From: Clostridia bacterium
GTDB taxonomy: Bacteria > Bacillota > Thermoanaerobacteria > Thermoanaerobacterales > Thermoanaerobacteraceae
Length of the DNA: 64,000 bases
NCBI GenBank assembly: GCA_012840485.1
Contig: DULG01000047.1
Location: forward strand, 1-64,000
Direction: 5' to 3'
The translations under genes and the position numbers were made by a program. Within the stretch, counting starts at the first letter, position 1, and each line of letters begins with the position of its first letter. Positions 1 through 64,000 of the stretch are shown in pieces. Under the pieces are notes generated by a model. That model worked only from the letters and a program-made list of their open reading frames with translations. It was not told where the DNA came from and ran no database searches.

Positions 1-288
1 AAATATCAAGTTATTCTCCTCAATTTTAATGCCTATAATATATCCGTAATTATAATTAAATTCCAAAAGAATAGGTTTTCTTCCACCTGTAGAATCAGCC
101 TCTCCTACTTCATGAACGAGATTTTGGCTTTCTAATTCTTCAACAATGTTTGTAACAGTAGATAATCCTAAATTAAGATTTTTTGAAATATCAGTACGGC
201 TAATAGGTCCGTTCATTCTTATTTCATTTATTACTAAAGAGCGATTAATATCTTTTATAAGTTCCTTGTTTCCTATCCTTAGTTTCAT
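1..288 (-). CDS. ROK-family transcriptional regulator, N-terminal part (truncated by window edge)
   Basis: Manual translation of the reverse complement gives MKLRIGNKELIKDINRSLVINEIRMNGPISRTDISKNLNLGLSTVTNIVEELESQNLVHEVGEADSTGGRKPILLEFNYNYGYIIGIKIEENNLIF: winged-HTH plus GGRKP start of a ROK domain; AGGTGATG RBS upstream. Confidence 0.8.
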   Translation of the reverse strand, partial: MKLRIGNKELIKDINRSLVINEIRMNGPISRTDISKNLNLGLSTVTNIVEELESQNLVHEVGEADSTGGRKPILLEFNYNYGYIIGIKIEENNLIF

Positions 289-629
289 TTGACATCACCT
301 GTATATATAATAACATACTTTTTTCACTGAATCAAGTATGTTTTTAATAAAAAATTAAAAATTTTATTCCTTTGTCAAAAGCTAATATTAGACGGCTTTT
401 TCTAATATTCATTAAAGAACAATATTTTTTGTACTCGCACAGCAAAACAAGAAAATCTCTCACACTTTTAATGTTTGCAAATACTTTAATGTAGTAGAAT
501 TAAATATTTGGAGTTCAAAAGCAAAACTGGCGAAAGGACTTGAACTTGGATTTGATATGTGAACTTACAAAATGCCCAAATAGAGCCATTTGAGGCCCAA
601 ATTAAGTGAAAAATTTTTTGCAAAAAATA

Positions 630-706
630 TATGGAGATCCCCTTTTTTCTGATAAAATTTAAATGTCAACTCAAAAACATTAACAAAAAGGAAAATCTCC
701 ATAATG
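630..706. repeat. Imperfect inverted repeat (TATGGAGATCCCCTTTTTT ... AAAAAGGAAAATCTCCATA), possible IS-end remnant
   Basis: Facing arms separated by roughly 35 bp in a non-coding AT-rich region; no intact transposase. Confidence 0.3.
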
Positions 707-838
707 TAAGTCTAACACATGGTGAGTTAACTTTTAGTTGGTTTTAGCTGGCCCATTTACTTTTTATGTATTTTTAATTTCCATTAACAAGTTGTTTGTT
801 GACCTTAGTCATTTTCATCTTTTAAAATTTTCTTCCTT

Positions 839-1033
839 TTAAGGTTCCTCAGGTATTATTATCCATGCAATTAAGTATGCTAAAAGTCCACTTCCCCAAA
901 CTACTGCTGCAAAAGCCCAAATTAACCTCACAATTGTAGGGTCTATATTAAAATATTCTGCTATTCCTCCGCACACACCTCCTAGCATTCTGTTCGTTTT
1001 TGAACGATAGAGTCTTTTCTGCACAATGGACAC
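839..1033 (-). CDS. PspC domain protein
   Basis: 64 aa, KRLYRSKTNRMLGGVCGGIAEYFNIDPTIVRLIWAF, typical PspC. Confidence 0.9.
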   Translation of the reverse strand: MSIVQKRLYRSKTNRMLGGVCGGIAEYFNIDPTIVRLIWAFAAVVWGSGLLAYLIAWIIIPEEP

Positions 1034-1113
1034 TCCTTAATTTTTAAAATTCTAAAAAGTATTAGATAGTTTATATCAATATTATAACAGAATTTTTAAG
1101 ATTTTTTGAATAA

Positions 1114-1155
1114 AAATTCTAGGGTAGAATTGTAAAATATCCCACCCTAGAATTT
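1114..1155 (-). terminator. Rho-independent terminator after the BtpA/PTS operon
   Basis: AAATTCTAGGGT...ACCCTAGAATTT stem followed on the minus strand by T-rich sequence. Confidence 0.7.
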
Positions 1156-1208
1156 AAAAATTAATATTTATTTTCTTAAATCTCAAACTTTTCTATGACT
1201 CTATATTT

Positions 1209-2021
1209 TTAAAATTGATTAATTGCATTTTTAGCTACATCTATAAACTGCTTTGCACGTTCGAGATCAATGGGATTCCAAAGAACCCCATCTTTTTTTA
1301 TACTTGTTCCTACAATTACACCGTCACTGATTTTCAAAATTTCTTTTACGTTCTCAATACTCACTCCACTACTTACAATAATATTTTGATCAGGAAAATG
1401 TTTTTTCAAACTGGAGACTGTTTCTAATTTAGGTGGCAATCCCGCCCGTGGTCCTGGTATCAAAATAACTTCTGGATTTATCATTAATACTATACTATCT
1501 ACAATTTCTTCAATTGTTCGTGTATCAAGAGTTGTTGCAGCATGAGGAGTAACATTACAGAATATTGGTAAATCCACGGCCTCAATTTTTCTTCTATATC
1601 TCATTATTTCCCCAGGATCAAGAGACTGAAATCCAAAAGTACCTGCAAATACTCCTGACACATACATTCTAACAAAATTAGCTTCTAAAGTTTTACCTAG
1701 TGCAAGAGTTGCTTTGGGGTCCATCAATACTCCTACTCCAAAAGGCAATTTTATTTCTCGCGTAACAGAGTAAGCTACTCTAGAATATAAGGATACAATT
1801 TCGGGGCCTACCTGGTGTTCATATGGTCTATCACCTTCATTTGCAAAAAGAATAGCATCAAAACCAGCAATTTTTAATTTTTCAGCTTCTTCTATTGCCT
1901 TATCTTCTATCATTGAAGGAGTGTATTTGTTGTTATAATATGGTGTTCCAATAAGTGGTAACAAATGTACCATTCCAATTATAGGCTTTTCTTTGTTAAA
2001 AATTTCTTGTATCTTTTTCAC
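1209..2021 (-). CDS. BtpA/SgcQ family protein (TIM barrel)
   Basis: 270 aa, KPIIGMVHLLPLIGTPYY...GFDAILFANEGDRPY typical of BtpA family. Confidence 0.85.
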   Translation of the reverse strand: MKKIQEIFNKEKPIIGMVHLLPLIGTPYYNNKYTPSMIEDKAIEEAEKLKIAGFDAILFANEGDRPYEHQVGPEIVSLYSRVAYSVTREIKLPFGVGVLMDPKATLALGKTLEANFVRMYVSGVFAGTFGFQSLDPGEIMRYRRKIEAVDLPIFCNVTPHAATTLDTRTIEEIVDSIVLMINPEVILIPGPRAGLPPKLETVSSLKKHFPDQNIIVSSGVSIENVKEILKISDGVIVGTSIKKDGVLWNPIDLERAKQFIDVAKNAINQF

Positions 2022-2071
2022 ACTTTATCCTCCTATCTCTTATTATTTGCTTTTATTCAAAAACATACACT

Positions 2072-2887
2072 TTATAGTATTTTAAAATAAGCTGCTATTA
2101 TCCCTATTATGAATATCCAAATTATCAAAGAAACCACAGATTTATTTTTCTTTAATAAATACCACAAAAGAAAAACCGTCATAAGGCTTAACAAATTAGG
2201 TACTATTTTGTCTAACAATTGTTGTACTTCGATAGTTGTTTGTTGGATTTTAAAAACCAACGGGGTCTTAATGTTTACCATTGCAGCTACTAAAGCACCT
2301 AAAACAGTAAGGCCTAACACATTCATACCTTCTGTAATTTTCTGCATTACATTTGTTCCTGTTATTTTACTTAAAGCATTTTTTCCCCATTTATATCCTT
2401 GAAAATACATAAAATAACCTACACCTACGACGTATGTGGTAAACAGAATAAAAAACAATATTGGTCCAAAAGCATTACCTTTTGCCGCAATATCTACTGT
2501 TATAGCTAAAAGCACCGTTTTTACCAAACCTTGTGTTATAGTATCTCCAATTCCAGCAAAAGGTCCCATTAAACCTGTTTTTAAACTATTGATAGTTTCA
2601 TCTGTTATATCTGTATTCCCATTTGCTTTTTCTTCTTCTAATGCCGCTATCATTCCAGGTATCATTGAACCAAAATTTGCTTCTGTGTTAAAAAATGTTA
2701 AGTGTCGTTTTAGTGCTTGTGAAATTTCTTCTTTTGTATGGTATAATTTTGATATTATTGGTATCATTGAATGTACAAAGCCTAGTGCTTGAAAACGTTC
2801 AAAATTATAACAACTTTGCGCAAACATATGCCAGCAGAAAAAACTTTTTAACAAATCAGTTTTTGATAACTTTTTATTATTATCCAT
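2072..2887 (-). CDS. PTS mannose/fructose/sorbose family IID component
   Basis: Start moved to MDNNKKLSK; LLKSFFCWHMFAQSCYNFERFQALGF...GPFAGIGDTITQGL is IID-like. Confidence 0.9.
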   Translation of the reverse strand: MDNNKKLSKTDLLKSFFCWHMFAQSCYNFERFQALGFVHSMIPIISKLYHTKEEISQALKRHLTFFNTEANFGSMIPGMIAALEEEKANGNTDITDETINSLKTGLMGPFAGIGDTITQGLVKTVLLAITVDIAAKGNAFGPILFFILFTTYVVGVGYFMYFQGYKWGKNALSKITGTNVMQKITEGMNVLGLTVLGALVAAMVNIKTPLVFKIQQTTIEVQQLLDKIVPNLLSLMTVFLLWYLLKKNKSVVSLIIWIFIIGIIAAYFKIL

Positions 2888-3641
2888 TTTCTGTCCCTCC
2901 TTGCTTATAAACATATAAAACGTGTAATATTGCAATACTTGCCGCTATAATTGTTACAGCAATCAAATCTAATTTCAAATATGCTACTAAGATAAATCCA
3001 ATAAACATAAAAGGTAACAACGTATTCCTACCTATATATTTAAGTAAAATGGCAAGCCCTAAAGCAGGTAATAAAGTTCCAACTACTTTTAAACCTGTGA
3101 TAAGAAATTGCGGAAGAACATTCATTAAATTTTTAAGATAATCGGCTCCAAGATATACTGCTAAAAAAGTAGGAACAAAATAGCCTAAAAAAGGAATAAT
3201 TTGAGACGCTACTATATTCATCAAAATAATCCCTTTTGTATTACCATCTTCTGCATATTTATCCGCCTGATGTACCCAAATAGAATTTAAAGTCATTTTT
3301 CCTGTTCTAACTAGGAGACCTAAAAAGCCTAGTGTAACTGCGAAAGTAACTCCCATTTCAGGTGGTGCTTTTGCTAACATCGTTAATGCTACAGCGAGAT
3401 AACCTGCCAATGCTAAATCAGCTGGTAATGCTCCCCCTGCAACTATATATCCAATATACGCCATTTGAATTGCAGCTCCTACTTTTACACCATAAGTCAC
3501 ATCTCCTAAAATTGCCCCTACTATTAATCCGCCCATTAATGGAGCAGCCATATAAAGTGACCAGCTTAATGTTAAAGAAAGCAATCCACCTGATAACCAT
3601 GTTATTAATCCAATTAAAATAGCTTTAATTAACATTACCAT
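2880..3641 (-). CDS. PTS mannose/fructose/sorbose family IIC component
   Basis: 253 aa polytopic membrane protein with IIC-sorbose-like features, between IIB and IID. Confidence 0.9.
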   Translation of the reverse strand: MVMLIKAILIGLITWLSGGLLSLTLSWSLYMAAPLMGGLIVGAILGDVTYGVKVGAAIQMAYIGYIVAGGALPADLALAGYLAVALTMLAKAPPEMGVTFAVTLGFLGLLVRTGKMTLNSIWVHQADKYAEDGNTKGIILMNIVASQIIPFLGYFVPTFLAVYLGADYLKNLMNVLPQFLITGLKVVGTLLPALGLAILLKYIGRNTLLPFMFIGFILVAYLKLDLIAVTIIAASIAILHVLYVYKQGGTENG

Positions 3642-4136
3642 TTACTCCTTTCTATTTATTATTTTTTTGTATAAATCTATCTCACGAATATCTATGGGTT
3701 TATCAGAAGGAACAGCTTGGTAATATACTTTCACCCCCTCTTCTACAAGTTCTTTTAATATTTCTAACTCTTCAGGACTAATAGAAACATTTCTGTATAA
3801 TACTTTTCTACCCGGTTTTGCTCCCATCCCTCCTATATTAAGTTCTTTAAATTTTATAACTTTATCATAAATAAATTTTGCAACCTGAGGAGTTTTAATA
3901 AGAATCATTGTATGTTCATCCTTTATTTCTGTCTGATTCACATTTTGAAACATTACTGTAGAAAAAATCTCCAATTTAATTCCTGGAGGAGAAACCATAT
4001 AAAGAACTTTTTTTAAAAAATCATCTTTATAGACATCATCATCAACAATAATGATTTTACTTATATCTAAATGCTTGACCCAAGCAGTTACCACTTGCCC
4101 ATGTATTAACCTATCATCAATCCTCACAAAAATCAT
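3642..4136 (-). CDS. PTS mannose/fructose/sorbose family IIB component
   Basis: MIFVRIDDRLIHGQVVTAWVKHL, signature IIB His region. Confidence 0.95.
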   Translation of the reverse strand: MIFVRIDDRLIHGQVVTAWVKHLDISKIIIVDDDVYKDDFLKKVLYMVSPPGIKLEIFSTVMFQNVNQTEIKDEHTMILIKTPQVAKFIYDKVIKFKELNIGGMGAKPGRKVLYRNVSISPEELEILKELVEEGVKVYYQAVPSDKPIDIREIDLYKKIINRKE

Positions 4137-4179
4137 AATTTATCTCATCTCCTTACACAATGTGGAATATCTGTTTATT

Positions 4180-4590
4180 TCATCTCTCTAATTTAAACTC
4201 ATATATCAAATCCTTAATACTTGCATGACCTATTTCCATACAATGTTTTTTCAGTTCCTCCAATGGCATACTTCTATTAGTCAATGCCTCTAGTAACATA
4301 GGCAAATTTACTCCTGTAATACACTCTACTTTTGAATTCATTAAAACTTTTAAATTCAGAGCCATTGCATTTGAAGGACTGCCTCCATACAAATCCACAA
4401 ATACTAACACTCCTTCTCCCTCATCCAATTCTTTTATAGCTTTCAAACTATTCTCACGCAAATATTCAATATTGTCCCCATAAAAAAGTCCTAGCGACAT
4501 TACATTCTGTTGCTTCCCAACTATCAGTTCAGCACTATTCAAAAGTTCTTTTCCTAAAGCTCCGTGGGCTACAATTAATATTCCAACCAT
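4180..4590 (-). CDS. PTS mannose family IIA component
   Basis: MVGILIVAHGALGKELLNSAELIVG...VFVDLYGGSPSN, IIA-man. Confidence 0.95.
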   Translation of the reverse strand: MVGILIVAHGALGKELLNSAELIVGKQQNVMSLGLFYGDNIEYLRENSLKAIKELDEGEGVLVFVDLYGGSPSNAMALNLKVLMNSKVECITGVNLPMLLEALTNRSMPLEELKKHCMEIGHASIKDLIYEFKLER

Positions 4591-4650
4591 CAGATCATCC
4601 TTTCTTTGTTATTAGTCGATTATTATATTAAATTTTCATTTCTAAATAAA

Positions 4651-4666
4651 AGCAAATCTCATGCCA
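4651..4666 (-). promoter_or_regulatory. Sigma-54 (-24/-12) promoter for the PTS/BtpA operon
   Basis: Minus strand TGGCATGAGATTTGCT matches TGGCAC-N5-TTGCW with one mismatch, 60 bp upstream of the IIA start and beside a sigma-54 activator gene. Confidence 0.85.
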
Positions 4667-4686
4667 GTTATCTATGTTCAACCTTA

Positions 4687-4728
4687 AAAAATAAAAAGGG
4701 CGATACTACTGGTTTTACAGAGTATCGC
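4687..4728 (-). terminator. Terminator of the levR-type gene
   Basis: GCGATACT...AGTATCGC stem followed by CCCTTTTTATTTTTT on the minus strand. Confidence 0.8.
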
Positions 4729-4772
4729 TAGCAAAAAATACATATGTGTTTTGTATTAGTTTACATGTGCCA

Positions 4773-7376
4773 TCATTTAACTAAAAGTGTGTTAAAATGT
4801 GTGCTAATTATTTCAACTACATATGCTAGCTCTGAATCGGGAATATTTATTCCAAAAACTTCTTCTACTACTTCAAAATGCTTTTTAATAACCAAAAAAA
4901 GCTTATGATGAGTTTTCTTTAAAAAATCCAAATCTTCATAAGGTAAACTTTGGTCTTGTATCACTCTTTCAATCATGCAAGAACAATGAAATAAAAACTT
5001 TACCAAAATTTCATCATCATAATTTCCATTGATGTCTAACAATATCTCATTTAATACTTTTTCTAAGACTTCATAGGCTTTGTACGGATTTAAAAAGGTT
5101 AATGTTTTATCAAGAACATTTATTAAGTTTTTCTTGAAAAAAGGGATATTTAAATCAAACTCTGACATATCTATCTTCAAATCTTTGTTTTTCGTCAAAG
5201 CAAGGCTTAAAGTTGCAACTTCCGCTACTAATTTATCAAGGTCCATATTTGGCATCAAAGCTTTTCGCGTTGCTTCGATAACCAAAGGTGTACTTACCAT
5301 TTCTATAGTTTTTGTTGGAATCCCCGTTTTTTGCGTAATTATTTCACCAAAAGTTACTAGAGAACCCATATCTACCAGCAGTAATACACCCTTGCCAGTA
5401 TCTATTTCTCTTGCAATTTTAGCAGCCTTCTCTAGCACGACCTCAACTTTTTCTTTTAATGGCATATCAATCGCTTTCGCATGGTCTACCCCTAAAAGGG
5501 TATTAGCTACATTTGCCATTGTAGTAGCAGCACTATCGCCATGAGCAATAACTAATACACCTATAGTTTCGCATTTTTTCCCTATTCTCAACGCATGGAA
5601 AAACATAGTTAAAAATACAATTTCACTTTCAGGCATTTTTACATATAATTTTTCCTCTAATTTTTCTTTGACCTTTTTTGCAATATTATATTCAAATTGA
5701 AATTCTTGAGTAATATTTTTTTGAGAAGGATAAGAAATAACCCTTCCCATTTTTATTCTTTCTAAAAGAGTAGAAACGTGCAATGCGATAGCATAAACAA
5801 CTTTTGGAGTTATTAAATTTTCAAGTTTTTCGCTTATACCAGATATAGCATATTCAACAGCTTCCAAAATATTTGGACTGACAAATTTCAATAATACTTC
5901 ACGATTTACCGTTTCATTTTTATCTTCAATAGAATGCAAAAATTTCTCAAAATATTCATTAATTTCTTTTCCTATTTTTTCTCTAATCTCTTGGATGGTT
6001 AATCCTTCTTTTTCGTATTTTTCCCAATTATTAACTATAATTTCATAAAAATCATCTCTCGTCTTGTAATTATCCATAAGAAATGTATCTTTCACATCGA
6101 TAAATTCTTTATTTCCTTCAAATATGACATCTTCATGAAGGTTAACTTCTAAAAGAGATAACTCATTCCTTTTCTCTTTGATTTTAAATAAACCCTCTTG
6201 AATATTTTGAGCTAAAGTTGATAATTTTACCTCAACCATTTCTTTTTTAGAAACCATATATTCCAAAAAAGCTTTCGCACATATAAGTTGGATATCGCTT
6301 TTTAACTGCCCTATATTACCAAGACATTCATATAAAAGTAGCGCTTTTATCACTTCTTTAGATACTTTAATGGGAATCTTAATCCGTCGTGATTCTTCCC
6401 AAAAAAACTGGCTGATAAAAGTAAATCTTTCCTTTAAAGTTCTACTTTCAAGACTGGGAAGCTGAATGAGAACAGGAACTCTTCTTAAAAAAGTAGATAA
6501 CAATACAGACCTTGGGTCTTCCGTAGTAGCTGCAATTATCAATACTTTTGCTTTTCTCGTCGTAGTTGATTCTCCCATTCTCCTATAAATTCCTTTATCA
6601 ATTAAAGTAAATAACATTTCTTGTCCTTCTGCTGGCAAACGATGTACTTCATCTAAAAATAAAACTCCTCCATCTGCTTCATCAATAATTCCTTTTTTCT
6701 CAGCAACTGCACCAGTAAAAGCACCTTTTACATAGCCAAACAATTGAGAGAGCAATAATTGAGGATTATCAGCATAATCTGCGCAATTAAATATAACAAA
6801 AGGTGCATCATCCGGAAAAATTCCAAGTTGTATTGCAGATTTATACATTGCCTCTGCAAAAGTAGTCTTTCCTGCACCTGTTGGTCCAATTATCAAGGCA
6901 TGAAGCCCATTAGGAGGATAAAGTATTGCCGCTTTAGCTTTTTCTATTTGCTCTTTTAAGCTTTCATGAGCTCCTATCATATTATCTAATGCAGTATTTA
7001 AAAATATATTGCTACTTGTATTTTTTTGAGACTCTTCATTTCTACAAAATAATTTACTTTCTTTTAATAAAGAAATAAATTCTTCACGACTTCCAAAGAC
7101 AGAATTTTCAATACGGCAACCCCACTTTTCTTCTAATGATTTTCTATCTAGATATAAAACTGGTTTGCCTTTAATTTTAATCACTTTTTTCTCTTTCACC
7201 AATTTATTTAACTCTCTGCTTGTATTAGCTCTATCAATTCCTGCTAATCTCCCAATATATTCTGCTTCAAAACCAATTTTATTAATGCCATCTTTAAATT
7301 GCAGACTTATAGTTAATTCTTTTAATTTTTGATAAATTTTATTTTTCCTGCTTGAATCGTCAAAAATAGTTATCAC
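4773..7376 (-). CDS. LevR-type sigma-54-dependent PTS-regulated transcriptional activator (AAA+, PRD, EIIA-man-like)
   Basis: 867 aa; Walker A GPTGAGKTTFAE, GAFTGA motif, EIIA-like VLVIAHGDSAATTMANVAN, C-terminal PRD. Confidence 0.93.
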   Translation of the reverse strand: MITIFDDSSRKNKIYQKLKELTISLQFKDGINKIGFEAEYIGRLAGIDRANTSRELNKLVKEKKVIKIKGKPVLYLDRKSLEEKWGCRIENSVFGSREEFISLLKESKLFCRNEESQKNTSSNIFLNTALDNMIGAHESLKEQIEKAKAAILYPPNGLHALIIGPTGAGKTTFAEAMYKSAIQLGIFPDDAPFVIFNCADYADNPQLLLSQLFGYVKGAFTGAVAEKKGIIDEADGGVLFLDEVHRLPAEGQEMLFTLIDKGIYRRMGESTTTRKAKVLIIAATTEDPRSVLLSTFLRRVPVLIQLPSLESRTLKERFTFISQFFWEESRRIKIPIKVSKEVIKALLLYECLGNIGQLKSDIQLICAKAFLEYMVSKKEMVEVKLSTLAQNIQEGLFKIKEKRNELSLLEVNLHEDVIFEGNKEFIDVKDTFLMDNYKTRDDFYEIIVNNWEKYEKEGLTIQEIREKIGKEINEYFEKFLHSIEDKNETVNREVLLKFVSPNILEAVEYAISGISEKLENLITPKVVYAIALHVSTLLERIKMGRVISYPSQKNITQEFQFEYNIAKKVKEKLEEKLYVKMPESEIVFLTMFFHALRIGKKCETIGVLVIAHGDSAATTMANVANTLLGVDHAKAIDMPLKEKVEVVLEKAAKIAREIDTGKGVLLLVDMGSLVTFGEIITQKTGIPTKTIEMVSTPLVIEATRKALMPNMDLDKLVAEVATLSLALTKNKDLKIDMSEFDLNIPFFKKNLINVLDKTLTFLNPYKAYEVLEKVLNEILLDINGNYDDEILVKFLFHCSCMIERVIQDQSLPYEDLDFLKKTHHKLFLVIKKHFEVVEEVFGINIPDSELAYVVEIISTHFNTLLVK

Positions 7377-7539
7377 CTACCTTAGGTAACAGATTTATTT
7401 AATTATCCAATTACTTTAATAAAGTATTTCTCTACAAACTATAAAAATTCCTTCTTCCAAAATAATTTTTTCGTAAAAATATTAAAAAAATGATAAAATA
7501 TAAATAAAATAAAAAAGCCACCACAAAGGAGGTCTCATC

Positions 7540-7956
7540 GTGAAAAGTTATAGAAAAGAGTTGTGGTTTGAAACAAAAAATAGAAGAGAATTTATAAACA
7601 TTACACCTCTTATAGAGGAATGCGTAAGAGAAAGCGAAATCAAGGAAGGACTTCTTTTATGTAATGCAATGCACATTACCTCAAGTGTTTTTATAAATGA
7701 CGATGAGCCAGGCTTACATAAAGATTTTGAAAATTTCTTGGAAAAATTAGCCCCCGAAAAACCCTATGACCAATATTATCATAATACTTATGAAGATAAT
7801 GCAGACGCTCATTTAAAGCGTACAATAATGGGTCGAGAAGTTGTAGTAGCTATAACAGATGGAAAATTAGATTTTGGTCCATGGGAACAAATCTTTTACG
7901 GTGAATTTGACGGAAAAAGGAAAAAAAGAGTATTGGTCAAAATTATAGGTGAATAA
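7540..7956 (+). CDS. YjbQ family (UPF0047) protein
   Basis: 138 aa, GTG start with [35 protein letters not shown] is the family C-terminal motif. Confidence 0.9.
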
Positions 7957-7985
7957 AAAATCTCCAGTTTCCCGGAGATTTATAA
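7957..7985. terminator. Bidirectional terminator between convergent genes
   Basis: AAATCTCC AGTTTCCC GGAGATTT hairpin. Confidence 0.75.
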
Positions 7986-8600
7986 AGTCCTTTTATAATC
8001 TTCATTGCTTATCTTGTCAGTTTCCTCTACATAACCAGTATTTTCATCATCATAGTCATCGTCATAATTATCCAAACCGCTTTTTGTCTTATTAAATCGT
8101 GCAACCTCTTGATAAGAATCCTCTGCATCAAATTGAATTTCTCCTTTTAAATCCTTATACCCCCATCCAAAGGGGTATTTTATCATTCTCTCTTCATTAG
8201 GCCTTGAATTCTTTAAATCTTTTAATTTCAAATCATTATTTTTAGCGCATTCTGTACAAAGAGCAGTATAAGGAAGGGCTTCTAATCGTTCTTCTTCAAT
8301 TGGCTTATGGCAGTGAGTACATATACCGTAAGTACCCATTTCCATCCTCTTAAAAGCCTCTTCTATCTGCCTTAATATATGCTTTTCATTATCTTTTAAG
8401 GCGTAATTTTTCTCTATTTCATAAACCTCTGAAGCCATGTCGGCTGGATGGTTATCCAATAATGACAATTCTTGGTAGTATTCCCTTTGTCCAATCCCAC
8501 CTATTCCATCGTTGAGATTCATTTGATTTATAGTATTTAAAACCCTCTCTTCCTCTTTAAGTAACAATTGCCTGAAATGTTCTAATTTTTCACTGTCCAA
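7980..8600 (-). CDS. TraR/DksA C4 zinc-finger protein, YteA-like
   Basis: CTHCHKPIEEERLEALPYTALCTECAKN zinc-finger; N-terminal coiled coil. Confidence 0.85.
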   Translation of the reverse strand: MDSEKLEHFRQLLLKEEERVLNTINQMNLNDGIGGIGQREYYQELSLLDNHPADMASEVYEIEKNYALKDNEKHILRQIEEAFKRMEMGTYGICTHCHKPIEEERLEALPYTALCTECAKNNDLKLKDLKNSRPNEERMIKYPFGWGYKDLKGEIQFDAEDSYQEVARFNKTKSGLDNYDDDYDDENTGYVEETDKISNEDYKRTL

Positions 8601-8619
8601 TTAAATCAACTCCTATCTA

Positions 8620-8931
8620 CTAGTATAACTTTTGTTGAACAATTTTTACTATGTCAGCAATAATGTTTCCTATCAACGGCAAATTTAATACTACTAGTTT
8701 CTGCAAAATGTAAATAATTATTGCACCAAGTATTGTAAATCCTACTGCTATTCCAAAGCCTCTTGCTACCCCTCCTATAAAGTTTAACCACAAAAGCCTA
8801 TAAGGGCTTTGCATGAGCTCTACATAATCAGCTATTTTCATCTTTTCCATCATTTCAGCCATCTGATCTAGCTGCTTTTTTATCGCTATTAAAATTACAT
8901 TGTTATTATCCTTCTTTTCGTCTTTATTCAA
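8620..8931 (-). CDS. Small membrane protein, DUF5665-like
   Basis: 103 aa with one to two TM segments and a YRLLWLNFIGGVARGFGIAVG motif. Confidence 0.6.
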   Translation of the reverse strand: MNKDEKKDNNNVILIAIKKQLDQMAEMMEKMKIADYVELMQSPYRLLWLNFIGGVARGFGIAVGFTILGAIIIYILQKLVVLNLPLIGNIIADIVKIVQQKLY

Positions 8932-9150
8932 GACTTTTTCCTCCTCACAATTAATTTCTCCACAGTGTCTCTTTTTATTACTGTAAAATAAAGTCTTTAT
9001 AAATGTTTATTTTGTCATAAGAGAAAATATACAAGCAATTTTTGTATTTAATAATAGTTTACATCAAAATGCCTTACAAGTGAAGGGCTGTTGACTTTTA
9101 ATTTTTTACATATTATCATTAATTTAAAATCTAAATTTGAGGGTGGTAAA

Positions 9151-10332
9151 ATGGAATTACATTTTAAAACAAAAGTAGTACATATTGGAAACTGTATAAA
9201 CAGAGAAATCCCCCCAAAGCCAAAGACTCTTCCCATTTATCAAACCTCTGTATTTATTTTTGACAATTTAGAAGAAGTCTATGACTATCTTGACGGCAAC
9301 TCCGCAAGATACATGTACACAAGACTTGGAAATCCTAATCAAACAGCAGTGGAAGAATTAATTGCCAGTTTAGAAGGTGCGGAAGCAGGACAGTCTTGTT
9401 CATCAGGAATGGCGGCAATTTCTTCAGCTTTGTTGGCAGAAGTAAATTCAGGAGACCATATAATCGCCGCAAAAGATATATACGGTGGTACAAACAGTCT
9501 TTTTAATGCAGAATTTAAAAGACTTAATATTGATGTAACTTTGGTGGATTTCTCCGATTTAGAAGCTGTTGAAAAAGCTATAAAACCAAACACTAAAGTG
9601 ATATACATGGAAATCATGACAAATCCATTAATAAGAGTGTTTGATGTAGTAGAAGTTGCAAATATAGCAAAAAAACATGGATTAAAATTAATTGTTGATA
9701 ACACCTTCACTACTCCCTATTTGATAAGGCCTCTTGAAGTTGGAACTTATGCTGTTGTACACAGTGCTACAAAATACATAAATGGCCACAGCGATGTAAT
9801 AGGCGGCCTTATCGCAGGAAATAAAGAATTTATTTCTCGCACAAAAAGAATTACCCATAATTTTGGAGGTTCTATGAGTCCTTTTGACGCATGGCTTACT
9901 TTGAGAGGTGCAAAAACACTGTTTTTAAGAATGAGAGAGCACTGCAAAAACGCCATGGAGTTAGCTAAATTTTTAGAAAGCCATCCAAAAGTCAAAAAAG
10001 TATTCTATCCAGGCCTACCTTCCCATCCTGACTATAAGGTTTCAAAAAAACTTTTTAAAGATGAGTTTGGGGGTATGTTAAGCTTTGAAATAGAAGGTGG
10101 AGAAAAATCTGTAGATAAGTTTATGCAGGAACTTAAACTGGTGAAATTTGCTCCTTCATTGGCAGGAGTACAAACAATGATAACACATCCAAAATCCACA
10201 TCCCACAGGTCTCTTAGCAAAGAAGAATTAAATGCTTTGGGAATTTCAGAAGGGCTCATTAGGGTTTCTGTTGGAATAGAGGAAATAGAGGATATTATAA
10301 AAGACTTTAAACAAGCTCTTGACAAGGTATAA
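9151..10332 (+). CDS. Trans-sulfuration PLP enzyme (cystathionine gamma-synthase/lyase family)
   Basis: Start at MELHFKTK (RBS GAGGGTGG); SATKYINGHSDVIGG PLP-Lys motif. Confidence 0.85.
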   Translation: MELHFKTKVVHIGNCINREIPPKPKTLPIYQTSVFIFDNLEEVYDYLDGNSARYMYTRLGNPNQTAVEELIASLEGAEAGQSCSSGMAAISSALLAEVNSGDHIIAAKDIYGGTNSLFNAEFKRLNIDVTLVDFSDLEAVEKAIKPNTKVIYMEIMTNPLIRVFDVVEVANIAKKHGLKLIVDNTFTTPYLIRPLEVGTYAVVHSATKYINGHSDVIGGLIAGNKEFISRTKRITHNFGGSMSPFDAWLTLRGAKTLFLRMREHCKNAMELAKFLESHPKVKKVFYPGLPSHPDYKVSKKLFKDEFGGMLSFEIEGGEKSVDKFMQELKLVKFAPSLAGVQTMITHPKSTSHRSLSKEELNALGISEGLIRVSVGIEEIEDIIKDFKQALDKV

Positions 10333-10337
10333 AAACA

Positions 10338-10370
10338 AAGAAGTTTAGGGCCATTCCCTAAACTTCTTTT
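10338..10370. terminator. Bidirectional terminator
   Basis: AAGAAGTTTAGGG CCATT CCCTAAACTTCTT hairpin with flanking A/T tracts. Confidence 0.85.
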
Positions 10371-10830
10371 AAATTTCTTCTAAAGCCTTTAATACTTCCT
10401 CCACGTGTCCATCTACTTTTACCCTTCTAAATATTTTCCTAACAATTCCTTCAGAGTCAATGATAAAAGTTGACCTTTCTATTCCCATTTTCTTTTTCCC
10501 ATACATGTTCTTTTCTTTATATACTCCGTACTCTGTAGCAACTTTTGCATCTGTATCGCTTAAAAGTATAAAAGGCAAATTAAATTTTTCAATAAATTTC
10601 TTATGGGACGTCTCATCATCCAAACTTATACTTATTACAACAGCATTTTTCTCCTCTATTGCTCTAATATTGTCTCTAAAAGAAACAGCTTCTTTGGTAC
10701 ATCCTGGAGTATTGTCCTTTGGGTAAAAGTACAAAACCACTTTTTTGCCAATAAAACCTGAAAGGGAAACTTGTTTTCCATCATGGGTAGTTAAAGTAAA
10801 GTCAGGAGCTTTTTTATTTAGCTCTACCAT
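10369..10830 (-). CDS. bcp: Thioredoxin-dependent peroxiredoxin (BCP type)
   Basis: MVELNKKAPDFTLTTHDGKQVSLSGFIGKKVVLYFYPKDNTPGCTKEA; the listed ORF (to 10914) may use an earlier start. Confidence 0.9.
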   Translation of the reverse strand: MVELNKKAPDFTLTTHDGKQVSLSGFIGKKVVLYFYPKDNTPGCTKEAVSFRDNIRAIEEKNAVVISISLDDETSHKKFIEKFNLPFILLSDTDAKVATEYGVYKEKNMYGKKKMGIERSTFIIDSEGIVRKIFRRVKVDGHVEEVLKALEEI

Positions 10831-10910
10831 GCTATCCCTACTTTCTAAAATTATTTTCTTTAGATAATTATTTTCTGTTACTTCTATTATATATTTTCTC
10901 ACGCAAAATT

Positions 10911-11693
10911 TCAATAGCTTTTTATCTCTCTCATCAATTCTTCAAATTGGGAAAAATCAAGGGACTGTTCTCCATCAGATAAAGCTTTATCCGGCTCAGG
11001 GTGAACTTCTACCATTATTCCATCAGCACCAGCTGCCAATGCAGCTTTTGCCATAGGTATAATTAAGCTTCTTTTTCCTGTTCCATGGCTTACATCTGCG
11101 ATAATAGGCAAGTTTGAAAGTTCGTGAATTACCGGAATGGCAGCTATATCTAGAGTGTTCCTGCTATAAGTCTCAAACGTCCTTATTCCCCTTTCACATA
11201 AAATAATGTTGGTATTGCCTTCAATTGCAATATACTCTGCCGCATAAAGCCATTCTTCATAAGTTGCAGAAAACCCTCGCTTTAGTAAAACAGGCTTTTT
11301 TGTTTTACCCACTTCTTTTAACAGTGGAAAGTTTTGCATGTTTCTTGAGCCAATTTGCAAAATATCAGCGTATTCTTGCACAATTTCTACATCTCTCACA
11401 TCTAGGATTTCCGTAACCACAGGCAGATTAAACATGTCTCTTACTTTTTTTAACATTTTAAGTCCATCAATTCCCAATCCTTGAAAGGAATAAGGAGAGG
11501 TGCGGGGCTTATAAGCCCCTCCTCTTAACACATTTGCACCACAATTTTTAACTTTTTCTGCAGTTTTTATAAGCATATCCTCATTTTCAACAGCACAGGG
11601 ACCAGCTATTATAAGCTTATCTTTTCCAACAGTTATATTCCCTATTTTTATTGATACTTTATTGTTTTTATCGCCAACTATTTTAAATTCCAT
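10911..11693 (-). CDS. aroF: 3-deoxy-7-phosphoheptulonate synthase (type I beta)
   Basis: LIIAGPCAVENEDML...LRGGAYKPRTSPYSFQGLG. Confidence 0.95.
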   Translation of the reverse strand: MEFKIVGDKNNKVSIKIGNITVGKDKLIIAGPCAVENEDMLIKTAEKVKNCGANVLRGGAYKPRTSPYSFQGLGIDGLKMLKKVRDMFNLPVVTEILDVRDVEIVQEYADILQIGSRNMQNFPLLKEVGKTKKPVLLKRGFSATYEEWLYAAEYIAIEGNTNIILCERGIRTFETYSRNTLDIAAIPVIHELSNLPIIADVSHGTGKRSLIIPMAKAALAAGADGIMVEVHPEPDKALSDGEQSLDFSQFEELMREIKSY

Positions 11694-11704
11694 TTTTACC
11701 ACCT

Positions 11705-12493
11705 TCATAGCACTTCCTTTAAGCTTGATACAAAATTTTTGACCTCCTGTAACATTTCAGATTTATTATACCCTTTAGCAATTCTTTCTACAAGAGCACT
11801 TCCTACGATGATGCCATCACTTAGGTCCTTTAACTTTTTAGCCATCTCAGGAGTTGATATACCAAATCCTAAAGCTTTAGGCATGTTGGTGTAGGAAGAG
11901 ACGGTATTCATATATTCTTCAAGGTCTGTTTCAATATTCTCCCTTGCACCTGTAACCCCTGTAAGAGTCACACAATACACAAAGCCTTTCCCATTTTCAG
12001 TAATTGCCTTTATTCTCTCTTTTGATGTGGGAGCAACCAAAGGTATTAAATGGATGCCATACTTATCCGCTTCTTCTAAAATATCTTTTCTTTCCTCTAA
12101 AGGCAGGTCAGGAATAATTAAGCCATCTACTCCTGACTTTTTTGACTCTTCTAAAAATTTTTGTATTCCATATTTAAACATAGAATTGTAGTAAACAAGG
12201 TAAACAAGAGGTATATCGCTTTTTATTCTTATCTTCCCTACTAATTTCATTATATCAGGAATTTTAACTCCATTTCTTAAAGCTCTCTGAGAAGAAGCCT
12301 GTATTGTAGGTCCATCAGCCAAAGGATCAGAATAGGGTATTCCAAGTTCAATTATATCCGCTCCTGCTTCTTCTAGAGCTAAAACTATATCGTAAGTCGT
12401 TTCAATATCCGGGTCACCAGCTGTTATAAAGGTTATTAGAGCTTTTTTGCCTTGCTTTCGCAACTCTTCAAATTTTTTATCAATTCTGTTCAT
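11705..12493 (-). CDS. trpA: Tryptophan synthase alpha chain
   Basis: [16 protein letters not shown]...[17 protein letters not shown]. Confidence 0.98.
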
Positions 12494-13665
12494 AACTCCA
12501 CCCCCATCACTTTTGCAACCGTGTTTACATCTTTGTCCCCTCTTCCAGAAAGATTTACTACAATTATTTTGTCTTTATCTAGTTTCCTAGCCAATTTCAT
12601 AGCGTAAGCCAGTGCATGAGCGCTCTCCAAAGCTGGTATTATTCCTTCTGTCTGAGACAAATCCATAAAGGCTGCTAAAGCCTCTTCATCTGTGGCGTAT
12701 ACATATTCAGCTCTCCCAATCTCTTTTAAATAGGCATGTTCTGGACCTACTCCCGGATAATCAAGTCCTGCGGATATAGAGTATACAGGCAATATTCTCC
12801 CTTCCTCATCCTGCAAAAGATAAGTCATCATGCCGTGAAGTACCCCTACAGAACCTTTCGCCATTGCGGAAGCATGTTTTCCTGTCTCTATTCCTTCCCC
12901 TGCTGCTTCAACGCCTATTAGTTTTACCTCTTTATCTTCAAGGAAAGGATAGAATATTCCCATTGCATTGCTGCCTCCGCCAACACAAGCCACAATATAA
13001 TCAGGAAGCCTTCCTTCTTTTTGAAGTATTTGCTCTTTTGCCTCGTCTCCTATTATCCTTTGGAAGTCTCTAACCATTGTTGGGTAAGGATGTGGACCTA
13101 CCACAGAACCTATAACATAAAAAGTAGTATCTATATTTGTAACCCAATCCCTAATCGCCTCATTTACTGCGTCTTTTAAAGTTTTGGTCCCTGATTTTAC
13201 AGCTGTCACCTTTGCCCCTAAAAGCTTCATCCTGAATACATTTAAGGCCTGCCTCTTTATATCTTCTTCTCCCATAAATATTTCACATTCCATTCCAAAC
13301 ATTGCAGCAGCTGTTGCAGTAGCTACTCCATGCTGCCCTGCTCCTGTCTCTGCTATCACTCTCTTTTTATTCATTCGTTTCGCCAGTAAAATTTGTCCCA
13401 AGACATTGTTTATCTTGTGAGCTCCTGTGTGATTTAAATCTTCCCTTTTTAGATAAATTTTTGCACCTCCAAGCCTTTTAGTCAGGTTTTCTGCATAATA
13501 CAAAGGTATAGGCCTTCCTGAGTATTCTCTCAAGTAGTACCTGTATTCCTCCATAAACTTTTCATCCTGTTTTGCCTTTTCAAATTCCTTCTCCAGTTCT
13601 ATAAGAGCGTTCATAACTGTCTCTGGCACATATTGCCCGCCAAACTTTCCAAATCTTCCACTCAT
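12490..13665 (-). CDS. trpB: Tryptophan synthase beta chain
   Basis: [16 protein letters not shown]...[15 protein letters not shown]. Confidence 0.98.
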
Positions 13666-14274
13666 TTAAATACCCCTCACTTTCTCAATAAATGATTTCA
13701 TTTTATTAAAATCCTTATAACCTTCTGTCTCAACACCACTTGAAACATCAACAGCATAAGGATTTACTACTTTTATGGCTTCTTCTACATTGTTTTCATT
13801 CAGCCCTCCAGCTAAAATTATTGGAAGGCTTAATTTAAAAACTTTTAAAACATCCCAATTAAATGTCTCTCCTGTGCCCCCGTAGTTGCCTTTTGAAAAA
13901 GTGTCAAATAAAAGTGCATTCACATCAAATTCTTTTGTTTTTCTTAAATCTTCTCTGTCTTTTATTCGTATCGCTTTCCACACTGTAAAATTTTTAAAAT
14001 TGTCTATATACTCCTGTGTTTCCTCTCCGTGAAATTGTAAAACATCAAGATTTAATGTTTTGGCTATCTTTAATACTTCTTCTACTGGTTCATTTACAAA
14101 GACACCCACTGTTTTAATATTTTTATCAAGAAGGCTTATGAGGTATAAAGCCTGTTCTAAATTTACTTGCCTTTTGCTTTTTGAAAAGACAAATCCTACA
14201 TAATCAGGTTTTAATTCATTGGCATATTCAATGTCTTCTTTTCTTCTCAAGCCGCAAATCTTTATTTTCGCCAA
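13666..14274 (-). CDS. trpF: Phosphoribosylanthranilate isomerase
   Basis: AKIKICGLRRKEDIEYAN; TTG start preceded by GGGAGGG favoured over the listed ATG at 14325. Confidence 0.93.
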   Translation of the reverse strand: MAKIKICGLRRKEDIEYANELKPDYVGFVFSKSKRQVNLEQALYLISLLDKNIKTVGVFVNEPVEEVLKIAKTLNLDVLQFHGEETQEYIDNFKNFTVWKAIRIKDREDLRKTKEFDVNALLFDTFSKGNYGGTGETFNWDVLKVFKLSLPIILAGGLNENNVEEAIKVVNPYAVDVSSGVETEGYKDFNKMKSFIEKVRGI

Positions 14275-14356
14275 TTTATCCCTCCCCTTGTCTGTATAAA
14301 GTTTTGTTAGAAAACTTTTTGACATTTTTCCCAGTTTGCTCCTGGGATATCACGGG

Positions 14357-15136
14357 TCAAACTTTCGCCCTTTTTACAAAATCAACAATTTTATCAACTT
14401 CATCTATAATCTTCATAAAAGTCTCTCCAATTAAGACAGCATCCACACCTAAAGAAGTTAAATATCTTACATCTTCCAGAGACTTTATACCACTTTCAGA
14501 AACAATGATTATCCCTTTTGGAATGAGTCTAACTAAATTTTCTGTGGTCTTTATATCCACTTCAAAGGTTTTTAAGTCCCTGTTGTTTATTCCTATTATG
14601 TCACAGCCGGCTTTTAATGCCATCTCAAGTTCCTTTTCACTGTGAACTTCTACAAGTACGTCTAAGCCTACATTTTTAGCTAAATTATAAAAATCTTTTA
14701 ATTTATCACCTAGCACAGATACAATAAAAAGCACTGCGTCAGAACCTAAAACTTTTGATTCGTATATCTGGTACTCATCCACAATAAAGTCTTTTCTTAA
14801 AAGGGGCTTTGAAGTTATCTTTTTTATTTCTCTAAGGTAGTTTTCATCCCCTTTAAAAAATTTTTTCTCTGTCAAAACTGAAATGGCATCAATATCTACT
14901 TTTTCATATACTTTTGCAATTTCCAAAAGATTAAAGTTTTCCTTAATGACTCCTTTAGAGGGTGAGGCTTTTTTTATCTCCCCAATAATCGATATGCTCT
15001 CCTTTTGAAGTGATTTCTTAAAACTACCATAATATTCCACTTTAACTTCCCTTATCAATTTTTTAAATGGTTTTATCCTCTTCTTTTCTTCTACCTCCTC
15101 CTTTTTGAATTTTACAATTTCATCTAATATCATCAA
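14357..15136 (-). CDS. trpC: Indole-3-glycerol phosphate synthase
   Basis: IIGEIKKASPSKGVI...DIIGINNRDLKTFEVD. Confidence 0.97.
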   Translation of the reverse strand: MMILDEIVKFKKEEVEEKKRIKPFKKLIREVKVEYYGSFKKSLQKESISIIGEIKKASPSKGVIKENFNLLEIAKVYEKVDIDAISVLTEKKFFKGDENYLREIKKITSKPLLRKDFIVDEYQIYESKVLGSDAVLFIVSVLGDKLKDFYNLAKNVGLDVLVEVHSEKELEMALKAGCDIIGINNRDLKTFEVDIKTTENLVRLIPKGIIIVSESGIKSLEDVRYLTSLGVDAVLIGETFMKIIDEVDKIVDFVKRAKV

Positions 15137-15147
15137 TTAAGCCCCCT

Positions 15148-16149
15148 TTAATACTCCAAAATTTCTAAAAGTTTATCAAGAGCCAAACCTGTATCTATTA
15201 AATAACTTGCAAGCTTTATGCCTTCCTTTAAGTCTTCAACAACTTTTCCTACATACAAAGCTGCTGCTGTATTCAAAAGGACTATATCTCTTTTTGGGCC
15301 CTTTTCTCCTTTTAAAATGTTTAGGATTATCTCTGCATTTTCTTTTGCATCTTCTCCCCTTAAATCTTCAAGTTTAGCATACGGAATTCCATAATCCTGT
15401 GGGTCTAATACATAGTCAATAACTTCGCCCTCTTTTACTTCACTTACAAAGGTAGGAGAAGTAGTAGTTATCTCATCAAGTCCGTCAAATCCGTGAACTA
15501 CCATAGCCTTTTCAACTCCCAACCTCAAAAGCACTTCAGCAATAGGATGAGTCAATTCTTTGTCATAAACACCTACTACCTGGCCTTTTACAAAAGCTGG
15601 ATTTGTCAAAGGTCCTAAGACATTAAACACTGTCCTTGTGCCCAATTCTCTTCTTATTCCTGCAACATGCTTCATCGCCGTGTGGTATAAAGGTGCGAAT
15701 AAAAACCCCATACCTTTTTGTTCTATCAATCTTTTTGTCTTTTGCGGTTCTGCCTCTATATCAAATCCCAGTTCCCTCAAAACATCTGCACTTCCACTTT
15801 TGCTAGAAACAGCTCTGTTGCCATGTTTTGCAACTTTTACCCCTGCAGCCGAAGCAATTATAGCTACAGCAGTTGAAATATTAAAGGTCTTCCCTCCATC
15901 TCCTCCTGTACCACAGGTATCTATAACATATTCAGAGTCAAGTTCTACTTTTACTGCATTGTCCCTCATTGCTTTTGCAAAACCTGTTATCTCTTCCACA
16001 CTTTCTCCTTTTAATCTAAGCCCTATCAATAGACCTCCTATTAAAGAAGGAGTGCCATTCCCACTCATAATTTCCCCCATAACTTCGTAAGCTTCTTTTT
16101 CATCAAGATTTTCTTTTAATACAATTTTTTTAATCGCCTCCTGAAGCAT
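15148..16149 (-). CDS. trpD: Anthranilate phosphoribosyltransferase
   Basis: [17 protein letters not shown]...[17 protein letters not shown]. Confidence 0.98.
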
Positions 16150-16716
16150 TTAAAACACCTCCAAAAAATTTCTCAATATCTCCTTCCCTTGTTCTGTCAA
16201 AATAGACTCTGGATGAAACTGTAAACCATACACAGGGTATTTTCTATGCCTTACCCCCATAATCACCCCTTCCTCCGTCTGAGCTGTTATTTCCAACTCT
16301 TCAGGTAAAGTCTTTCTATCAATAACCAGCGAATGGTATCTCATTCCTTCAATTGGATTTTTTACATTTTCAAATATTCCTCTGCCATTGTGAAAGATAA
16401 GAGAAGTTTTGCCATGCATTATCCTATCTGCTTTTACAATTTTCGCTCCGTACACGTATCCAATAGCCTGATGTCCAAGACATATTCCTAACATTGGAAC
16501 TTTCTGACCCAAATTTTTAATCAATTCGACGCATATTCCTGCATTTTCCGGCCTCCCCGGTCCTGGCGATAATATAATTTTATTAGGATTTAGTTTTGCA
16601 ACCTCTTCTACTGTTATTTCATCATTTCTAACCACCACGACCTCCTCTTTCATTTCTCCTACGTATTGATAGAGATTGTAGGTGAAAGAATCGTAATTAT
16701 CTATAATGATAATCAT
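16150..16716 (-). CDS. trpG: Anthranilate synthase component II
   Basis: DNYDSFTYNL...LGICLGHQAIG...QFHPESILT. Confidence 0.97.
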   Translation of the reverse strand: MIIIIDNYDSFTYNLYQYVGEMKEEVVVVRNDEITVEEVAKLNPNKIILSPGPGRPENAGICVELIKNLGQKVPMLGICLGHQAIGYVYGAKIVKADRIMHGKTSLIFHNGRGIFENVKNPIEGMRYHSLVIDRKTLPEELEITAQTEEGVIMGVRHRKYPVYGLQFHPESILTEQGKEILRNFLEVF

Positions 16717-18140
16717 TAAAGAACCTCCTTAAGTGCCATTACTTTATTTAAAGTCTCCTGATATTCCATCTCAGGAATTGAGTCATACACAATACCTGCT
16801 CCTGCTTGAAGATAAGCAGTATTTTCTTTTATGAGAATAGTCCTTATTGCTATGCACATATCCATATTGCCGTTATAGGAAAAATAGCCAATAGCCCCTG
16901 CGTAAAAGGACCTTTTCACATTTTCTAATTCCTCAATTATTTCCATTGCTCTTATCTTTGGCGCTCCAGAAACTGTGCCCGCAGGAAGACAAGCTATAAG
17001 GGCATCAAAAGCGGTAAATCCTTTTTTTAATTTTCCAGAAACAGTTGATACAATGTGCATTACATGAGAGTAAAAATCCACCTCCATAAAGCGCTCCACT
17101 TTAACACTCCCAAATTCACTGACTTTTCCAATGTCGTTTCTCCCTAAGTCCACCAGCATAACATGTTCTGCCCTTTCTTTCTCATCCTTTAAAAGTTCCC
17201 CTTTAAGTCTTAAATCTTCTTTTTCATCTTTCCCTCTTTGTCTTGTGCCTGCAATAGGATTTGTGGTAACTTTCTCTCCAAAAACACTCACAAGGCTCTC
17301 AGGAGAAGAACCCAAAAGCTTAAAATCTCCAAAGTCGATATAGAAAAGATAGGGAGATGGATTCTTTGAACGCAGCCTTCTGTAAATCTCAAAAGGATCT
17401 GAATTTGTGTTTGCCTTTAGCCTCTGGGATAACACCACTTGAAATATATCTCCCTTTTCAATGTATTCTTTGGCTTTTTCAACAATTTGACAAAACTCCT
17501 CTTTTGTAAAGTTGTAGCTTATTTCTTTTTCCTCCTGATGGGGAAGGTCATGAAACTCCATTTTATTTTTTATCTCATTTAAAAGGTCATTAATCTTCTG
17601 CAAAACTTCTTCGTATTCGACATTGTCATCAGAAAATGCGTTGTACACAATATATAATTTGTGCTTAAAATGGTCATAGCAGATGAAGCTTTTGTAAAAC
17701 ATCAAATATACATCCGGTATATTTATTTCGTCTGGATTTTTTTGTGGCAATTTTTCATAAAGCCTTATAGCATCATAAACCACATATCCTACTGATCCTC
17801 CTGTAAAAGGAATGTTAAGCCCTAATGGGTTATAATTAATCTGCAGAAAGTTTTTTACCTCTTCCAGTGCTAAACCTCTTTTATTCGATTCTTCTTCTGT
17901 GATAATTTTTATATCCCTTCCATAGCTTAAAACTGACAAATAAGGGTCCTTTCCTATAAAAGAATATCTACCCCAGTGACTTCCTCCATTTGCACTTTCC
18001 AATAAAAATTTGTGTTTACCAGAAAGACTATAAAAAATGTTTATTGGCGTGATTTCATCCCCATTTACTTCCTCATATACTGGAAATGAATATCCCATTT
18101 TTTTATAAGTATAAAAATCTTCTTTAGAAATATTTACCAC
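16716..18140 (-). CDS. trpE: Anthranilate synthase component I
   Basis: Chorismate-binding motifs ([30 protein letters not shown]); GTG start at 18140 preceded by AGGAGGTG. The listed ORF (to 18206) runs into the T-box terminator. Confidence 0.95.
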
Positions 18141-18161
18141 TTTTATCACCTCCTGAAAATT

Positions 18162-18475
18162 AAAAAAGTCACTCCGCCCATTGGGGCGAAGTGACCGCGG
18201 TGCCACCCAATTTGTCCTGTATTATCAAAAAAAGCATTTCACCAAAAGGGCGAAATGCTCGCTTATGCCACCTTTTTTAACACAGGACCACTCTTCCGGG
18301 TACGGAGATTCCTCGATACCCTGTCTTTTTAACGGTAGACCACCGGAGACTGCTACTTAAAGTTCACAGCTCACCTCACGGGCCCATTCAATACCAGCTA
18401 CAGTACCCGGCTCCCACCCTCCCGAGCTCGCTTTGACTAAAGGCTGATATCTACTCTTCCCGGTCATAGGTTTTT
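18162..18475 (-). promoter_or_regulatory. T-box leader, Trp-specific, upstream of trpE
   Basis: GGGTGGCACCGCGG T-box motif; Stem I AG-box GAGTAGATATCAGCC; specifier loop GAA-TGG-G (UGG = Trp at 18384-18386); terminator GTCACTTCGCCC/GGGCGGAGTGAC + T6. Confidence 0.95.
18227..18278 (-). promoter_or_regulatory. Second (upstream) T-box antiterminator/terminator-like module inside the trpE leader
   Basis: AAAAAAGGTGGCATAAGCGAGCATTTCGCCCTTTTGGTGAAATGCTTTTTTT aligns end to end with the canonical 3' module at 18162-18213, including UGGCA, a competing 11 bp stem and a U tract. Confidence 0.75.
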
Positions 18476-18503
18476 CTTTCATTTATAAATTATATTAATT
18501 TTA

Positions 18504-18532
18504 ATTCTATAACGCATTAAATTTTTTGTCAA
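18504..18532 (-). promoter_or_regulatory. Sigma-A-type promoter of the trp operon
   Basis: TTGACA-N17-TAGAAT. Confidence 0.85.
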
Positions 18533-18557
18533 TATATTTTTATGCACTTAAAAAAAT

Positions 18558-18848
18558 TTATACGTAATACTTTTTTATCTTCTCATCAATTGTGACTCCT
18601 TCAGGCTTGTAGTCAATTTTTATAACAGAGATAACTCTACTAGCACCCTCTTTTACACAAATCTCCTGTGCTTTTTTTACTATATCCAAAAGTATATCTA
18701 ATTCTCCTTCCATTGTAGTCTCCATTGGAGCCACAATATACTTTATACCAGTACTTTTTATATATTTTATGACTCTATCCACAATTGGATACACTTTTTC
18801 TTCTGGCACTAAAGGCAATACCTGTAAGCTCAAATTCACGATAGGCAT
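18558..18848 (-). CDS. MTH1187/DUF77 family thiamine-binding-like protein
   Basis: 96 aa, VNLSLQVLPLVPEEKVYPIVDRVIKYIKSTGIKYIVAPMETTMEGE. Confidence 0.85.
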   Translation of the reverse strand: MPIVNLSLQVLPLVPEEKVYPIVDRVIKYIKSTGIKYIVAPMETTMEGELDILLDIVKKAQEICVKEGASRVISVIKIDYKPEGVTIDEKIKKYYV

Positions 18849-18866
18849 TTTATCACCTCAAATTTT

Positions 18867-20051
18867 TCAAATTTTCTTTATAGCTTCTTCTAAATCCTCT
18901 ATTATGTCATTATAATCTTCAAGACCTACCGAAATTCTCACCATATTTTCCGAAAAGCCAAACTCTTCAAGTTTTTCTTTTGGATATCCCCTGTGTGTCA
19001 TTAAAGAAGGTACTTCTACCAATGTCTCTGTATCACCTAAACTTACTGCTAATTGGCATAGCTTTAACCCTTTTATAAATTTCTCTAAATTCTTAGTTCC
19101 ACCTTCTATTTCAAAGCTTATTATAGCTCCAAATCCCCTCATCTGTTTTTTTGCAATTTCATGCCCTTTAAAATTTTCAAGTCCGGGATACATGACATTT
19201 TTTACTTTTGGATGAGAATTTAAAAACTTAGCTACTTCCATGGCATTTTTCTCATGTTGCCTCATCCTCAATCCTAAAGTTTTTATACCTCTTAGCATAA
19301 GCCAAGCATTGAAAGGACTCATTACTCCGCCAAACTCACACATGTAATCGAATTTTAAATAGTGGATATACTTCTCATCTTTTGAAACTGCAACTCCTCC
19401 TAGGGCATCTCCATGACCGCCTATGTACTTAGTAGCACTATGAACAACCACATCAGCCCCTAAAAGAAGTGGATTCTGAAAATAGGGAGTAGCAAAAGTA
19501 TTATCTACAACTACTTTAATGCCTTTTTCATGGCTTATTTTTACAACCTTTTCAATGTCTATAATAGATAAGTTAGGGTTAGAAGGAGTTTCAAAATATA
19601 CAACTTTCACAGACTCATCTATGCTTTTTTCTAGTTCTTCTATATCTGTAAGGTCAACTATTTTGTAATTTACTCCGTATTTAGGCAGGATATTTGTTAT
19701 GACATTGTAACTAGAACCATACAAGGTTTTGTGAGTTATAACTGTATCTTTTGGTTGCAAACGAGAAAATAATACTGAGGTAATAGCAGCCATTCCTGAA
19801 GAAAAAGCTACCGCTCCCTTTCCATATTCTAATTCCGCTAATCTATTCTCAAATAATCTTAAAGTTGGATTATTGCCTCTTGTGTAGACATAATCCTGAG
19901 ACTCAAAAGACATAACCTTTTCTACATGGTCTAAATCCTCAAAAACAAAAGTAGTGGTTTGAAAAATTGGCGGATTTAAAGCATTTTCAGGATTCCTCTT
20001 GAAGTCTGTCCCGTGAATTGCTTTTGTATCAAATCTGAATTCTTTTGACAT
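18867..20051 (-). CDS. PLP-dependent trans-sulfuration family enzyme (methionine gamma-lyase / O-acetylhomoserine sulfhydrylase-like)
   Basis: SATKYIGGHGDALGGV PLP motif; start moved to MSKEFRFDTKAIH. Confidence 0.85.
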   Translation of the reverse strand: MSKEFRFDTKAIHGTDFKRNPENALNPPIFQTTTFVFEDLDHVEKVMSFESQDYVYTRGNNPTLRLFENRLAELEYGKGAVAFSSGMAAITSVLFSRLQPKDTVITHKTLYGSSYNVITNILPKYGVNYKIVDLTDIEELEKSIDESVKVVYFETPSNPNLSIIDIEKVVKISHEKGIKVVVDNTFATPYFQNPLLLGADVVVHSATKYIGGHGDALGGVAVSKDEKYIHYLKFDYMCEFGGVMSPFNAWLMLRGIKTLGLRMRQHEKNAMEVAKFLNSHPKVKNVMYPGLENFKGHEIAKKQMRGFGAIISFEIEGGTKNLEKFIKGLKLCQLAVSLGDTETLVEVPSLMTHRGYPKEKLEEFGFSENMVRISVGLEDYNDIIEDLEEAIKKI

Positions 20052-20068
20052 AAAAACGCCTCCCATCT

Positions 20069-20119
20069 TTTGAAGTACACAGGGTATGCCATAAAATAGC
20101 ATACCCTGTGTACTTCAAA
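20069..20119. repeat. Perfect 21-bp inverted repeat with 9-nt loop
   Basis: TTTGAAGTACACAGGGTATGC-CATAAAATA-GCATACCCTGTGTACTTCAAA read directly. Confidence 0.95.
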
Positions 20120-20122
20120 TCT

Positions 20123-20920
20123 TTATAATAAACCAGCAAGTATGAATATAATTGTACTCAAACCTGCAACCAATCCTACAGTAACAGAACCAGCGCCACC
20201 ACCTGCAAAGCCGGCTGCAAACAATGATTGCCCTCCTGCCACTGCTACTACTAAACCGCCAAACAATCCAACAATTATTGCGAGAGTCATTATTATTGCT
20301 GCTATTCTTGTCTTTCCATCTGGTTTGGAAATCTCTTCCTCATCCATTATGTCTGTCCATAGTAAATTCCACTTCTTAACTCTTGGATATAAAATCAGCA
20401 ATAAGGGTATTCCTAATACAATTGAAGGAATTGAATTATTTACAGCTATTATAGAAGCCAAAGCGGCAAAAGGAACCATTTTAAGCAGGTCCAAACCCCA
20501 TCCTATGGTGAGAGCACATGCAAAAGCTCCAAGTAATGCTGCAACTATGTAGGCAAAAACTTTTCTTCCGGAATTTAAGTTGGGTTCTAAATCATCTGAC
20601 CTCAACATGCCAAGGTTTCTCCAAATCTTATAGGGAATATAGGCCTGCATGAAATTTCCTATGAATCCAAAGATGCTTCCAACTCCCAAAGTTCCAAAAA
20701 AGTCCCCAATTAAGTTGCCAAAAGCGGAACCCCACGCTCCTGCAGGTCCAAATAACAAACCTAGCACTGGCGGCAAAGTATTTGCAGGTCTTATTTCTGT
20801 TATTCCTGGAATGAGAACAAGTCCTTTAAAAGGAATTAAAACCGCTGCATAAAGTCCTGCACTCAAGGCAACTAAAACTACCATTTTCGTGTGTTTCCAC
20901 ATGCCAAAAATCTCTTTCAT
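20123..20920 (-). CDS. ECF transporter S component (substrate-binding membrane protein)
   Basis: MVVLVALSAGLYAAVLIPFKGLVLIPGITEIRPANTLPPVLGLLFGPAGAWGSAFGNLIGD, S-component-like; adjacent EcfT and EcfA. Confidence 0.85.
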   Translation of the reverse strand: MKEIFGMWKHTKMVVLVALSAGLYAAVLIPFKGLVLIPGITEIRPANTLPPVLGLLFGPAGAWGSAFGNLIGDFFGTLGVGSIFGFIGNFMQAYIPYKIWRNLGMLRSDDLEPNLNSGRKVFAYIVAALLGAFACALTIGWGLDLLKMVPFAALASIIAVNNSIPSIVLGIPLLLILYPRVKKWNLLWTDIMDEEEISKPDGKTRIAAIIMTLAIIVGLFGGLVVAVAGGQSLFAAGFAGGGAGSVTVGLVAGLSTIIFILAGLL

Positions 20921-21015
20921 TTTTCCAATCCCCCTTTTTTGAATTTATTTTCACTCTTTAGGATATACTTTAAAGCCCCATTTCTCCCCCCTTTCTTCAA
21001 TGAGGTTTATAAAAA

Positions 21016-21798
21016 TTACAATTCTATTACCGAGTTGCTACAATGGCAATGGTCTTGATCTAATTTTTCTTCCAAGAAAACCCGTATAAAGGTCTTTATA
21101 ACTTTTTCTTTGTTTACTTCTATTGCGCTTGTTATCTCCCGCAGTGATATGTGACCTTTTGAATTTACAGCCATTCCTGTTGCCCAATTTGTAACTATTC
21201 CAACAGCAACATAACATATTCCCAGCTCTTTTGCTAAAACTACCTCTGGAACATTTGTCATTCCAACAACATCAGCCCCTAACATTTTATAAGCTTTTAT
21301 TTCGGAGGCAGTTTCAAATCTAGGCCCTTCAGTGCAAACGTAAACAGCATCTCCCTTTATAGACAAACCTTCTTTTTGAGCTGCCTTATAAAATTTTTCT
21401 CTTAAATTGCTGCAATAAGGGTCACTCATATCCACATGCCTTACTACTCCATCTTCCCCTTCAAAAAAAGTGAAAGGTCTTACTTTAGTAAAATCTATAA
21501 AATCTTTTAAAACCACTACCTCTCCTGGAGCATAGTTTTCATTTAAAGAACCTACTGCTGCTGTAGCATATATGTATTTAACTCCTATATGCTTTAAAGC
21601 CATGATATTTGCTCTATAATTAACCAAATGGGGAGGAACCCCGTGACCTTTCCCATGCCGTGCCAAAAAGGCAACATTTTCTCCTTCAATTGTAACAACA
21701 TCTATATCTACTTTTCCGTATTTAGTGTTAATCGTTTTTTGTGATACTTTCTCTGCTACATCATATACCCCTGTCCCACCGATAATAGCTTTTTCCAT
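21016..21798 (-). CDS. mtnP: S-methyl-5'-thioadenosine phosphorylase / purine nucleoside phosphorylase
   Basis: AIIGGTGVYDV...FLARHGKGHGVPPHLVNYRANI...TEGPRFETASEI...GMTNVPEVVLAKELGICY. Confidence 0.93.
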   Translation of the reverse strand: MEKAIIGGTGVYDVAEKVSQKTINTKYGKVDIDVVTIEGENVAFLARHGKGHGVPPHLVNYRANIMALKHIGVKYIYATAAVGSLNENYAPGEVVVLKDFIDFTKVRPFTFFEGEDGVVRHVDMSDPYCSNLREKFYKAAQKEGLSIKGDAVYVCTEGPRFETASEIKAYKMLGADVVGMTNVPEVVLAKELGICYVAVGIVTNWATGMAVNSKGHISLREITSAIEVNKEKVIKTFIRVFLEEKLDQDHCHCSNSVIEL

Positions 21799-21812
21799 TA
21801 AGTTATACCCCC

Positions 21813-22571
21813 CTACATCTTATACTTAATTTTAAAGTATATAGCAAATAGCAAAATTAAAAAGGCAATAGTTATAAATACATAATCACTGGCAGTAAAC
21901 TTTATTTCCAGATAATTTGTCCTTTTATCGCTGTATCCAAAGCCTTTTGATTCTAAAGCCATAGCCAATATATTGGCTTGTCTAATGATAGAAATTAATA
22001 CTGGTATCAACAAAGGAATATATTTTTTTATTCTCTGGATCAAATTCCCTGTATCTAAATCTAAACCTCTGGATTTTTGCGCCTGAGTTATAGTATAACT
22101 TGTGGCCACTATCATTGGAACTAACCTGACAGCTGTGGAAAAGGCGAAAGCAGGTCTATATGGTATTCCTAATTTCATTAAACCTAAAGATATTTCTTCA
22201 ATTTTTGTAGAACTCAAAAAAATCATTCCTGATATTATCATAATGTCAAACTTTATTCCTATAGCAATCCCATAGATTATCCCTTCTTTTGTTATAGGTC
22301 CCCAAATGCGAGTGGTGCCTGGATAAGTAAAAGCCCAAAGAATAACCGACATAAGGGCAATCATTATCAAAATTACCTGAATTCGCTTAAGATTTGCAAG
22401 CACTTTTCCTGTATAGCCGTATAAAATTATCACAGCTGACAGGACCAAAAGAATAGATAAAGAACTAAACATCAAGGCGATTGCAAAACTTATTAACATT
22501 ATGAAAATCTTAGTACGTGGATCGAGTCTGTGCAGTAAACTGTCTTTGTCCATATACAGAAACATGTCCAT
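21813..22571 (-). CDS. ECF transporter transmembrane protein EcfT
   Basis: HRLDPRTKIFIML...AQKSRGLDLDTG. Confidence 0.92.
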   Translation of the reverse strand: MDMFLYMDKDSLLHRLDPRTKIFIMLISFAIALMFSSLSILLVLSAVIILYGYTGKVLANLKRIQVILIMIALMSVILWAFTYPGTTRIWGPITKEGIIYGIAIGIKFDIMIISGMIFLSSTKIEEISLGLMKLGIPYRPAFAFSTAVRLVPMIVATSYTITQAQKSRGLDLDTGNLIQRIKKYIPLLIPVLISIIRQANILAMALESKGFGYSDKRTNYLEIKFTASDYVFITIAFLILLFAIYFKIKYKM

Positions 22572-22580
22572 TTTTTATAT

Positions 22581-24284
22581 CTACCTCCTTGTGCAACTTA
22601 CCATTTCTTCTACTGAAAGGAAAGTTTCCCCTAGCCTATTACTCATATTGACAATAGGAGGTGTTTTCAAAAACAAGTTTTTAAGTTTCTCGTCTTCTTT
22701 GAAGACATCTCTTACTTTGCCATACATCTCTATTTTCCCATCTTTCATAACAGCTACTTTGTGAGCATATTCTGACACTATCCACATGGTGTGAGTTATC
22801 ATTACAATGGTGTGACCATTTTCATTTAATTTTTTTACTAGTTGCATCATTTTCTTTTGCTCTTTATAATCTAATCCAGTAGTAGGTTCATCTAAAATAA
22901 TGACTCTGGGCCTTGCTGCCAATATCGAAGCTACTGCTATTCTTTGTCTTTCACCTTTGGAGAGAGAAAAAGGATCTTCTTTCTCAAAACTTTCCATGTC
23001 TACTGACTTTAAAGCCTCAGCTACTCTTTCTTTCACCTCTTCTTCGGAATATCCCCTCATGCGAGGTCCAAAAGCTACTTCTTCGTACACAGTATCTGCA
23101 AAAATTTGATGGTCTGGGTTTTGGAAGGCATATCCTACATAATTGCCTATTTCATATACATTTGACTTTTTGGTATCTTTTCCATATACTATAACACTGC
23201 CATTAGTAGGTTTTAAAAGACAATTTAAATGCTTTGCCAAGGTAGTTTTTCCACTGCCATTGTGGCCTAGTAGAGCTAAAAACTCTCCCTCTTTTATTTG
23301 CAAGTTAATACCATCCAATGCTTTTGTGCCGTTGGGATACATATATTCTACATCTTTAATATCTATTATCACATCTCCATAACTTCTTTCCCTTTCTTCC
23401 TCTCTTTTTAAAATCTCATTGTACTTTTCTTCATCTATTTGCAATTTCAATTCTTTAAATTTCTGTACTCCCTCCTCGTAGGTCAGAGGTAATTCCTCTT
23501 TTTTCAGGGAGGAAACTTGTGAAAAATATTTGGGAATTTGCAAAGGCATTAATCCGATTTGCTCAATTAATTCTACTTCCCGCAGTATCTCTTCAGCTTT
23601 CCCATCTTTTATAATTCTTCCTTTTTCCATTAAAATAATTCTGTCTGCATTCAAAGCTTCCTCTGTTTCATGCTCTATGATGATAAGAGTTAAATCTTTG
23701 TCTTTATGTAGCTCTTTCGCAATATTGAAAATGCCAATTTTGCCTATAGGGTCTAAGTCAGTAGTCGGTTCATCCATGCAGATTATGCTTGGCATACAAG
23801 CTAATACTGATCCTATGGCCAACCTCTGCTTTTGTCCACCGGAAAGGGTAGAAGGGGGTCTATCTTCCAGTCCTTCTAAATTTACAATTTTTAAAATCCT
23901 TTCTATTCGATTTTGAATTTCTTCTCTTTCTACTCCAAAATTTTCTGGACCAAAAGCGATTTCTAACTTAGTATTTGTAGAAAAAAGTTGTGATTCAAAG
24001 TCCTGAAATACCAGCCCTATTTCTTTAGCCATTTTGCTCACAGGTGTTTCTTTAACTTTTATGCCTCTAACTATAACTTCTCCACTGTAATGACCTTTTG
24101 TAAAATGAGGGATAAGTCCATTTAAACATTGAGCCAAGGTAGACTTTCCCGCTCCGCTGGGACCCATAATTACTATAAATTCTCCCTTTTCAACTTCTAG
24201 ATTGATATTTTCTATAGCATTTCTATCCTTTTGTTCTTTATACCTAAATGTTAAATCTTTAACAATTATTTCTTTTGATGACAT
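22581..24284 (-). CDS. ECF transporter ATPase with two fused ABC domains
   Basis: 567 aa with two Walker A (GPSGAGKST, GHNGSGKTT) and two Walker B / signature motifs. Confidence 0.95.
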   Translation of the reverse strand: MSSKEIIVKDLTFRYKEQKDRNAIENINLEVEKGEFIVIMGPSGAGKSTLAQCLNGLIPHFTKGHYSGEVIVRGIKVKETPVSKMAKEIGLVFQDFESQLFSTNTKLEIAFGPENFGVEREEIQNRIERILKIVNLEGLEDRPPSTLSGGQKQRLAIGSVLACMPSIICMDEPTTDLDPIGKIGIFNIAKELHKDKDLTLIIIEHETEEALNADRIILMEKGRIIKDGKAEEILREVELIEQIGLMPLQIPKYFSQVSSLKKEELPLTYEEGVQKFKELKLQIDEEKYNEILKREEERERSYGDVIIDIKDVEYMYPNGTKALDGINLQIKEGEFLALLGHNGSGKTTLAKHLNCLLKPTNGSVIVYGKDTKKSNVYEIGNYVGYAFQNPDHQIFADTVYEEVAFGPRMRGYSEEEVKERVAEALKSVDMESFEKEDPFSLSKGERQRIAVASILAARPRVIILDEPTTGLDYKEQKKMMQLVKKLNENGHTIVMITHTMWIVSEYAHKVAVMKDGKIEMYGKVRDVFKEDEKLKNLFLKTPPIVNMSNRLGETFLSVEEMVSCTRR

Positions 24285-24294
24285 TTTTGTTCCC

Positions 24295-25341
24295 TCACCT
24301 CAGTTTTAGTATGTTTTCTCTAAAAGGAGGTCTAATTATCCCTTTTTCTGTTATTATTCCTGTTATATTTTCATGGGGAGTCACATCAAAAGCAGGGTTA
24401 TACACTTCTATGCTTTCAGGTGCAATTCTCACTCCGTTTATATGGGTCACCTCTTCAGGACTTCTTTCCTCTATTACTATATCTTTCCCTGTCTCAATGT
24501 TAAAATCTATTGTGCTGGTAGGAGCTACTACATAAAAAGGAACATTGTACACTTTTGCCACAACCGAAAGCATAAAAGTTCCAATTTTGTTGGCAGTATC
24601 TCCATTTAAAGCAATTCTGTCGGCTCCTACTAATATCACATCTATTTTCCCATCCCTTATCAAAGTAGCAGCCACGCTGTCAGCAATCAATTTTGCAGGA
24701 ATTCCCTCCTGTACTAATTCCCACGCTGTCAATTTTGCGCCTTGAAGCCTAGGCCTTGTCTCATCGGCATATACAAAAATATTCTTGCCACTGTAATAGG
24801 CTTCTCTAATAACTCCTAAAGCAGTACCATACCATACAGTTGCAAGGGCTCCTGTATTGCAATGGGTCAAAATGACTGCATTTTCTTTAATTATTTCATT
24901 CCCAAATTTAGCCATCTTCTTATTAGTCTCTATATCTTCGTAATAGATATTATCCGCCTCTTTTTTTAATAATTCGTATATGTCTTTTAAGTCTAGCTCT
25001 TTGTTTTCCTCCATAATTTTTTTCATTCTATTTATTGCCCACATAAGGTTTACAGCAGTAGGCCTTGAATTTGAGAGAATTTCTAAAGCTTCCTCCATTT
25101 TCTTAAAAAAACTTTCTTTTTCTTCCTTCATAAATTCCTTTGAGGCTAATACCACCCCATAGGCTGCTGCAGCTCCAATTGCTGGCGCTCCTCTTACCAC
25201 CATATCTTTTATAGCAAAAGTTACGTCTTTATAAGTTTTACATTCAAAAATCTCATAACTATTAGGCAATTTCCTTTGGTCAATTAGATATAAGACTCCC
25301 TCCTTAAATTCTATTGTTTTGATCTCTTTCACTTTTTTCAC
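24295..25341 (-). CDS. mtnA: S-methyl-5-thioribose-1-phosphate isomerase
   Basis: VVRGAPAIGAAAAYG...THCNTGALATVWYGTALG...VGADRIALNGDTANKIGT. Confidence 0.96.
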   Translation of the reverse strand: MKKVKEIKTIEFKEGVLYLIDQRKLPNSYEIFECKTYKDVTFAIKDMVVRGAPAIGAAAAYGVVLASKEFMKEEKESFFKKMEEALEILSNSRPTAVNLMWAINRMKKIMEENKELDLKDIYELLKKEADNIYYEDIETNKKMAKFGNEIIKENAVILTHCNTGALATVWYGTALGVIREAYYSGKNIFVYADETRPRLQGAKLTAWELVQEGIPAKLIADSVAATLIRDGKIDVILVGADRIALNGDTANKIGTFMLSVVAKVYNVPFYVVAPTSTIDFNIETGKDIVIEERSPEEVTHINGVRIAPESIEVYNPAFDVTPHENITGIITEKGIIRPPFRENILKLR

Positions 25342-25350
25342 CTCATCCTT

Positions 25351-26307
25351 TTATTTTCTTAAATCAAAAACTGCTTTAAGCTTGTTTTTTGGTGAAAAGG
25401 CTTCTTCATATTTTTCTAAAGAATAAACTCCACTTATCAAGTAATCAGTAAAAATTAACTTCCGCTGAAGAAGCCTCAAAGCTGCTGCCATCGGCCCACA
25501 GCGAGTACCTATCATTTTTATTTCATTGACAACCCAATCAGTTGGATTAAGGGTAGCATAAGAATTATAGGTGCTCTTCAATACAATTGCACCTGTAGGT
25601 TTAACTAATTGTTGGGCTAACTTTAACCCTCCTTCATTTCCCGTACATTCTACAGCCACATCAAATATATTTTTTATTTTTATCTTTTCTACTTCTTCCA
25701 ATAAAAGAGTATTTGCTTTCTGTTTTAAATAACATAATTTTTCTTTATGTTTACCTAGCACATACAAATCAGAACCAGTAAGTGCAATAACTTGAGTAAT
25801 AAATTGTGACAACTTGCCGTCACCAATTATTACGACTTTATCTGTAGGCTTTATATGATACATCTCCAAAATTTCCAAAGCCGCTGCTAAAGGCTCTGTA
25901 AAAACTGCTTCTTCATCTTTAACCCCTTCTGGTACGACATAAAGATTTTCATTGGGCAAGGTGAGATATTCTGCAAAAGATCCGTCTTTATCCAATATTC
26001 CCAACACTTTTCTATTCCTGCAGTGGTGGTAAAGGCCAATCCTACAGAGGTCACACTCTCCGCAAGCTACGTTTATATCTCCTACTACTCTTTTACCTAT
26101 TAAATCTGGGTTGTCAGATTGCTCTACTACTCCTACAAACTCATGTCCCAATATCCCTCTAAAATTTTTATACCCCTTCATTATTTCAAAATCTGTATTG
26201 CAAATAGAAGCTAATAAAACCTTGATAAGAGCTTCTCCCTCTCTAATTTCTGGCTTGGGCAAATCTTTCCTGAACTCTAATCTTCCATCAAAATAGAGAC
26301 CCCTCAC
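25351..26307 (-). CDS. Zinc-dependent medium-chain alcohol dehydrogenase
   Basis: GHEFVG; CGECDLCRIGLYHHC structural Zn motif. Confidence 0.9.
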   Translation of the reverse strand: MRGLYFDGRLEFRKDLPKPEIREGEALIKVLLASICNTDFEIMKGYKNFRGILGHEFVGVVEQSDNPDLIGKRVVGDINVACGECDLCRIGLYHHCRNRKVLGILDKDGSFAEYLTLPNENLYVVPEGVKDEEAVFTEPLAAALEILEMYHIKPTDKVVIIGDGKLSQFITQVIALTGSDLYVLGKHKEKLCYLKQKANTLLLEEVEKIKIKNIFDVAVECTGNEGGLKLAQQLVKPTGAIVLKSTYNSYATLNPTDWVVNEIKMIGTRCGPMAAALRLLQRKLIFTDYLISGVYSLEKYEEAFSPKNKLKAVFDLRK

Positions 26308-26334
26308 AGTCTTCCCTTCCTTTTTTCATGAAAT

Positions 26335-27075
26335 TTACCTACTGCGGATGACTTTAAACTTAAAAACCTCTGGGTCAAAGTAATCAAAAGAATAAATGAT
26401 AGGCCTTCCCTCTCTGTCATAGTGCAATTGATAAAGCAGTAGAAATAAAGAATTCTTTTCTACCCCCATGTACTTAATCATTTCATCAGTAGAAAAAGCT
26501 GGTATGATTTCTGAAACAGCATACTCAATTATAATGCCAAACTCCTTTTCCAGATAATCAAAAAGAGACTCATAGATTATTATTTCTGGCTTTCGATTGC
26601 CAAGCACCTTTTTTGCAACTGTATCCACCAAAAAAGCAGCGGGTTTGCCATTGGCAGTCCTGATTCTTTTAAAAGTGATCACTTTTCCCTTTGATTTAAG
26701 GTTTAACTTTTCTATCATATCTTTTGTAGGACTCTTTTCTTCAATGCTAACCCACTTTGTACCTGGAACATAGCCAAATTTCTTAATAATCTCAGTTATA
26801 CTGTCTAAATATTCTAAACCACTTTTTATTTGAATAGGCTTTTTATTTACAAAAGTGCCCTTCCCTTTGATCTTGTATATTATCCTTTCTTGTTTTAAAA
26901 GTGCTAAGGCTTCTCGTAGAGTATATCTGCTAGTCTTAAACAACTTTGTCAATTGATTTTCTGAGGGCAATTTATCGTTAGGCTGTAAATCGTTTCTTTC
27001 GATATATTCTAGTATTTGTTTTTTAACTTCTTGACTTAAAGAAACAGTGCTTTCTCTTTTTTTAATCTCCACCAT
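26335..27075 (-). CDS. GntR family regulator with UTRA domain
   Basis: N-terminal wHTH (LPSENQLTKLFKTSRYTLREALALLKQERIIYKIKGKGTFV) and UTRA C-terminus. Confidence 0.95.
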   Translation of the reverse strand: MVEIKKRESTVSLSQEVKKQILEYIERNDLQPNDKLPSENQLTKLFKTSRYTLREALALLKQERIIYKIKGKGTFVNKKPIQIKSGLEYLDSITEIIKKFGYVPGTKWVSIEEKSPTKDMIEKLNLKSKGKVITFKRIRTANGKPAAFLVDTVAKKVLGNRKPEIIIYESLFDYLEKEFGIIIEYAVSEIIPAFSTDEMIKYMGVEKNSLFLLLYQLHYDREGRPIIYSFDYFDPEVFKFKVIRSR

Positions 27076-27090
27076 ATTATCCTTCCTAAA

Positions 27091-27747
27091 TCATTTTTTT
27101 ACCTGTCCATAAGTTTTAAATTTTTCTAACATCAACTTCATCTCATCTTCAGGAAGAATAACTGGTTCTCCTATAGATTTGGACCTATAATATAACTCTG
27201 CGACGTATTCTATCATTTCGCTTATATTAAAAGCGTTGGGCAAATCTTCTGCCCCCACTAAAAGCCCATGATTAGCTAATAAAACTGCTTTTCTGTCTCT
27301 CATAGCCTCAAATGCATTTTGTGCCAATTCTTTTGTGCCAAAAGTCGCATATTTCGCACATCTGACATTTGGTCCTGCTAAAGCTACAAGGTAATGAACT
27401 GCTGGAAGGTCCCAATGAAGACAGGCAAGAGTTGTAGTGTACACAGGATGAGTGTGTATAATAGCATTTATATCCCCCCTATTGGCATAAAAAATTTTGT
27501 GCATCTCATATTCCGTTGAAGGAGTTCTATTTCCCTCCATTATATTTCCATTTAAATCCATTACAATCACATCTTCAGGCTTAATTTCAAAATAGTCCAT
27601 TCCTGAAGGAGTTATAGCCATTAAACCTTTTTCTCTGTTATAACTGCTTAAATTTCCTCCTGTACCTCTTGTAAGGTTGGAATTTATAAGTTTTTTACCA
27701 TATTCTACTATTTGTTCTCTCTCTAATTTTAATAGCAATTTTATCAC
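27091..27747 (-). CDS. Class II aldolase (L-fuculose-phosphate aldolase family)
   Basis: GTGGNLSSYNREKGLMAITPSG...IHTHPVYTTTLACL...LLANHGLLVGAEDL. Confidence 0.95.
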   Translation of the reverse strand: MIKLLLKLEREQIVEYGKKLINSNLTRGTGGNLSSYNREKGLMAITPSGMDYFEIKPEDVIVMDLNGNIMEGNRTPSTEYEMHKIFYANRGDINAIIHTHPVYTTTLACLHWDLPAVHYLVALAGPNVRCAKYATFGTKELAQNAFEAMRDRKAVLLANHGLLVGAEDLPNAFNISEMIEYVAELYYRSKSIGEPVILPEDEMKLMLEKFKTYGQVKK

Positions 27748-27775
27748 CTTTTATTTTTCATTATTTTCTACTATA

Positions 27776-27790
27776 ACTTGTCTGACAAGT
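27776..27790. promoter_or_regulatory. Probable GntR operator (perfect palindrome)
   Basis: ACTTGTC-T-GACAAGT just downstream of the -10 element of the aldolase-gntR operon. Confidence 0.7.
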
Positions 27791-27802
27791 CGTGCTACAA
27801 AA

Positions 27803-27831
27803 ATTATATAATATTGCCAATAAACTGTCAA
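27803..27831 (-). promoter_or_regulatory. Consensus sigma-A promoter of the aldolase-gntR-adh-mtnA-ecf operon
   Basis: TTGACA-N17-TATAAT. Confidence 0.9.
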
Positions 27832-27856
27832 GTTTGTCATTTAAACGTCTCACAAA

Positions 27857-27888
27857 AAAATTAGGTATCCTGCACAAGCAAAATACCC
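27857..27888 (-). terminator. Terminator after mtaD
   Basis: GGTATTTTGC TTG TGCAGGATACC TAATTTTTTT on minus strand. Confidence 0.6.
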
Positions 27889-27896
27889 TTTGTATA

Positions 27897-29195
27897 CTAT
27901 TTTCTTCCTATTAATTCTTTTGCCCTTTCCTCTACAGTATACATCACTTTCTCTACATCTACAGTTTTTATCTCTCTCTTTTCCATAATTATTTTGCCAT
28001 TTATTATTACTGTATCCATATCTGAAGCTTGAACAGAATATGCTAAAGCAGAAATCGGGTCATGATGAGGATATAAGTGGGGCTTATCTATATCAATAAG
28101 GATTATATCTGCCTTTTTGCCAACTTCAATAGAACCTATCTCTTTATCCCACAACAGTGCCTTAGCTCCATTAATTGTAGCCATTTTTAAAGCTTCCAAA
28201 GCTGGCACAGAAAGCGCATCATAATTTAACGCTTTATTAACAGTTGCAGCAAAGTGAATCTCTTCAAATATGTTTAAGTTATTGTTACTGGCAGGACCAT
28301 CTGTCCCCAAAGCTACAATTATTCCTTGTTTTAACATTTTATCTACAGGAGCAAAGCCACTAGCTAATTTAGCATTGCTAGTAGGGTTGTAAACAGGCGA
28401 TACTTTCATTTCTTTTAATATTTCTATATCTTCATCGCTTACATGAACACAGTGGGCTGCTACAGTTGGAACATTAAAAACTCCTATGTCTTTTAAATGT
28501 TTCACAGGAGATTTCCCATATTTTTCAAAGCTTTCTTCTACCTCTTTTTTTGTTTCAGATACATGTATGTGAAGACCAGTATTTAGCTCTTTTGCCAGTT
28601 CTACAATTTCTTTTAAATAAGAAGGACCACAAGTATAGGGTGCATGAGGTCCGACCATTACTTTAATTCTTCCCTCTGCTTTTCCATTCCAATTCTCATA
28701 AAGCTTTCGCGTATCTTTCAATTTTTCTTTGTTTCTCTCTGGGTCTTCCTCTTCTATAATCCCCCTTGTGAGTACCCCTCTCAACCCTATTTCTTCTGCT
28801 GCTCTTGCTACCTCATCCATAAAAAAGTACATATCACAAAAAGCAGTAGTCCCAGAGTAAATCATCTCTATCATGCTAAGTAAAGAACCCCAGTAGACAT
28901 CTTCTGCTGTAAGCTTTGCTTCTAATGGCCATATGTATTTTGTTAGCCAATCAAACAAAGGCACATCATTTGCATAATTCCTAAACAAAGACATTCCCAA
29001 ATGAGTATGAGCATTTATAAGGCCTGGCATTGCAATTTTTTTAGCTCCATCCACTACTCTATCAAGTTTTATATCTGGCTTAATTTCTCCTATTTGCGTT
29101 ATGGTATCATTTTCAATATATATATTTGTATTTTCTAAAATAGGCTGGCCTTCTTTCATAGATAGCAAAGTCACGTTTTTTATAAGAAGATTCAT
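27897..29195 (-). CDS. mtaD: 5-methylthioadenosine/S-adenosylhomocysteine deaminase (amidohydrolase)
   Basis: [29 protein letters not shown]...[10 protein letters not shown]...[12 protein letters not shown]; start at MNLLIKNV with AGGAGGTG RBS, not the listed 29285 start. Confidence 0.92.
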
Positions 29196-29220
29196 TACAG
29201 CACCTCCTAAAATATATTTA

Positions 29221-29246
29221 AAAAGGGGAAAAATCCCCTTTTTAAA
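29221..29246 (-). terminator. Terminator at the ileS / mtaD junction
   Basis: AAAAAGGGGATTTTTCCCCTTTTT hairpin. Confidence 0.8.
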
Positions 29247-32061
29247 CTTGTGTTTGCTGCTCAATGTGGGAAGCACATCTTGCACAAATAGTTGGATGTT
29301 CTTTTATAGTTCCTACTGTTTCACTGTACATCCAGCAGCGTTCACATTTTTCACCTGGTGCATGAGTTACAAGGACTTTCAACTTATAATCTTCACTTTC
29401 ATATACATTTTGAGGAACGGACTCTTCTGGCTGATGCAGCACAACTTTTGAAACTATGAATACATATTCTAGGTCATTAAATTCTTTGAAGAAATCATAA
29501 AGCTCCCTAGAAGGATAAATATCCACTTGTGCCTCTAAAGAGTGACCTATCTTTTTGTCAGTTCTGGCTATTTCAAGAGCCTTAGAAACATCTTTTCTTA
29601 TGTCAAAAAGTTTTTCCCATTTTTCTATTATATAAGGATTGTTGTATTTTTCTTCAACTTGAGGCCAATCAGCTAACTGTACACTCTCAAAATTGTTTTG
29701 GTTGTCATGCTTCATATATGACCATATTTCTTCTGAAGTAAATGTAAGCACTGGTGCTATCAACCTTACAAGAGTGTCTAAAATAATGTAAAGTGTCGTT
29801 TGAGCTGCTCTTCTCTCTTTAGAAGCAGCAGGATAAGTGTACAATCTGTCTTTTAAAATGTCCAGGTAAAGGCTACTCATATCTACTACACAGAAGGTAT
29901 GAACCAGATGGAGAAAATCGTAATACTCATATTTATCAAAAGCCTCTGTAAGCTCTTTAACTACTCTGTTAAGCCTATATAAAGCCCATTTGTCTATTTC
30001 TAAAAGTTCTTTGTATGGGATCATATCCTTATCAGGATCGAAGTCATAAAGATTGCTCAATAAAAACTTACTAGTGTTGCGTATTTTTCTATAGGCTTCT
30101 GTCATTTGTTTTAAAATCTCTTGTGAAATTCTCATGTCTGAAGTAAAATCTGCTGATACAGTCCAAAGCCTCAAAATATCTGCTCCATATTCTTTAATTA
30201 CATCAGCTGGGTCAATACCATTTCCTAAAGACTTTGACATCTTTCTTCCTTCACCGTCAACCACAAAGCCGTGAGTCAATACATTTTTATAAGGTGCTTT
30301 TCCCCGTGTTGCAACAGATGTCAAAAGTGAAGACTGGAACCATCCTCTGTGCTGGTCCGAACCTTCTAAATAAAGTTCTGCAGGCCATTTTAAGTCAGGA
30401 TGAGTTTCCAAAACAGCTGCATGGCTAGAACCAGAGTCAAACCACACATCCATTATATCTGTCTCTTTCTTGAACTTCGTAGAACCACATTCGCAAGTAA
30501 TCCCCTTTGGCAATATCTCCTCAGCTGACATTTTAAACCATGCGTCTGAACCCTTTTGCCTAAAAAGTTCTTTCACCACATTTATTGTTTCATCATTTAT
30601 AAGAGGTTTGCCACAATTTTCACAGTAAAAGATAGGAATTGGTACCCCCCATACTCTCTGCCTTGAAATACACCAGTCTCTTCTATCTTTCACCATATTG
30701 GTTATGCGCTCTTCGCCCCATGCAGGATACCAATTAACTTCTTTAATAGCTTTTAGTGCCTCTTCTCTAAATCCCTCCACAGAAGCAAACCATTGTTCTG
30801 TAGCTCTGAAAATTATAGGGCTTTTGCATCTCCAACAGTGGGGATAAGAGTGAGTTATATGGCCTTCGGCTAACAAAGCATTAGCTTTTTTTAGATCTTC
30901 TTTTATGACCTTGTTTGCATCTTGATAGTAGAGACCAGCATATCCCGGCGCTTCCTCTGTAAAATAACCTTTGTCATCTACAGGATTTAAAACCTCAAGC
31001 CCATATTCTTGCCCTACCAAAAAGTCTTCTTCGCCATGACCTGGAGCTGTGTGAACACAACCAGTACCAGCTTCTAATGTTACGTGCTCACCTAAAATTA
31101 TTACAGAATCCCTATCATACAACGGATGAGTAGCTTTCATTCCTTCTAAATCTTTCCCTTTAAATACAGCAATTATTTCATAGTCTCCAAGATGAGCATC
31201 TTTTTTTACATTATCCAACATATCCTTTGCCATTATATAAATTTCATTCCCAAACTTTGCAAGAGCGTAGTCAAACTCCGGATTTAAAGCAATAGCAAGG
31301 TTAGCTGGAATAGTCCATGTCGTAGTTGTCCATATCACAAAATATATGTTATCTAAATCATCAACAATCCCTTTAAATTTTCTTAAATCATCTCTCACTC
31401 TAAATTTTACGTAGATAGAATCAGAAGTCTCATCAAAATATTCAATCTCTGCCTCCGCCAAAGCTGTCTCACAACTAGGGCACCAATACACCGGCTTTAA
31501 CCCTTTATATATATATCCTTTCTTTGCCATTTCACCAAATACTTCTATCTGTTTAGCTTCATACTCAGAGTTTAAAGTGAGATAAGGATTATGCCAATCT
31601 CCTCTTACTCCCAATCTTTTAAATTGTGCCTTTTGTTTTTCAATCTGTGAAAAAACAAAATCTCTACAGACTTTTCTAAATTCTATAGGACTTACTTCAT
31701 GCCTTTTTATATCCAAAGTTTTTATAGCCTGCTGCTCAATAGGAAGACCATGAGTATCCCATCCTGGCACAAAAGGTGCATCATATCCCTTCATCGTCTT
31801 GTATTTTACCACTATATCCTTTAATACCTTATTCATAGCAGTTCCAATGTGGATATCTCCATTGGCATAGGGAGGTCCATCGTGTAAAATATACTTTTCC
31901 TTACCCCTGTTTTTCTCCAAGGTTTTATGGTAAATATCTATCTCTTCCCATTTTTTTAGTATTTCTGGCTCTCTTGCTGGTAAATTGGCTTTCATTGGAA
32001 AATCCGTTCTTGGCAAATTAAGTGTTTTATTGTAATCCACTGTCACTACCTCCTCTTTCAA
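29242..32061 (-). CDS. ileS: Isoleucyl-tRNA synthetase
   Basis: [23 protein letters not shown] (HIGH) and [12 protein letters not shown] (KMSKS); C-terminal Cys4 zinc site. Confidence 0.98.
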
Positions 32062-32079
32062 AAATTATCTTTTAACTAA

Positions 32080-32316
32080 AAAGAAAACTTCTCGTCAGGG
32101 ACGAGAAGTTCGCGGTACCACCCTACTTATTAAGACAAAGCATAGCTTTGCCTTAATCCCTCATTTGAGATAACGGAAAGCCGGCTCAGCTTACTGTAGT
32201 TCAGCCTGCAGCTCCGAGGTGATTTCCAGTAGAAACGAACTTATTGGCTTGCACCTACCGCCAACTCTCTGAAAGCCGCTTCCACTTACTCTTCCCCATC
32301 ATAGCTTTTAACAATA
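32080..32316 (-). promoter_or_regulatory. T-box leader, Ile-specific, upstream of ileS
   Basis: GGGTGGTACCGCG motif (32111-32124), specifier GGAA-ATC-ACC (AUC = Ile, 32221-32223), terminator ACTTCTCGTC/GACGAGAAGT + T-rich tail. Confidence 0.97.
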
Positions 32317-32326
32317 TTTTTAGATG

Positions 32327-32355
32327 ATTATATAATATAACAATTGTTTAGTCAA
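32327..32355 (-). promoter_or_regulatory. Promoter of ileS
   Basis: TTGACT-N17-TATAAT. Confidence 0.9.
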
Positions 32356-32406
32356 GAGCATAAGAGGTTTTTGAAAAAATCAATAGTTTCTCAGCTTAAA
32401 CATTTC

Positions 32407-33048
32407 CTATTTATTCTGCAGCTTATACAATATTTTAAAACCCTTTTCTTCTAAAGTTTTTTCTATATCAACTGTATCCAAAGAATTTACTCCTATCACA
32501 ATATTACTCTTCCCCTTTTCTTCACGGTAAACTGCGAGACGGGTAATATTGGCACCAAACTCGGCAAAAATGCTCGCCAGCTTGAACAAAACACCTGGTT
32601 CATCTTTTACTTCAATGGTAAGGCGAGTACCGCGTTCACGAAAACCCAATAACTCTATAAATGCATCAAAAATATCACTTTCGGTTATGATTCCAACCAG
32701 TTTATCCCCCTCTACTACTGGCAAAAAACCCACTTTTTGATCCCGCATTAAAGTTGCCGCCTCTTCTAAAAGGGCATTTGGAGAAATGACAACGGGATTT
32801 TTAGTCATTATCTGGTAAATTTTTGTCTTGGAAAGTAAATAGGCAATCTCTCCCATGCTTAGGCTAGTTGCTTTGGAAGGCGAATATCTCTCAATGTCCT
32901 CTTTTGTAACTACACCTACCAGTTTACCATTTTTAATCACTGGTAGTCGTCTAAGACCATATTGCATCATGATTTCCTGTGCATCTGGAATAGTTTGATC
33001 AGGAAAAATGGTAACTAAATTTGTAGTCATCCTATCCTTAACAAACAT
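32407..33048 (-). CDS. CBS-pair plus ACT domain protein (AcuB-like)
   Basis: Two CBS repeats (MFVKDRMTTNLVTIFPDQTI; IYQIMTKNPVVISPNALL) and C-terminal ACT (TRLTIEVKDEPGVLFKLASIFAEFGANI). Confidence 0.92.
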   Translation of the reverse strand: MFVKDRMTTNLVTIFPDQTIPDAQEIMMQYGLRRLPVIKNGKLVGVVTKEDIERYSPSKATSLSMGEIAYLLSKTKIYQIMTKNPVVISPNALLEEAATLMRDQKVGFLPVVEGDKLVGIITESDIFDAFIELLGFRERGTRLTIEVKDEPGVLFKLASIFAEFGANITRLAVYREEKGKSNIVIGVNSLDTVDIEKTLEEKGFKILYKLQNK

Positions 33049-33052
33049 AATA

Positions 33053-33766
33053 CTACCCCCCTAAATACGCTTTTTTGATATCTTCACTTTTCATCAATTC
33101 CTCACTGCTTCCAGACAAAACTATGCTACCTATTTCTAAAATGTAGGCACGATGTGCAATTTGCAATGCCATATTTGCATTTTGTTCCACTAAAAGAACT
33201 GTTGTTCCGGCTTTGTTTACATCTCTTATTATATTAAAAATTTCTTGAACTAATAAGGGTGCAAGCCCCATAGAAGGTTCATCAAGCAAAAGAATTTTAG
33301 GTCTGCTCATCAATGCACGACCTATAGCCAGCATCTGCTGCTCTCCACCCGATAAAGTCCCTGCCATCTGTTTTCGTCGGTCTGAGAGAATTGGGAAAAG
33401 ATCAAATACCATATTTAAATCTTTTGCAATCGCTGCTTTGTCTTTTCGAAGATATGCCCCTAGTTCAAGATTTTCCAATACTGTCATAGTGGAAAAAACA
33501 CGACGTCCTTCTGGCACATGGGAAATACCCATTTTAACCCTTTGCTGAACAGATGTATAAGTTATATTTATACCGTCTAATATGATATCACCACTACTGG
33601 GTTTTTTTAAGCCTGAAAGGGTACGCAATGTTGTAGTTTTCCCTGCACCATTAGCACCTATTAAAGTAACAATTTCTCCATCATTGACAGTTAGAGAAAC
33701 ACCTTTTATAGCATGTATTACTCCAAAATACACATGTAAATCTTTTATCTCAAGCATTATTAACAT
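33053..33766 (-). CDS. livF: Branched-chain amino acid ABC transporter ATPase
   Basis: GANGAGKTTTLRTLSG...MLAIGRALMSRPKILLLDEPSMGLAP. Confidence 0.95.
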   Translation of the reverse strand: MLIMLEIKDLHVYFGVIHAIKGVSLTVNDGEIVTLIGANGAGKTTTLRTLSGLKKPSSGDIILDGINITYTSVQQRVKMGISHVPEGRRVFSTMTVLENLELGAYLRKDKAAIAKDLNMVFDLFPILSDRRKQMAGTLSGGEQQMLAIGRALMSRPKILLLDEPSMGLAPLLVQEIFNIIRDVNKAGTTVLLVEQNANMALQIAHRAYILEIGSIVLSGSSEELMKSEDIKKAYLGG

Positions 33767-34544
33767 CCTCTCCTAAATATGCCTCTATTACCCTTTTATT
33801 TGTTTTAATCTCATCTGGAGTACCTTCAGCAATCAATGTCCCATAGTCAAGTACATAAATGCGTTCGCAAATCTTCATAACTACAGACATATCATGCTCA
33901 ATTAATAAAATAGTTAAGTTGAATTCTTCTCTAATCCATTTTATAAGTTCAGTTAGCTGAGCAGTCTCTGCAGGATTCATTCCCGCAGCTGGCTCATCTA
34001 AAAGCAACAAGCTGGGATTAGTTGCTAATGCACGCGCAATCTCTAAGCGTCGCTGTTCACCGTATGGAAGATTTCTTGCATATTCATCTTTTTTATGATC
34101 TAATTTAAAAATCTTAAGTAATTCCATACTTTCCGCATTAATTCGTTGCTCTTCCCTATAATAGGATGTCAAATGCAGAAAACTAGATAACAACCCATAA
34201 TTTACATTCTTATGCATAGCAATAAGTATGTTATCAAGTACAGTTAAATCTTTAAACAAACGTATATTCTGAAAAGTCCTAGCAACACCAGCTTCAGAAA
34301 TTTCATGTGGCTTTAGCCTGTGTAAAGCTCTTTCATCACCATCTTTATATAGGATAATACTGCCGCTGGTAGGCGTATAAATGCCTGTTAAAAGATTAAA
34401 TACAGTAGTTTTCCCCGCACCATTTGGTCCAATTAAACCAACTAATTCCCCGCGTTTTATTTCCATATTTACATTTAGAACAGCTGTTAAACCACCAAAT
34501 GATTTAGTTAACTTTTTTACACTTAATAATACTGACATATTCAC
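33750..34544 (-). CDS. livG: Branched-chain amino acid ABC transporter ATPase
   Basis: GPNGAGKTTVFNLLTGIY...LLLDEPAAGMNPAE. Confidence 0.95.
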   Translation of the reverse strand: MNMSVLLSVKKLTKSFGGLTAVLNVNMEIKRGELVGLIGPNGAGKTTVFNLLTGIYTPTSGSIILYKDGDERALHRLKPHEISEAGVARTFQNIRLFKDLTVLDNILIAMHKNVNYGLLSSFLHLTSYYREEQRINAESMELLKIFKLDHKKDEYARNLPYGEQRRLEIARALATNPSLLLLDEPAAGMNPAETAQLTELIKWIREEFNLTILLIEHDMSVVMKICERIYVLDYGTLIAEGTPDEIKTNKRVIEAYLGEDVNNA

Positions 34545-35509
34545 TTTCTCCCCCTTTCAAATACAAAAAACTTACCCAACTTATTAAAGGTAGAAAGTGA
34601 AATTTCTTTTGAACCTAACAATCCTTGAGGGCGAAATATCATTATTATAATTAAAATCAGGCCATACAAAACCATGCGAATTTCCGGAAAAGACTGAAAA
34701 TACGTAGAAACAAGCGCTAATAAAATAGCAGCCAAAATTGAACCCGAAATACTGCCTAATCCTCCTAAAACTACTATAACCAAAATATCAATTGATTTTA
34801 AAAACCCGAATAAATTAGGCTTTATAAAGTAAAAATATGAAGCGTATAAAGCTCCCGCTATGCCTGCTGAAAAAGCTCCAATAACAAAAGCCAAAACTTT
34901 ATATTTTGTAGTATTAATTCCCATAGCTTCAGCCGCAATTTCGTCTTCACGTATAGCAATACATGCCCTTCCATGGGATGATTTCAAAAAATTATTAATT
35001 AATAAAACAATGCCTGTAGTAAAAACAAACAACCACGGCCAGTTAACAAACCTTGGAATACCACTTAATCCAGCCGCACCATTGGTGACCTCTAAATTAA
35101 GAAATATAACACGAATAATTTCAGCCATTCCAAGTGTTGCAATAGCGAGATAATCCCCCCGTAGGCGTAATGTAGGTAAACCAACCAGAAATCCAACAAT
35201 TGCTGCTGCGATAGCACCCAAAAAAGTCCCCAATATAAAACTTGTAAATGTCGGTATTTTTATCGTCATAATAGCTGCTACATAAGCACCAATTGCCATA
35301 AAACCTGCATGTCCCAAAGAAAATTGTCCAGTAAACCCTGTAATCAGATTAAGACTAACAGCTAAAATAATATTTATACATATCGTTGCCAGTGTTGCTT
35401 GAAGATAATCATTTATAATATTTGTAGAAATAAGAATTTGGACAATAACAAAGGTAAGTAGTAGAAAAATAATTTTTTTCCCAAACCGAGAATCAAGTAT
35501 TTTCCCCAT
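34541..35509 (-). CDS. livM: Branched-chain amino acid ABC transporter permease
   Basis: LNLITGFTGQFSLGHAGFMAIGAYVAA. Confidence 0.95.
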   Translation of the reverse strand: MGKILDSRFGKKIIFLLLTFVIVQILISTNIINDYLQATLATICINIILAVSLNLITGFTGQFSLGHAGFMAIGAYVAAIMTIKIPTFTSFILGTFLGAIAAAIVGFLVGLPTLRLRGDYLAIATLGMAEIIRVIFLNLEVTNGAAGLSGIPRFVNWPWLFVFTTGIVLLINNFLKSSHGRACIAIREDEIAAEAMGINTTKYKVLAFVIGAFSAGIAGALYASYFYFIKPNLFGFLKSIDILVIVVLGGLGSISGSILAAILLALVSTYFQSFPEIRMVLYGLILIIIMIFRPQGLLGSKEISLSTFNKLGKFFVFERGRK

Positions 35510-35512
35510 TAT

Positions 35513-36397
35513 TTACACCTTCTCTCCAGTATTTCTGCCAAGTAACCCTGCAGGTTTAATAATTAATATTAAGATTAAAATGGCAAATACTACAGCATCC
35601 CTATACAGCGAATAACCATATCCAGAAACAAAAACTTCTATAATACCTATAAGATAACCACCAATCATTGCTCCTGGAATAATACCAATACCACCTAAAA
35701 CCGCAGCAACAAAAGCCTTTAACCCAGGCAGAATACCCATCAAAGGATTTATAGAATTATAATACATACCAACCAAAATACCGGCAGCACCAGCTAATGC
35801 AGAACCTATTGCAAAGGTAAAAGAAATAGTAGTATCTACATTAATACCCATTAATTCTGCAGCATCCCTGTCAAGTGAAACTGCCCGCATTGCCTTACCG
35901 ATCTTTGTTTTCTTAACAATAAATTGTAGTAAAATCATTAAAATAACAGTAATGATTAAAATAAGAATTTGCTGCATAGAAATAATTACGTCACCTATTT
36001 GAAAAGTCCGTGTCAAAATACCCGTCATAGGAGGATAAGTCCTTACATTTGCTGTCACAAAAAACATAGTACCATATTCTAATAAGAGAGAAACACCAAT
36101 AGCAGTAATGAGGGCTGCAATTCTTGTTGTATTCCTTAATGGCTTATAAGCAATTTTCTCAATCGCGACACCCAAAACAGTACAAATAATCATAGCTACG
36201 AATAGAGAAGGTAAAAATCCAAGTTTAAGCTTTGTCATACAAAAATATCCAACGTAAGCACCTATCATATATACGTCGCCGTGTGCAAAATTAATTAATT
36301 TAATAATACCATATACCATCGTATAACCTAAAGCAATCAGCGCATATATACTACCCAGTGATATACCATTAATAATCTGTTGTAGCAGCTGTTTCAC
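35513..36397 (-). CDS. livH: Branched-chain amino acid ABC transporter permease
   Basis: NGISLGSIYALIALGYTMVYGIIKLINFAHGDVYMIGAY. Confidence 0.96.
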   Translation of the reverse strand: MKQLLQQIINGISLGSIYALIALGYTMVYGIIKLINFAHGDVYMIGAYVGYFCMTKLKLGFLPSLFVAMIICTVLGVAIEKIAYKPLRNTTRIAALITAIGVSLLLEYGTMFFVTANVRTYPPMTGILTRTFQIGDVIISMQQILILIITVILMILLQFIVKKTKIGKAMRAVSLDRDAAELMGINVDTTISFTFAIGSALAGAAGILVGMYYNSINPLMGILPGLKAFVAAVLGGIGIIPGAMIGGYLIGIIEVFVSGYGYSLYRDAVVFAILILILIIKPAGLLGRNTGEKV

Positions 36398-36531
36398 TCT
36401 TTCTCCCTTCTTCCTAATTTATTTTATTACAATATTAACTTCCAAATATTCTTTCAAAAGAAGTGAGGACATAATTAATGCCCCCACTTATATGTTCATA
36501 AAAAATACATGTATTTACACTTATTATTAAA

Positions 36532-37692
36532 TCATCTGCTAACTTTAATAGCAGAATGCTGTACCCCATTTTTTAATTCAATAACAATTATATCTTTTAC
36601 AGGGTTATGGTTCTTATCTATACTGAAAGTTCCAGTAACACCTTTAAAATCAGTAGTCGACTCTAATGCCTTCTTTACAGATTCTCCATCTATTTTTTCA
36701 GCCCTACTTATAGCATTAGCAACAAATTTCGCTAAATCATACCCTAATGCATTGAATGCATCAGGTTCTTTATTGTACTTTGCCTTAAAGTCTTTAATAA
36801 ACTGCACAACCACAGGGCTCTTGTCAAGTGACGAATAATGATTTGAAAAATACACATTATTAAGAGCATTTGCCCCAGCTAGCTCAAGTAAAACGGGAGA
36901 ATCAAAACCATCAGCCCCTAAAATTGGTACATTAATTCCCTGTCCACGAGCTTGCTTAATAATAAGTCCAGCTTCATTATAATAACCAGGAATAAATATA
37001 ACATCGAAATCTTTATTTTTAATACTTGTCAATATAGCATTAAAATCAGTATCATTTTTTACATAAGCTTCTCGAGCAACAATAGTACCGCCACCTTCTT
37101 GGAAGGTTTTTGCAAAGTTTTCCGCAAGTCCTTTAGAATAATCACTTGAACTATCCATAATTATAACAGCCTTTTTCTTAGAAAGATGATTAAGTGCAAA
37201 CTTTGCCATTGCAGTACCCTGGTATGAATCATTAAAACAAATACGAAAAGCATACTCTTTTACACCGTTTTTATCAACTGTCACATCATCTGCAGTGGCC
37301 GATCCAGATATAACTGGTATTTTATTCTGTATTGCAACTGGAATTGTTGCCTTAAAAGCACCTGAGGTAGCAGGTCCCAAAACAGCAACAACTTTATCTT
37401 TTGTCATTAATTTGCTAGCTAAAGTTGTTGCTTCAGATGGCTCAGATTTATTATCATATTTTATAAGTACGATTTGTTTTCCATTTATACCCCCTGCCTT
37501 ATTAATTTGTTCAACAGCCAATTCTATACCTTCTACAGAGCTTTGACCATATGTTGCAACATCCCCCGATAATTCATAATTAACACCTATTTTAATTACA
37601 TCATTATTTTTTGACGTTGTTTGAGAACAACTAGCAAAAATTAATACAACAAAAATTAATGCAAATATAATACTGTACTTTTTTATGTTCAT
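36532..37692 (-). CDS. Branched-chain amino acid ABC transporter substrate-binding lipoprotein
   Basis: Lipobox FASCSQ, DVIKIGVNYELSGDVATYGQSSVEGIELAVEQINKAGG. Confidence 0.95.
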   Translation of the reverse strand: MNIKKYSIIFALIFVVLIFASCSQTTSKNNDVIKIGVNYELSGDVATYGQSSVEGIELAVEQINKAGGINGKQIVLIKYDNKSEPSEATTLASKLMTKDKVVAVLGPATSGAFKATIPVAIQNKIPVISGSATADDVTVDKNGVKEYAFRICFNDSYQGTAMAKFALNHLSKKKAVIIMDSSSDYSKGLAENFAKTFQEGGGTIVAREAYVKNDTDFNAILTSIKNKDFDVIFIPGYYNEAGLIIKQARGQGINVPILGADGFDSPVLLELAGANALNNVYFSNHYSSLDKSPVVVQFIKDFKAKYNKEPDAFNALGYDLAKFVANAISRAEKIDGESVKKALESTTDFKGVTGTFSIDKNHNPVKDIIVIELKNGVQHSAIKVSR

Positions 37693-37735
37693 ATATACCC
37701 ACCCCTTTACACTTTTTATTTTATTATATAATAAT

Positions 37736-37764
37736 ACTATAATTAATATTTATCACTGTGTCAA
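37736..37764 (-). promoter_or_regulatory. Promoter of the liv operon
   Basis: TTGACA-N17-TATAGT upstream of the binding-protein gene. Confidence 0.8.
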
Positions 37765-37850
37765 TATGCAGTAATATCAAAATAAATAATCATAATTAAA
37801 AAAATAAAGGACTCCTAAGAGCCCAAATAAATTATAAAATACTAACCCTA

Positions 37851-38096
37851 TTAAGCAGTAAGTGCAGACTTAACTTTTACTCCTTGAAGGCTTCCAAGTT
37901 TACCTGTCATAGCTCCTATCTCATCAGTAGTACCATCTACAATTAAAGCGATAACAGAAACTCCCCTCTCTTTATAAGGAATACCCATCCTACCTACAAT
38001 GATATGACCATACTCACTCAATATGTGATTTACTTTTTCTGCCACATTTTCTCTATTTTGAATCAATATTCCAACAACCCCTAATCTATTCTGCAT
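37851..38096 (-). CDS. TM1266-family putative iron-only hydrogenase system regulator
   Basis: [78 protein letters not shown]; start internal to the listed ORF. Confidence 0.85.
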
Positions 38097-38571
38097 CCTT
38101 TTCCTCTTCTCCTTCCGGAAGCAGTTCCCTATCATCTATTGAAAGAATAGATTCTAGTTGAGCTTCTAAAAGAGCTTTAAATTTCGCTTTAAAAATATTT
38201 AATTGTTTCCTATACCTTTCTAATTCAATCCTTATTCTAACTACTTCTTGATTAGCCTGTTCTAATATCTTCTCAGCATTTTGTTGTGCATTTTGTACTA
38301 TAAGCTGAGCTTCTTTTTCTGCATTTCTTTTTAATTCTTCTGCAGTATTTTGGGCAACAATCAAAGTATTGTTTAAAGTGGTTTCCATACTTATGTAACT
38401 TTGTAGTTTTTCATTCATTATATTAATCCTATCTTTTAGCTCTGCATTTTCCTTGTACAACATCTCATAATCTTCCATAACCTTATCTAGAAATTCGTCC
38501 ACTTCTTCCTCATTGTAACCCCTAAAAGATCGTTTAAACTCTTTATTGTGGATATCCATGGGTGTCAACAT
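38086..38571 (-). CDS. divIVA: DivIVA domain protein
   Basis: [36 protein letters not shown]. Confidence 0.93.
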
Positions 38572-38600
38572 TAAAAATCCCTCCCTCTTCTTTAGTAATT

Positions 38601-39344
38601 TTACAAATACCTTAAAATATGTACAGAAATCCGCCCCTTTTTTGTCTTTCCTCTTATTTCCTCCAATTTAATTCTTCCAAATCCCCTTAAGGAAATGATA
38701 TCTCCTTCTTTTATTTCTGCAGAAGGATTTTCTACATATTCCCAATTTATTTGGGCAACCACCGATTTTATCAGTTCTGAAGCTTTAGTCCGTGAAATGC
38801 CAAAACCTGCAGCTGTTATGCTGTCAACACGCAAGGATGCTACGGTCGAAAAAACATCCTTATACTTTATCTCTGGTGCCATCACATCCTTTAAGCTAAT
38901 TGAATTAACTTCTACTTCCCTTTTCCCAACCTTAAACAGATTCGTCAAAACGTAATTTTCAACATCCTTGTGCAGCAATATATCGCATTTATGCTCTTTT
39001 ACAATTATATCACCTATTTTCTGCCTTTTTATTCCCAAGCCTAAAAGCGAACCTAATACATCTCGGTGGGATAATTGTGAAAAATCCTCCTCAATCCTCA
39101 ATGCAGAAATAGGAATATCTTCTGGAACTAAAAAATCATGATAGACAATTGCTATTTTCCTCTCAGCTAAAGGATATCCCCCATCTAAAATATAGCTTAT
39201 ATCCTGCTGTTTGCATTTTAATATTACTTTTTCAAAAATCTTTTGCTCAGCAAGGCTTAAAAAGTCTGTGTATTTTACTCTTTTAAATTTTAAAACGTTG
39301 TTAATTATATCCTCAAATCTCGATAAAATGTATTGGTCCTTCAT
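38601..39344 (-). CDS. ylmH: YlmH-type S4 RNA-binding protein
   Basis: [35 protein letters not shown]4 domain; ylm gene order. Confidence 0.92.
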
Positions 39345-39345
39345 C

Positions 39346-39648
39346 TTACAACCTCATCAACCATAATACTAGCTCAAAAACTAAAGGACGCATTATATAT
39401 TGAATTACTAGAATTGCAAAAACCGGTGAAAAATCTATCATTAAATTGCGGCCAATAGAAGACCTAAATTGAAGTCTTCTAAAAGGTTCCAGCAGTGGCT
39501 CAGTTGTAACTATAACAAAACGGGAAATTGGATTGGACATATTCTCCATTCGCAGCAAAGACAAAATAACTCTCACCAATATAAGCCATGTTATAACTTC
39601 AAAAAAATAATCTAATGCCTTTATGATTACTATTAAATTACCCGACAA
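39346..39648 (-). CDS. YggT/YlmG family membrane protein
   Basis: VITWLILVRVILSLLRMENMSNPISRFVIVTTEPLLEPFRR. Confidence 0.92.
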   Translation of the reverse strand: MSGNLIVIIKALDYFFEVITWLILVRVILSLLRMENMSNPISRFVIVTTEPLLEPFRRLQFRSSIGRNLMIDFSPVFAILVIQYIMRPLVFELVLWLMRL

Positions 39649-39664
39649 AATTATTTCCTCCTTA

Positions 39665-40078
39665 TCAATTTAAATTATACAGCGAATTTACCTCATCTTT
39701 TATATCACCTGTAATATCAAAATTCTCAGGTGTAACTAAAAAAATATAGCCCGACACCTTCTTTATTTCACCATTAAGGGCATAGGCTGCCCCACTTAAA
39801 AAATCCACCGCTCTTTGGGCTTCATTTTTCTCCATTTTTTGAAGGTCAATGATTATTGGTTTTTTGGCTTTTAACTCATCGCATATATTCATTACCTGTT
39901 CAAATTTTTCAGGCTTTAAAATCAACACTTTAATTTGAGATTGGGTATGTATGCTCACAATTTTAGGTTTTCTCCCGTAAGATATAACTGGTTGTAAAGA
40001 ATCTACTTGTTCTGCTTCCTCCTCCGATTCATCAATACCCAAAAAACTCATCAACTTATCAATCACTTTCGAAGACAT
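39665..40078 (-). CDS. sepF: Cell division protein SepF
   Basis: KPIIIDLQKMEKNEAQRAVDFLSGAAYALNGEIKKVSGYIFLVTPENFDI. Confidence 0.96.
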   Translation of the reverse strand: MSSKVIDKLMSFLGIDESEEEAEQVDSLQPVISYGRKPKIVSIHTQSQIKVLILKPEKFEQVMNICDELKAKKPIIIDLQKMEKNEAQRAVDFLSGAAYALNGEIKKVSGYIFLVTPENFDITGDIKDEVNSLYNLN

Positions 40079-40080
40079 TT

Positions 40081-40758
40081 TTACCCCTCCTTGTATTGTC
40101 TTTGTCCAAAAATGGAAGTACCAATTCTCACAATATTAGCTCCTTCTTCTACTGCTACCCAATAATCGTTTGACATGCCCATAGAAAGAAATCTCGCTTT
40201 CACATTATGCTGCTTGATTTGTTTTAAGTTCTCAAATAGCTCCTTCATCCTTTTAAAATATGGTCTTACCTCTTCTGCAGGAATATAGGGAGCAATGGTC
40301 ATAAGCCCTTTAATTCTTATATTATCATATTTTTCCATCTGTTTTACAAAATTATTCATATCCTCTGGTAAAATCCCATATTTGCTCTCCTCTCCTCCAA
40401 TATTAATCTCTATTAAACAATCCATTATGAGTCCCTTTTGTTTTGCTCTTTTATCTATTTCTCCAGCCAATTTAATACTGTCCAAAGAATGAATTAATTT
40501 AACCTTATCAATAATGTATTTTACTTTATTCGTCTGCAAATGTCCTATAAAGTGAAAATTTACTTCCCCTTTTAGATACGGATATTTTTCATTCAGCTCT
40601 TGAACCTTATTTTCACCTATGTCAGTTATACCACAGGTAATTGCCTCTTTAATAGTATCAACTCCAAAAGTTTTTGTTGCCGCTACAATTATTATTTCCT
40701 CTGGGTTTCTGTTTACTTTTAAGGCATGTTCCTTGATTTTCTCTTTTATAGTTTTCAC
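40081..40758 (-). CDS. YggS/YlmE family PLP homeostasis protein
   Basis: IIIVAATKTF...IGENKVQELNEKY...FHFIGHLQTNKVKYI. Confidence 0.95.
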   Translation of the reverse strand: MKTIKEKIKEHALKVNRNPEEIIIVAATKTFGVDTIKEAITCGITDIGENKVQELNEKYPYLKGEVNFHFIGHLQTNKVKYIIDKVKLIHSLDSIKLAGEIDKRAKQKGLIMDCLIEINIGGEESKYGILPEDMNNFVKQMEKYDNIRIKGLMTIAPYIPAEEVRPYFKRMKELFENLKQIKQHNVKARFLSMGMSNDYWVAVEEGANIVRIGTSIFGQRQYKEG

Positions 40759-40788
40759 ATTCTCACATATATTCGTGGCTTATCCCCC

Positions 40789-41985
40789 CTATTTTTTTAT
40801 ATATTTTTCTCCATTTGTAGCTATTTCATCATACAATCTCAATCCTGAAATTTTATCACCGCTTTCAACAATAGCATATTTGCCATCAGAAACCCTGATT
40901 ATTATTTCTTTAAAAATGGGGTATTTATTATTTTTTATTACAAAAACGCCTTCCTTTCCTTCCTCTTTTACAATAGCCGAAAGAGGAACTTTCAAACCTC
41001 TATATTCTCTCAATTTAACTGTAACCTTAACTTTGTCTTTTTTATAAAAATCAGGATAACAATCTCTCATTTCTATTAACCCTATATATAATTTATCGTC
41101 ACCTCTATAGAGTTTTATAACCTTTCCTCGCAACTGGCAACTATAATCTTCAATTAAAATTTTTACCTCATCATTTTCCTTTAAAAATTCTTGTTCTTCT
41201 TCCTTTAAAACTAAGGCAAGATACCAGGTAAAATTGTCAACAATTTTTACAAAAGGTAAATCCTTTTTTACTTCTAAATCTAACTCTTTAGTCTGCCAAT
41301 CCAAATTTTCAAGTTCTTTTGGCCTCAAATTAAACATGTTTTTTTCATTAAGAATTTCTTCATTGCCATTAAAGTAATAACTCACAATTCCTCCTTCTGG
41401 GGAATCTATAGTAATTGTGTTATTCCCTATATAATTTTCTAAAAACTCTTTCTGTTCTTTTAAACTTTCTATTTTTTGAAGCACAGAAGGTCCTTTGCTT
41501 AAAATCTCCTCTTTTTTAGCTTGCAATGATGCAATTCTCTTTTTTATTTTTTCTGCATCAGGACCATTTTGTGCCACTACCTTTTGATAATTATCCTGTT
41601 CTCTTTTTATCATTTCATCTAATTTTTGTATATCCGAATAAAAAGGTACATTGGTATCTTCGCTTTTTAACTTTTTTGTTACCTCTTCTAATTCCTGTAT
41701 TTTCTTTTCATCAAAATCAGCAGAATAAATTTGCGCTATAGGAGTCCCTTTGGCAACTCTAACTCCATTTGCAATCAACCGTTTTACCTTTCCATCTAAA
41801 GGAGAATTTATTATCATTTCATTTCTGATAATATACGCTTGAGTTTCAAACTGTTGAGCAATGTTTCCATACGTCACTAAAGTAACTTTGTCTTTATTCG
41901 CAAAAGTGCGTATTCCCATTTTCCCTATGTAGATTACTATTAACAAAATAATTGCTATTTTAACTGCTTTTTTCACGTTACTCAC
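40789..41985 (-). CDS. HlyD-like membrane fusion/adaptor protein
   Basis: Single N-terminal TM, biotinyl/lipoyl-like hairpin with central coiled coil. Confidence 0.75.
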   Translation of the reverse strand: MSNVKKAVKIAIILLIVIYIGKMGIRTFANKDKVTLVTYGNIAQQFETQAYIIRNEMIINSPLDGKVKRLIANGVRVAKGTPIAQIYSADFDEKKIQELEEVTKKLKSEDTNVPFYSDIQKLDEMIKREQDNYQKVVAQNGPDAEKIKKRIASLQAKKEEILSKGPSVLQKIESLKEQKEFLENYIGNNTITIDSPEGGIVSYYFNGNEEILNEKNMFNLRPKELENLDWQTKELDLEVKKDLPFVKIVDNFTWYLALVLKEEEQEFLKENDEVKILIEDYSCQLRGKVIKLYRGDDKLYIGLIEMRDCYPDFYKKDKVKVTVKLREYRGLKVPLSAIVKEEGKEGVFVIKNNKYPIFKEIIIRVSDGKYAIVESGDKISGLRLYDEIATNGEKYIKK

Positions 41986-42080
41986 CTATCAATATATTCT
42001 ATATAAATCTTCATTTTCCTCCTACAAATTTGTGCATATATTCATTTTATCACAGTTTTCGATATTTTTATAGATAAAAT

Positions 42081-42108
42081 AAGGAGATTGGCAAAATGCC
42101 ATCTCCTT
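42081..42108 (-). terminator. Terminator of tnaA
   Basis: AAGGAGAT-GGC...GCC-ATCTCCTT hairpin. Confidence 0.75.
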
Positions 42109-42113
42109 TATGT

Positions 42114-43502
42114 TTACTCTACTGGTTCTAATTTTGCAGTGAAATGCCTCAATATTGGCGGCTCATAAGTAAATCTATATCCTTTTATTTTATCTCTTCT
42201 TGCATAAACTCTTTTTACAGCTTCTGCTATAACATCCATATGGCTGTTAGTGTAAACTCTCCTTGGAATTGTAAGGCGTACAAAATCTAATTTTGGAAGT
42301 ATCTCTTTCTTAATAACAGGGTCACGACCAGCAAGCAATGCTCCTACTTCTACTGCACGAATACCAGCTTCTATATAAAGTTCTACGCAAATTGCATGGG
42401 AAGGAAATTGTTCTTGGGGTACATGAGGCAAAAACTTTTTGCCATCTATGAAAACAGCATGTCCTCCTGCAGGGTATTGAATTGGTATTCCTGCATCTCT
42501 TAGTTTGTCACCCAAATACTTTACCTGATTAATTCGCCATGCTAAATAATTTTCATCTAAGACTTCTTCAAGCCCTCTTGCCATAGCTTCCATATCTCTT
42601 CCAGCAAGACCACCGTATGTTACAAACCCTTCCATAGGAATGAGCATTGTCTTGACTTTGGTGAAAAGTTCTTCATCATCTTTTATGGCAATAAGTCCAC
42701 CAATATTTACTAGTGCATCTTTTTTCGCAGACATTGTAAAACCATCTCCATAGGAAAACATCTCTCTCACTATTTCTTTAATAGATTTGTTCTCATATCC
42801 CTTTTCTCTCTGTTTTATAAAATAAGCGTTTTCTGCAAATCTGGCCGCATCAAAGAAAAGCTTTAATCCGTATTTATCCGCTATTCTCCGCACTTCTTTG
42901 ATGTTTTCCATGGAAACAGGTTGTCCACCAGCGCTGTTACAAGTAACAGTTGCCAAAATAAAGGCTATGTTTTCTGGCTTTTTGTCTTTTATGAAATTTT
43001 CTAAAGCCTCGAGGTCAAAATTACCTTTAAAAGGATGATAATTTTCTGTGTCTTCTGCTTCTTTTATTACCATGTCTACTGCAATGCCCTCTGCTAATTC
43101 TATGTGAGCTTTTGTAGTATCAAAATGCATATTTCCCAATATATATTGTCCTTTTTTAATTAACAATGGAAATAAAACCTTTTCAGCACCGCGACCTTGA
43201 TGAGTTGGAACAACATAGTTGTAGCCAAAAATATCTTTAATTACTTCACAAAGGTGCAAATAATTTCTACTTCCCGCATAGGACTCATCCCCCAGCATTA
43301 TGCCAGCCCATTGGTAATCACTCATGGCAGAAGTACCACTGTCAGTCAAAAGGTCAATATATACATCATCTGACTTTAACAAAAAGAGATTGTATCCTGC
43401 CTCTTTAATAAGCTTTATGCGCTCTTCTCGAGTTGTTATCTTAAGTGGCTCTACCATTTTGATTTTATAAGGTTCTGCCATTTTCGTTAAATCATCATAC
43501 AT
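42114..43502 (-). CDS. tnaA: Tryptophanase
   Basis: [52 protein letters not shown]-Lys, C-terminal [16 protein letters not shown] closer to tryptophanase than tyrosine phenol-lyase. Confidence 0.88.
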
Positions 43503-43574
43503 AAAAAAACACCCTCCTATTTTTATTTCCCCAGCTTGTAATCGTTTAATAATTCTTTAAAAAAAGAGAAAAAT

Positions 43575-43961
43575 TTATTTATGAGCAACGACTTCTATTT
43601 CTATAAGAGCACCCTTAGGAAGACTTTTTACTTCAACTAAGGAACGGGCAGGTGGATTGTCTTTAAAATACCTTCCATAAATCTCATTAATTTTTGCAAA
43701 ATCCCCCATGTTAGTGACAAATACAGTTGTCTTTATAACATTATTAAGGTCCATTCCGGCAGCTTTTAAAATCGCTTTTATGTTCTCTAAAACCCTTTCA
43801 GTCTGCGACTCAATGCCACCTTCTACAAATTCTCCTGTAGCAGGATCAATTGCTATTTGTCCTGATGTGTACAAAAAGCCGTCTATCATTACAGCTTGAG
43901 AATAGGGACCAATGGCTTTAGGCGCAGCGTCAGTGTTTATTATAGTTTTCATCCCTCTCAT
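43575..43961 (-). CDS. ridA: RidA family reactive-intermediate deaminase
   Basis: TIINTDAAPKAIGPYSQAVMIDGFLYTSGQIAIDP...PARSLVEVKSLPKGALIEIEVVA. Confidence 0.95.
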   Translation of the reverse strand: MRGMKTIINTDAAPKAIGPYSQAVMIDGFLYTSGQIAIDPATGEFVEGGIESQTERVLENIKAILKAAGMDLNNVIKTTVFVTNMGDFAKINEIYGRYFKDNPPARSLVEVKSLPKGALIEIEVVAHK

Positions 43962-44008
43962 CCTTTCAATAAAATATTGTAGAATATGTAAAACCTAACA
44001 CATAAAAC

Positions 44009-44038
44009 ATTATATCATTAATTTTTATGGTTTTTCAA
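44009..44038 (-). promoter_or_regulatory. Probable promoter of ridA-tnaA
   Basis: TTGAAA-N18-TATAAT on minus strand. Confidence 0.6.
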
Positions 44039-44203
44039 TATTTTTTGAAGGATTATAAATTTTTGTGCTCTATTATTCAAAAAAACCTCACCTTAATCCC
44101 ATATAAAGCATTGCAATCTTGAGATAAAAAGAGAAAAACGGCAATTTATTTAGATTTTTTGATATTTTATGCTGAAAATTGTATATAAAGCAAATTATTT
44201 AAG

Positions 44204-44233
44204 TTTGACTTTCTCTGACCTTTTCGATACTAA
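44204..44233 (+). promoter_or_regulatory. Promoter overlapping a CtsR-box-like heptad repeat
   Basis: TTTGACT-TTC-TCTGACC (reverse complement GGTCAGA-GAA-AGTCAAA, one mismatch to RGTCAAA-NAN-RGTCAAA) overlapping TTGACT-N17-TACTAA. Confidence 0.55.
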
Positions 44234-44278
44234 TTAAATTGAAGGAACAAATGAAGAATGCGTAAGGAGGTGGTAGGT

Positions 44279-44308
44279 ATGGTATTAAGGAGTGGTGTTC
44301 TCCCTTAA
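44279..44308 (+). CDS. 9-codon micro-ORF MVLRSGVLP
   Basis: ATG GTA TTA AGG AGT GGT GTT CTC CCT TAA preceded by AAGGAGGTGGTAGGT; lies within a predicted hairpin. Confidence 0.4.
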   Translation: MVLRSGVLP

Positions 44309-44342
44309 TCCTACTTCCCATCTCTGCACGCATCACTCCCTA

Positions 44343-44388
44343 TATAAAAAGGGGAGAGGTGAGAGGTCCGCCTCTCCTCCTTTTTATA
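44343..44388. terminator. Strong near-perfect hairpin terminator
   Basis: TATAAAAAGGGGAGAGG ... CCTCTCCTCCTTTTTATA (17 bp, one bulge). Confidence 0.85.
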
Positions 44389-44425
44389 CACCCATTCTAG
44401 ATACACAAAAGTGAGATACGAGCAT

Positions 44426-44840
44426 TTAGAAAATCTCTACTGCTATAGCAAGAAATCTTTCAATAGGTTCCAGATCCATGTAGTTCATTGGTGTACCCGA
44501 CCCTACCGATGCATTTACACCTATAGATGACTGTCCCTCAAATGTTATGTCCTTTAGCAGTCCAACCATCATTGGATTTACAAACCAATTCAAGCCATTT
44601 GGTTCTCTTGTTGCTAGCCAGCAGCCATTTAACCAGTCCTCCTGCTGCCAAGTATCCCATTCTTTTGGATTAGCCGACGGTTGCACTAGTATTCCTCCAT
44701 CTCTAGCAGCCAGCGTTGGAATAACATCTTTGAAGAAACCATCATAACATATAGCAATTTACACTTCGCCAAAAGGCGTAGAAAAAACTTTCAATTCTTC
44801 AAGAGTGCCGGGATTCTGTCATGTAATCGCCCCAGAAGCC
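44426..44840 (-). pseudogene. Carbon-nitrogen hydrolase (nitrilase family) remnant
   Basis: Minus-strand reading NPGTLEELKVFSTPFGEV*IAICYDGFFKDVIPTLAARDGGILVQPSANPKEWDTWQ...: in-frame TAA just before the catalytic CYDG motif, N-terminus missing. Confidence 0.75.
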
Positions 44841-44860
44841 ATGAACAGCAAACACTACTT

Positions 44861-46651
44861 TTATCTATTCCACTTCTCAAAAAGTATTTTATAAAGTGCC
44901 ATGGCAAGATATCCTGCACCAGTTGCAAATCCTACCCCAGTTTTAGCCTCTCCTGTGTCTTTGTCAAAACTCTCTGCCAAAAGCCCATAGTCCATATTGG
45001 CATTTTTAAGCCAGAAAAGAGCCTCTTCTCTCTTTAATGGATTTAACAAGCTTCCACAAAGTCCTAAACCTGAAGGTGTATTAGGATGATGGTCGCAGGC
45101 AAGTTCTTTTATTTTGGCATCCTCAAAATAGTATTTGTATCTGGGAGAATAGTAGTATTCAATGGTATTTTTAAATATTTCATCCTCGTAATCTACAAAT
45201 TCATAGTAATATATAAGCCCTAGATTACCAGGAGGGTCGTTGTAAAGCTTGTAATTTCCTTTTCCATCTGTAGACCAAGCAAAAATAGACTTCCCATCAA
45301 CCTCTGTCACAAGGTATTTGTATATCCCCTTGTAAATTCCCTCAATCTTTTTTTGCAAAGTTTCCGCTTTGTCTTGCCAGTTGAGTTTTAAGTATAATTC
45401 TTTTAAGTTTATAAACCCTCTCCACAATATCACATTGTCTATTGTCACAAAAGGATAATCTGAAGGGTCATCAGAAGGCAGCAAAAACGTCTTGTAAAGC
45501 CCCGTTTCCTTGTCAAACTCCTTTTCAACTCGGCTGTATACCCTCTCAAGAGCTTTTATAAGTTCCATATCGCCCAAATCTATGTCCATATTTCCTATGA
45601 GAATAAAATAGCTCGCCGCTTCATCCAGTTCAAACCCCGGATACAGCACAGTCCCATCAATGTAGTGGGCGTGGTCTCCCGCATTTTTGCTGTGCCTTAT
45701 AACCATTTCCCTTGCTATAAAATCGTGAAAACCTTTATCTATTAGTTTAACAGCAGGAAATGACCACAGAAAACTATCCCTTTCCCAAAAAGCACCAGAA
45801 ACGTAATATCTCTGGCTTCTCGATGTCAATGCAATGTAACTATCTGTTTCCATATCTTTTCCAATGGCGAAAAAGTAATTAAAAAACAAATTTTTATTGA
45901 GTAATCTCTCTAAATCACTATCTTGCGGATACTTTATGTACTTGCTTTCAAGAAAGTTTTTAAGCTCTTTGTATATATCTTTAAATCCTTTTCTCTTAAA
46001 ATGTATTAAAGTTGTAGAGGCTCCATCCATGTCAGAATTTACAGTTATATAAAAGCAGTTTTTGCTATAAGCTTTTGATTTAAGTAAAAGCTTATCTTCT
46101 TTTTCTTCATAGTCAAAATCTTTTTCACCGCCAAAAGCAAGAGCAAAAGATATATTGCAAGAATAAATACTTAAAGCAGGATTTTTGAGCCATTTATCAA
46201 TCTTAAACTCTTTTTTAAAGTCCACATCATGAGAATTAAATCGCAAAAAGCTTAATTTGTCCACCTTCACTTCTAAATAAACATCCATTCTACTAGAACA
46301 CTCAAATTCATACACAAATCCCTTTTCCTTCATGTCGGTATAAATTTTTACCAATGCCCACTCACCGTTATCAAAACGCAATTTAATAGATGGAATAAAA
46401 TAAATTTCCTCATTTGCTTCGCTGTTTACTATTTCAAGTTCCTTTCCATCTTTATAAAATATAGGCTTAAATAAAGCTTCATCACCTGATAACTCCACAA
46501 GCCCTTTGTTTGAAAGAGAGACAATGTTTAGACTTTTTATAGAAGCATCTTCTATACTTATCTCAGGCAAACTTATATAGTGATTGCCCGCATATAAAAC
46601 CCTAATATTTTCGTCAAGTTCAGACGGCTTTGTTATAATTTTATCCATCAT
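44861..46651 (-). CDS. Putative glycoside hydrolase (six-hairpin glycosidase-like)
   Basis: 596 aa; YYVSGAFWERDSFLWSFPAVKLI ... TVLYPGFELDEAASYFILIGNMDI; (alpha/alpha)6-type signature, exact family not assigned. Confidence 0.6.
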   Translation of the reverse strand: MMDKIITKPSELDENIRVLYAGNHYISLPEISIEDASIKSLNIVSLSNKGLVELSGDEALFKPIFYKDGKELEIVNSEANEEIYFIPSIKLRFDNGEWALVKIYTDMKEKGFVYEFECSSRMDVYLEVKVDKLSFLRFNSHDVDFKKEFKIDKWLKNPALSIYSCNISFALAFGGEKDFDYEEKEDKLLLKSKAYSKNCFYITVNSDMDGASTTLIHFKRKGFKDIYKELKNFLESKYIKYPQDSDLERLLNKNLFFNYFFAIGKDMETDSYIALTSRSQRYYVSGAFWERDSFLWSFPAVKLIDKGFHDFIAREMVIRHSKNAGDHAHYIDGTVLYPGFELDEAASYFILIGNMDIDLGDMELIKALERVYSRVEKEFDKETGLYKTFLLPSDDPSDYPFVTIDNVILWRGFINLKELYLKLNWQDKAETLQKKIEGIYKGIYKYLVTEVDGKSIFAWSTDGKGNYKLYNDPPGNLGLIYYYEFVDYEDEIFKNTIEYYYSPRYKYYFEDAKIKELACDHHPNTPSGLGLCGSLLNPLKREEALFWLKNANMDYGLLAESFDKDTGEAKTGVGFATGAGYLAMALYKILFEKWNR

Positions 46652-47020
46652 AAAAACCTCCCACGTACCATATATACATTATAAACAAGAAATTTCATAT
46701 CTAACACTTCAGTTATTCTATAAACCTATTGCTTTAGGTAAGAAGAAGTACTTTAAGGTAGTAGAGAGCCAAGATTTTCACCAGCGAAAATAAAAATCAA
46801 TTTTAATAAAATAAAATTAAGACTCATAAAAATCGTTTTCATCTTTTGTTAGAGAAATTCCTTTAACAACAATTTTTAGAAGGTATGTATATCTCCCCGT
46901 TAAAGACATATAGCATGATTAACCATATTAAGTTAAGTATCTCTTTTTAACTTATTGAATATAAACTTTTTCTAAATTTATTTTGCTGCCTGACAGTGTA
47001 CTAAATATCTCTCCTTCTTT

Positions 47021-48154
47021 TTAAGACTTTATAGTTTTTACTAACCTAAAAATTCTCTCAGCAGATTTTTCTAACAATGTCGGTGCGTTTTTTATGGCAT
47101 CTTCAAGGGACATTGGTTTTTCCACGATTGAAAAAATACTGCTAACTCCAATTTCATAAAGATTTTCTATATCTTCAACCGTTCCTGCTATTGCAATAAG
47201 TGGTTTATTATGCTTTTTGCACAATTTAGCTATTCCCGAAATTGTTTTTCCAAATGCTGTTTGAGAATCTATTTTCCCTTCCCCGGAAATTACTATATCA
47301 GCCTCTTTTATTTTTTCTTCAAGTTTTAATGTTTCCATTGTTATTTCTATACCACTTTTTAACTGTGCATTTAGAAATGCCATGAGTCCTGCACCTAAGC
47401 CACCTGCAGCACCCGAGCCTGGAACATCTATTATTTTTTTATGAAAATACTTTTCTAAAAGTTTCCCATAATGTTCAAGGCTTTTATCTAAAACTTCCAC
47501 CATCTCCTTCGTGGCTCCCTTTTGTGGACCATAGACTCTCGACGCACCATTTTCTCCTATTAGAGGATTTGTTATGTCACAGGCTACGACAAATTCACAT
47601 TCCTTTAGTCTATCATCAAGATTTGAAGTATCTATTGAGTAAATTTTTGAAAGTTCTCCTCCCCCAAGGCCTATTTCTCTACCATATTTATCATAAAATT
47701 TAACACCTAGCGCCATTGCCATGCCGGCACCACCATCGTTTGTTGCGCTCCCACCTATTGCTATAATGAATTTTCTGCAGCCTCTATCTAATGCGTCTTT
47801 TATAAGCTGACCGGTTCCGTATGTTGTTGTAATCATGGGATTTCTCTCATAATCCTTTAAAAGATAAAGTCCCGAGGCGGCAGCCATTTCTATAACTGCT
47901 GTTTTGCCATCACCTAATATTCCATAAAAGCTTTCAATATCTCTCCCTAGAGGATCTTTTGCCTTTGTTTTTATTATTTTCCCTCCAGTTGCATTAACTA
48001 ATGATTCAACAGTGCCTTCGCCACCATCTGCCAGAGGGACTTTCTCAATAATGGCTTTTGGGAAAATCTTCAAAATTCCTTTTTCTATGCTATCTGCAAC
48101 CTTTAAAGCGGATAAACTTTCTTTGAATTTATCGGGAGCTATAAGAATCTTCAC
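47021..48154 (-). CDS. Glycerate kinase (GarK type)
   Basis: MKILIAPDKFKESLSALKVADSIEKGI...VPLADGGEGTVE. Confidence 0.96.
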   Translation of the reverse strand: MKILIAPDKFKESLSALKVADSIEKGILKIFPKAIIEKVPLADGGEGTVESLVNATGGKIIKTKAKDPLGRDIESFYGILGDGKTAVIEMAAASGLYLLKDYERNPMITTTYGTGQLIKDALDRGCRKFIIAIGGSATNDGGAGMAMALGVKFYDKYGREIGLGGGELSKIYSIDTSNLDDRLKECEFVVACDITNPLIGENGASRVYGPQKGATKEMVEVLDKSLEHYGKLLEKYFHKKIIDVPGSGAAGGLGAGLMAFLNAQLKSGIEITMETLKLEEKIKEADIVISGEGKIDSQTAFGKTISGIAKLCKKHNKPLIAIAGTVEDIENLYEIGVSSIFSIVEKPMSLEDAIKNAPTLLEKSAERIFRLVKTIKS

Positions 48155-48272
48155 AACATCACCACCATTTTATTTTTATCATAAAACCCTTTTGTTTAAT
48201 ATATTCAAAAAGAACAATAATTCACTGTAATTTTTATATAATTTTTGTGCATAAATAACAAAACCCCATCAC

Positions 48273-49421
48273 TCAAGGAGATAATTGATTAATCAATATT
48301 GATATATAAACTTTCATACAAACATAAGGATTTGTTATATCTACATTAAATTTTTCTTTTATCTTATTTAATCTATAGGTAAGAGTATTTCTGTGAATAA
48401 AAAGTTTTTTAGAAGCAAGATTTATATTCATTCCGCTTTCAAAATAAACTTTAATAGTGTTTATTATATCTTTGTTTTTCGAATTTAAAATATCTTTATA
48501 TTCTTCAAAGAATAGCGCACTATCAATGGATAAATTATGAATCAATAGTTCTACTTTGTAATCTTTGAAATCTAAAACATCTTTGTCAATCCTTCTTCCA
48601 ATATCTATTAACTCATTTGCAATTTTAAAAGAAGTATGATAGTTTTTTATATCTTTACAATCTGGGCCTATTCCTATGATGCAGGAAAGATTAAATTTCT
48701 TTTTAACCCCTTCTTGAAGTTCTTTACAGAAAGACATAGGGTTTTTAGAGCTCAGCATTATAACAAATCTATCTTCGTTAAAGTTAAAGACTATCTCATC
48801 GTGATTTAATTTACTTTTTATAAATTCTACAATGTTTTCCTTTAATTCTTGAATATCTATCTCTTTTAAGTTTTTGGATAAAATAAAATCATTAAAGCCT
48901 CTAATATCAGCAACAATTAAACTTCTCTGCTTTTTTATATCAAAGCCTATAAGTTTAGCTCTGCTTTCTAAAATTTTTTCTTCTTCATGCCCTATATTAG
49001 GATGATTGAGAATTTCTTTAATGAAACTTACCATTGCTCTCGAATGTAATGCTTCATACTTTTTATTCTCATATTCTTGGACCATAAGCTCAACTAATTC
49101 CTTAATTATTCTCCCAAAGCCAATTATTTCTTTTGGTTCACCTGTAATTCCAACAACACCTATTACTTCACTATTATAAAACAAAGGAACGTTTATCCCT
49201 TTTTTAGTTCCTTTGTAATATTCTATATTGCTATCATCTATAATAACATCGATCTTTCTCGAGGCTGCAATTTTTGCCCCTTCATGGAAAGAGCCTATCC
49301 TTGTAGAATCTCCTGATGCTATAATTACCCCTTTTGTATCCATAATGTTTATATTTTTGCCAAGAATATTCATAAGCCTATTTACAATCTTTTGATAATC
49401 CTCATGACTGAGCATAAGCAT
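48273..49421 (-). CDS. CdaR-family sugar diacid regulator
   Basis: N-terminal sugar-diacid recognition domain, C-terminal PucR-type HTH (NINLASKKLFIHRNTLTYRLNKIKEKFNVD). Confidence 0.92.
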   Translation of the reverse strand: MLMLSHEDYQKIVNRLMNILGKNINIMDTKGVIIASGDSTRIGSFHEGAKIAASRKIDVIIDDSNIEYYKGTKKGINVPLFYNSEVIGVVGITGEPKEIIGFGRIIKELVELMVQEYENKKYEALHSRAMVSFIKEILNHPNIGHEEEKILESRAKLIGFDIKKQRSLIVADIRGFNDFILSKNLKEIDIQELKENIVEFIKSKLNHDEIVFNFNEDRFVIMLSSKNPMSFCKELQEGVKKKFNLSCIIGIGPDCKDIKNYHTSFKIANELIDIGRRIDKDVLDFKDYKVELLIHNLSIDSALFFEEYKDILNSKNKDIINTIKVYFESGMNINLASKKLFIHRNTLTYRLNKIKEKFNVDITNPYVCMKVYISILINQLSP

Positions 49422-49441
49422 CCCTCTTAAAAGTTAATTGA

Positions 49442-49630
49442 TTTAGGTTTTCGCAGAGTTCCCAAATTCCTTATAAATTAGGGGGTTCTTCTATATATTT
49501 CCAAAAGAATTCCACCGCTTTTGTGGTATTTTAAGCAACATGCAAAAAGATTAAAAAAGACGTATTCATTGCACCAAAGTACGTGGGGCCTGAGGAATGG
49601 TCTACAGCCTTGACACGGCTGATAAAATAG
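49442..49630 (+). pseudogene. Possible degraded coding remnant
   Basis: + strand frame reads FRFSQSSQIPYKLGGSSIYFQKNSTAFVVF*ATCKKIKKDVFIAPKYVGPEEWSTALTRLIK* with one internal TAA; product not recognised. Confidence 0.3.
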
Positions 49631-49638
49631 TGATACCC

Positions 49639-51258
49639 TCATTTACCTTCAAGTGAAATTAGCGCTGCTCCAAGTGCTCCAATAATCTGTGGTTCAAATG
49701 GAATTATAAGTTTTTCGCCGAGCCTGCTTTCGATGGCATAAACTACTCCCTGATTTTTGGCAACGCCCCCTGTCATCATGTATTTTCCCTTTCTCCCTAT
49801 TCTGTCAACCAGGGAAACTGCTTTTGAAGCAACGGCTTTATTGAGGGCATGTATTATATCCCTCTGGTCCTTATTTTGGGCAATAAGAGATATTACTTCC
49901 GATTCTGCAAATACAGTGCACATACTGGTAATCGTGATATTCTCTTTTACTTCCTTATGTACTTTTGCCATTTCTTCTATTGAAATGCCTAACGTTCTCG
50001 CCATTACTTCAAGAAACCGGCCTGTCCCTGCTGAACATTTGTCATTCATCACAAAATCAATAACATTGCCGCTGTCATCTAACCTTATCACTTTGCTATC
50101 CTGTCCGCCTATATCTATAACAGTTCTAACAGTATTGTCTATAAAAAATGCGCCTTTGCCGTGACAGGTAAGTTCGGTTACAATTCTATCTGCAAAAGGA
50201 ATGCTTATCCTTCCATACCCTGTTGCTACTACTGATGTAATATCCTTTTCTTGAAGTCCCGCACTGTTTAAAGCAATTTCAAAAGCTTTATAGGCACTTT
50301 CAAGAGCTTTAGGACCTGTAGGGATAATAGAATATGATATTATGTTTTTGTTTTCGTCGATTATGACTACATTTGTAGAAGTAGAGCCACTATCCACTCC
50401 TACAAAATACCCTTTCTTGGCTTTTTGTTTTTCCATCTTTTTAATACCGGTTGATTCCAAAAAGGCATCTATTCTTGTTAAAATCTGTCCGCTATTTGAA
50501 TCGTTATAGTCAGTTTCAATTTTTAAAAGTGGGAGGTCTGTTTTGCTTTTGAGTTCAGCATACTCATAGGAATAAAAATCACAGAACTTTATGGTGTTGT
50601 ATATTATCCCCTTGAATTCTTTATTGATTAACTTGCTTCGATCTTCTGCCATTCTCATACAGGGTGTTAAATTGAGAAGCGATTCCGCATAGCTTTTTAA
50701 TAAATTATCTCTTGCTTCAATATTGAATACTCTTTCTTCACCTGTGCAGGTAAAATTTATTACGCTTGCTGTACAAGAATTTATGATTTTTTCTATAACA
50801 TCATCTTTAAGTCTCGCACCTAATATAGCAATGCTTTCAGTGTATTTCTCTTTATTAAAAAACTTGCTTTCTACAATTTTTAGCAAATTCTCTTCAGCAA
50901 AATTCTTGTTTTTAAAAGCCTGATACGCTTCTATAAATTCAATTATTTCATTGTAAAAAAGATTTATTGCGAGAGGATCTTTTTTTCTGGGCAGGTCTAG
51001 GAGATAGATAAATTTTACTTTATCTATTAATACATCATAAAGTCTTCTTATACTGTCACAGCAGGCAGTTAATATAACCTCTTCAATATTATTTTCAATT
51101 ATATTTTCCAAAACCCCTTTTGCAAAACTGCATATATTTGAGTGAATCAGGGCCTCAGCACGCTCGTGAGACTTATATCCTGGATCAAGTCTTACTGGTT
51201 CTTCTCCAAAGGCTTCGATTATTTCTACAGGCGTGTATTTGCAAATGTACCCTATCAA
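49639..51258 (-). CDS. Fusion: 2-hydroxyacyl-CoA dehydratase-like domain plus BadF/HgdC-type ATP-dependent activase
   Basis: N-term HgdB-like Cys regions (LTACCDSIRRLYDVL, LNLTPCMRMAEDRSKLI); C-term KKGYFVGVDSGSTSTNVVIID, DKCSAGTGRFLEVMA, TSMCTVFAESEVISL. Confidence 0.9.
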   Translation of the reverse strand: MIGYICKYTPVEIIEAFGEEPVRLDPGYKSHERAEALIHSNICSFAKGVLENIIENNIEEVILTACCDSIRRLYDVLIDKVKFIYLLDLPRKKDPLAINLFYNEIIEFIEAYQAFKNKNFAEENLLKIVESKFFNKEKYTESIAILGARLKDDVIEKIINSCTASVINFTCTGEERVFNIEARDNLLKSYAESLLNLTPCMRMAEDRSKLINKEFKGIIYNTIKFCDFYSYEYAELKSKTDLPLLKIETDYNDSNSGQILTRIDAFLESTGIKKMEKQKAKKGYFVGVDSGSTSTNVVIIDENKNIISYSIIPTGPKALESAYKAFEIALNSAGLQEKDITSVVATGYGRISIPFADRIVTELTCHGKGAFFIDNTVRTVIDIGGQDSKVIRLDDSGNVIDFVMNDKCSAGTGRFLEVMARTLGISIEEMAKVHKEVKENITITSMCTVFAESEVISLIAQNKDQRDIIHALNKAVASKAVSLVDRIGRKGKYMMTGGVAKNQGVVYAIESRLGEKLIIPFEPQIIGALGAALISLEGK

Positions 51259-51282
51259 TTTTTCACCTCCAGAAGGATTTTG

Positions 51283-52566
51283 CTAGAGCATTTCAAGAAA
51301 GGCTTCAAGCCTCGTCCTATTCTGTCCTTCTTGATTATTTCTTTTGTCTACACAATCCCCATCTAAATAAAGAAATGGAATACCCAATTCTGAAGCAAGA
51401 TTTTTAATTATAAACGTTCCACCCATGGACTGTTTACAGCCCAAATGACAAAACTGTATAATGCCGTCCGGTTTTATTTTTTCTATCAGTTCTTTGATTC
51501 TTGCAACTTTTCTATTTATTTCACCATTAAAAGAGTTTAAGATAAGCTTTTCAGCAATTCCCTTGAAGGGGTCGTTTTCATCAATTTCATCAAGAAAATC
51601 ATAATTTAAGTCACTACCAGCAATGTGAAATTTATCGCTGAAGTTAAAGTAATCTTTAAAATTTTTCTCAAATATAGGAAGAAGGTGTATAAAAAATATG
51701 CTTTTTCCACTTCTTTCAGGAGCTCTTTTTATATCCTCCACTAACATATCATAAAAATGTAATACTTCCTTGCTTCCAATGAATACATGGGATGCAAAGA
51801 GCATATACATTTCAAAGGTCATAGTAGGTATAAATCTTTTTTCTCCCGCATAATTTAAATATTCTCTCATAAGTGCTCTTGTTTTATTTTCCGTTTTTAC
51901 AGCTTCCCTCAATTTATCAGTATCAAGCTTTCTATTAAAAACTTCCCCAAGCTTTTCCGCCACTTCTAAAAGCTGTTTTTTTACATACACTACGGCGTCT
52001 TTAGAATATTTATAGGGAATATCAATAATGTACAGTGGAACCCCGTGCTTTTTTGAAAGATACTTGAAAGTAGGTATATTCGCATCGCAGATGGTGGAAG
52101 TAGTCATCATAAATTTAGGTTTTTTGAGAATATTAAGCTCACTGGCTCCTATAAAAGTTTTATGGTAACTGCATAAAGTATTTGACATGCCTCTCGATTC
52201 GGCAGTATCAATAAGATAATCTTCGATGAAGAAGCCTGACATGAAAGAAGAATATGCTTCAATAAATAAAGGTTTTATGTCCACGGCGATCAAAAATTCA
52301 GAGGGTGCAAAAAGGTTTACCCAAGCAGAATTTTGAGGATTTGCTAGAGAGTCTTTTATGCTTTTTATAGAGTATTTATTTAGATAATGAAGAGATTTGG
52401 GAATCCTCCTGTCTTTGAAAAAGCTCACATAATAATAAGCAGTGGTAAGACCAAGGTTTATCAGCTTATTTACTTTTTCCAGTCTATCCATATTATCTTT
52501 TATAATATTGGTATAAATCTTTACTGTATCCATTTTATCACTACCCCATAAACTCCCTTTCCTCAC
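51283..52566 (-). CDS. 2-hydroxyacyl-CoA dehydratase / double-cubane cluster protein-like
   Basis: 427 aa; GMSNTLCSYHKTFIGASEL, MMTTSTICDANIPTFKYL, IIQFCHLGCKQSMGGTF. Confidence 0.85.
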   Translation of the reverse strand: MRKGSLWGSDKMDTVKIYTNIIKDNMDRLEKVNKLINLGLTTAYYYVSFFKDRRIPKSLHYLNKYSIKSIKDSLANPQNSAWVNLFAPSEFLIAVDIKPLFIEAYSSFMSGFFIEDYLIDTAESRGMSNTLCSYHKTFIGASELNILKKPKFMMTTSTICDANIPTFKYLSKKHGVPLYIIDIPYKYSKDAVVYVKKQLLEVAEKLGEVFNRKLDTDKLREAVKTENKTRALMREYLNYAGEKRFIPTMTFEMYMLFASHVFIGSKEVLHFYDMLVEDIKRAPERSGKSIFFIHLLPIFEKNFKDYFNFSDKFHIAGSDLNYDFLDEIDENDPFKGIAEKLILNSFNGEINRKVARIKELIEKIKPDGIIQFCHLGCKQSMGGTFIIKNLASELGIPFLYLDGDCVDKRNNQEGQNRTRLEAFLEML

Positions 52567-52609
52567 AGAAGTGGTTTTTTCTCCAGTTGATATTTATATT
52601 TCTCATCTC

Positions 52610-53029
52610 CTAGATAATTTGTCTTGCCCTTTCCCTAAGCATTCTTTCTTCTTCATTTTCAGGCTCAGGTAAGGTAACATTATGCGGCGCTGGCCTTCCA
52701 TTCTCATCTACATGAATAAAAGTAGCAAAGCCTTCTAATATAGGCTCAGCTTCATCATTTTTATATATTTTAGCATAAGTTTTTACACTAGACCTTCCAG
52801 TTAAAACTACACGGGATTTTATTTTTATAATATCTCCTTTTGTCGCACTTTTTTTAAATTCAAGGCCATGTATTTTCAGGCAAACAATGTTTTCAGGCTT
52901 TTTTATAAGGTCACAGGCAGCTATAAAACAAGCTTCCACAAACCATTCAGCTATTCTTCCAGCAAAAAGAGTACCATGATGGTTCAAATCCTCTGATTTG
53001 ACAAGATGCGCAATACTTATTTCATTCAT
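52610..53029 (-). CDS. Hotdog-fold acyl-CoA thioesterase
   Basis: DLNHHGTLFAGRIAEWFVEACFIAA, YciA-like HGTLFGG-type motif. Confidence 0.9.
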   Translation of the reverse strand: MNEISIAHLVKSEDLNHHGTLFAGRIAEWFVEACFIAACDLIKKPENIVCLKIHGLEFKKSATKGDIIKIKSRVVLTGRSSVKTYAKIYKNDEAEPILEGFATFIHVDENGRPAPHNVTLPEPENEEERMLRERARQII

Positions 53030-53130
53030 ACGTTTGCCTCCTTTTTATTTAACTTTGCTGCATAACTTTGAGATATCACTATTCCAAAGAATTTAAATCA
53101 AGCAAAAACTACCTTTCTCCTTACTCCTTA

Positions 53131-53958
53131 CTATTTAAAAAAATAGGTTATGATTAAAAATATCACCTCTACAAATATCAATATTATCACTATCCATTCT
53201 AGTCGTGTGCTCCGTTTAGTATGTGTGAGACTGGCAAAAATTTCTATTATATTAAGCAATACTTCTGTTTTATGATGAATTTTTTCGTACCTATCTCTCA
53301 ATTCAAAAACATCTTCTAAACTACTATATGTTTTTTCACTATTTTCATCAGACCATGTAATATCAGGTTTATCTAATAACATAATATAAGAAATAGTATT
53401 GTATTTTAAACTTAATATTTCACCTGAAATTTTAGCAAGAACTTCATTAGAAATTTTTAAATAACCTTTTTTCAAAAAGTTTATTATGGTTTCTACTTTA
53501 TCAGATAAAATGTCAATAGAGGTTTCAATTCTACTTAAAGCAGTCGACTTCGCTAATACTACTGAAATTACTTCACAATATGTATTTTCCAACTTAGGCA
53601 CTGTCATATAGTTATAATTTATTGACATATCTTCATTTGGATCTATGATCAAACTGTAATCATCAAAGTAGTCTAAAGAAATTTCTTTTAAATTTTTTTC
53701 TATTTCCTTTAAGTCATTTAAGAAAATATTTACCTCAAAATCTTCAAAATTCAAAAAAACTATCGAACCAAATGAAAATATATATACTGATTTATTTTCA
53801 GAAGGCTTAACAATATCTTTCAGATGATCTGACGTTAAAACAAGAGGTTCATTCCACTGGAACTTTTTTCTAATATTAAATTTTCCTGCCAATGCATTTA
53901 CATTAATTTCATTCTCTACAAAAAAACATTTAAATTTTATAGAAGATAAGGGTGCCAT
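53131..53958 (-). CDS. RMD1/YagE (DUF155) family protein
   Basis: C-terminal KRSTRLEWIVIILIFVEVIFLIITYFF membrane anchor after helical domain. Confidence 0.85.
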   Translation of the reverse strand: MAPLSSIKFKCFFVENEINVNALAGKFNIRKKFQWNEPLVLTSDHLKDIVKPSENKSVYIFSFGSIVFLNFEDFEVNIFLNDLKEIEKNLKEISLDYFDDYSLIIDPNEDMSINYNYMTVPKLENTYCEVISVVLAKSTALSRIETSIDILSDKVETIINFLKKGYLKISNEVLAKISGEILSLKYNTISYIMLLDKPDITWSDENSEKTYSSLEDVFELRDRYEKIHHKTEVLLNIIEIFASLTHTKRSTRLEWIVIILIFVEVIFLIITYFFK

Positions 53959-54261
53959 TTTATCATCAGCTTCCTATTTATAGATTATTTTTTGTAATAA
54001 GATGCTTACAATTAATTGAAAATTATATAAATTTATCCCCACTCTTATGGTGTTAATTATACCATCAATTTAAAGGGTTGTCAATTTAAAGAAAATTATA
54101 ATTAATTTTGAAAATTTTTAATAGCAAATTTTAATAACAAAAAAACACTTACCTCTTTTTTTAGATAAGTGGTACGTGGTACTTTCTTTTTCCACAAGTA
54201 ATACAAAAAAATTTATATTCGCAAAATGTTTGCAAATTTTTATTTCTAATTGTATTTCCCA

Positions 54262-54290
54262 AAAACAAAAAACCGCAAAGCCTTGCGGTT
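54262..54290 (-). terminator. Terminator after tRNA-Pro
   Basis: AACCGCAAGGCTTTGCGGTTTTTTG on minus strand. Confidence 0.8.
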
Positions 54291-54302
54291 ACTAATTTTC
54301 AC

Positions 54303-54378
54303 TGGTCTGAGTGGGGGGACTTGAACCCCCGGCCTCCAGAACCCCATTCTGGCGCGCTACCAGCTGCGCCACACCCAG
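54303..54378 (-). tRNA. tRNA-Pro (GGG anticodon)
   Basis: Cloverleaf: CTGGGTG TG GCGC AGCTGGTA GCGC G CCAGA ATGGGGT TCTGG AGGCC GGGGG TTCAAGT CCCCC CACTCAG A CCA; CCA encoded. Confidence 0.95.
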
Positions 54379-54432
54379 AAAGAAACTATGTTCAGCTTTT
54401 ATTATAAACGAGATAAAAGAAAAAATCAATAG

Positions 54433-55911
54433 TTAAATGATTATAAAGATTATTCCGCCTCCGCTGTCATTTACAACTCTTTCTAATGTATCTCTTAGTT
54501 TATGACTTAAGTTTTCGGGAATAGCACCAATTTTATTTTGCATTCCCTCTCTTACAAGGTCACTTAAAGTCTTTCCGAAAATATTGGATTCCCAAATTTT
54601 TTCTGGGTCATTTTCAAACTGTTCTGTAAGATATTTCACAAAATCTTCACTCTGTTTTTCTGTTCCTACAACTGGCGATACTTCTGCCGTAATATCAGTT
54701 CTAAATATGTGATATGAAGGTGCAGAAGCTTTAAGCCTTACCGCAAATCTCCCGCCTTGCCTTACTATTTCGGGTTTTTCAAACTTCATGTCATCAAGGC
54801 TTGCAGGTACTACTCCTACACCTGTTTTTTCAGCTTGTAAAAAAGCATCTTTAACTCTATCATACTGTCTTTTTGCATAAGCTAATTCTTTCATCAATGT
54901 CATTAACTGCTTATTATCATGAATTTCAAGCCCGCTCTCATCATTTAGTACTTTAAAGAATAAACCTTCCTGAGTCTTGATTTCAATATTTGCACTTCCA
55001 TCTCCAGGAGCTATTTTCTTTATAAATACTTCAGAAAAATTTTCGTTTGTCTTAAGTCCACCAACTAACTGTGAAATATCTCTTAATCTAAATAAATCCT
55101 TTATATTTTCTTTTACCATATCCATAATATTTTGTTTAAGCCAATGATTTTTATCGAGAGCATCCACCCATGTGGGTAAATCAATTGCAATTTCGCGTAT
55201 TGGAAATTCAAAAAGCACTTTTTCTAATATTGAATGAATATCTGGTATTTCCATTTGTAAGACATTTAACACAATTACAGGAGTATCATATTTTTCTTCT
55301 AATTCTTTTGCTAAATTTACTGTATCATGGTTCTTAGGATGAGTTGTATTTAGTATTATAATAAAAGGTTTATTTAGTTCTTTTAATTCTCTTATAACTC
55401 TCTCTTCTGCTGCTACATAATTTTCTCGCGGTATGTCAGTTATGCTTCCATCAGTGGTAATCACTAATCCTATTGTAGAATGGTCATTTATCACTTTTTT
55501 TGTTCCTATTTCTGCCGCTTCCTCAAAAGGTATTTCATAATCATACCAAGGAGTAGAAACCATGCGGGGTTTATCCCCTTCCATGTATCCCAGTGCACCT
55601 TTAACCATATATCCTACACAATCTACTAATCTCACTTTAAACCTCGTGTTTTCATTAATTATTATCTCTACCGCCTTTTCAGGAACAAATTTAGGCTCAG
55701 TAGTCATTATGGTTTTGCCTGCTGCACTTTGTGGCAATTCATCTTTTATTCTTTCTTTCTGAGGAACATTCTCTAAATTGGGCAATACCAATATGTCCAT
55801 AAATCGCTTAATAAAAGTCGATTTTCCTGTCCTCACTGGTCCCACCACTCCTATGTAAATATCTCCTTGCGTTCTTTCAGCAATATTTTTATAGATATCG
55901 TATTTTTCCAA
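54433..55911 (-). CDS. spoIVA: Stage IV sporulation protein A
   Basis: IYIGVVGPVRTGKSTFIKRFMDILVLPN...DCVGYMVKGALGYMEGDKPRMVSTPW. Confidence 0.98.
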   Translation of the reverse strand: MEKYDIYKNIAERTQGDIYIGVVGPVRTGKSTFIKRFMDILVLPNLENVPQKERIKDELPQSAAGKTIMTTEPKFVPEKAVEIIINENTRFKVRLVDCVGYMVKGALGYMEGDKPRMVSTPWYDYEIPFEEAAEIGTKKVINDHSTIGLVITTDGSITDIPRENYVAAEERVIRELKELNKPFIIILNTTHPKNHDTVNLAKELEEKYDTPVIVLNVLQMEIPDIHSILEKVLFEFPIREIAIDLPTWVDALDKNHWLKQNIMDMVKENIKDLFRLRDISQLVGGLKTNENFSEVFIKKIAPGDGSANIEIKTQEGLFFKVLNDESGLEIHDNKQLMTLMKELAYAKRQYDRVKDAFLQAEKTGVGVVPASLDDMKFEKPEIVRQGGRFAVRLKASAPSYHIFRTDITAEVSPVVGTEKQSEDFVKYLTEQFENDPEKIWESNIFGKTLSDLVREGMQNKIGAIPENLSHKLRDTLERVVNDSGGGIIFIII

Positions 55912-56011
55912 CCCATTCCCCTCCTTTTATATACTATGTCCTTTTCTTCTCATTCCTATATATATGCTTTAACAGTACATTTATATGTAAAAAATATTGA
56001 AATATGATAAA

Positions 56012-56031
56012 ATCTCCGGAAAACCGGAGAT
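56012..56031 (-). terminator. Terminator after gpsA
   Basis: ATCTCCGG TTTT CCGGAGAT hairpin followed by TTTTATC on minus strand. Confidence 0.75.
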
Positions 56032-57029
56032 CAAATACCGTGCAATTCATGTTTTTTATCTCTCGTCATAAGGCTATAAACAGCCTCATAGGGATTTTTA
56101 CCCTCAAAAAGTATGGAATAAATTTCTTTAGTTATTGGCATTTCTATTTTATGAATTTGAGAAAGTTTGTAGGCGGATTTTGTAGTATTAACTCCTTCTA
56201 CTACCATTCCTATCTCTTTTAATGCTTCTTCTAAACTTTTGCCTTTACCTATAAGTATTCCTGCTCTTCTATTTCGCGAAAGCATGCTGGTACAGGTGAC
56301 AATAAGGTCTCCTACACCTGCCAAGCCTAAAAACGTCAACGGATCAGAACCTAACGCAACACCCAAACGAGTAATTTCCGCAAGACCTCTTGTCATAAGA
56401 GCAGCTTTGGTATTATCGCCAAATCCAAGCCCGTCTGAAATTCCAGCTCCCAAGGCTATAATATTCTTTAATGACCCTCCTAATTCTACTCCCACAACGT
56501 CCTTGTTTATATACAACCTAAAGTTTTCACCCATAAAGGCATCTTGCACTACCTCACAGGCTTTAACATTTAAAGATGCCAAAACACAGGCTGTAGGAAT
56601 TTGCCTGACTACTTCCTCAGCATGACTAGGACCTGACAAAATAACTACCTCATTTGAAAGATATTCTTTTATGACTTCAGACATTCTTTTTAAAGTGGAA
56701 GTCTCTATTCCCTTTGCAAGATTTACCACAATAAAGTTTTTATCAACTACCTTTTTTAATTTTTCCGATATTTCTCTCACAGCATGAGAAGGGATTGCGA
56801 TTACTACTATTTCAGAGTTAGTTACTGCCTCTTTTAAATCAGTAGTAATGGAAATTTCTTGAGGAATATCTACGTCCAAATATTTTGTATTATGACGAGT
56901 AGATATAATTTCTTCAAACTGATTTTTATCTCTCAGCCAAAGAGTAATTTGGTGCCCAAGTCGGTTTAAATGGACTGATATAGCTGTTCCCCAACTTCCC
57001 GCACCTAATACCGATATTTTCATGCACAT
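56031..57029 (-). CDS. gpsA: Glycerol-3-phosphate dehydrogenase (NAD(P)+)
   Basis: [17 protein letters not shown]...[21 protein letters not shown]. Confidence 0.98.
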
Positions 57030-57038
57030 TTTCCTTTC

Positions 57039-57635
57039 CTACTTTTTTCGGATCTTTTGTCCAACCTTTGACTCTGTTCCTGCTAGCAAACGTTTTATAT
57101 TGGAACGATGTTGGAAAATCGCTAAAGATGCAAGAATAAGAGAAAATACGAATACTTGAGTTGAATTCCAAAAGATTGCATTTAAAATAGCAAAAGAAGC
57201 CGACCCTGTAATAGACCCCAGAGATACATATTTTGTTAAAGCTATAACTAAAATTCCAATGACTACGGCAATAACTCCTAAAAGAGGACTTACAGTCATT
57301 ACAACTCCAACGCTTGTAGCAATGCCTTTTCCTCCTCTAAATTTTAAAAACACAGGCCAGTTATGGCCGCATACCACTGCTATTCCTGCAATCATGGCAC
57401 CAGTATTACCCATTAAATACTTGCCGATTAATACGGCTATTACTCCTTTTAACACATCCAGTGTAAAAACAGGAGCTGCAGCTTTATATCCTAATACCCT
57501 CAAAACATTGGTAGCTCCTGCGTTTCCACTACCATAATTGCGAATGTCTATTTTTCGCGTATATTTTGTTAAAATATATGCATTGTTTATGCAACCAATA
57601 AAATAAGCAATGATGGCCGTTAAAACAGCGTCCAT
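57039..57635 (-). CDS. plsY: Glycerol-3-phosphate acyltransferase
   Basis: [20 protein letters not shown]...[22 protein letters not shown]. Confidence 0.97.
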
Positions 57636-57654
57636 ATTTTCCCCCCTTTCCCTT

Positions 57655-58983
57655 CTAATTCTCCCCTCGTTTTCTCGTAGAAATCACAATAGGTACCCCT
57701 TCAAAGCCAAAATTTTGTCTTAATGTATTCTCAATAAATCTTAAATAGGAAAAATGCATCAGCTCAGGTTCATTAACAAATACTACAAAAGAAGGCGGCT
57801 TAATTCCTACTTGTGAAGTATAATATACCTTCAAAGGTTTGCCTTTATCAGCAGGTGGAGGAAACATAAGCATAGCCTCATTTAGCACATTGTTCAAAAG
57901 CCCTGTAGTGATTCTCTTATTATATTCTTCCCAGACTTTATCCACTGTTTCCAAAACTTTGTGTACTTTTTGCCCTGTTTTTGCTGAAATAAATAGTATA
58001 GGAGCAAAAGATATAAAGGCGAGTTTTTCTCTTATCGTTTTTGTATATTCATTGACCATATTGTTGTCTTTTTCAATAGCATCCCATTTGTTTACAACAA
58101 TTATGATTCCCTTCCCATTTTCATACGCATATCCTGCGATTTTAGTGTCCTGCTCTGTCGGTCCCTCTGTAGCATCAATCATCAAAAGGCATATATCTGA
58201 CCTTTCAATTGCAGCTAAAGCTCTCAGCACGCTGTACCTTTCTATAGATTCGCTTATTCTACTTTTTCTGCGTATCCCTGCTGTGTCAATAAGAACATAG
58301 TTTTTCCCATCTTTTGAAAAAGGAGTATCTATTGCATCCCGTGTAGTGCCAGGTTTGTCACTGACGATTACTCTTTCTTCCCCTAATATTTTGTTAACCA
58401 AAGAAGATTTTCCTACATTCGGTTTCCCAATAACAGCAATTTTAATTGTCTTTTCTGAATATTCAAACTCATCATGAGGTAACTTTTTTACTACTTCGTC
58501 CAAAAGTTCTCCAATTCCCAACCCATTTGAAGCTGAAATAGGAATCGGATTACCTAATCCAAGACTAAAAAAGTCATAATAAGTAGGAGGCATTTCTTTA
58601 AAACTATCCACCTTGTTGCAAACCAAAATAACTTCCTTTTTTGCTCTTCTTAAAATGTTTGCTATTTCTTCATCTTCTGGCATTAAACCTTCTTTTGCAT
58701 CAACTAAAAATAATATTACGTCGGAAGCATCAATTGCTGCTTCCACTTGTAAACGGACTTTTGAAAAGAGGATATCTTCAGCATTTGGGTCTAATCCTCC
58801 TGTGTCTACTAATATAAATTTTTTGTCCAGCCATTCTGCATTACCGTATATTCTATCCCTTGTAACTCCTGGTTTGTCTTCAACAATAGAAATTCTCTTT
58901 CCCATAATTTTATTAAAAAGAGTAGATTTACCCACGTTTGGTCTACCTACAATACTTACCATTGCTCCTGCCATAGCTATCAC
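57655..58983 (-). CDS. der: GTPase Der (EngA)
   Basis: Two GTPase domains [12 protein letters not shown] and [14 protein letters not shown]-like C-term. Confidence 0.98.
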
Positions 58984-60296
58984 CTTCCACTCTGTATCTT
59001 TTGTAAAAATTTTTTCCCATCGACTTCAGAAACTATAACTTTTGTCCCCAGTTCTCTTTCTATTTCTTCAACAGTAGTATCATCAAGAAAAACATTTGAA
59101 CTTTCTTTTAACATGACATCGGGAATAACTAAAACTTCCCCATTTACTTTACCTTTTAATTGGTTTATTATATCTTTCCCCACCACAAGTCCAGCTACCG
59201 TGATATTGTGACCAAAAAACTCATTGTGTATCTTCTCCACTTTTACATTAAACCCTGTTTTTTTTAATTCTTTCGCTACTTCTTCCATAAAATTATAGGC
59301 AGCTATTCCTGTAACAATAAGGTAAGGGGTGGTGTTTATATTTTTTCCTTTCTTCACTTTTAATCTTTTTAGACTCCTTTCAAATTGATGTTTAAACAAT
59401 GCCATAAGTCCTACGCCATTTTCTATTTGAGGAAAACCTTCATAATGATAATAAGAAGATATAGGAACATCTGCCATCACATAAAACTCATCTGACAAAA
59501 AAACAAAAGAAGAACCTAATTCTTTCTTTAATTTATTTTGCCATGAAGATACTTGTTCGACCACATTTTTAGCTTCCTCTTTTGTAAAAGTTCTAAGTTT
59601 ATAAAGTTTTTCTCTGTGGTCTGTAAGTCCTACTGGAACAACTGCTATTGATTTTACACCAGGATATAGACTTGACAAATCCTTGATAGTTCTGTCAAGA
59701 ATTTTACCATCATTTATTTCTGGGCATAAAACAATTTGCCCATGTATTTCAATCTCGTTTTCAACAAGTTTTTTTAATCTATTCATTATACCTCTTGCAT
59801 TAGGGTTATTTGTCATTTTTACTCTCACATCATCATCAGTTGCATGGATTGAAACATATAAAGGAGAAAGCTTATATTTTATGATCCTATCAATTTCTTC
59901 CTCACTCATGTTAGTCATAGTGATAAAATTCCCCTGTAAAAAAGAAAGCCTATAATCGTCGTCTTTAAACAAAAGAGATTTGCGAACTCCTTTAGGCAAT
60001 TGATCGATAAAACAAAAAATACATTTATTTCTGCAACGTTTAGGTTTATCAATTATCTCTTCTTCAAAAATTAGACCCAAATCCTCGTCATACTCTTTTT
60101 CTATTTCATAAATATATCTTTCTCCTGTAACTTTTTCAACTTCTAACCGAACAAACTCATTTGATATTTCATATTTATAATCTATTATATCGATTATTTT
60201 CTTTTCATTTAATGTGATGAGTTTATCACCCTTTTGTATACCTAAATCACAGGCGATACTTCCTTTTATGACATCTTTTATAATTATTTTATGCAT
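58980..60296 (-). CDS. DUF512 family PDZ/radical-SAM-like FeS protein
   Basis: PDZ-like N-terminus; CRNKCIFCFIDQLPKGVRKSLLFKDDDYRLSFLQGNFITMTNM. Confidence 0.92.
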   Translation of the reverse strand: MHKIIIKDVIKGSIACDLGIQKGDKLITLNEKKIIDIIDYKYEISNEFVRLEVEKVTGERYIYEIEKEYDEDLGLIFEEEIIDKPKRCRNKCIFCFIDQLPKGVRKSLLFKDDDYRLSFLQGNFITMTNMSEEEIDRIIKYKLSPLYVSIHATDDDVRVKMTNNPNARGIMNRLKKLVENEIEIHGQIVLCPEINDGKILDRTIKDLSSLYPGVKSIAVVPVGLTDHREKLYKLRTFTKEEAKNVVEQVSSWQNKLKKELGSSFVFLSDEFYVMADVPISSYYHYEGFPQIENGVGLMALFKHQFERSLKRLKVKKGKNINTTPYLIVTGIAAYNFMEEVAKELKKTGFNVKVEKIHNEFFGHNITVAGLVVGKDIINQLKGKVNGEVLVIPDVMLKESSNVFLDDTTVEEIERELGTKVIVSEVDGKKFLQKIQSGR

Positions 60297-60355
60297 AACT
60301 TTCCTCCTAAATTAACTCCTCCTCTTTTAAATTATGAATTAATCCTTTCAATACG

Positions 60356-60820
60356 TCAAGAGTTTATTTGCAACGTTGTTTTAATATCTGTTACTAATTT
60401 TACGAAATTGTTGTATTTTTTCAATATACCGTATACTGTTATAGGCCTGCCTAAAAAAATAATTCCTAAGCGCCTTGAAGTAACTCCCCCAATTTTAGTA
60501 GTAAGTCCTATTGTCGGCAGCGCATCTACGATCATGATATTTTTTTCTGAAATTCCATACAAGGATAAAAAACTGTAAATAGCTTTTGTCACTATTTGTC
60601 GCCCATTTCTCGCTCCTACAATATAGACTTCATTCCCAAATTCATCCTTCCCCATATAAAAAAGAGTGCCAATTTCATCGTTGGAAGTCTTATCATAATG
60701 GGGAAGAGACACAATCTCTTCATAAGTAGGCACTCTGTTAATAGGTAAAAGCCCTATGTGTATAGAAGCAGCTACAACAGAAGAGTGAGCGCTGCCATAA
60801 CACATGTAAACTACGATCAT
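60356..60820 (-). CDS. DUF3189 family protein
   Basis: MIVVYMCYGSAHSSVVAASIHIGLLPINRVPTYEEIVSLPHYDKT. Confidence 0.8.
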   Translation of the reverse strand: MIVVYMCYGSAHSSVVAASIHIGLLPINRVPTYEEIVSLPHYDKTSNDEIGTLFYMGKDEFGNEVYIVGARNGRQIVTKAIYSFLSLYGISEKNIMIVDALPTIGLTTKIGGVTSRRLGIIFLGRPITVYGILKKYNNFVKLVTDIKTTLQINS

Positions 60821-60829
60821 ATCACCACC

Positions 60830-61270
60830 TCATAATACTTTTTTATACTTCTGAATAAATTTTTTAATGTTTTGATGTCTCAAATAATAATATTTGTATA
60901 ATAACTCATCTGTCATCTTCTTAAAAATTTTATTTTCCCTTAACCTTATCAAAAACTTTAAAAACTTTACATCGTAATGTGATGTGTCAATAAAAATGAT
61001 ATCTTCCTCAATTTTAAAAACCTTCATCAAGTCCTGTAAAGTTTTTTTTATATTTTCACTAAAATTTTTCATTCCTATTATAAATACTTCATTCTGATCC
61101 TCATCTTTTCCAATAAATTTTATTTGTCCATAATCAATCTGAAAAAGATATGGGATATTAAAAAATTCTTCTTTTTCAATTTGACCTTTATTGTTAACAT
61201 GGAGATAAGCACAAATAGGAGAAGAAAAACATCCACAATAGCTATAATAAATTACTTTCATAAATATCAC
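60830..61270 (-). CDS. DUF3189-like family protein (divergent paralogue)
   Basis: VIYYSYCGCFSSPICAYLHVNNKG...GKDEDQNEVFIIGMKN parallels GKDEFGNEVYIVGARN in the neighbouring gene. Confidence 0.7.
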   Translation of the reverse strand: MIFMKVIYYSYCGCFSSPICAYLHVNNKGQIEKEEFFNIPYLFQIDYGQIKFIGKDEDQNEVFIIGMKNFSENIKKTLQDLMKVFKIEEDIIFIDTSHYDVKFLKFLIRLRENKIFKKMTDELLYKYYYLRHQNIKKFIQKYKKVL

Positions 61271-61474
61271 CTAATACTGTTTAACTAAAATAAAGACACC
61301 ATTTTCAAGGTCATGGGCAGCAGCTTTAAAAATTCGACTTAAATACATAGAAAGTTTTTGCTGCTCTTCTTCATTTTCTACGTAAATGATAGGGGCTGTA
61401 CCACTTGACACATTGTCTTTTGCTTTTTTTAAAGCTACTATAGCTATTATAAAACCCGTTACATGCACTTCCAT
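61271..61474 (-). CDS. Capping complex subunit for YIEGIA
   Basis: 67 aa immediately downstream of YIEGIA gene; TGFIIAIVALKKAKDNVSSGTAPIIYVENEEE. Confidence 0.7.
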   Translation of the reverse strand: MEVHVTGFIIAIVALKKAKDNVSSGTAPIIYVENEEEQQKLSMYLSRIFKAAAHDLENGVFILVKQY

Positions 61475-61483
61475 TTTATCACC

Positions 61484-62389
61484 TCAATTTACTGCTTTTC
61501 TTGCTCCCCTTGATTTGGAAGGATACTTTCTTACAGTTTCAATTGCAGGCACATTTTTTATTATTTCTACAAAAGCCTCTATATCTGGATTCATTGCCAC
61601 CATTACCACAATAATATCTCCATTTTTGCTATTGTTCATTGTCCGAGGAGCTAATTCAGGAGTATCTATGTTCATTTTTAAACCTAATTGATTGGCTGCC
61701 TCATGAAGGATAGCTTGTCTTATTCCTAAATTGTTTATGGAAATTAAACTATCCAATCCTTTCGGACGTATTATAACAGCCATTCCAAATTTCTCTATTA
61801 TTTCTCTTCCTTCTTTTAGACCTATATCTGCTAAAACCACATTCTCAACGCATAATAAAGGTCCTTTAAAAACAATCTTTGAAGGAAGAACTTCGGCAAT
61901 ATCCCTAATATAAGCGGTTTTCATTACATAACGAGACAAATAAATTGCTAGTCCTCCCATAATTGTACCTATTATAACACTTTTAGAAAGATAAACTGCC
62001 AAAGAAGTAAGAGCAGCTACTGCCATAGCAATATAGTTTCTTGCTTCAAAAATTTTAGCTATATTTTCTATATACGCTGCTCCTCTTGGAATTAATTCTG
62101 TTGCTTCCATTTTTTCTAAGCTTGCTCTCTCTATTTCCCTTACTCCTTTAAATTGTTGTGCTGCCAAAGCTAAAAAGGTGACAGCAGTGTACTGTTTTTC
62201 AATTAATGCAGGTACAGAAAAAGCTCCTAAAGCTGCTGAAATAACCCCTAAAGTCAGATGCGTCATATAACCTTGAGGATAAGTAGGATACTGCCTGTAA
62301 TCCACTCGCAAATATATAAAGCGGGCAATGGTCCCTAAAATAATCCCACAAGCCACAATATTGATATACAATTCATGACTTATGTTCAT
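61484..62389 (-). CDS. YIEGIA family membrane protein
   Basis: DYRQYPTYPQGYMTHLTLGVISAALGAFSVPALIEKQYTAVTFLALAAQQF. Confidence 0.8.
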   Translation of the reverse strand: MNISHELYINIVACGIILGTIARFIYLRVDYRQYPTYPQGYMTHLTLGVISAALGAFSVPALIEKQYTAVTFLALAAQQFKGVREIERASLEKMEATELIPRGAAYIENIAKIFEARNYIAMAVAALTSLAVYLSKSVIIGTIMGGLAIYLSRYVMKTAYIRDIAEVLPSKIVFKGPLLCVENVVLADIGLKEGREIIEKFGMAVIIRPKGLDSLISINNLGIRQAILHEAANQLGLKMNIDTPELAPRTMNNSKNGDIIVVMVAMNPDIEAFVEIIKNVPAIETVRKYPSKSRGARKAVN

Positions 62390-63540
62390 GGCTCATCTCC
62401 TTTTTTTCTCCTATACTTCCCCAAATAGCTTGCAAATTCTTTTCTCGTGGCTTTTGAAAACTTATGGTACATTTCTCTGCCACCCGTACTCAAAAACATG
62501 AAAGCTACTGCTGACACTACAACCACTCCGATTAAAATCCATATTCCTGTTGTTGCCGCTTTATTTTGTCCTGGCAGTGGCTTTTGAGTTTTTGTCAGCG
62601 TTCCTACTTGTTTTTGTTCATCTGTGCCATATAAAGCCTTTGTCAGAATATCTGCTATAAAAGATGCAGAAACTTCTGCCCTTCCTCTGGTATGAGAATA
62701 GGTACCAAACTCTAGTAACAAAGAATTTGGTGTCAAATCTTGATTAAAATCTCCCTGTCCAAAGAATATGTCTTTAATTATATTTGGATAGGTTTTATCT
62801 GCTATAGCCTTTATCCTGTATGCCAATTGTTGGTTTGCTTTTAAATTAGGATTATTTCGCCCTAAAACAATCCTAACTCCTGTAGCATTCTTACCTGCGA
62901 TTTTTCTAATATATTCTTCTAATGGAACAGCATCTCTGTGAACATCTAAGAGCAAATCTGGTTTAAATTCTTTTACAAGTTTTACTGCACCTGATCTTGA
63001 ACGGCTGTATGCCATGGCATCGTGGGGTAAATACAATGTTCTATCCACTTTGACTGTAACACCTTTAGCTTCTAAGGTCCTTTGCAAGGCAGCATCTACT
63101 TTGTATATACCGCCATGTCCATTTATGCTTGCAGCTCCATCTGACGGAAGATAGGACTCATCACTGTGGGTAGAATAAATTCCTATCCTTTTTTCGCCAG
63201 TATTCTCTGCTACCGCCATTGCTTGGGAAATTTCTTCAATGTTAACTTCAGGTAATGTTTCTTTTCGCAGGTACTTTGCAAAAGCAATTTTTTCACTTTT
63301 ATCAACCCTGAAAATTTCATAAAGCTTATTATCTCCTGATAAATATTTATCTCCTTTGTAAACCTCCATGCCTGTTCTAAAAAGTACTTTATTTGTCTTG
63401 GAATCGTAGACTGTATAGTAGTCGGGTTTAAAATCCGCTAATTTCTCTGCATAACTACTAAAGGAAAAAGATAAAAAGGTAATAGTCAACAAAAAGAGCA
63501 CTCCAAATTTGATTATTTTATTCCTTATCATCTTTATCAC
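62386..63540 (-). CDS. spoIIP: Stage II sporulation protein P
   Basis: IGIYSTHSDESYLPSDG...DVHRDAVP...LLLEFGTYSHTRGRAEVSA. Confidence 0.95.
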   Translation of the reverse strand: MIKMIRNKIIKFGVLFLLTITFLSFSFSSYAEKLADFKPDYYTVYDSKTNKVLFRTGMEVYKGDKYLSGDNKLYEIFRVDKSEKIAFAKYLRKETLPEVNIEEISQAMAVAENTGEKRIGIYSTHSDESYLPSDGAASINGHGGIYKVDAALQRTLEAKGVTVKVDRTLYLPHDAMAYSRSRSGAVKLVKEFKPDLLLDVHRDAVPLEEYIRKIAGKNATGVRIVLGRNNPNLKANQQLAYRIKAIADKTYPNIIKDIFFGQGDFNQDLTPNSLLLEFGTYSHTRGRAEVSASFIADILTKALYGTDEQKQVGTLTKTQKPLPGQNKAATTGIWILIGVVVVSAVAFMFLSTGGREMYHKFSKATRKEFASYLGKYRRKKGDEP

Positions 63541-64000
63541 CCTCTTTTTTATTTGTATCTATAAGGCTGCTTGCCATTCCTTCCTTAGGTTCAAGATACT
63601 TCTTCGAAGTACCACCTTGTATTTTTTCCCTTGTCTCTCCAATTATTTCGGACAAAAATACAGCAATTATCATTGATATGACTACTGAGTCAAAGAAACC
63701 AGCTCCCCCTATTGTAATAGCTCCCCTTGTACCTGTCAAATAATTAGAAATTGCTTGTATCACATTTGCCAATATTATCCCCATCACTCCTGCAATAAAA
63801 GCACTCCTTCTGGAACGGGAAAAAAGATAGGCAATTAAACCTCCAACAATTCCATAGATATAATTAGGCTCAATAATCATAGCTTCAGGTTCTGCAGGAA
63901 GTATCCTACCTGCTATAAAAACGGCAATCCCTGCTACGATCGATACTACAATTGAATTTATCCTTTCCCTCCCACTTTCTGCTCGCAAAAAAAGATACAA
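63518..64000 (-). CDS. Conserved membrane protein (possibly DUF1614-like), truncated by or starting near the window edge
   Basis: Polytopic; ITIGGAGFFDSVVISMIIAVFLSEIIG. Confidence 0.5.
   Translation of the reverse strand: MYLFLRAESGRERINSIVVSIVAGIAVFIAGRILPAEPEAMIIEPNYIYGIVGGLIAYLFSRSRRSAFIAGVMGIILANVIQAISNYLTGTRGAITIGGAGFFDSVVISMIIAVFLSEIIGETREKIQGGTSKKYLEPKEGMASSLIDTNKKEGDKDDKE

Follow-up and report, generated by a model that had tools for sequence, protein, structure and literature searches.

A candidate partially tandem tryptophan T-box leader with two antiterminator/terminator modules behind a single specifier upstream of trpE

Locus and anatomy of the trpE leader

The window, that is, the whole stretch of 64,000 nucleotides analysed here, carries on its minus strand at 18476-18162 a tryptophan (Trp) T-box leader (RF00230) upstream of trpE, the first gene of a trpE-G-D-C-F-B-A cluster. 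The match to the covariance model (18476-18179) covers the full model length with 115.1 bits, against a gathering score of 93 (Table 1), and on sequence grounds the leader is a T-box by each feature tested. The specifier UGG (18386-18384) fits the pathway, standing upstream of trpEGDCFBA, and in relatives the gene behind the leader is trpE or trpB-like. As the initial annotation had described, Stem I and its specifier are present only once; one Rfam hit covers both modules of the leader, and no second complete Stem I/specifier unit was found in it. A fully tandem T-box was thus rejected.

Table 1. Features of the trpE leader in the window (positions of the whole stretch)
Feature	Positions	Strand	Basis
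trp leader promoter, TTGACA-N17-TAGAAT	18504..18532	-	TTGACA and -10 region kept in most aligned relatives
T-box leader RF00230	18179..18476	-	full-length model match, 115.1 bits
Specifier UGG (Trp), Stem I specifier loop (GAAUGGGCC)	18384..18386	-	Rfam match; conserved in relatives
Stem IIA/B (F-box), CCGUUA	18330..18335	-	Rfam match and alignment of relatives
Enclosing helix, 5' strand GUCCUGUGUUA	18278..18288	-	Rfam Stem III position; covariation P<=5e-5
Antiterminator 1 helix A1, 5' strand AAAAGG	18271..18276	-	A1 core Watson-Crick in 52/52
T-box 1 UGGC, complementary to tRNA-Trp 3' GCCA	18267..18270	-	comparison and tRNA genes
Antiterminator 1 helix A2, hairpin GCGA/UCGC	18250..18262	-	pairs 18262-18259 with 18253-18250
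Antiterminator 1 helix A1, 3' strand CCUUUU (also terminator 1 apex)	18244..18249	-	sequence and folding
Terminator 1 hairpin, 12 pairs; U7 run 18233-18227	18232..18260	-	terminator scan, folding
Enclosing helix, 3' strand UAAUACAGGAC	18214..18224	-	Rfam, permutation test, fold
Antiterminator 2, UUGGG-UGGCACC-GCG...CGC-CCCAA; T-box 2 UGGC at 18205-18202	18181..18210	-	sequence, Rfam
Terminator 2 hairpin, 13 pairs (stem 18196-18167), with U6	18162..18196	-	terminator scan
trpE, GTG start; AGGAGG at 18154-18149	16716..18140	-	TrpE matches downstream of related leaders

Two antiterminator/terminator modules lie in series behind the one UGG, the upstream one (module 1, 18276-18227) nested within the Stem III loop and the downstream one (module 2, 18210-18162) with the canonical UUGGG-UGGCACC-GCG. 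The initial annotation had proposed two modules of the same layout, and they lie on the minus strand where it placed them; both of their terminators were recovered in a neutral scan of 18100-18600, which found three sites against 0.2 on average in shuffled sequences, the third terminator-like site being the A2 hairpin. Antiterminator and terminator are mutually exclusive in both modules, as judged from the sequence, the energies of module 1 and the terminator scan. Terminator 1 (T1) has a predicted fold energy of about -20 kcal/mol at 37 C, against about -8 kcal/mol for antiterminator 1 (AT1) without tRNA, and at 65 C the order is unchanged (T1 -7.9, AT1 -1.6).

The upstream antiterminator was described earlier with the helices A1 (AAAAGG/CCUUUU) and A2 (GCGA/UCGC), which stand, and with a bulge of 5 nt, which is in fact 8 nt long (UGGCAUAA) and begins with UGGC. 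Module 2 has the bulge UGGCACC, while in module 1 the ACC of the canonical UGGNACC is missing (UGGCAAA or UGGCUA in relatives), so that AT1 may be weak. The complementarity of both UGGC motifs to a GCCA end agrees with the tRNA-Trp(CCA) genes of the window's own genome and of six other genomes, all of which end in GCCA. The helix said to enclose the upstream module is an exact 11-bp pairing of 18288-18278 with 18224-18214; its place in the Rfam alignment is that of Stem III, and the minimum-free-energy fold predicted for the leader contains it.

Conservation and variation among related leaders

In 61 related genomes, BLAST with the whole leader as query recovered 23 trpE leaders: 10 from the window's genus, 10 from the rest of the family, two from another family of the order and one from elsewhere in the phylum. 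Both modules are present in every one of them, and a chance duplication was rejected on this ground. The pattern AGGTGGC-N-GGGTGGCACC matched 20 of 398 genomes of the phylum and its reverse only one; this AGGTGGC-containing pattern supplied many of the matches, and that subset is therefore biased. When two T-box motifs around a hairpin and U-run were sought in the 398 genomes with the base after UGG left free, 23 matches were obtained (one in the reversed control), and this base was C in 23/23 for module 1 and in 22/23 for module 2, as the G-CCA end of tRNA-Trp requires. Trp T-boxes were also sought by the specifier and F-box alone, which avoids selection for module 1, in genomes some of which had been chosen because earlier patterns matched them. 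Among all distinct leaders at that stage, UGGC and a U5 run occurred between the F-box and module 2 in 50, UGGC with U4 in one (L084) and neither feature in nine; a U5 run without UGGC was found in the Stem III region of none of the distinct Trp leaders, including those from the specifier/F-box searches.

Altogether, of 61 distinct Trp T-box leaders, which represent about 20 genera, 52 have module 1, and the proposal of two sequential modules behind one Trp specifier is thus supported by comparison. The A1 core is Watson-Crick in 52/52, with three pair types (AGG:CCU in 44, GGG:CCC in seven and GGA:UCC in one), and all 52 have a T1 hairpin of 10-15 pairs with a U-run. The presence of UGGC in 52/52 was set by the search pattern of that count, and its independent tests are the whole-leader similarity set, the free-base search and the pooled tally of distinct leaders. 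The nine leaders without module 1 have a short Stem III, such as the GAGG-GAAA-CCUC hairpin of L115, with neither UGGC nor U-run.

Within module 1, the sequence of T1, the spacers and A2 vary, while UGGC, the A1 complementarity and the U-run stay. Between the sister species carrying L148 and L147 (G256 and G182, one genus), A1 changes from GGG:CCC to GGA:UCC, a compensatory exchange with UGGC kept. A2 measures 7-8 bp in g2, the second genus of the family, and 4 bp in the window; it is short or absent in trpB-like leaders, most of which lack it, and was lost in two species of the window's genus (L020 and L021), which still keep UGGC and a Watson-Crick A1.

Helices were tested by permutation between lineages without a covariance model, the T-box 1 region being misaligned between genera by MAFFT. 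The enclosing helix co-varies: none of 20,000 permutations of its 3' strands between lineages reached the observed complementarity, and the outward extension of A1 gave P of about 0.01 in the same test. The permutation unit was the lineage, with leaders of the same lineage averaged, and since genera share history these values are not strict probabilities.

A further element lies just 3' of the T1 U-run, where most lineages have GUUACC, GUCACC, GAUACC, CCAC or similar. GGUGGC is the best complemented of all its own permutations in this stretch and beats 300/300 shuffles. In folds through the Stem III 3' strand, most of the leaders that bear the element have it paired with the GGUGGC of module 1, and Stem III, T-box 1 and T1 then form one long arm. 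The predicted cost of opening the UGGC of module 1, UGGC(1), is 3-10 kcal/mol in 14/14 folded leaders outside the window's genus and just 0-1.2 kcal/mol within it; the exact GGUGGC complement after T1 is absent in the window's genus, where an A-run/U-run pairing is found instead.

The partially tandem Trp leader also precedes, in several other families, a TrpB2-like gene with about 33% identity to TrpB (L065, L066, L068, L072, L073, L077, L079-L082, L084 and L106), and some genomes (G404 and G057) have both trpE and trpB-like copies of the leader. L106 (G057:C1:573510-573580) has UGGC in module 1 and UGGU in module 2, the only mixed pair seen; the tRNA-Trp of its genome ends in GCCA. L121 contains an additional hairpin-forming insertion (GUCAUCCUGAAGGCUUUGCCUGAAGGAUC) that follows terminator 1 and precedes the Stem III 3' strand. 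The trpE leaders L074 and L075 have the specifier region UUGAUGGGCC instead of UUGAAUGGGCC and an extra GGGCGGC stretch before module 2. In G001, from the window's genus, a group II intron (RF02001, RF01998, RF00029) directly follows terminator 2 of the trpE T-box, so that about 1.9 kb lies between leader and trpE (L019 from about 1864 on; L041 as far as about 1502).

Proposed mechanism and alternative readings

The leader is probably, with a probability of about 0.8, a partially tandem Trp T-box as proposed, in which one Stem I/Stem II tRNA sensor serves two expression platforms in series. RNA polymerase would make module 1 first. If uncharged tRNA-Trp is bound to Stem I, its GCCA end would pair with UGGC(1), stabilise A1 (with A2 where present) and block terminator 1; otherwise T1 would outcompete AT1 and transcription would stop. 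The 3' strand of the enclosing helix would be made only after T1 has been passed, and the Stem III helix might then close around module 1, loop it out and set module 2 beside Stem I and Stem II. The tRNA acceptor end would be read a second time at UGGC(2), where terminator 2 and antiterminator 2 repeat the decision. For two terminators in series, leak would be multiplied down and uncharged tRNA would be needed at two moments, with less leak and a steeper response as the expected effect. While the anatomy, conservation, covariation, tRNA match and fold energies are shown above, we infer two termination products, a handover of the same tRNA and the steepness and, like the initial annotation, a tighter off state with the tRNA checked twice.

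The reading given earlier for the enclosing helix, that it loops module 1 out and brings Stem I close to module 2, is strengthened by the covariation of the helix and by the T-box 1 complement found in most other lineages. In these lineages, the RNA after T1 may pair with T-box 1, displace the tRNA end from checkpoint 1 and hand it to checkpoint 2. The complement thus suggests a relay that would close checkpoint 1 and free the tRNA acceptor end for checkpoint 2. This relay, in which one bound tRNA-Trp would be read twice per transcription pass, with the reset element closing checkpoint 1, is put forward tentatively, at a little under even odds. It is weakest in the window leader, because the T-box 1 complement is absent in its genus; the fold models support looping-out there but not an active sequestration of UGGC(1). 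The relay, if true, would let RNA alone check the charging of a tRNA twice, at separate times.

One alternative to a doubled platform is an ordinary long Stem III, of which the upstream hairpin would be the tip, with no separate role for the U-run or UGGC. The enclosing helix does lie at the Rfam Stem III position, and the complete region folds stably into a long Stem III with T1 at its tip. However, where the same searches returned leaders with an ordinary Stem III, the hairpin is short and has neither U-run nor UGGC, T1 scores as an intrinsic terminator, and UGGC and the A1 complementarity persist while T1 and the spacers change. An upstream hairpin varying freely without UGGC had been named as the sign of an ordinary Stem III, and the opposite was found in the related leaders; this explanation is most unlikely. 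Module 1 might instead be a decaying duplicate, with T1 as a partial, tRNA-independent terminator that lowers basal transcription. Such decay would agree with the loss of the bulge ACC from module 1, of A2 from L020 and L021, and with the short or absent A2 of trpB-like leaders, but the retention of UGGC together with a Watson-Crick A1 in 52/52 leaders from about 20 genera, including L020 and L021 themselves, makes it improbable.

Two serial gates without any handover are harder to set aside. Each gate would sample tRNA independently, by rebinding or through a second tRNA, and the extended Stem III would serve for packing. Once Stem III has closed, UGGC(1) is left unpaired in the window's genus, and there would thus be no need to eject the tRNA end; against this, the sequence after T1 complements GGUGGC beyond chance across lineages. 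Independent gating is a serious possibility that falls somewhat short of probable.

Relation to known T-box systems

The window leader shares with the canonical transcriptional T-box (RF00230) the Stem I with its specifier, Stem IIA/B, the Stem III position, UGGC and a competing terminator, and differs from it by a second antiterminator/terminator inserted into the Stem III loop. In trp operons, fully tandem T-boxes with a separate Stem I for each unit are common (PMC12452182, PMC2494555). These also place two tRNA-Trp-responsive terminators serially before the trp genes, as predicted for the window leader, but they have two Stem I elements, whereas the window leader has one and repeats just the expression platform. 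Partially tandem T-boxes, in which part of the T-box is repeated, were mentioned in a 2020 review with modes of action described as unknown (PMC7583486). They are apparently of the same kind of architecture, a likeness by description, as the review gives no sequence or structure for comparison. On comparative grounds, the window leader appears to be a well-supported variant of this known partially tandem T-box.

The present analysis adds the nesting in Stem III and the post-T1 complement of T-box 1. Two older comparative T-box papers are likely to list partial duplications and may include the trpE leader of the window or its relatives. The comparative set gives the question of how partially tandem T-boxes act (PMC7583486) a concrete, testable structure, specifying the bases that must hold (UGGC in both boxes and A1) and the helix that would reposition the sensor (Stem III). 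Mutating the T-box 1 complement should tell a relay from two independent gates, and the natural variants with and without this complement, and with and without A2, constitute ready-made controls.

The window contains a second T-box at 32094-32311 on the minus strand, an ordinary single one scoring 128.9 bits. Its specifier is apparently AUC (Ile), and the ORF downstream of it (29242-32061) resembles an isoleucyl-tRNA synthetase.
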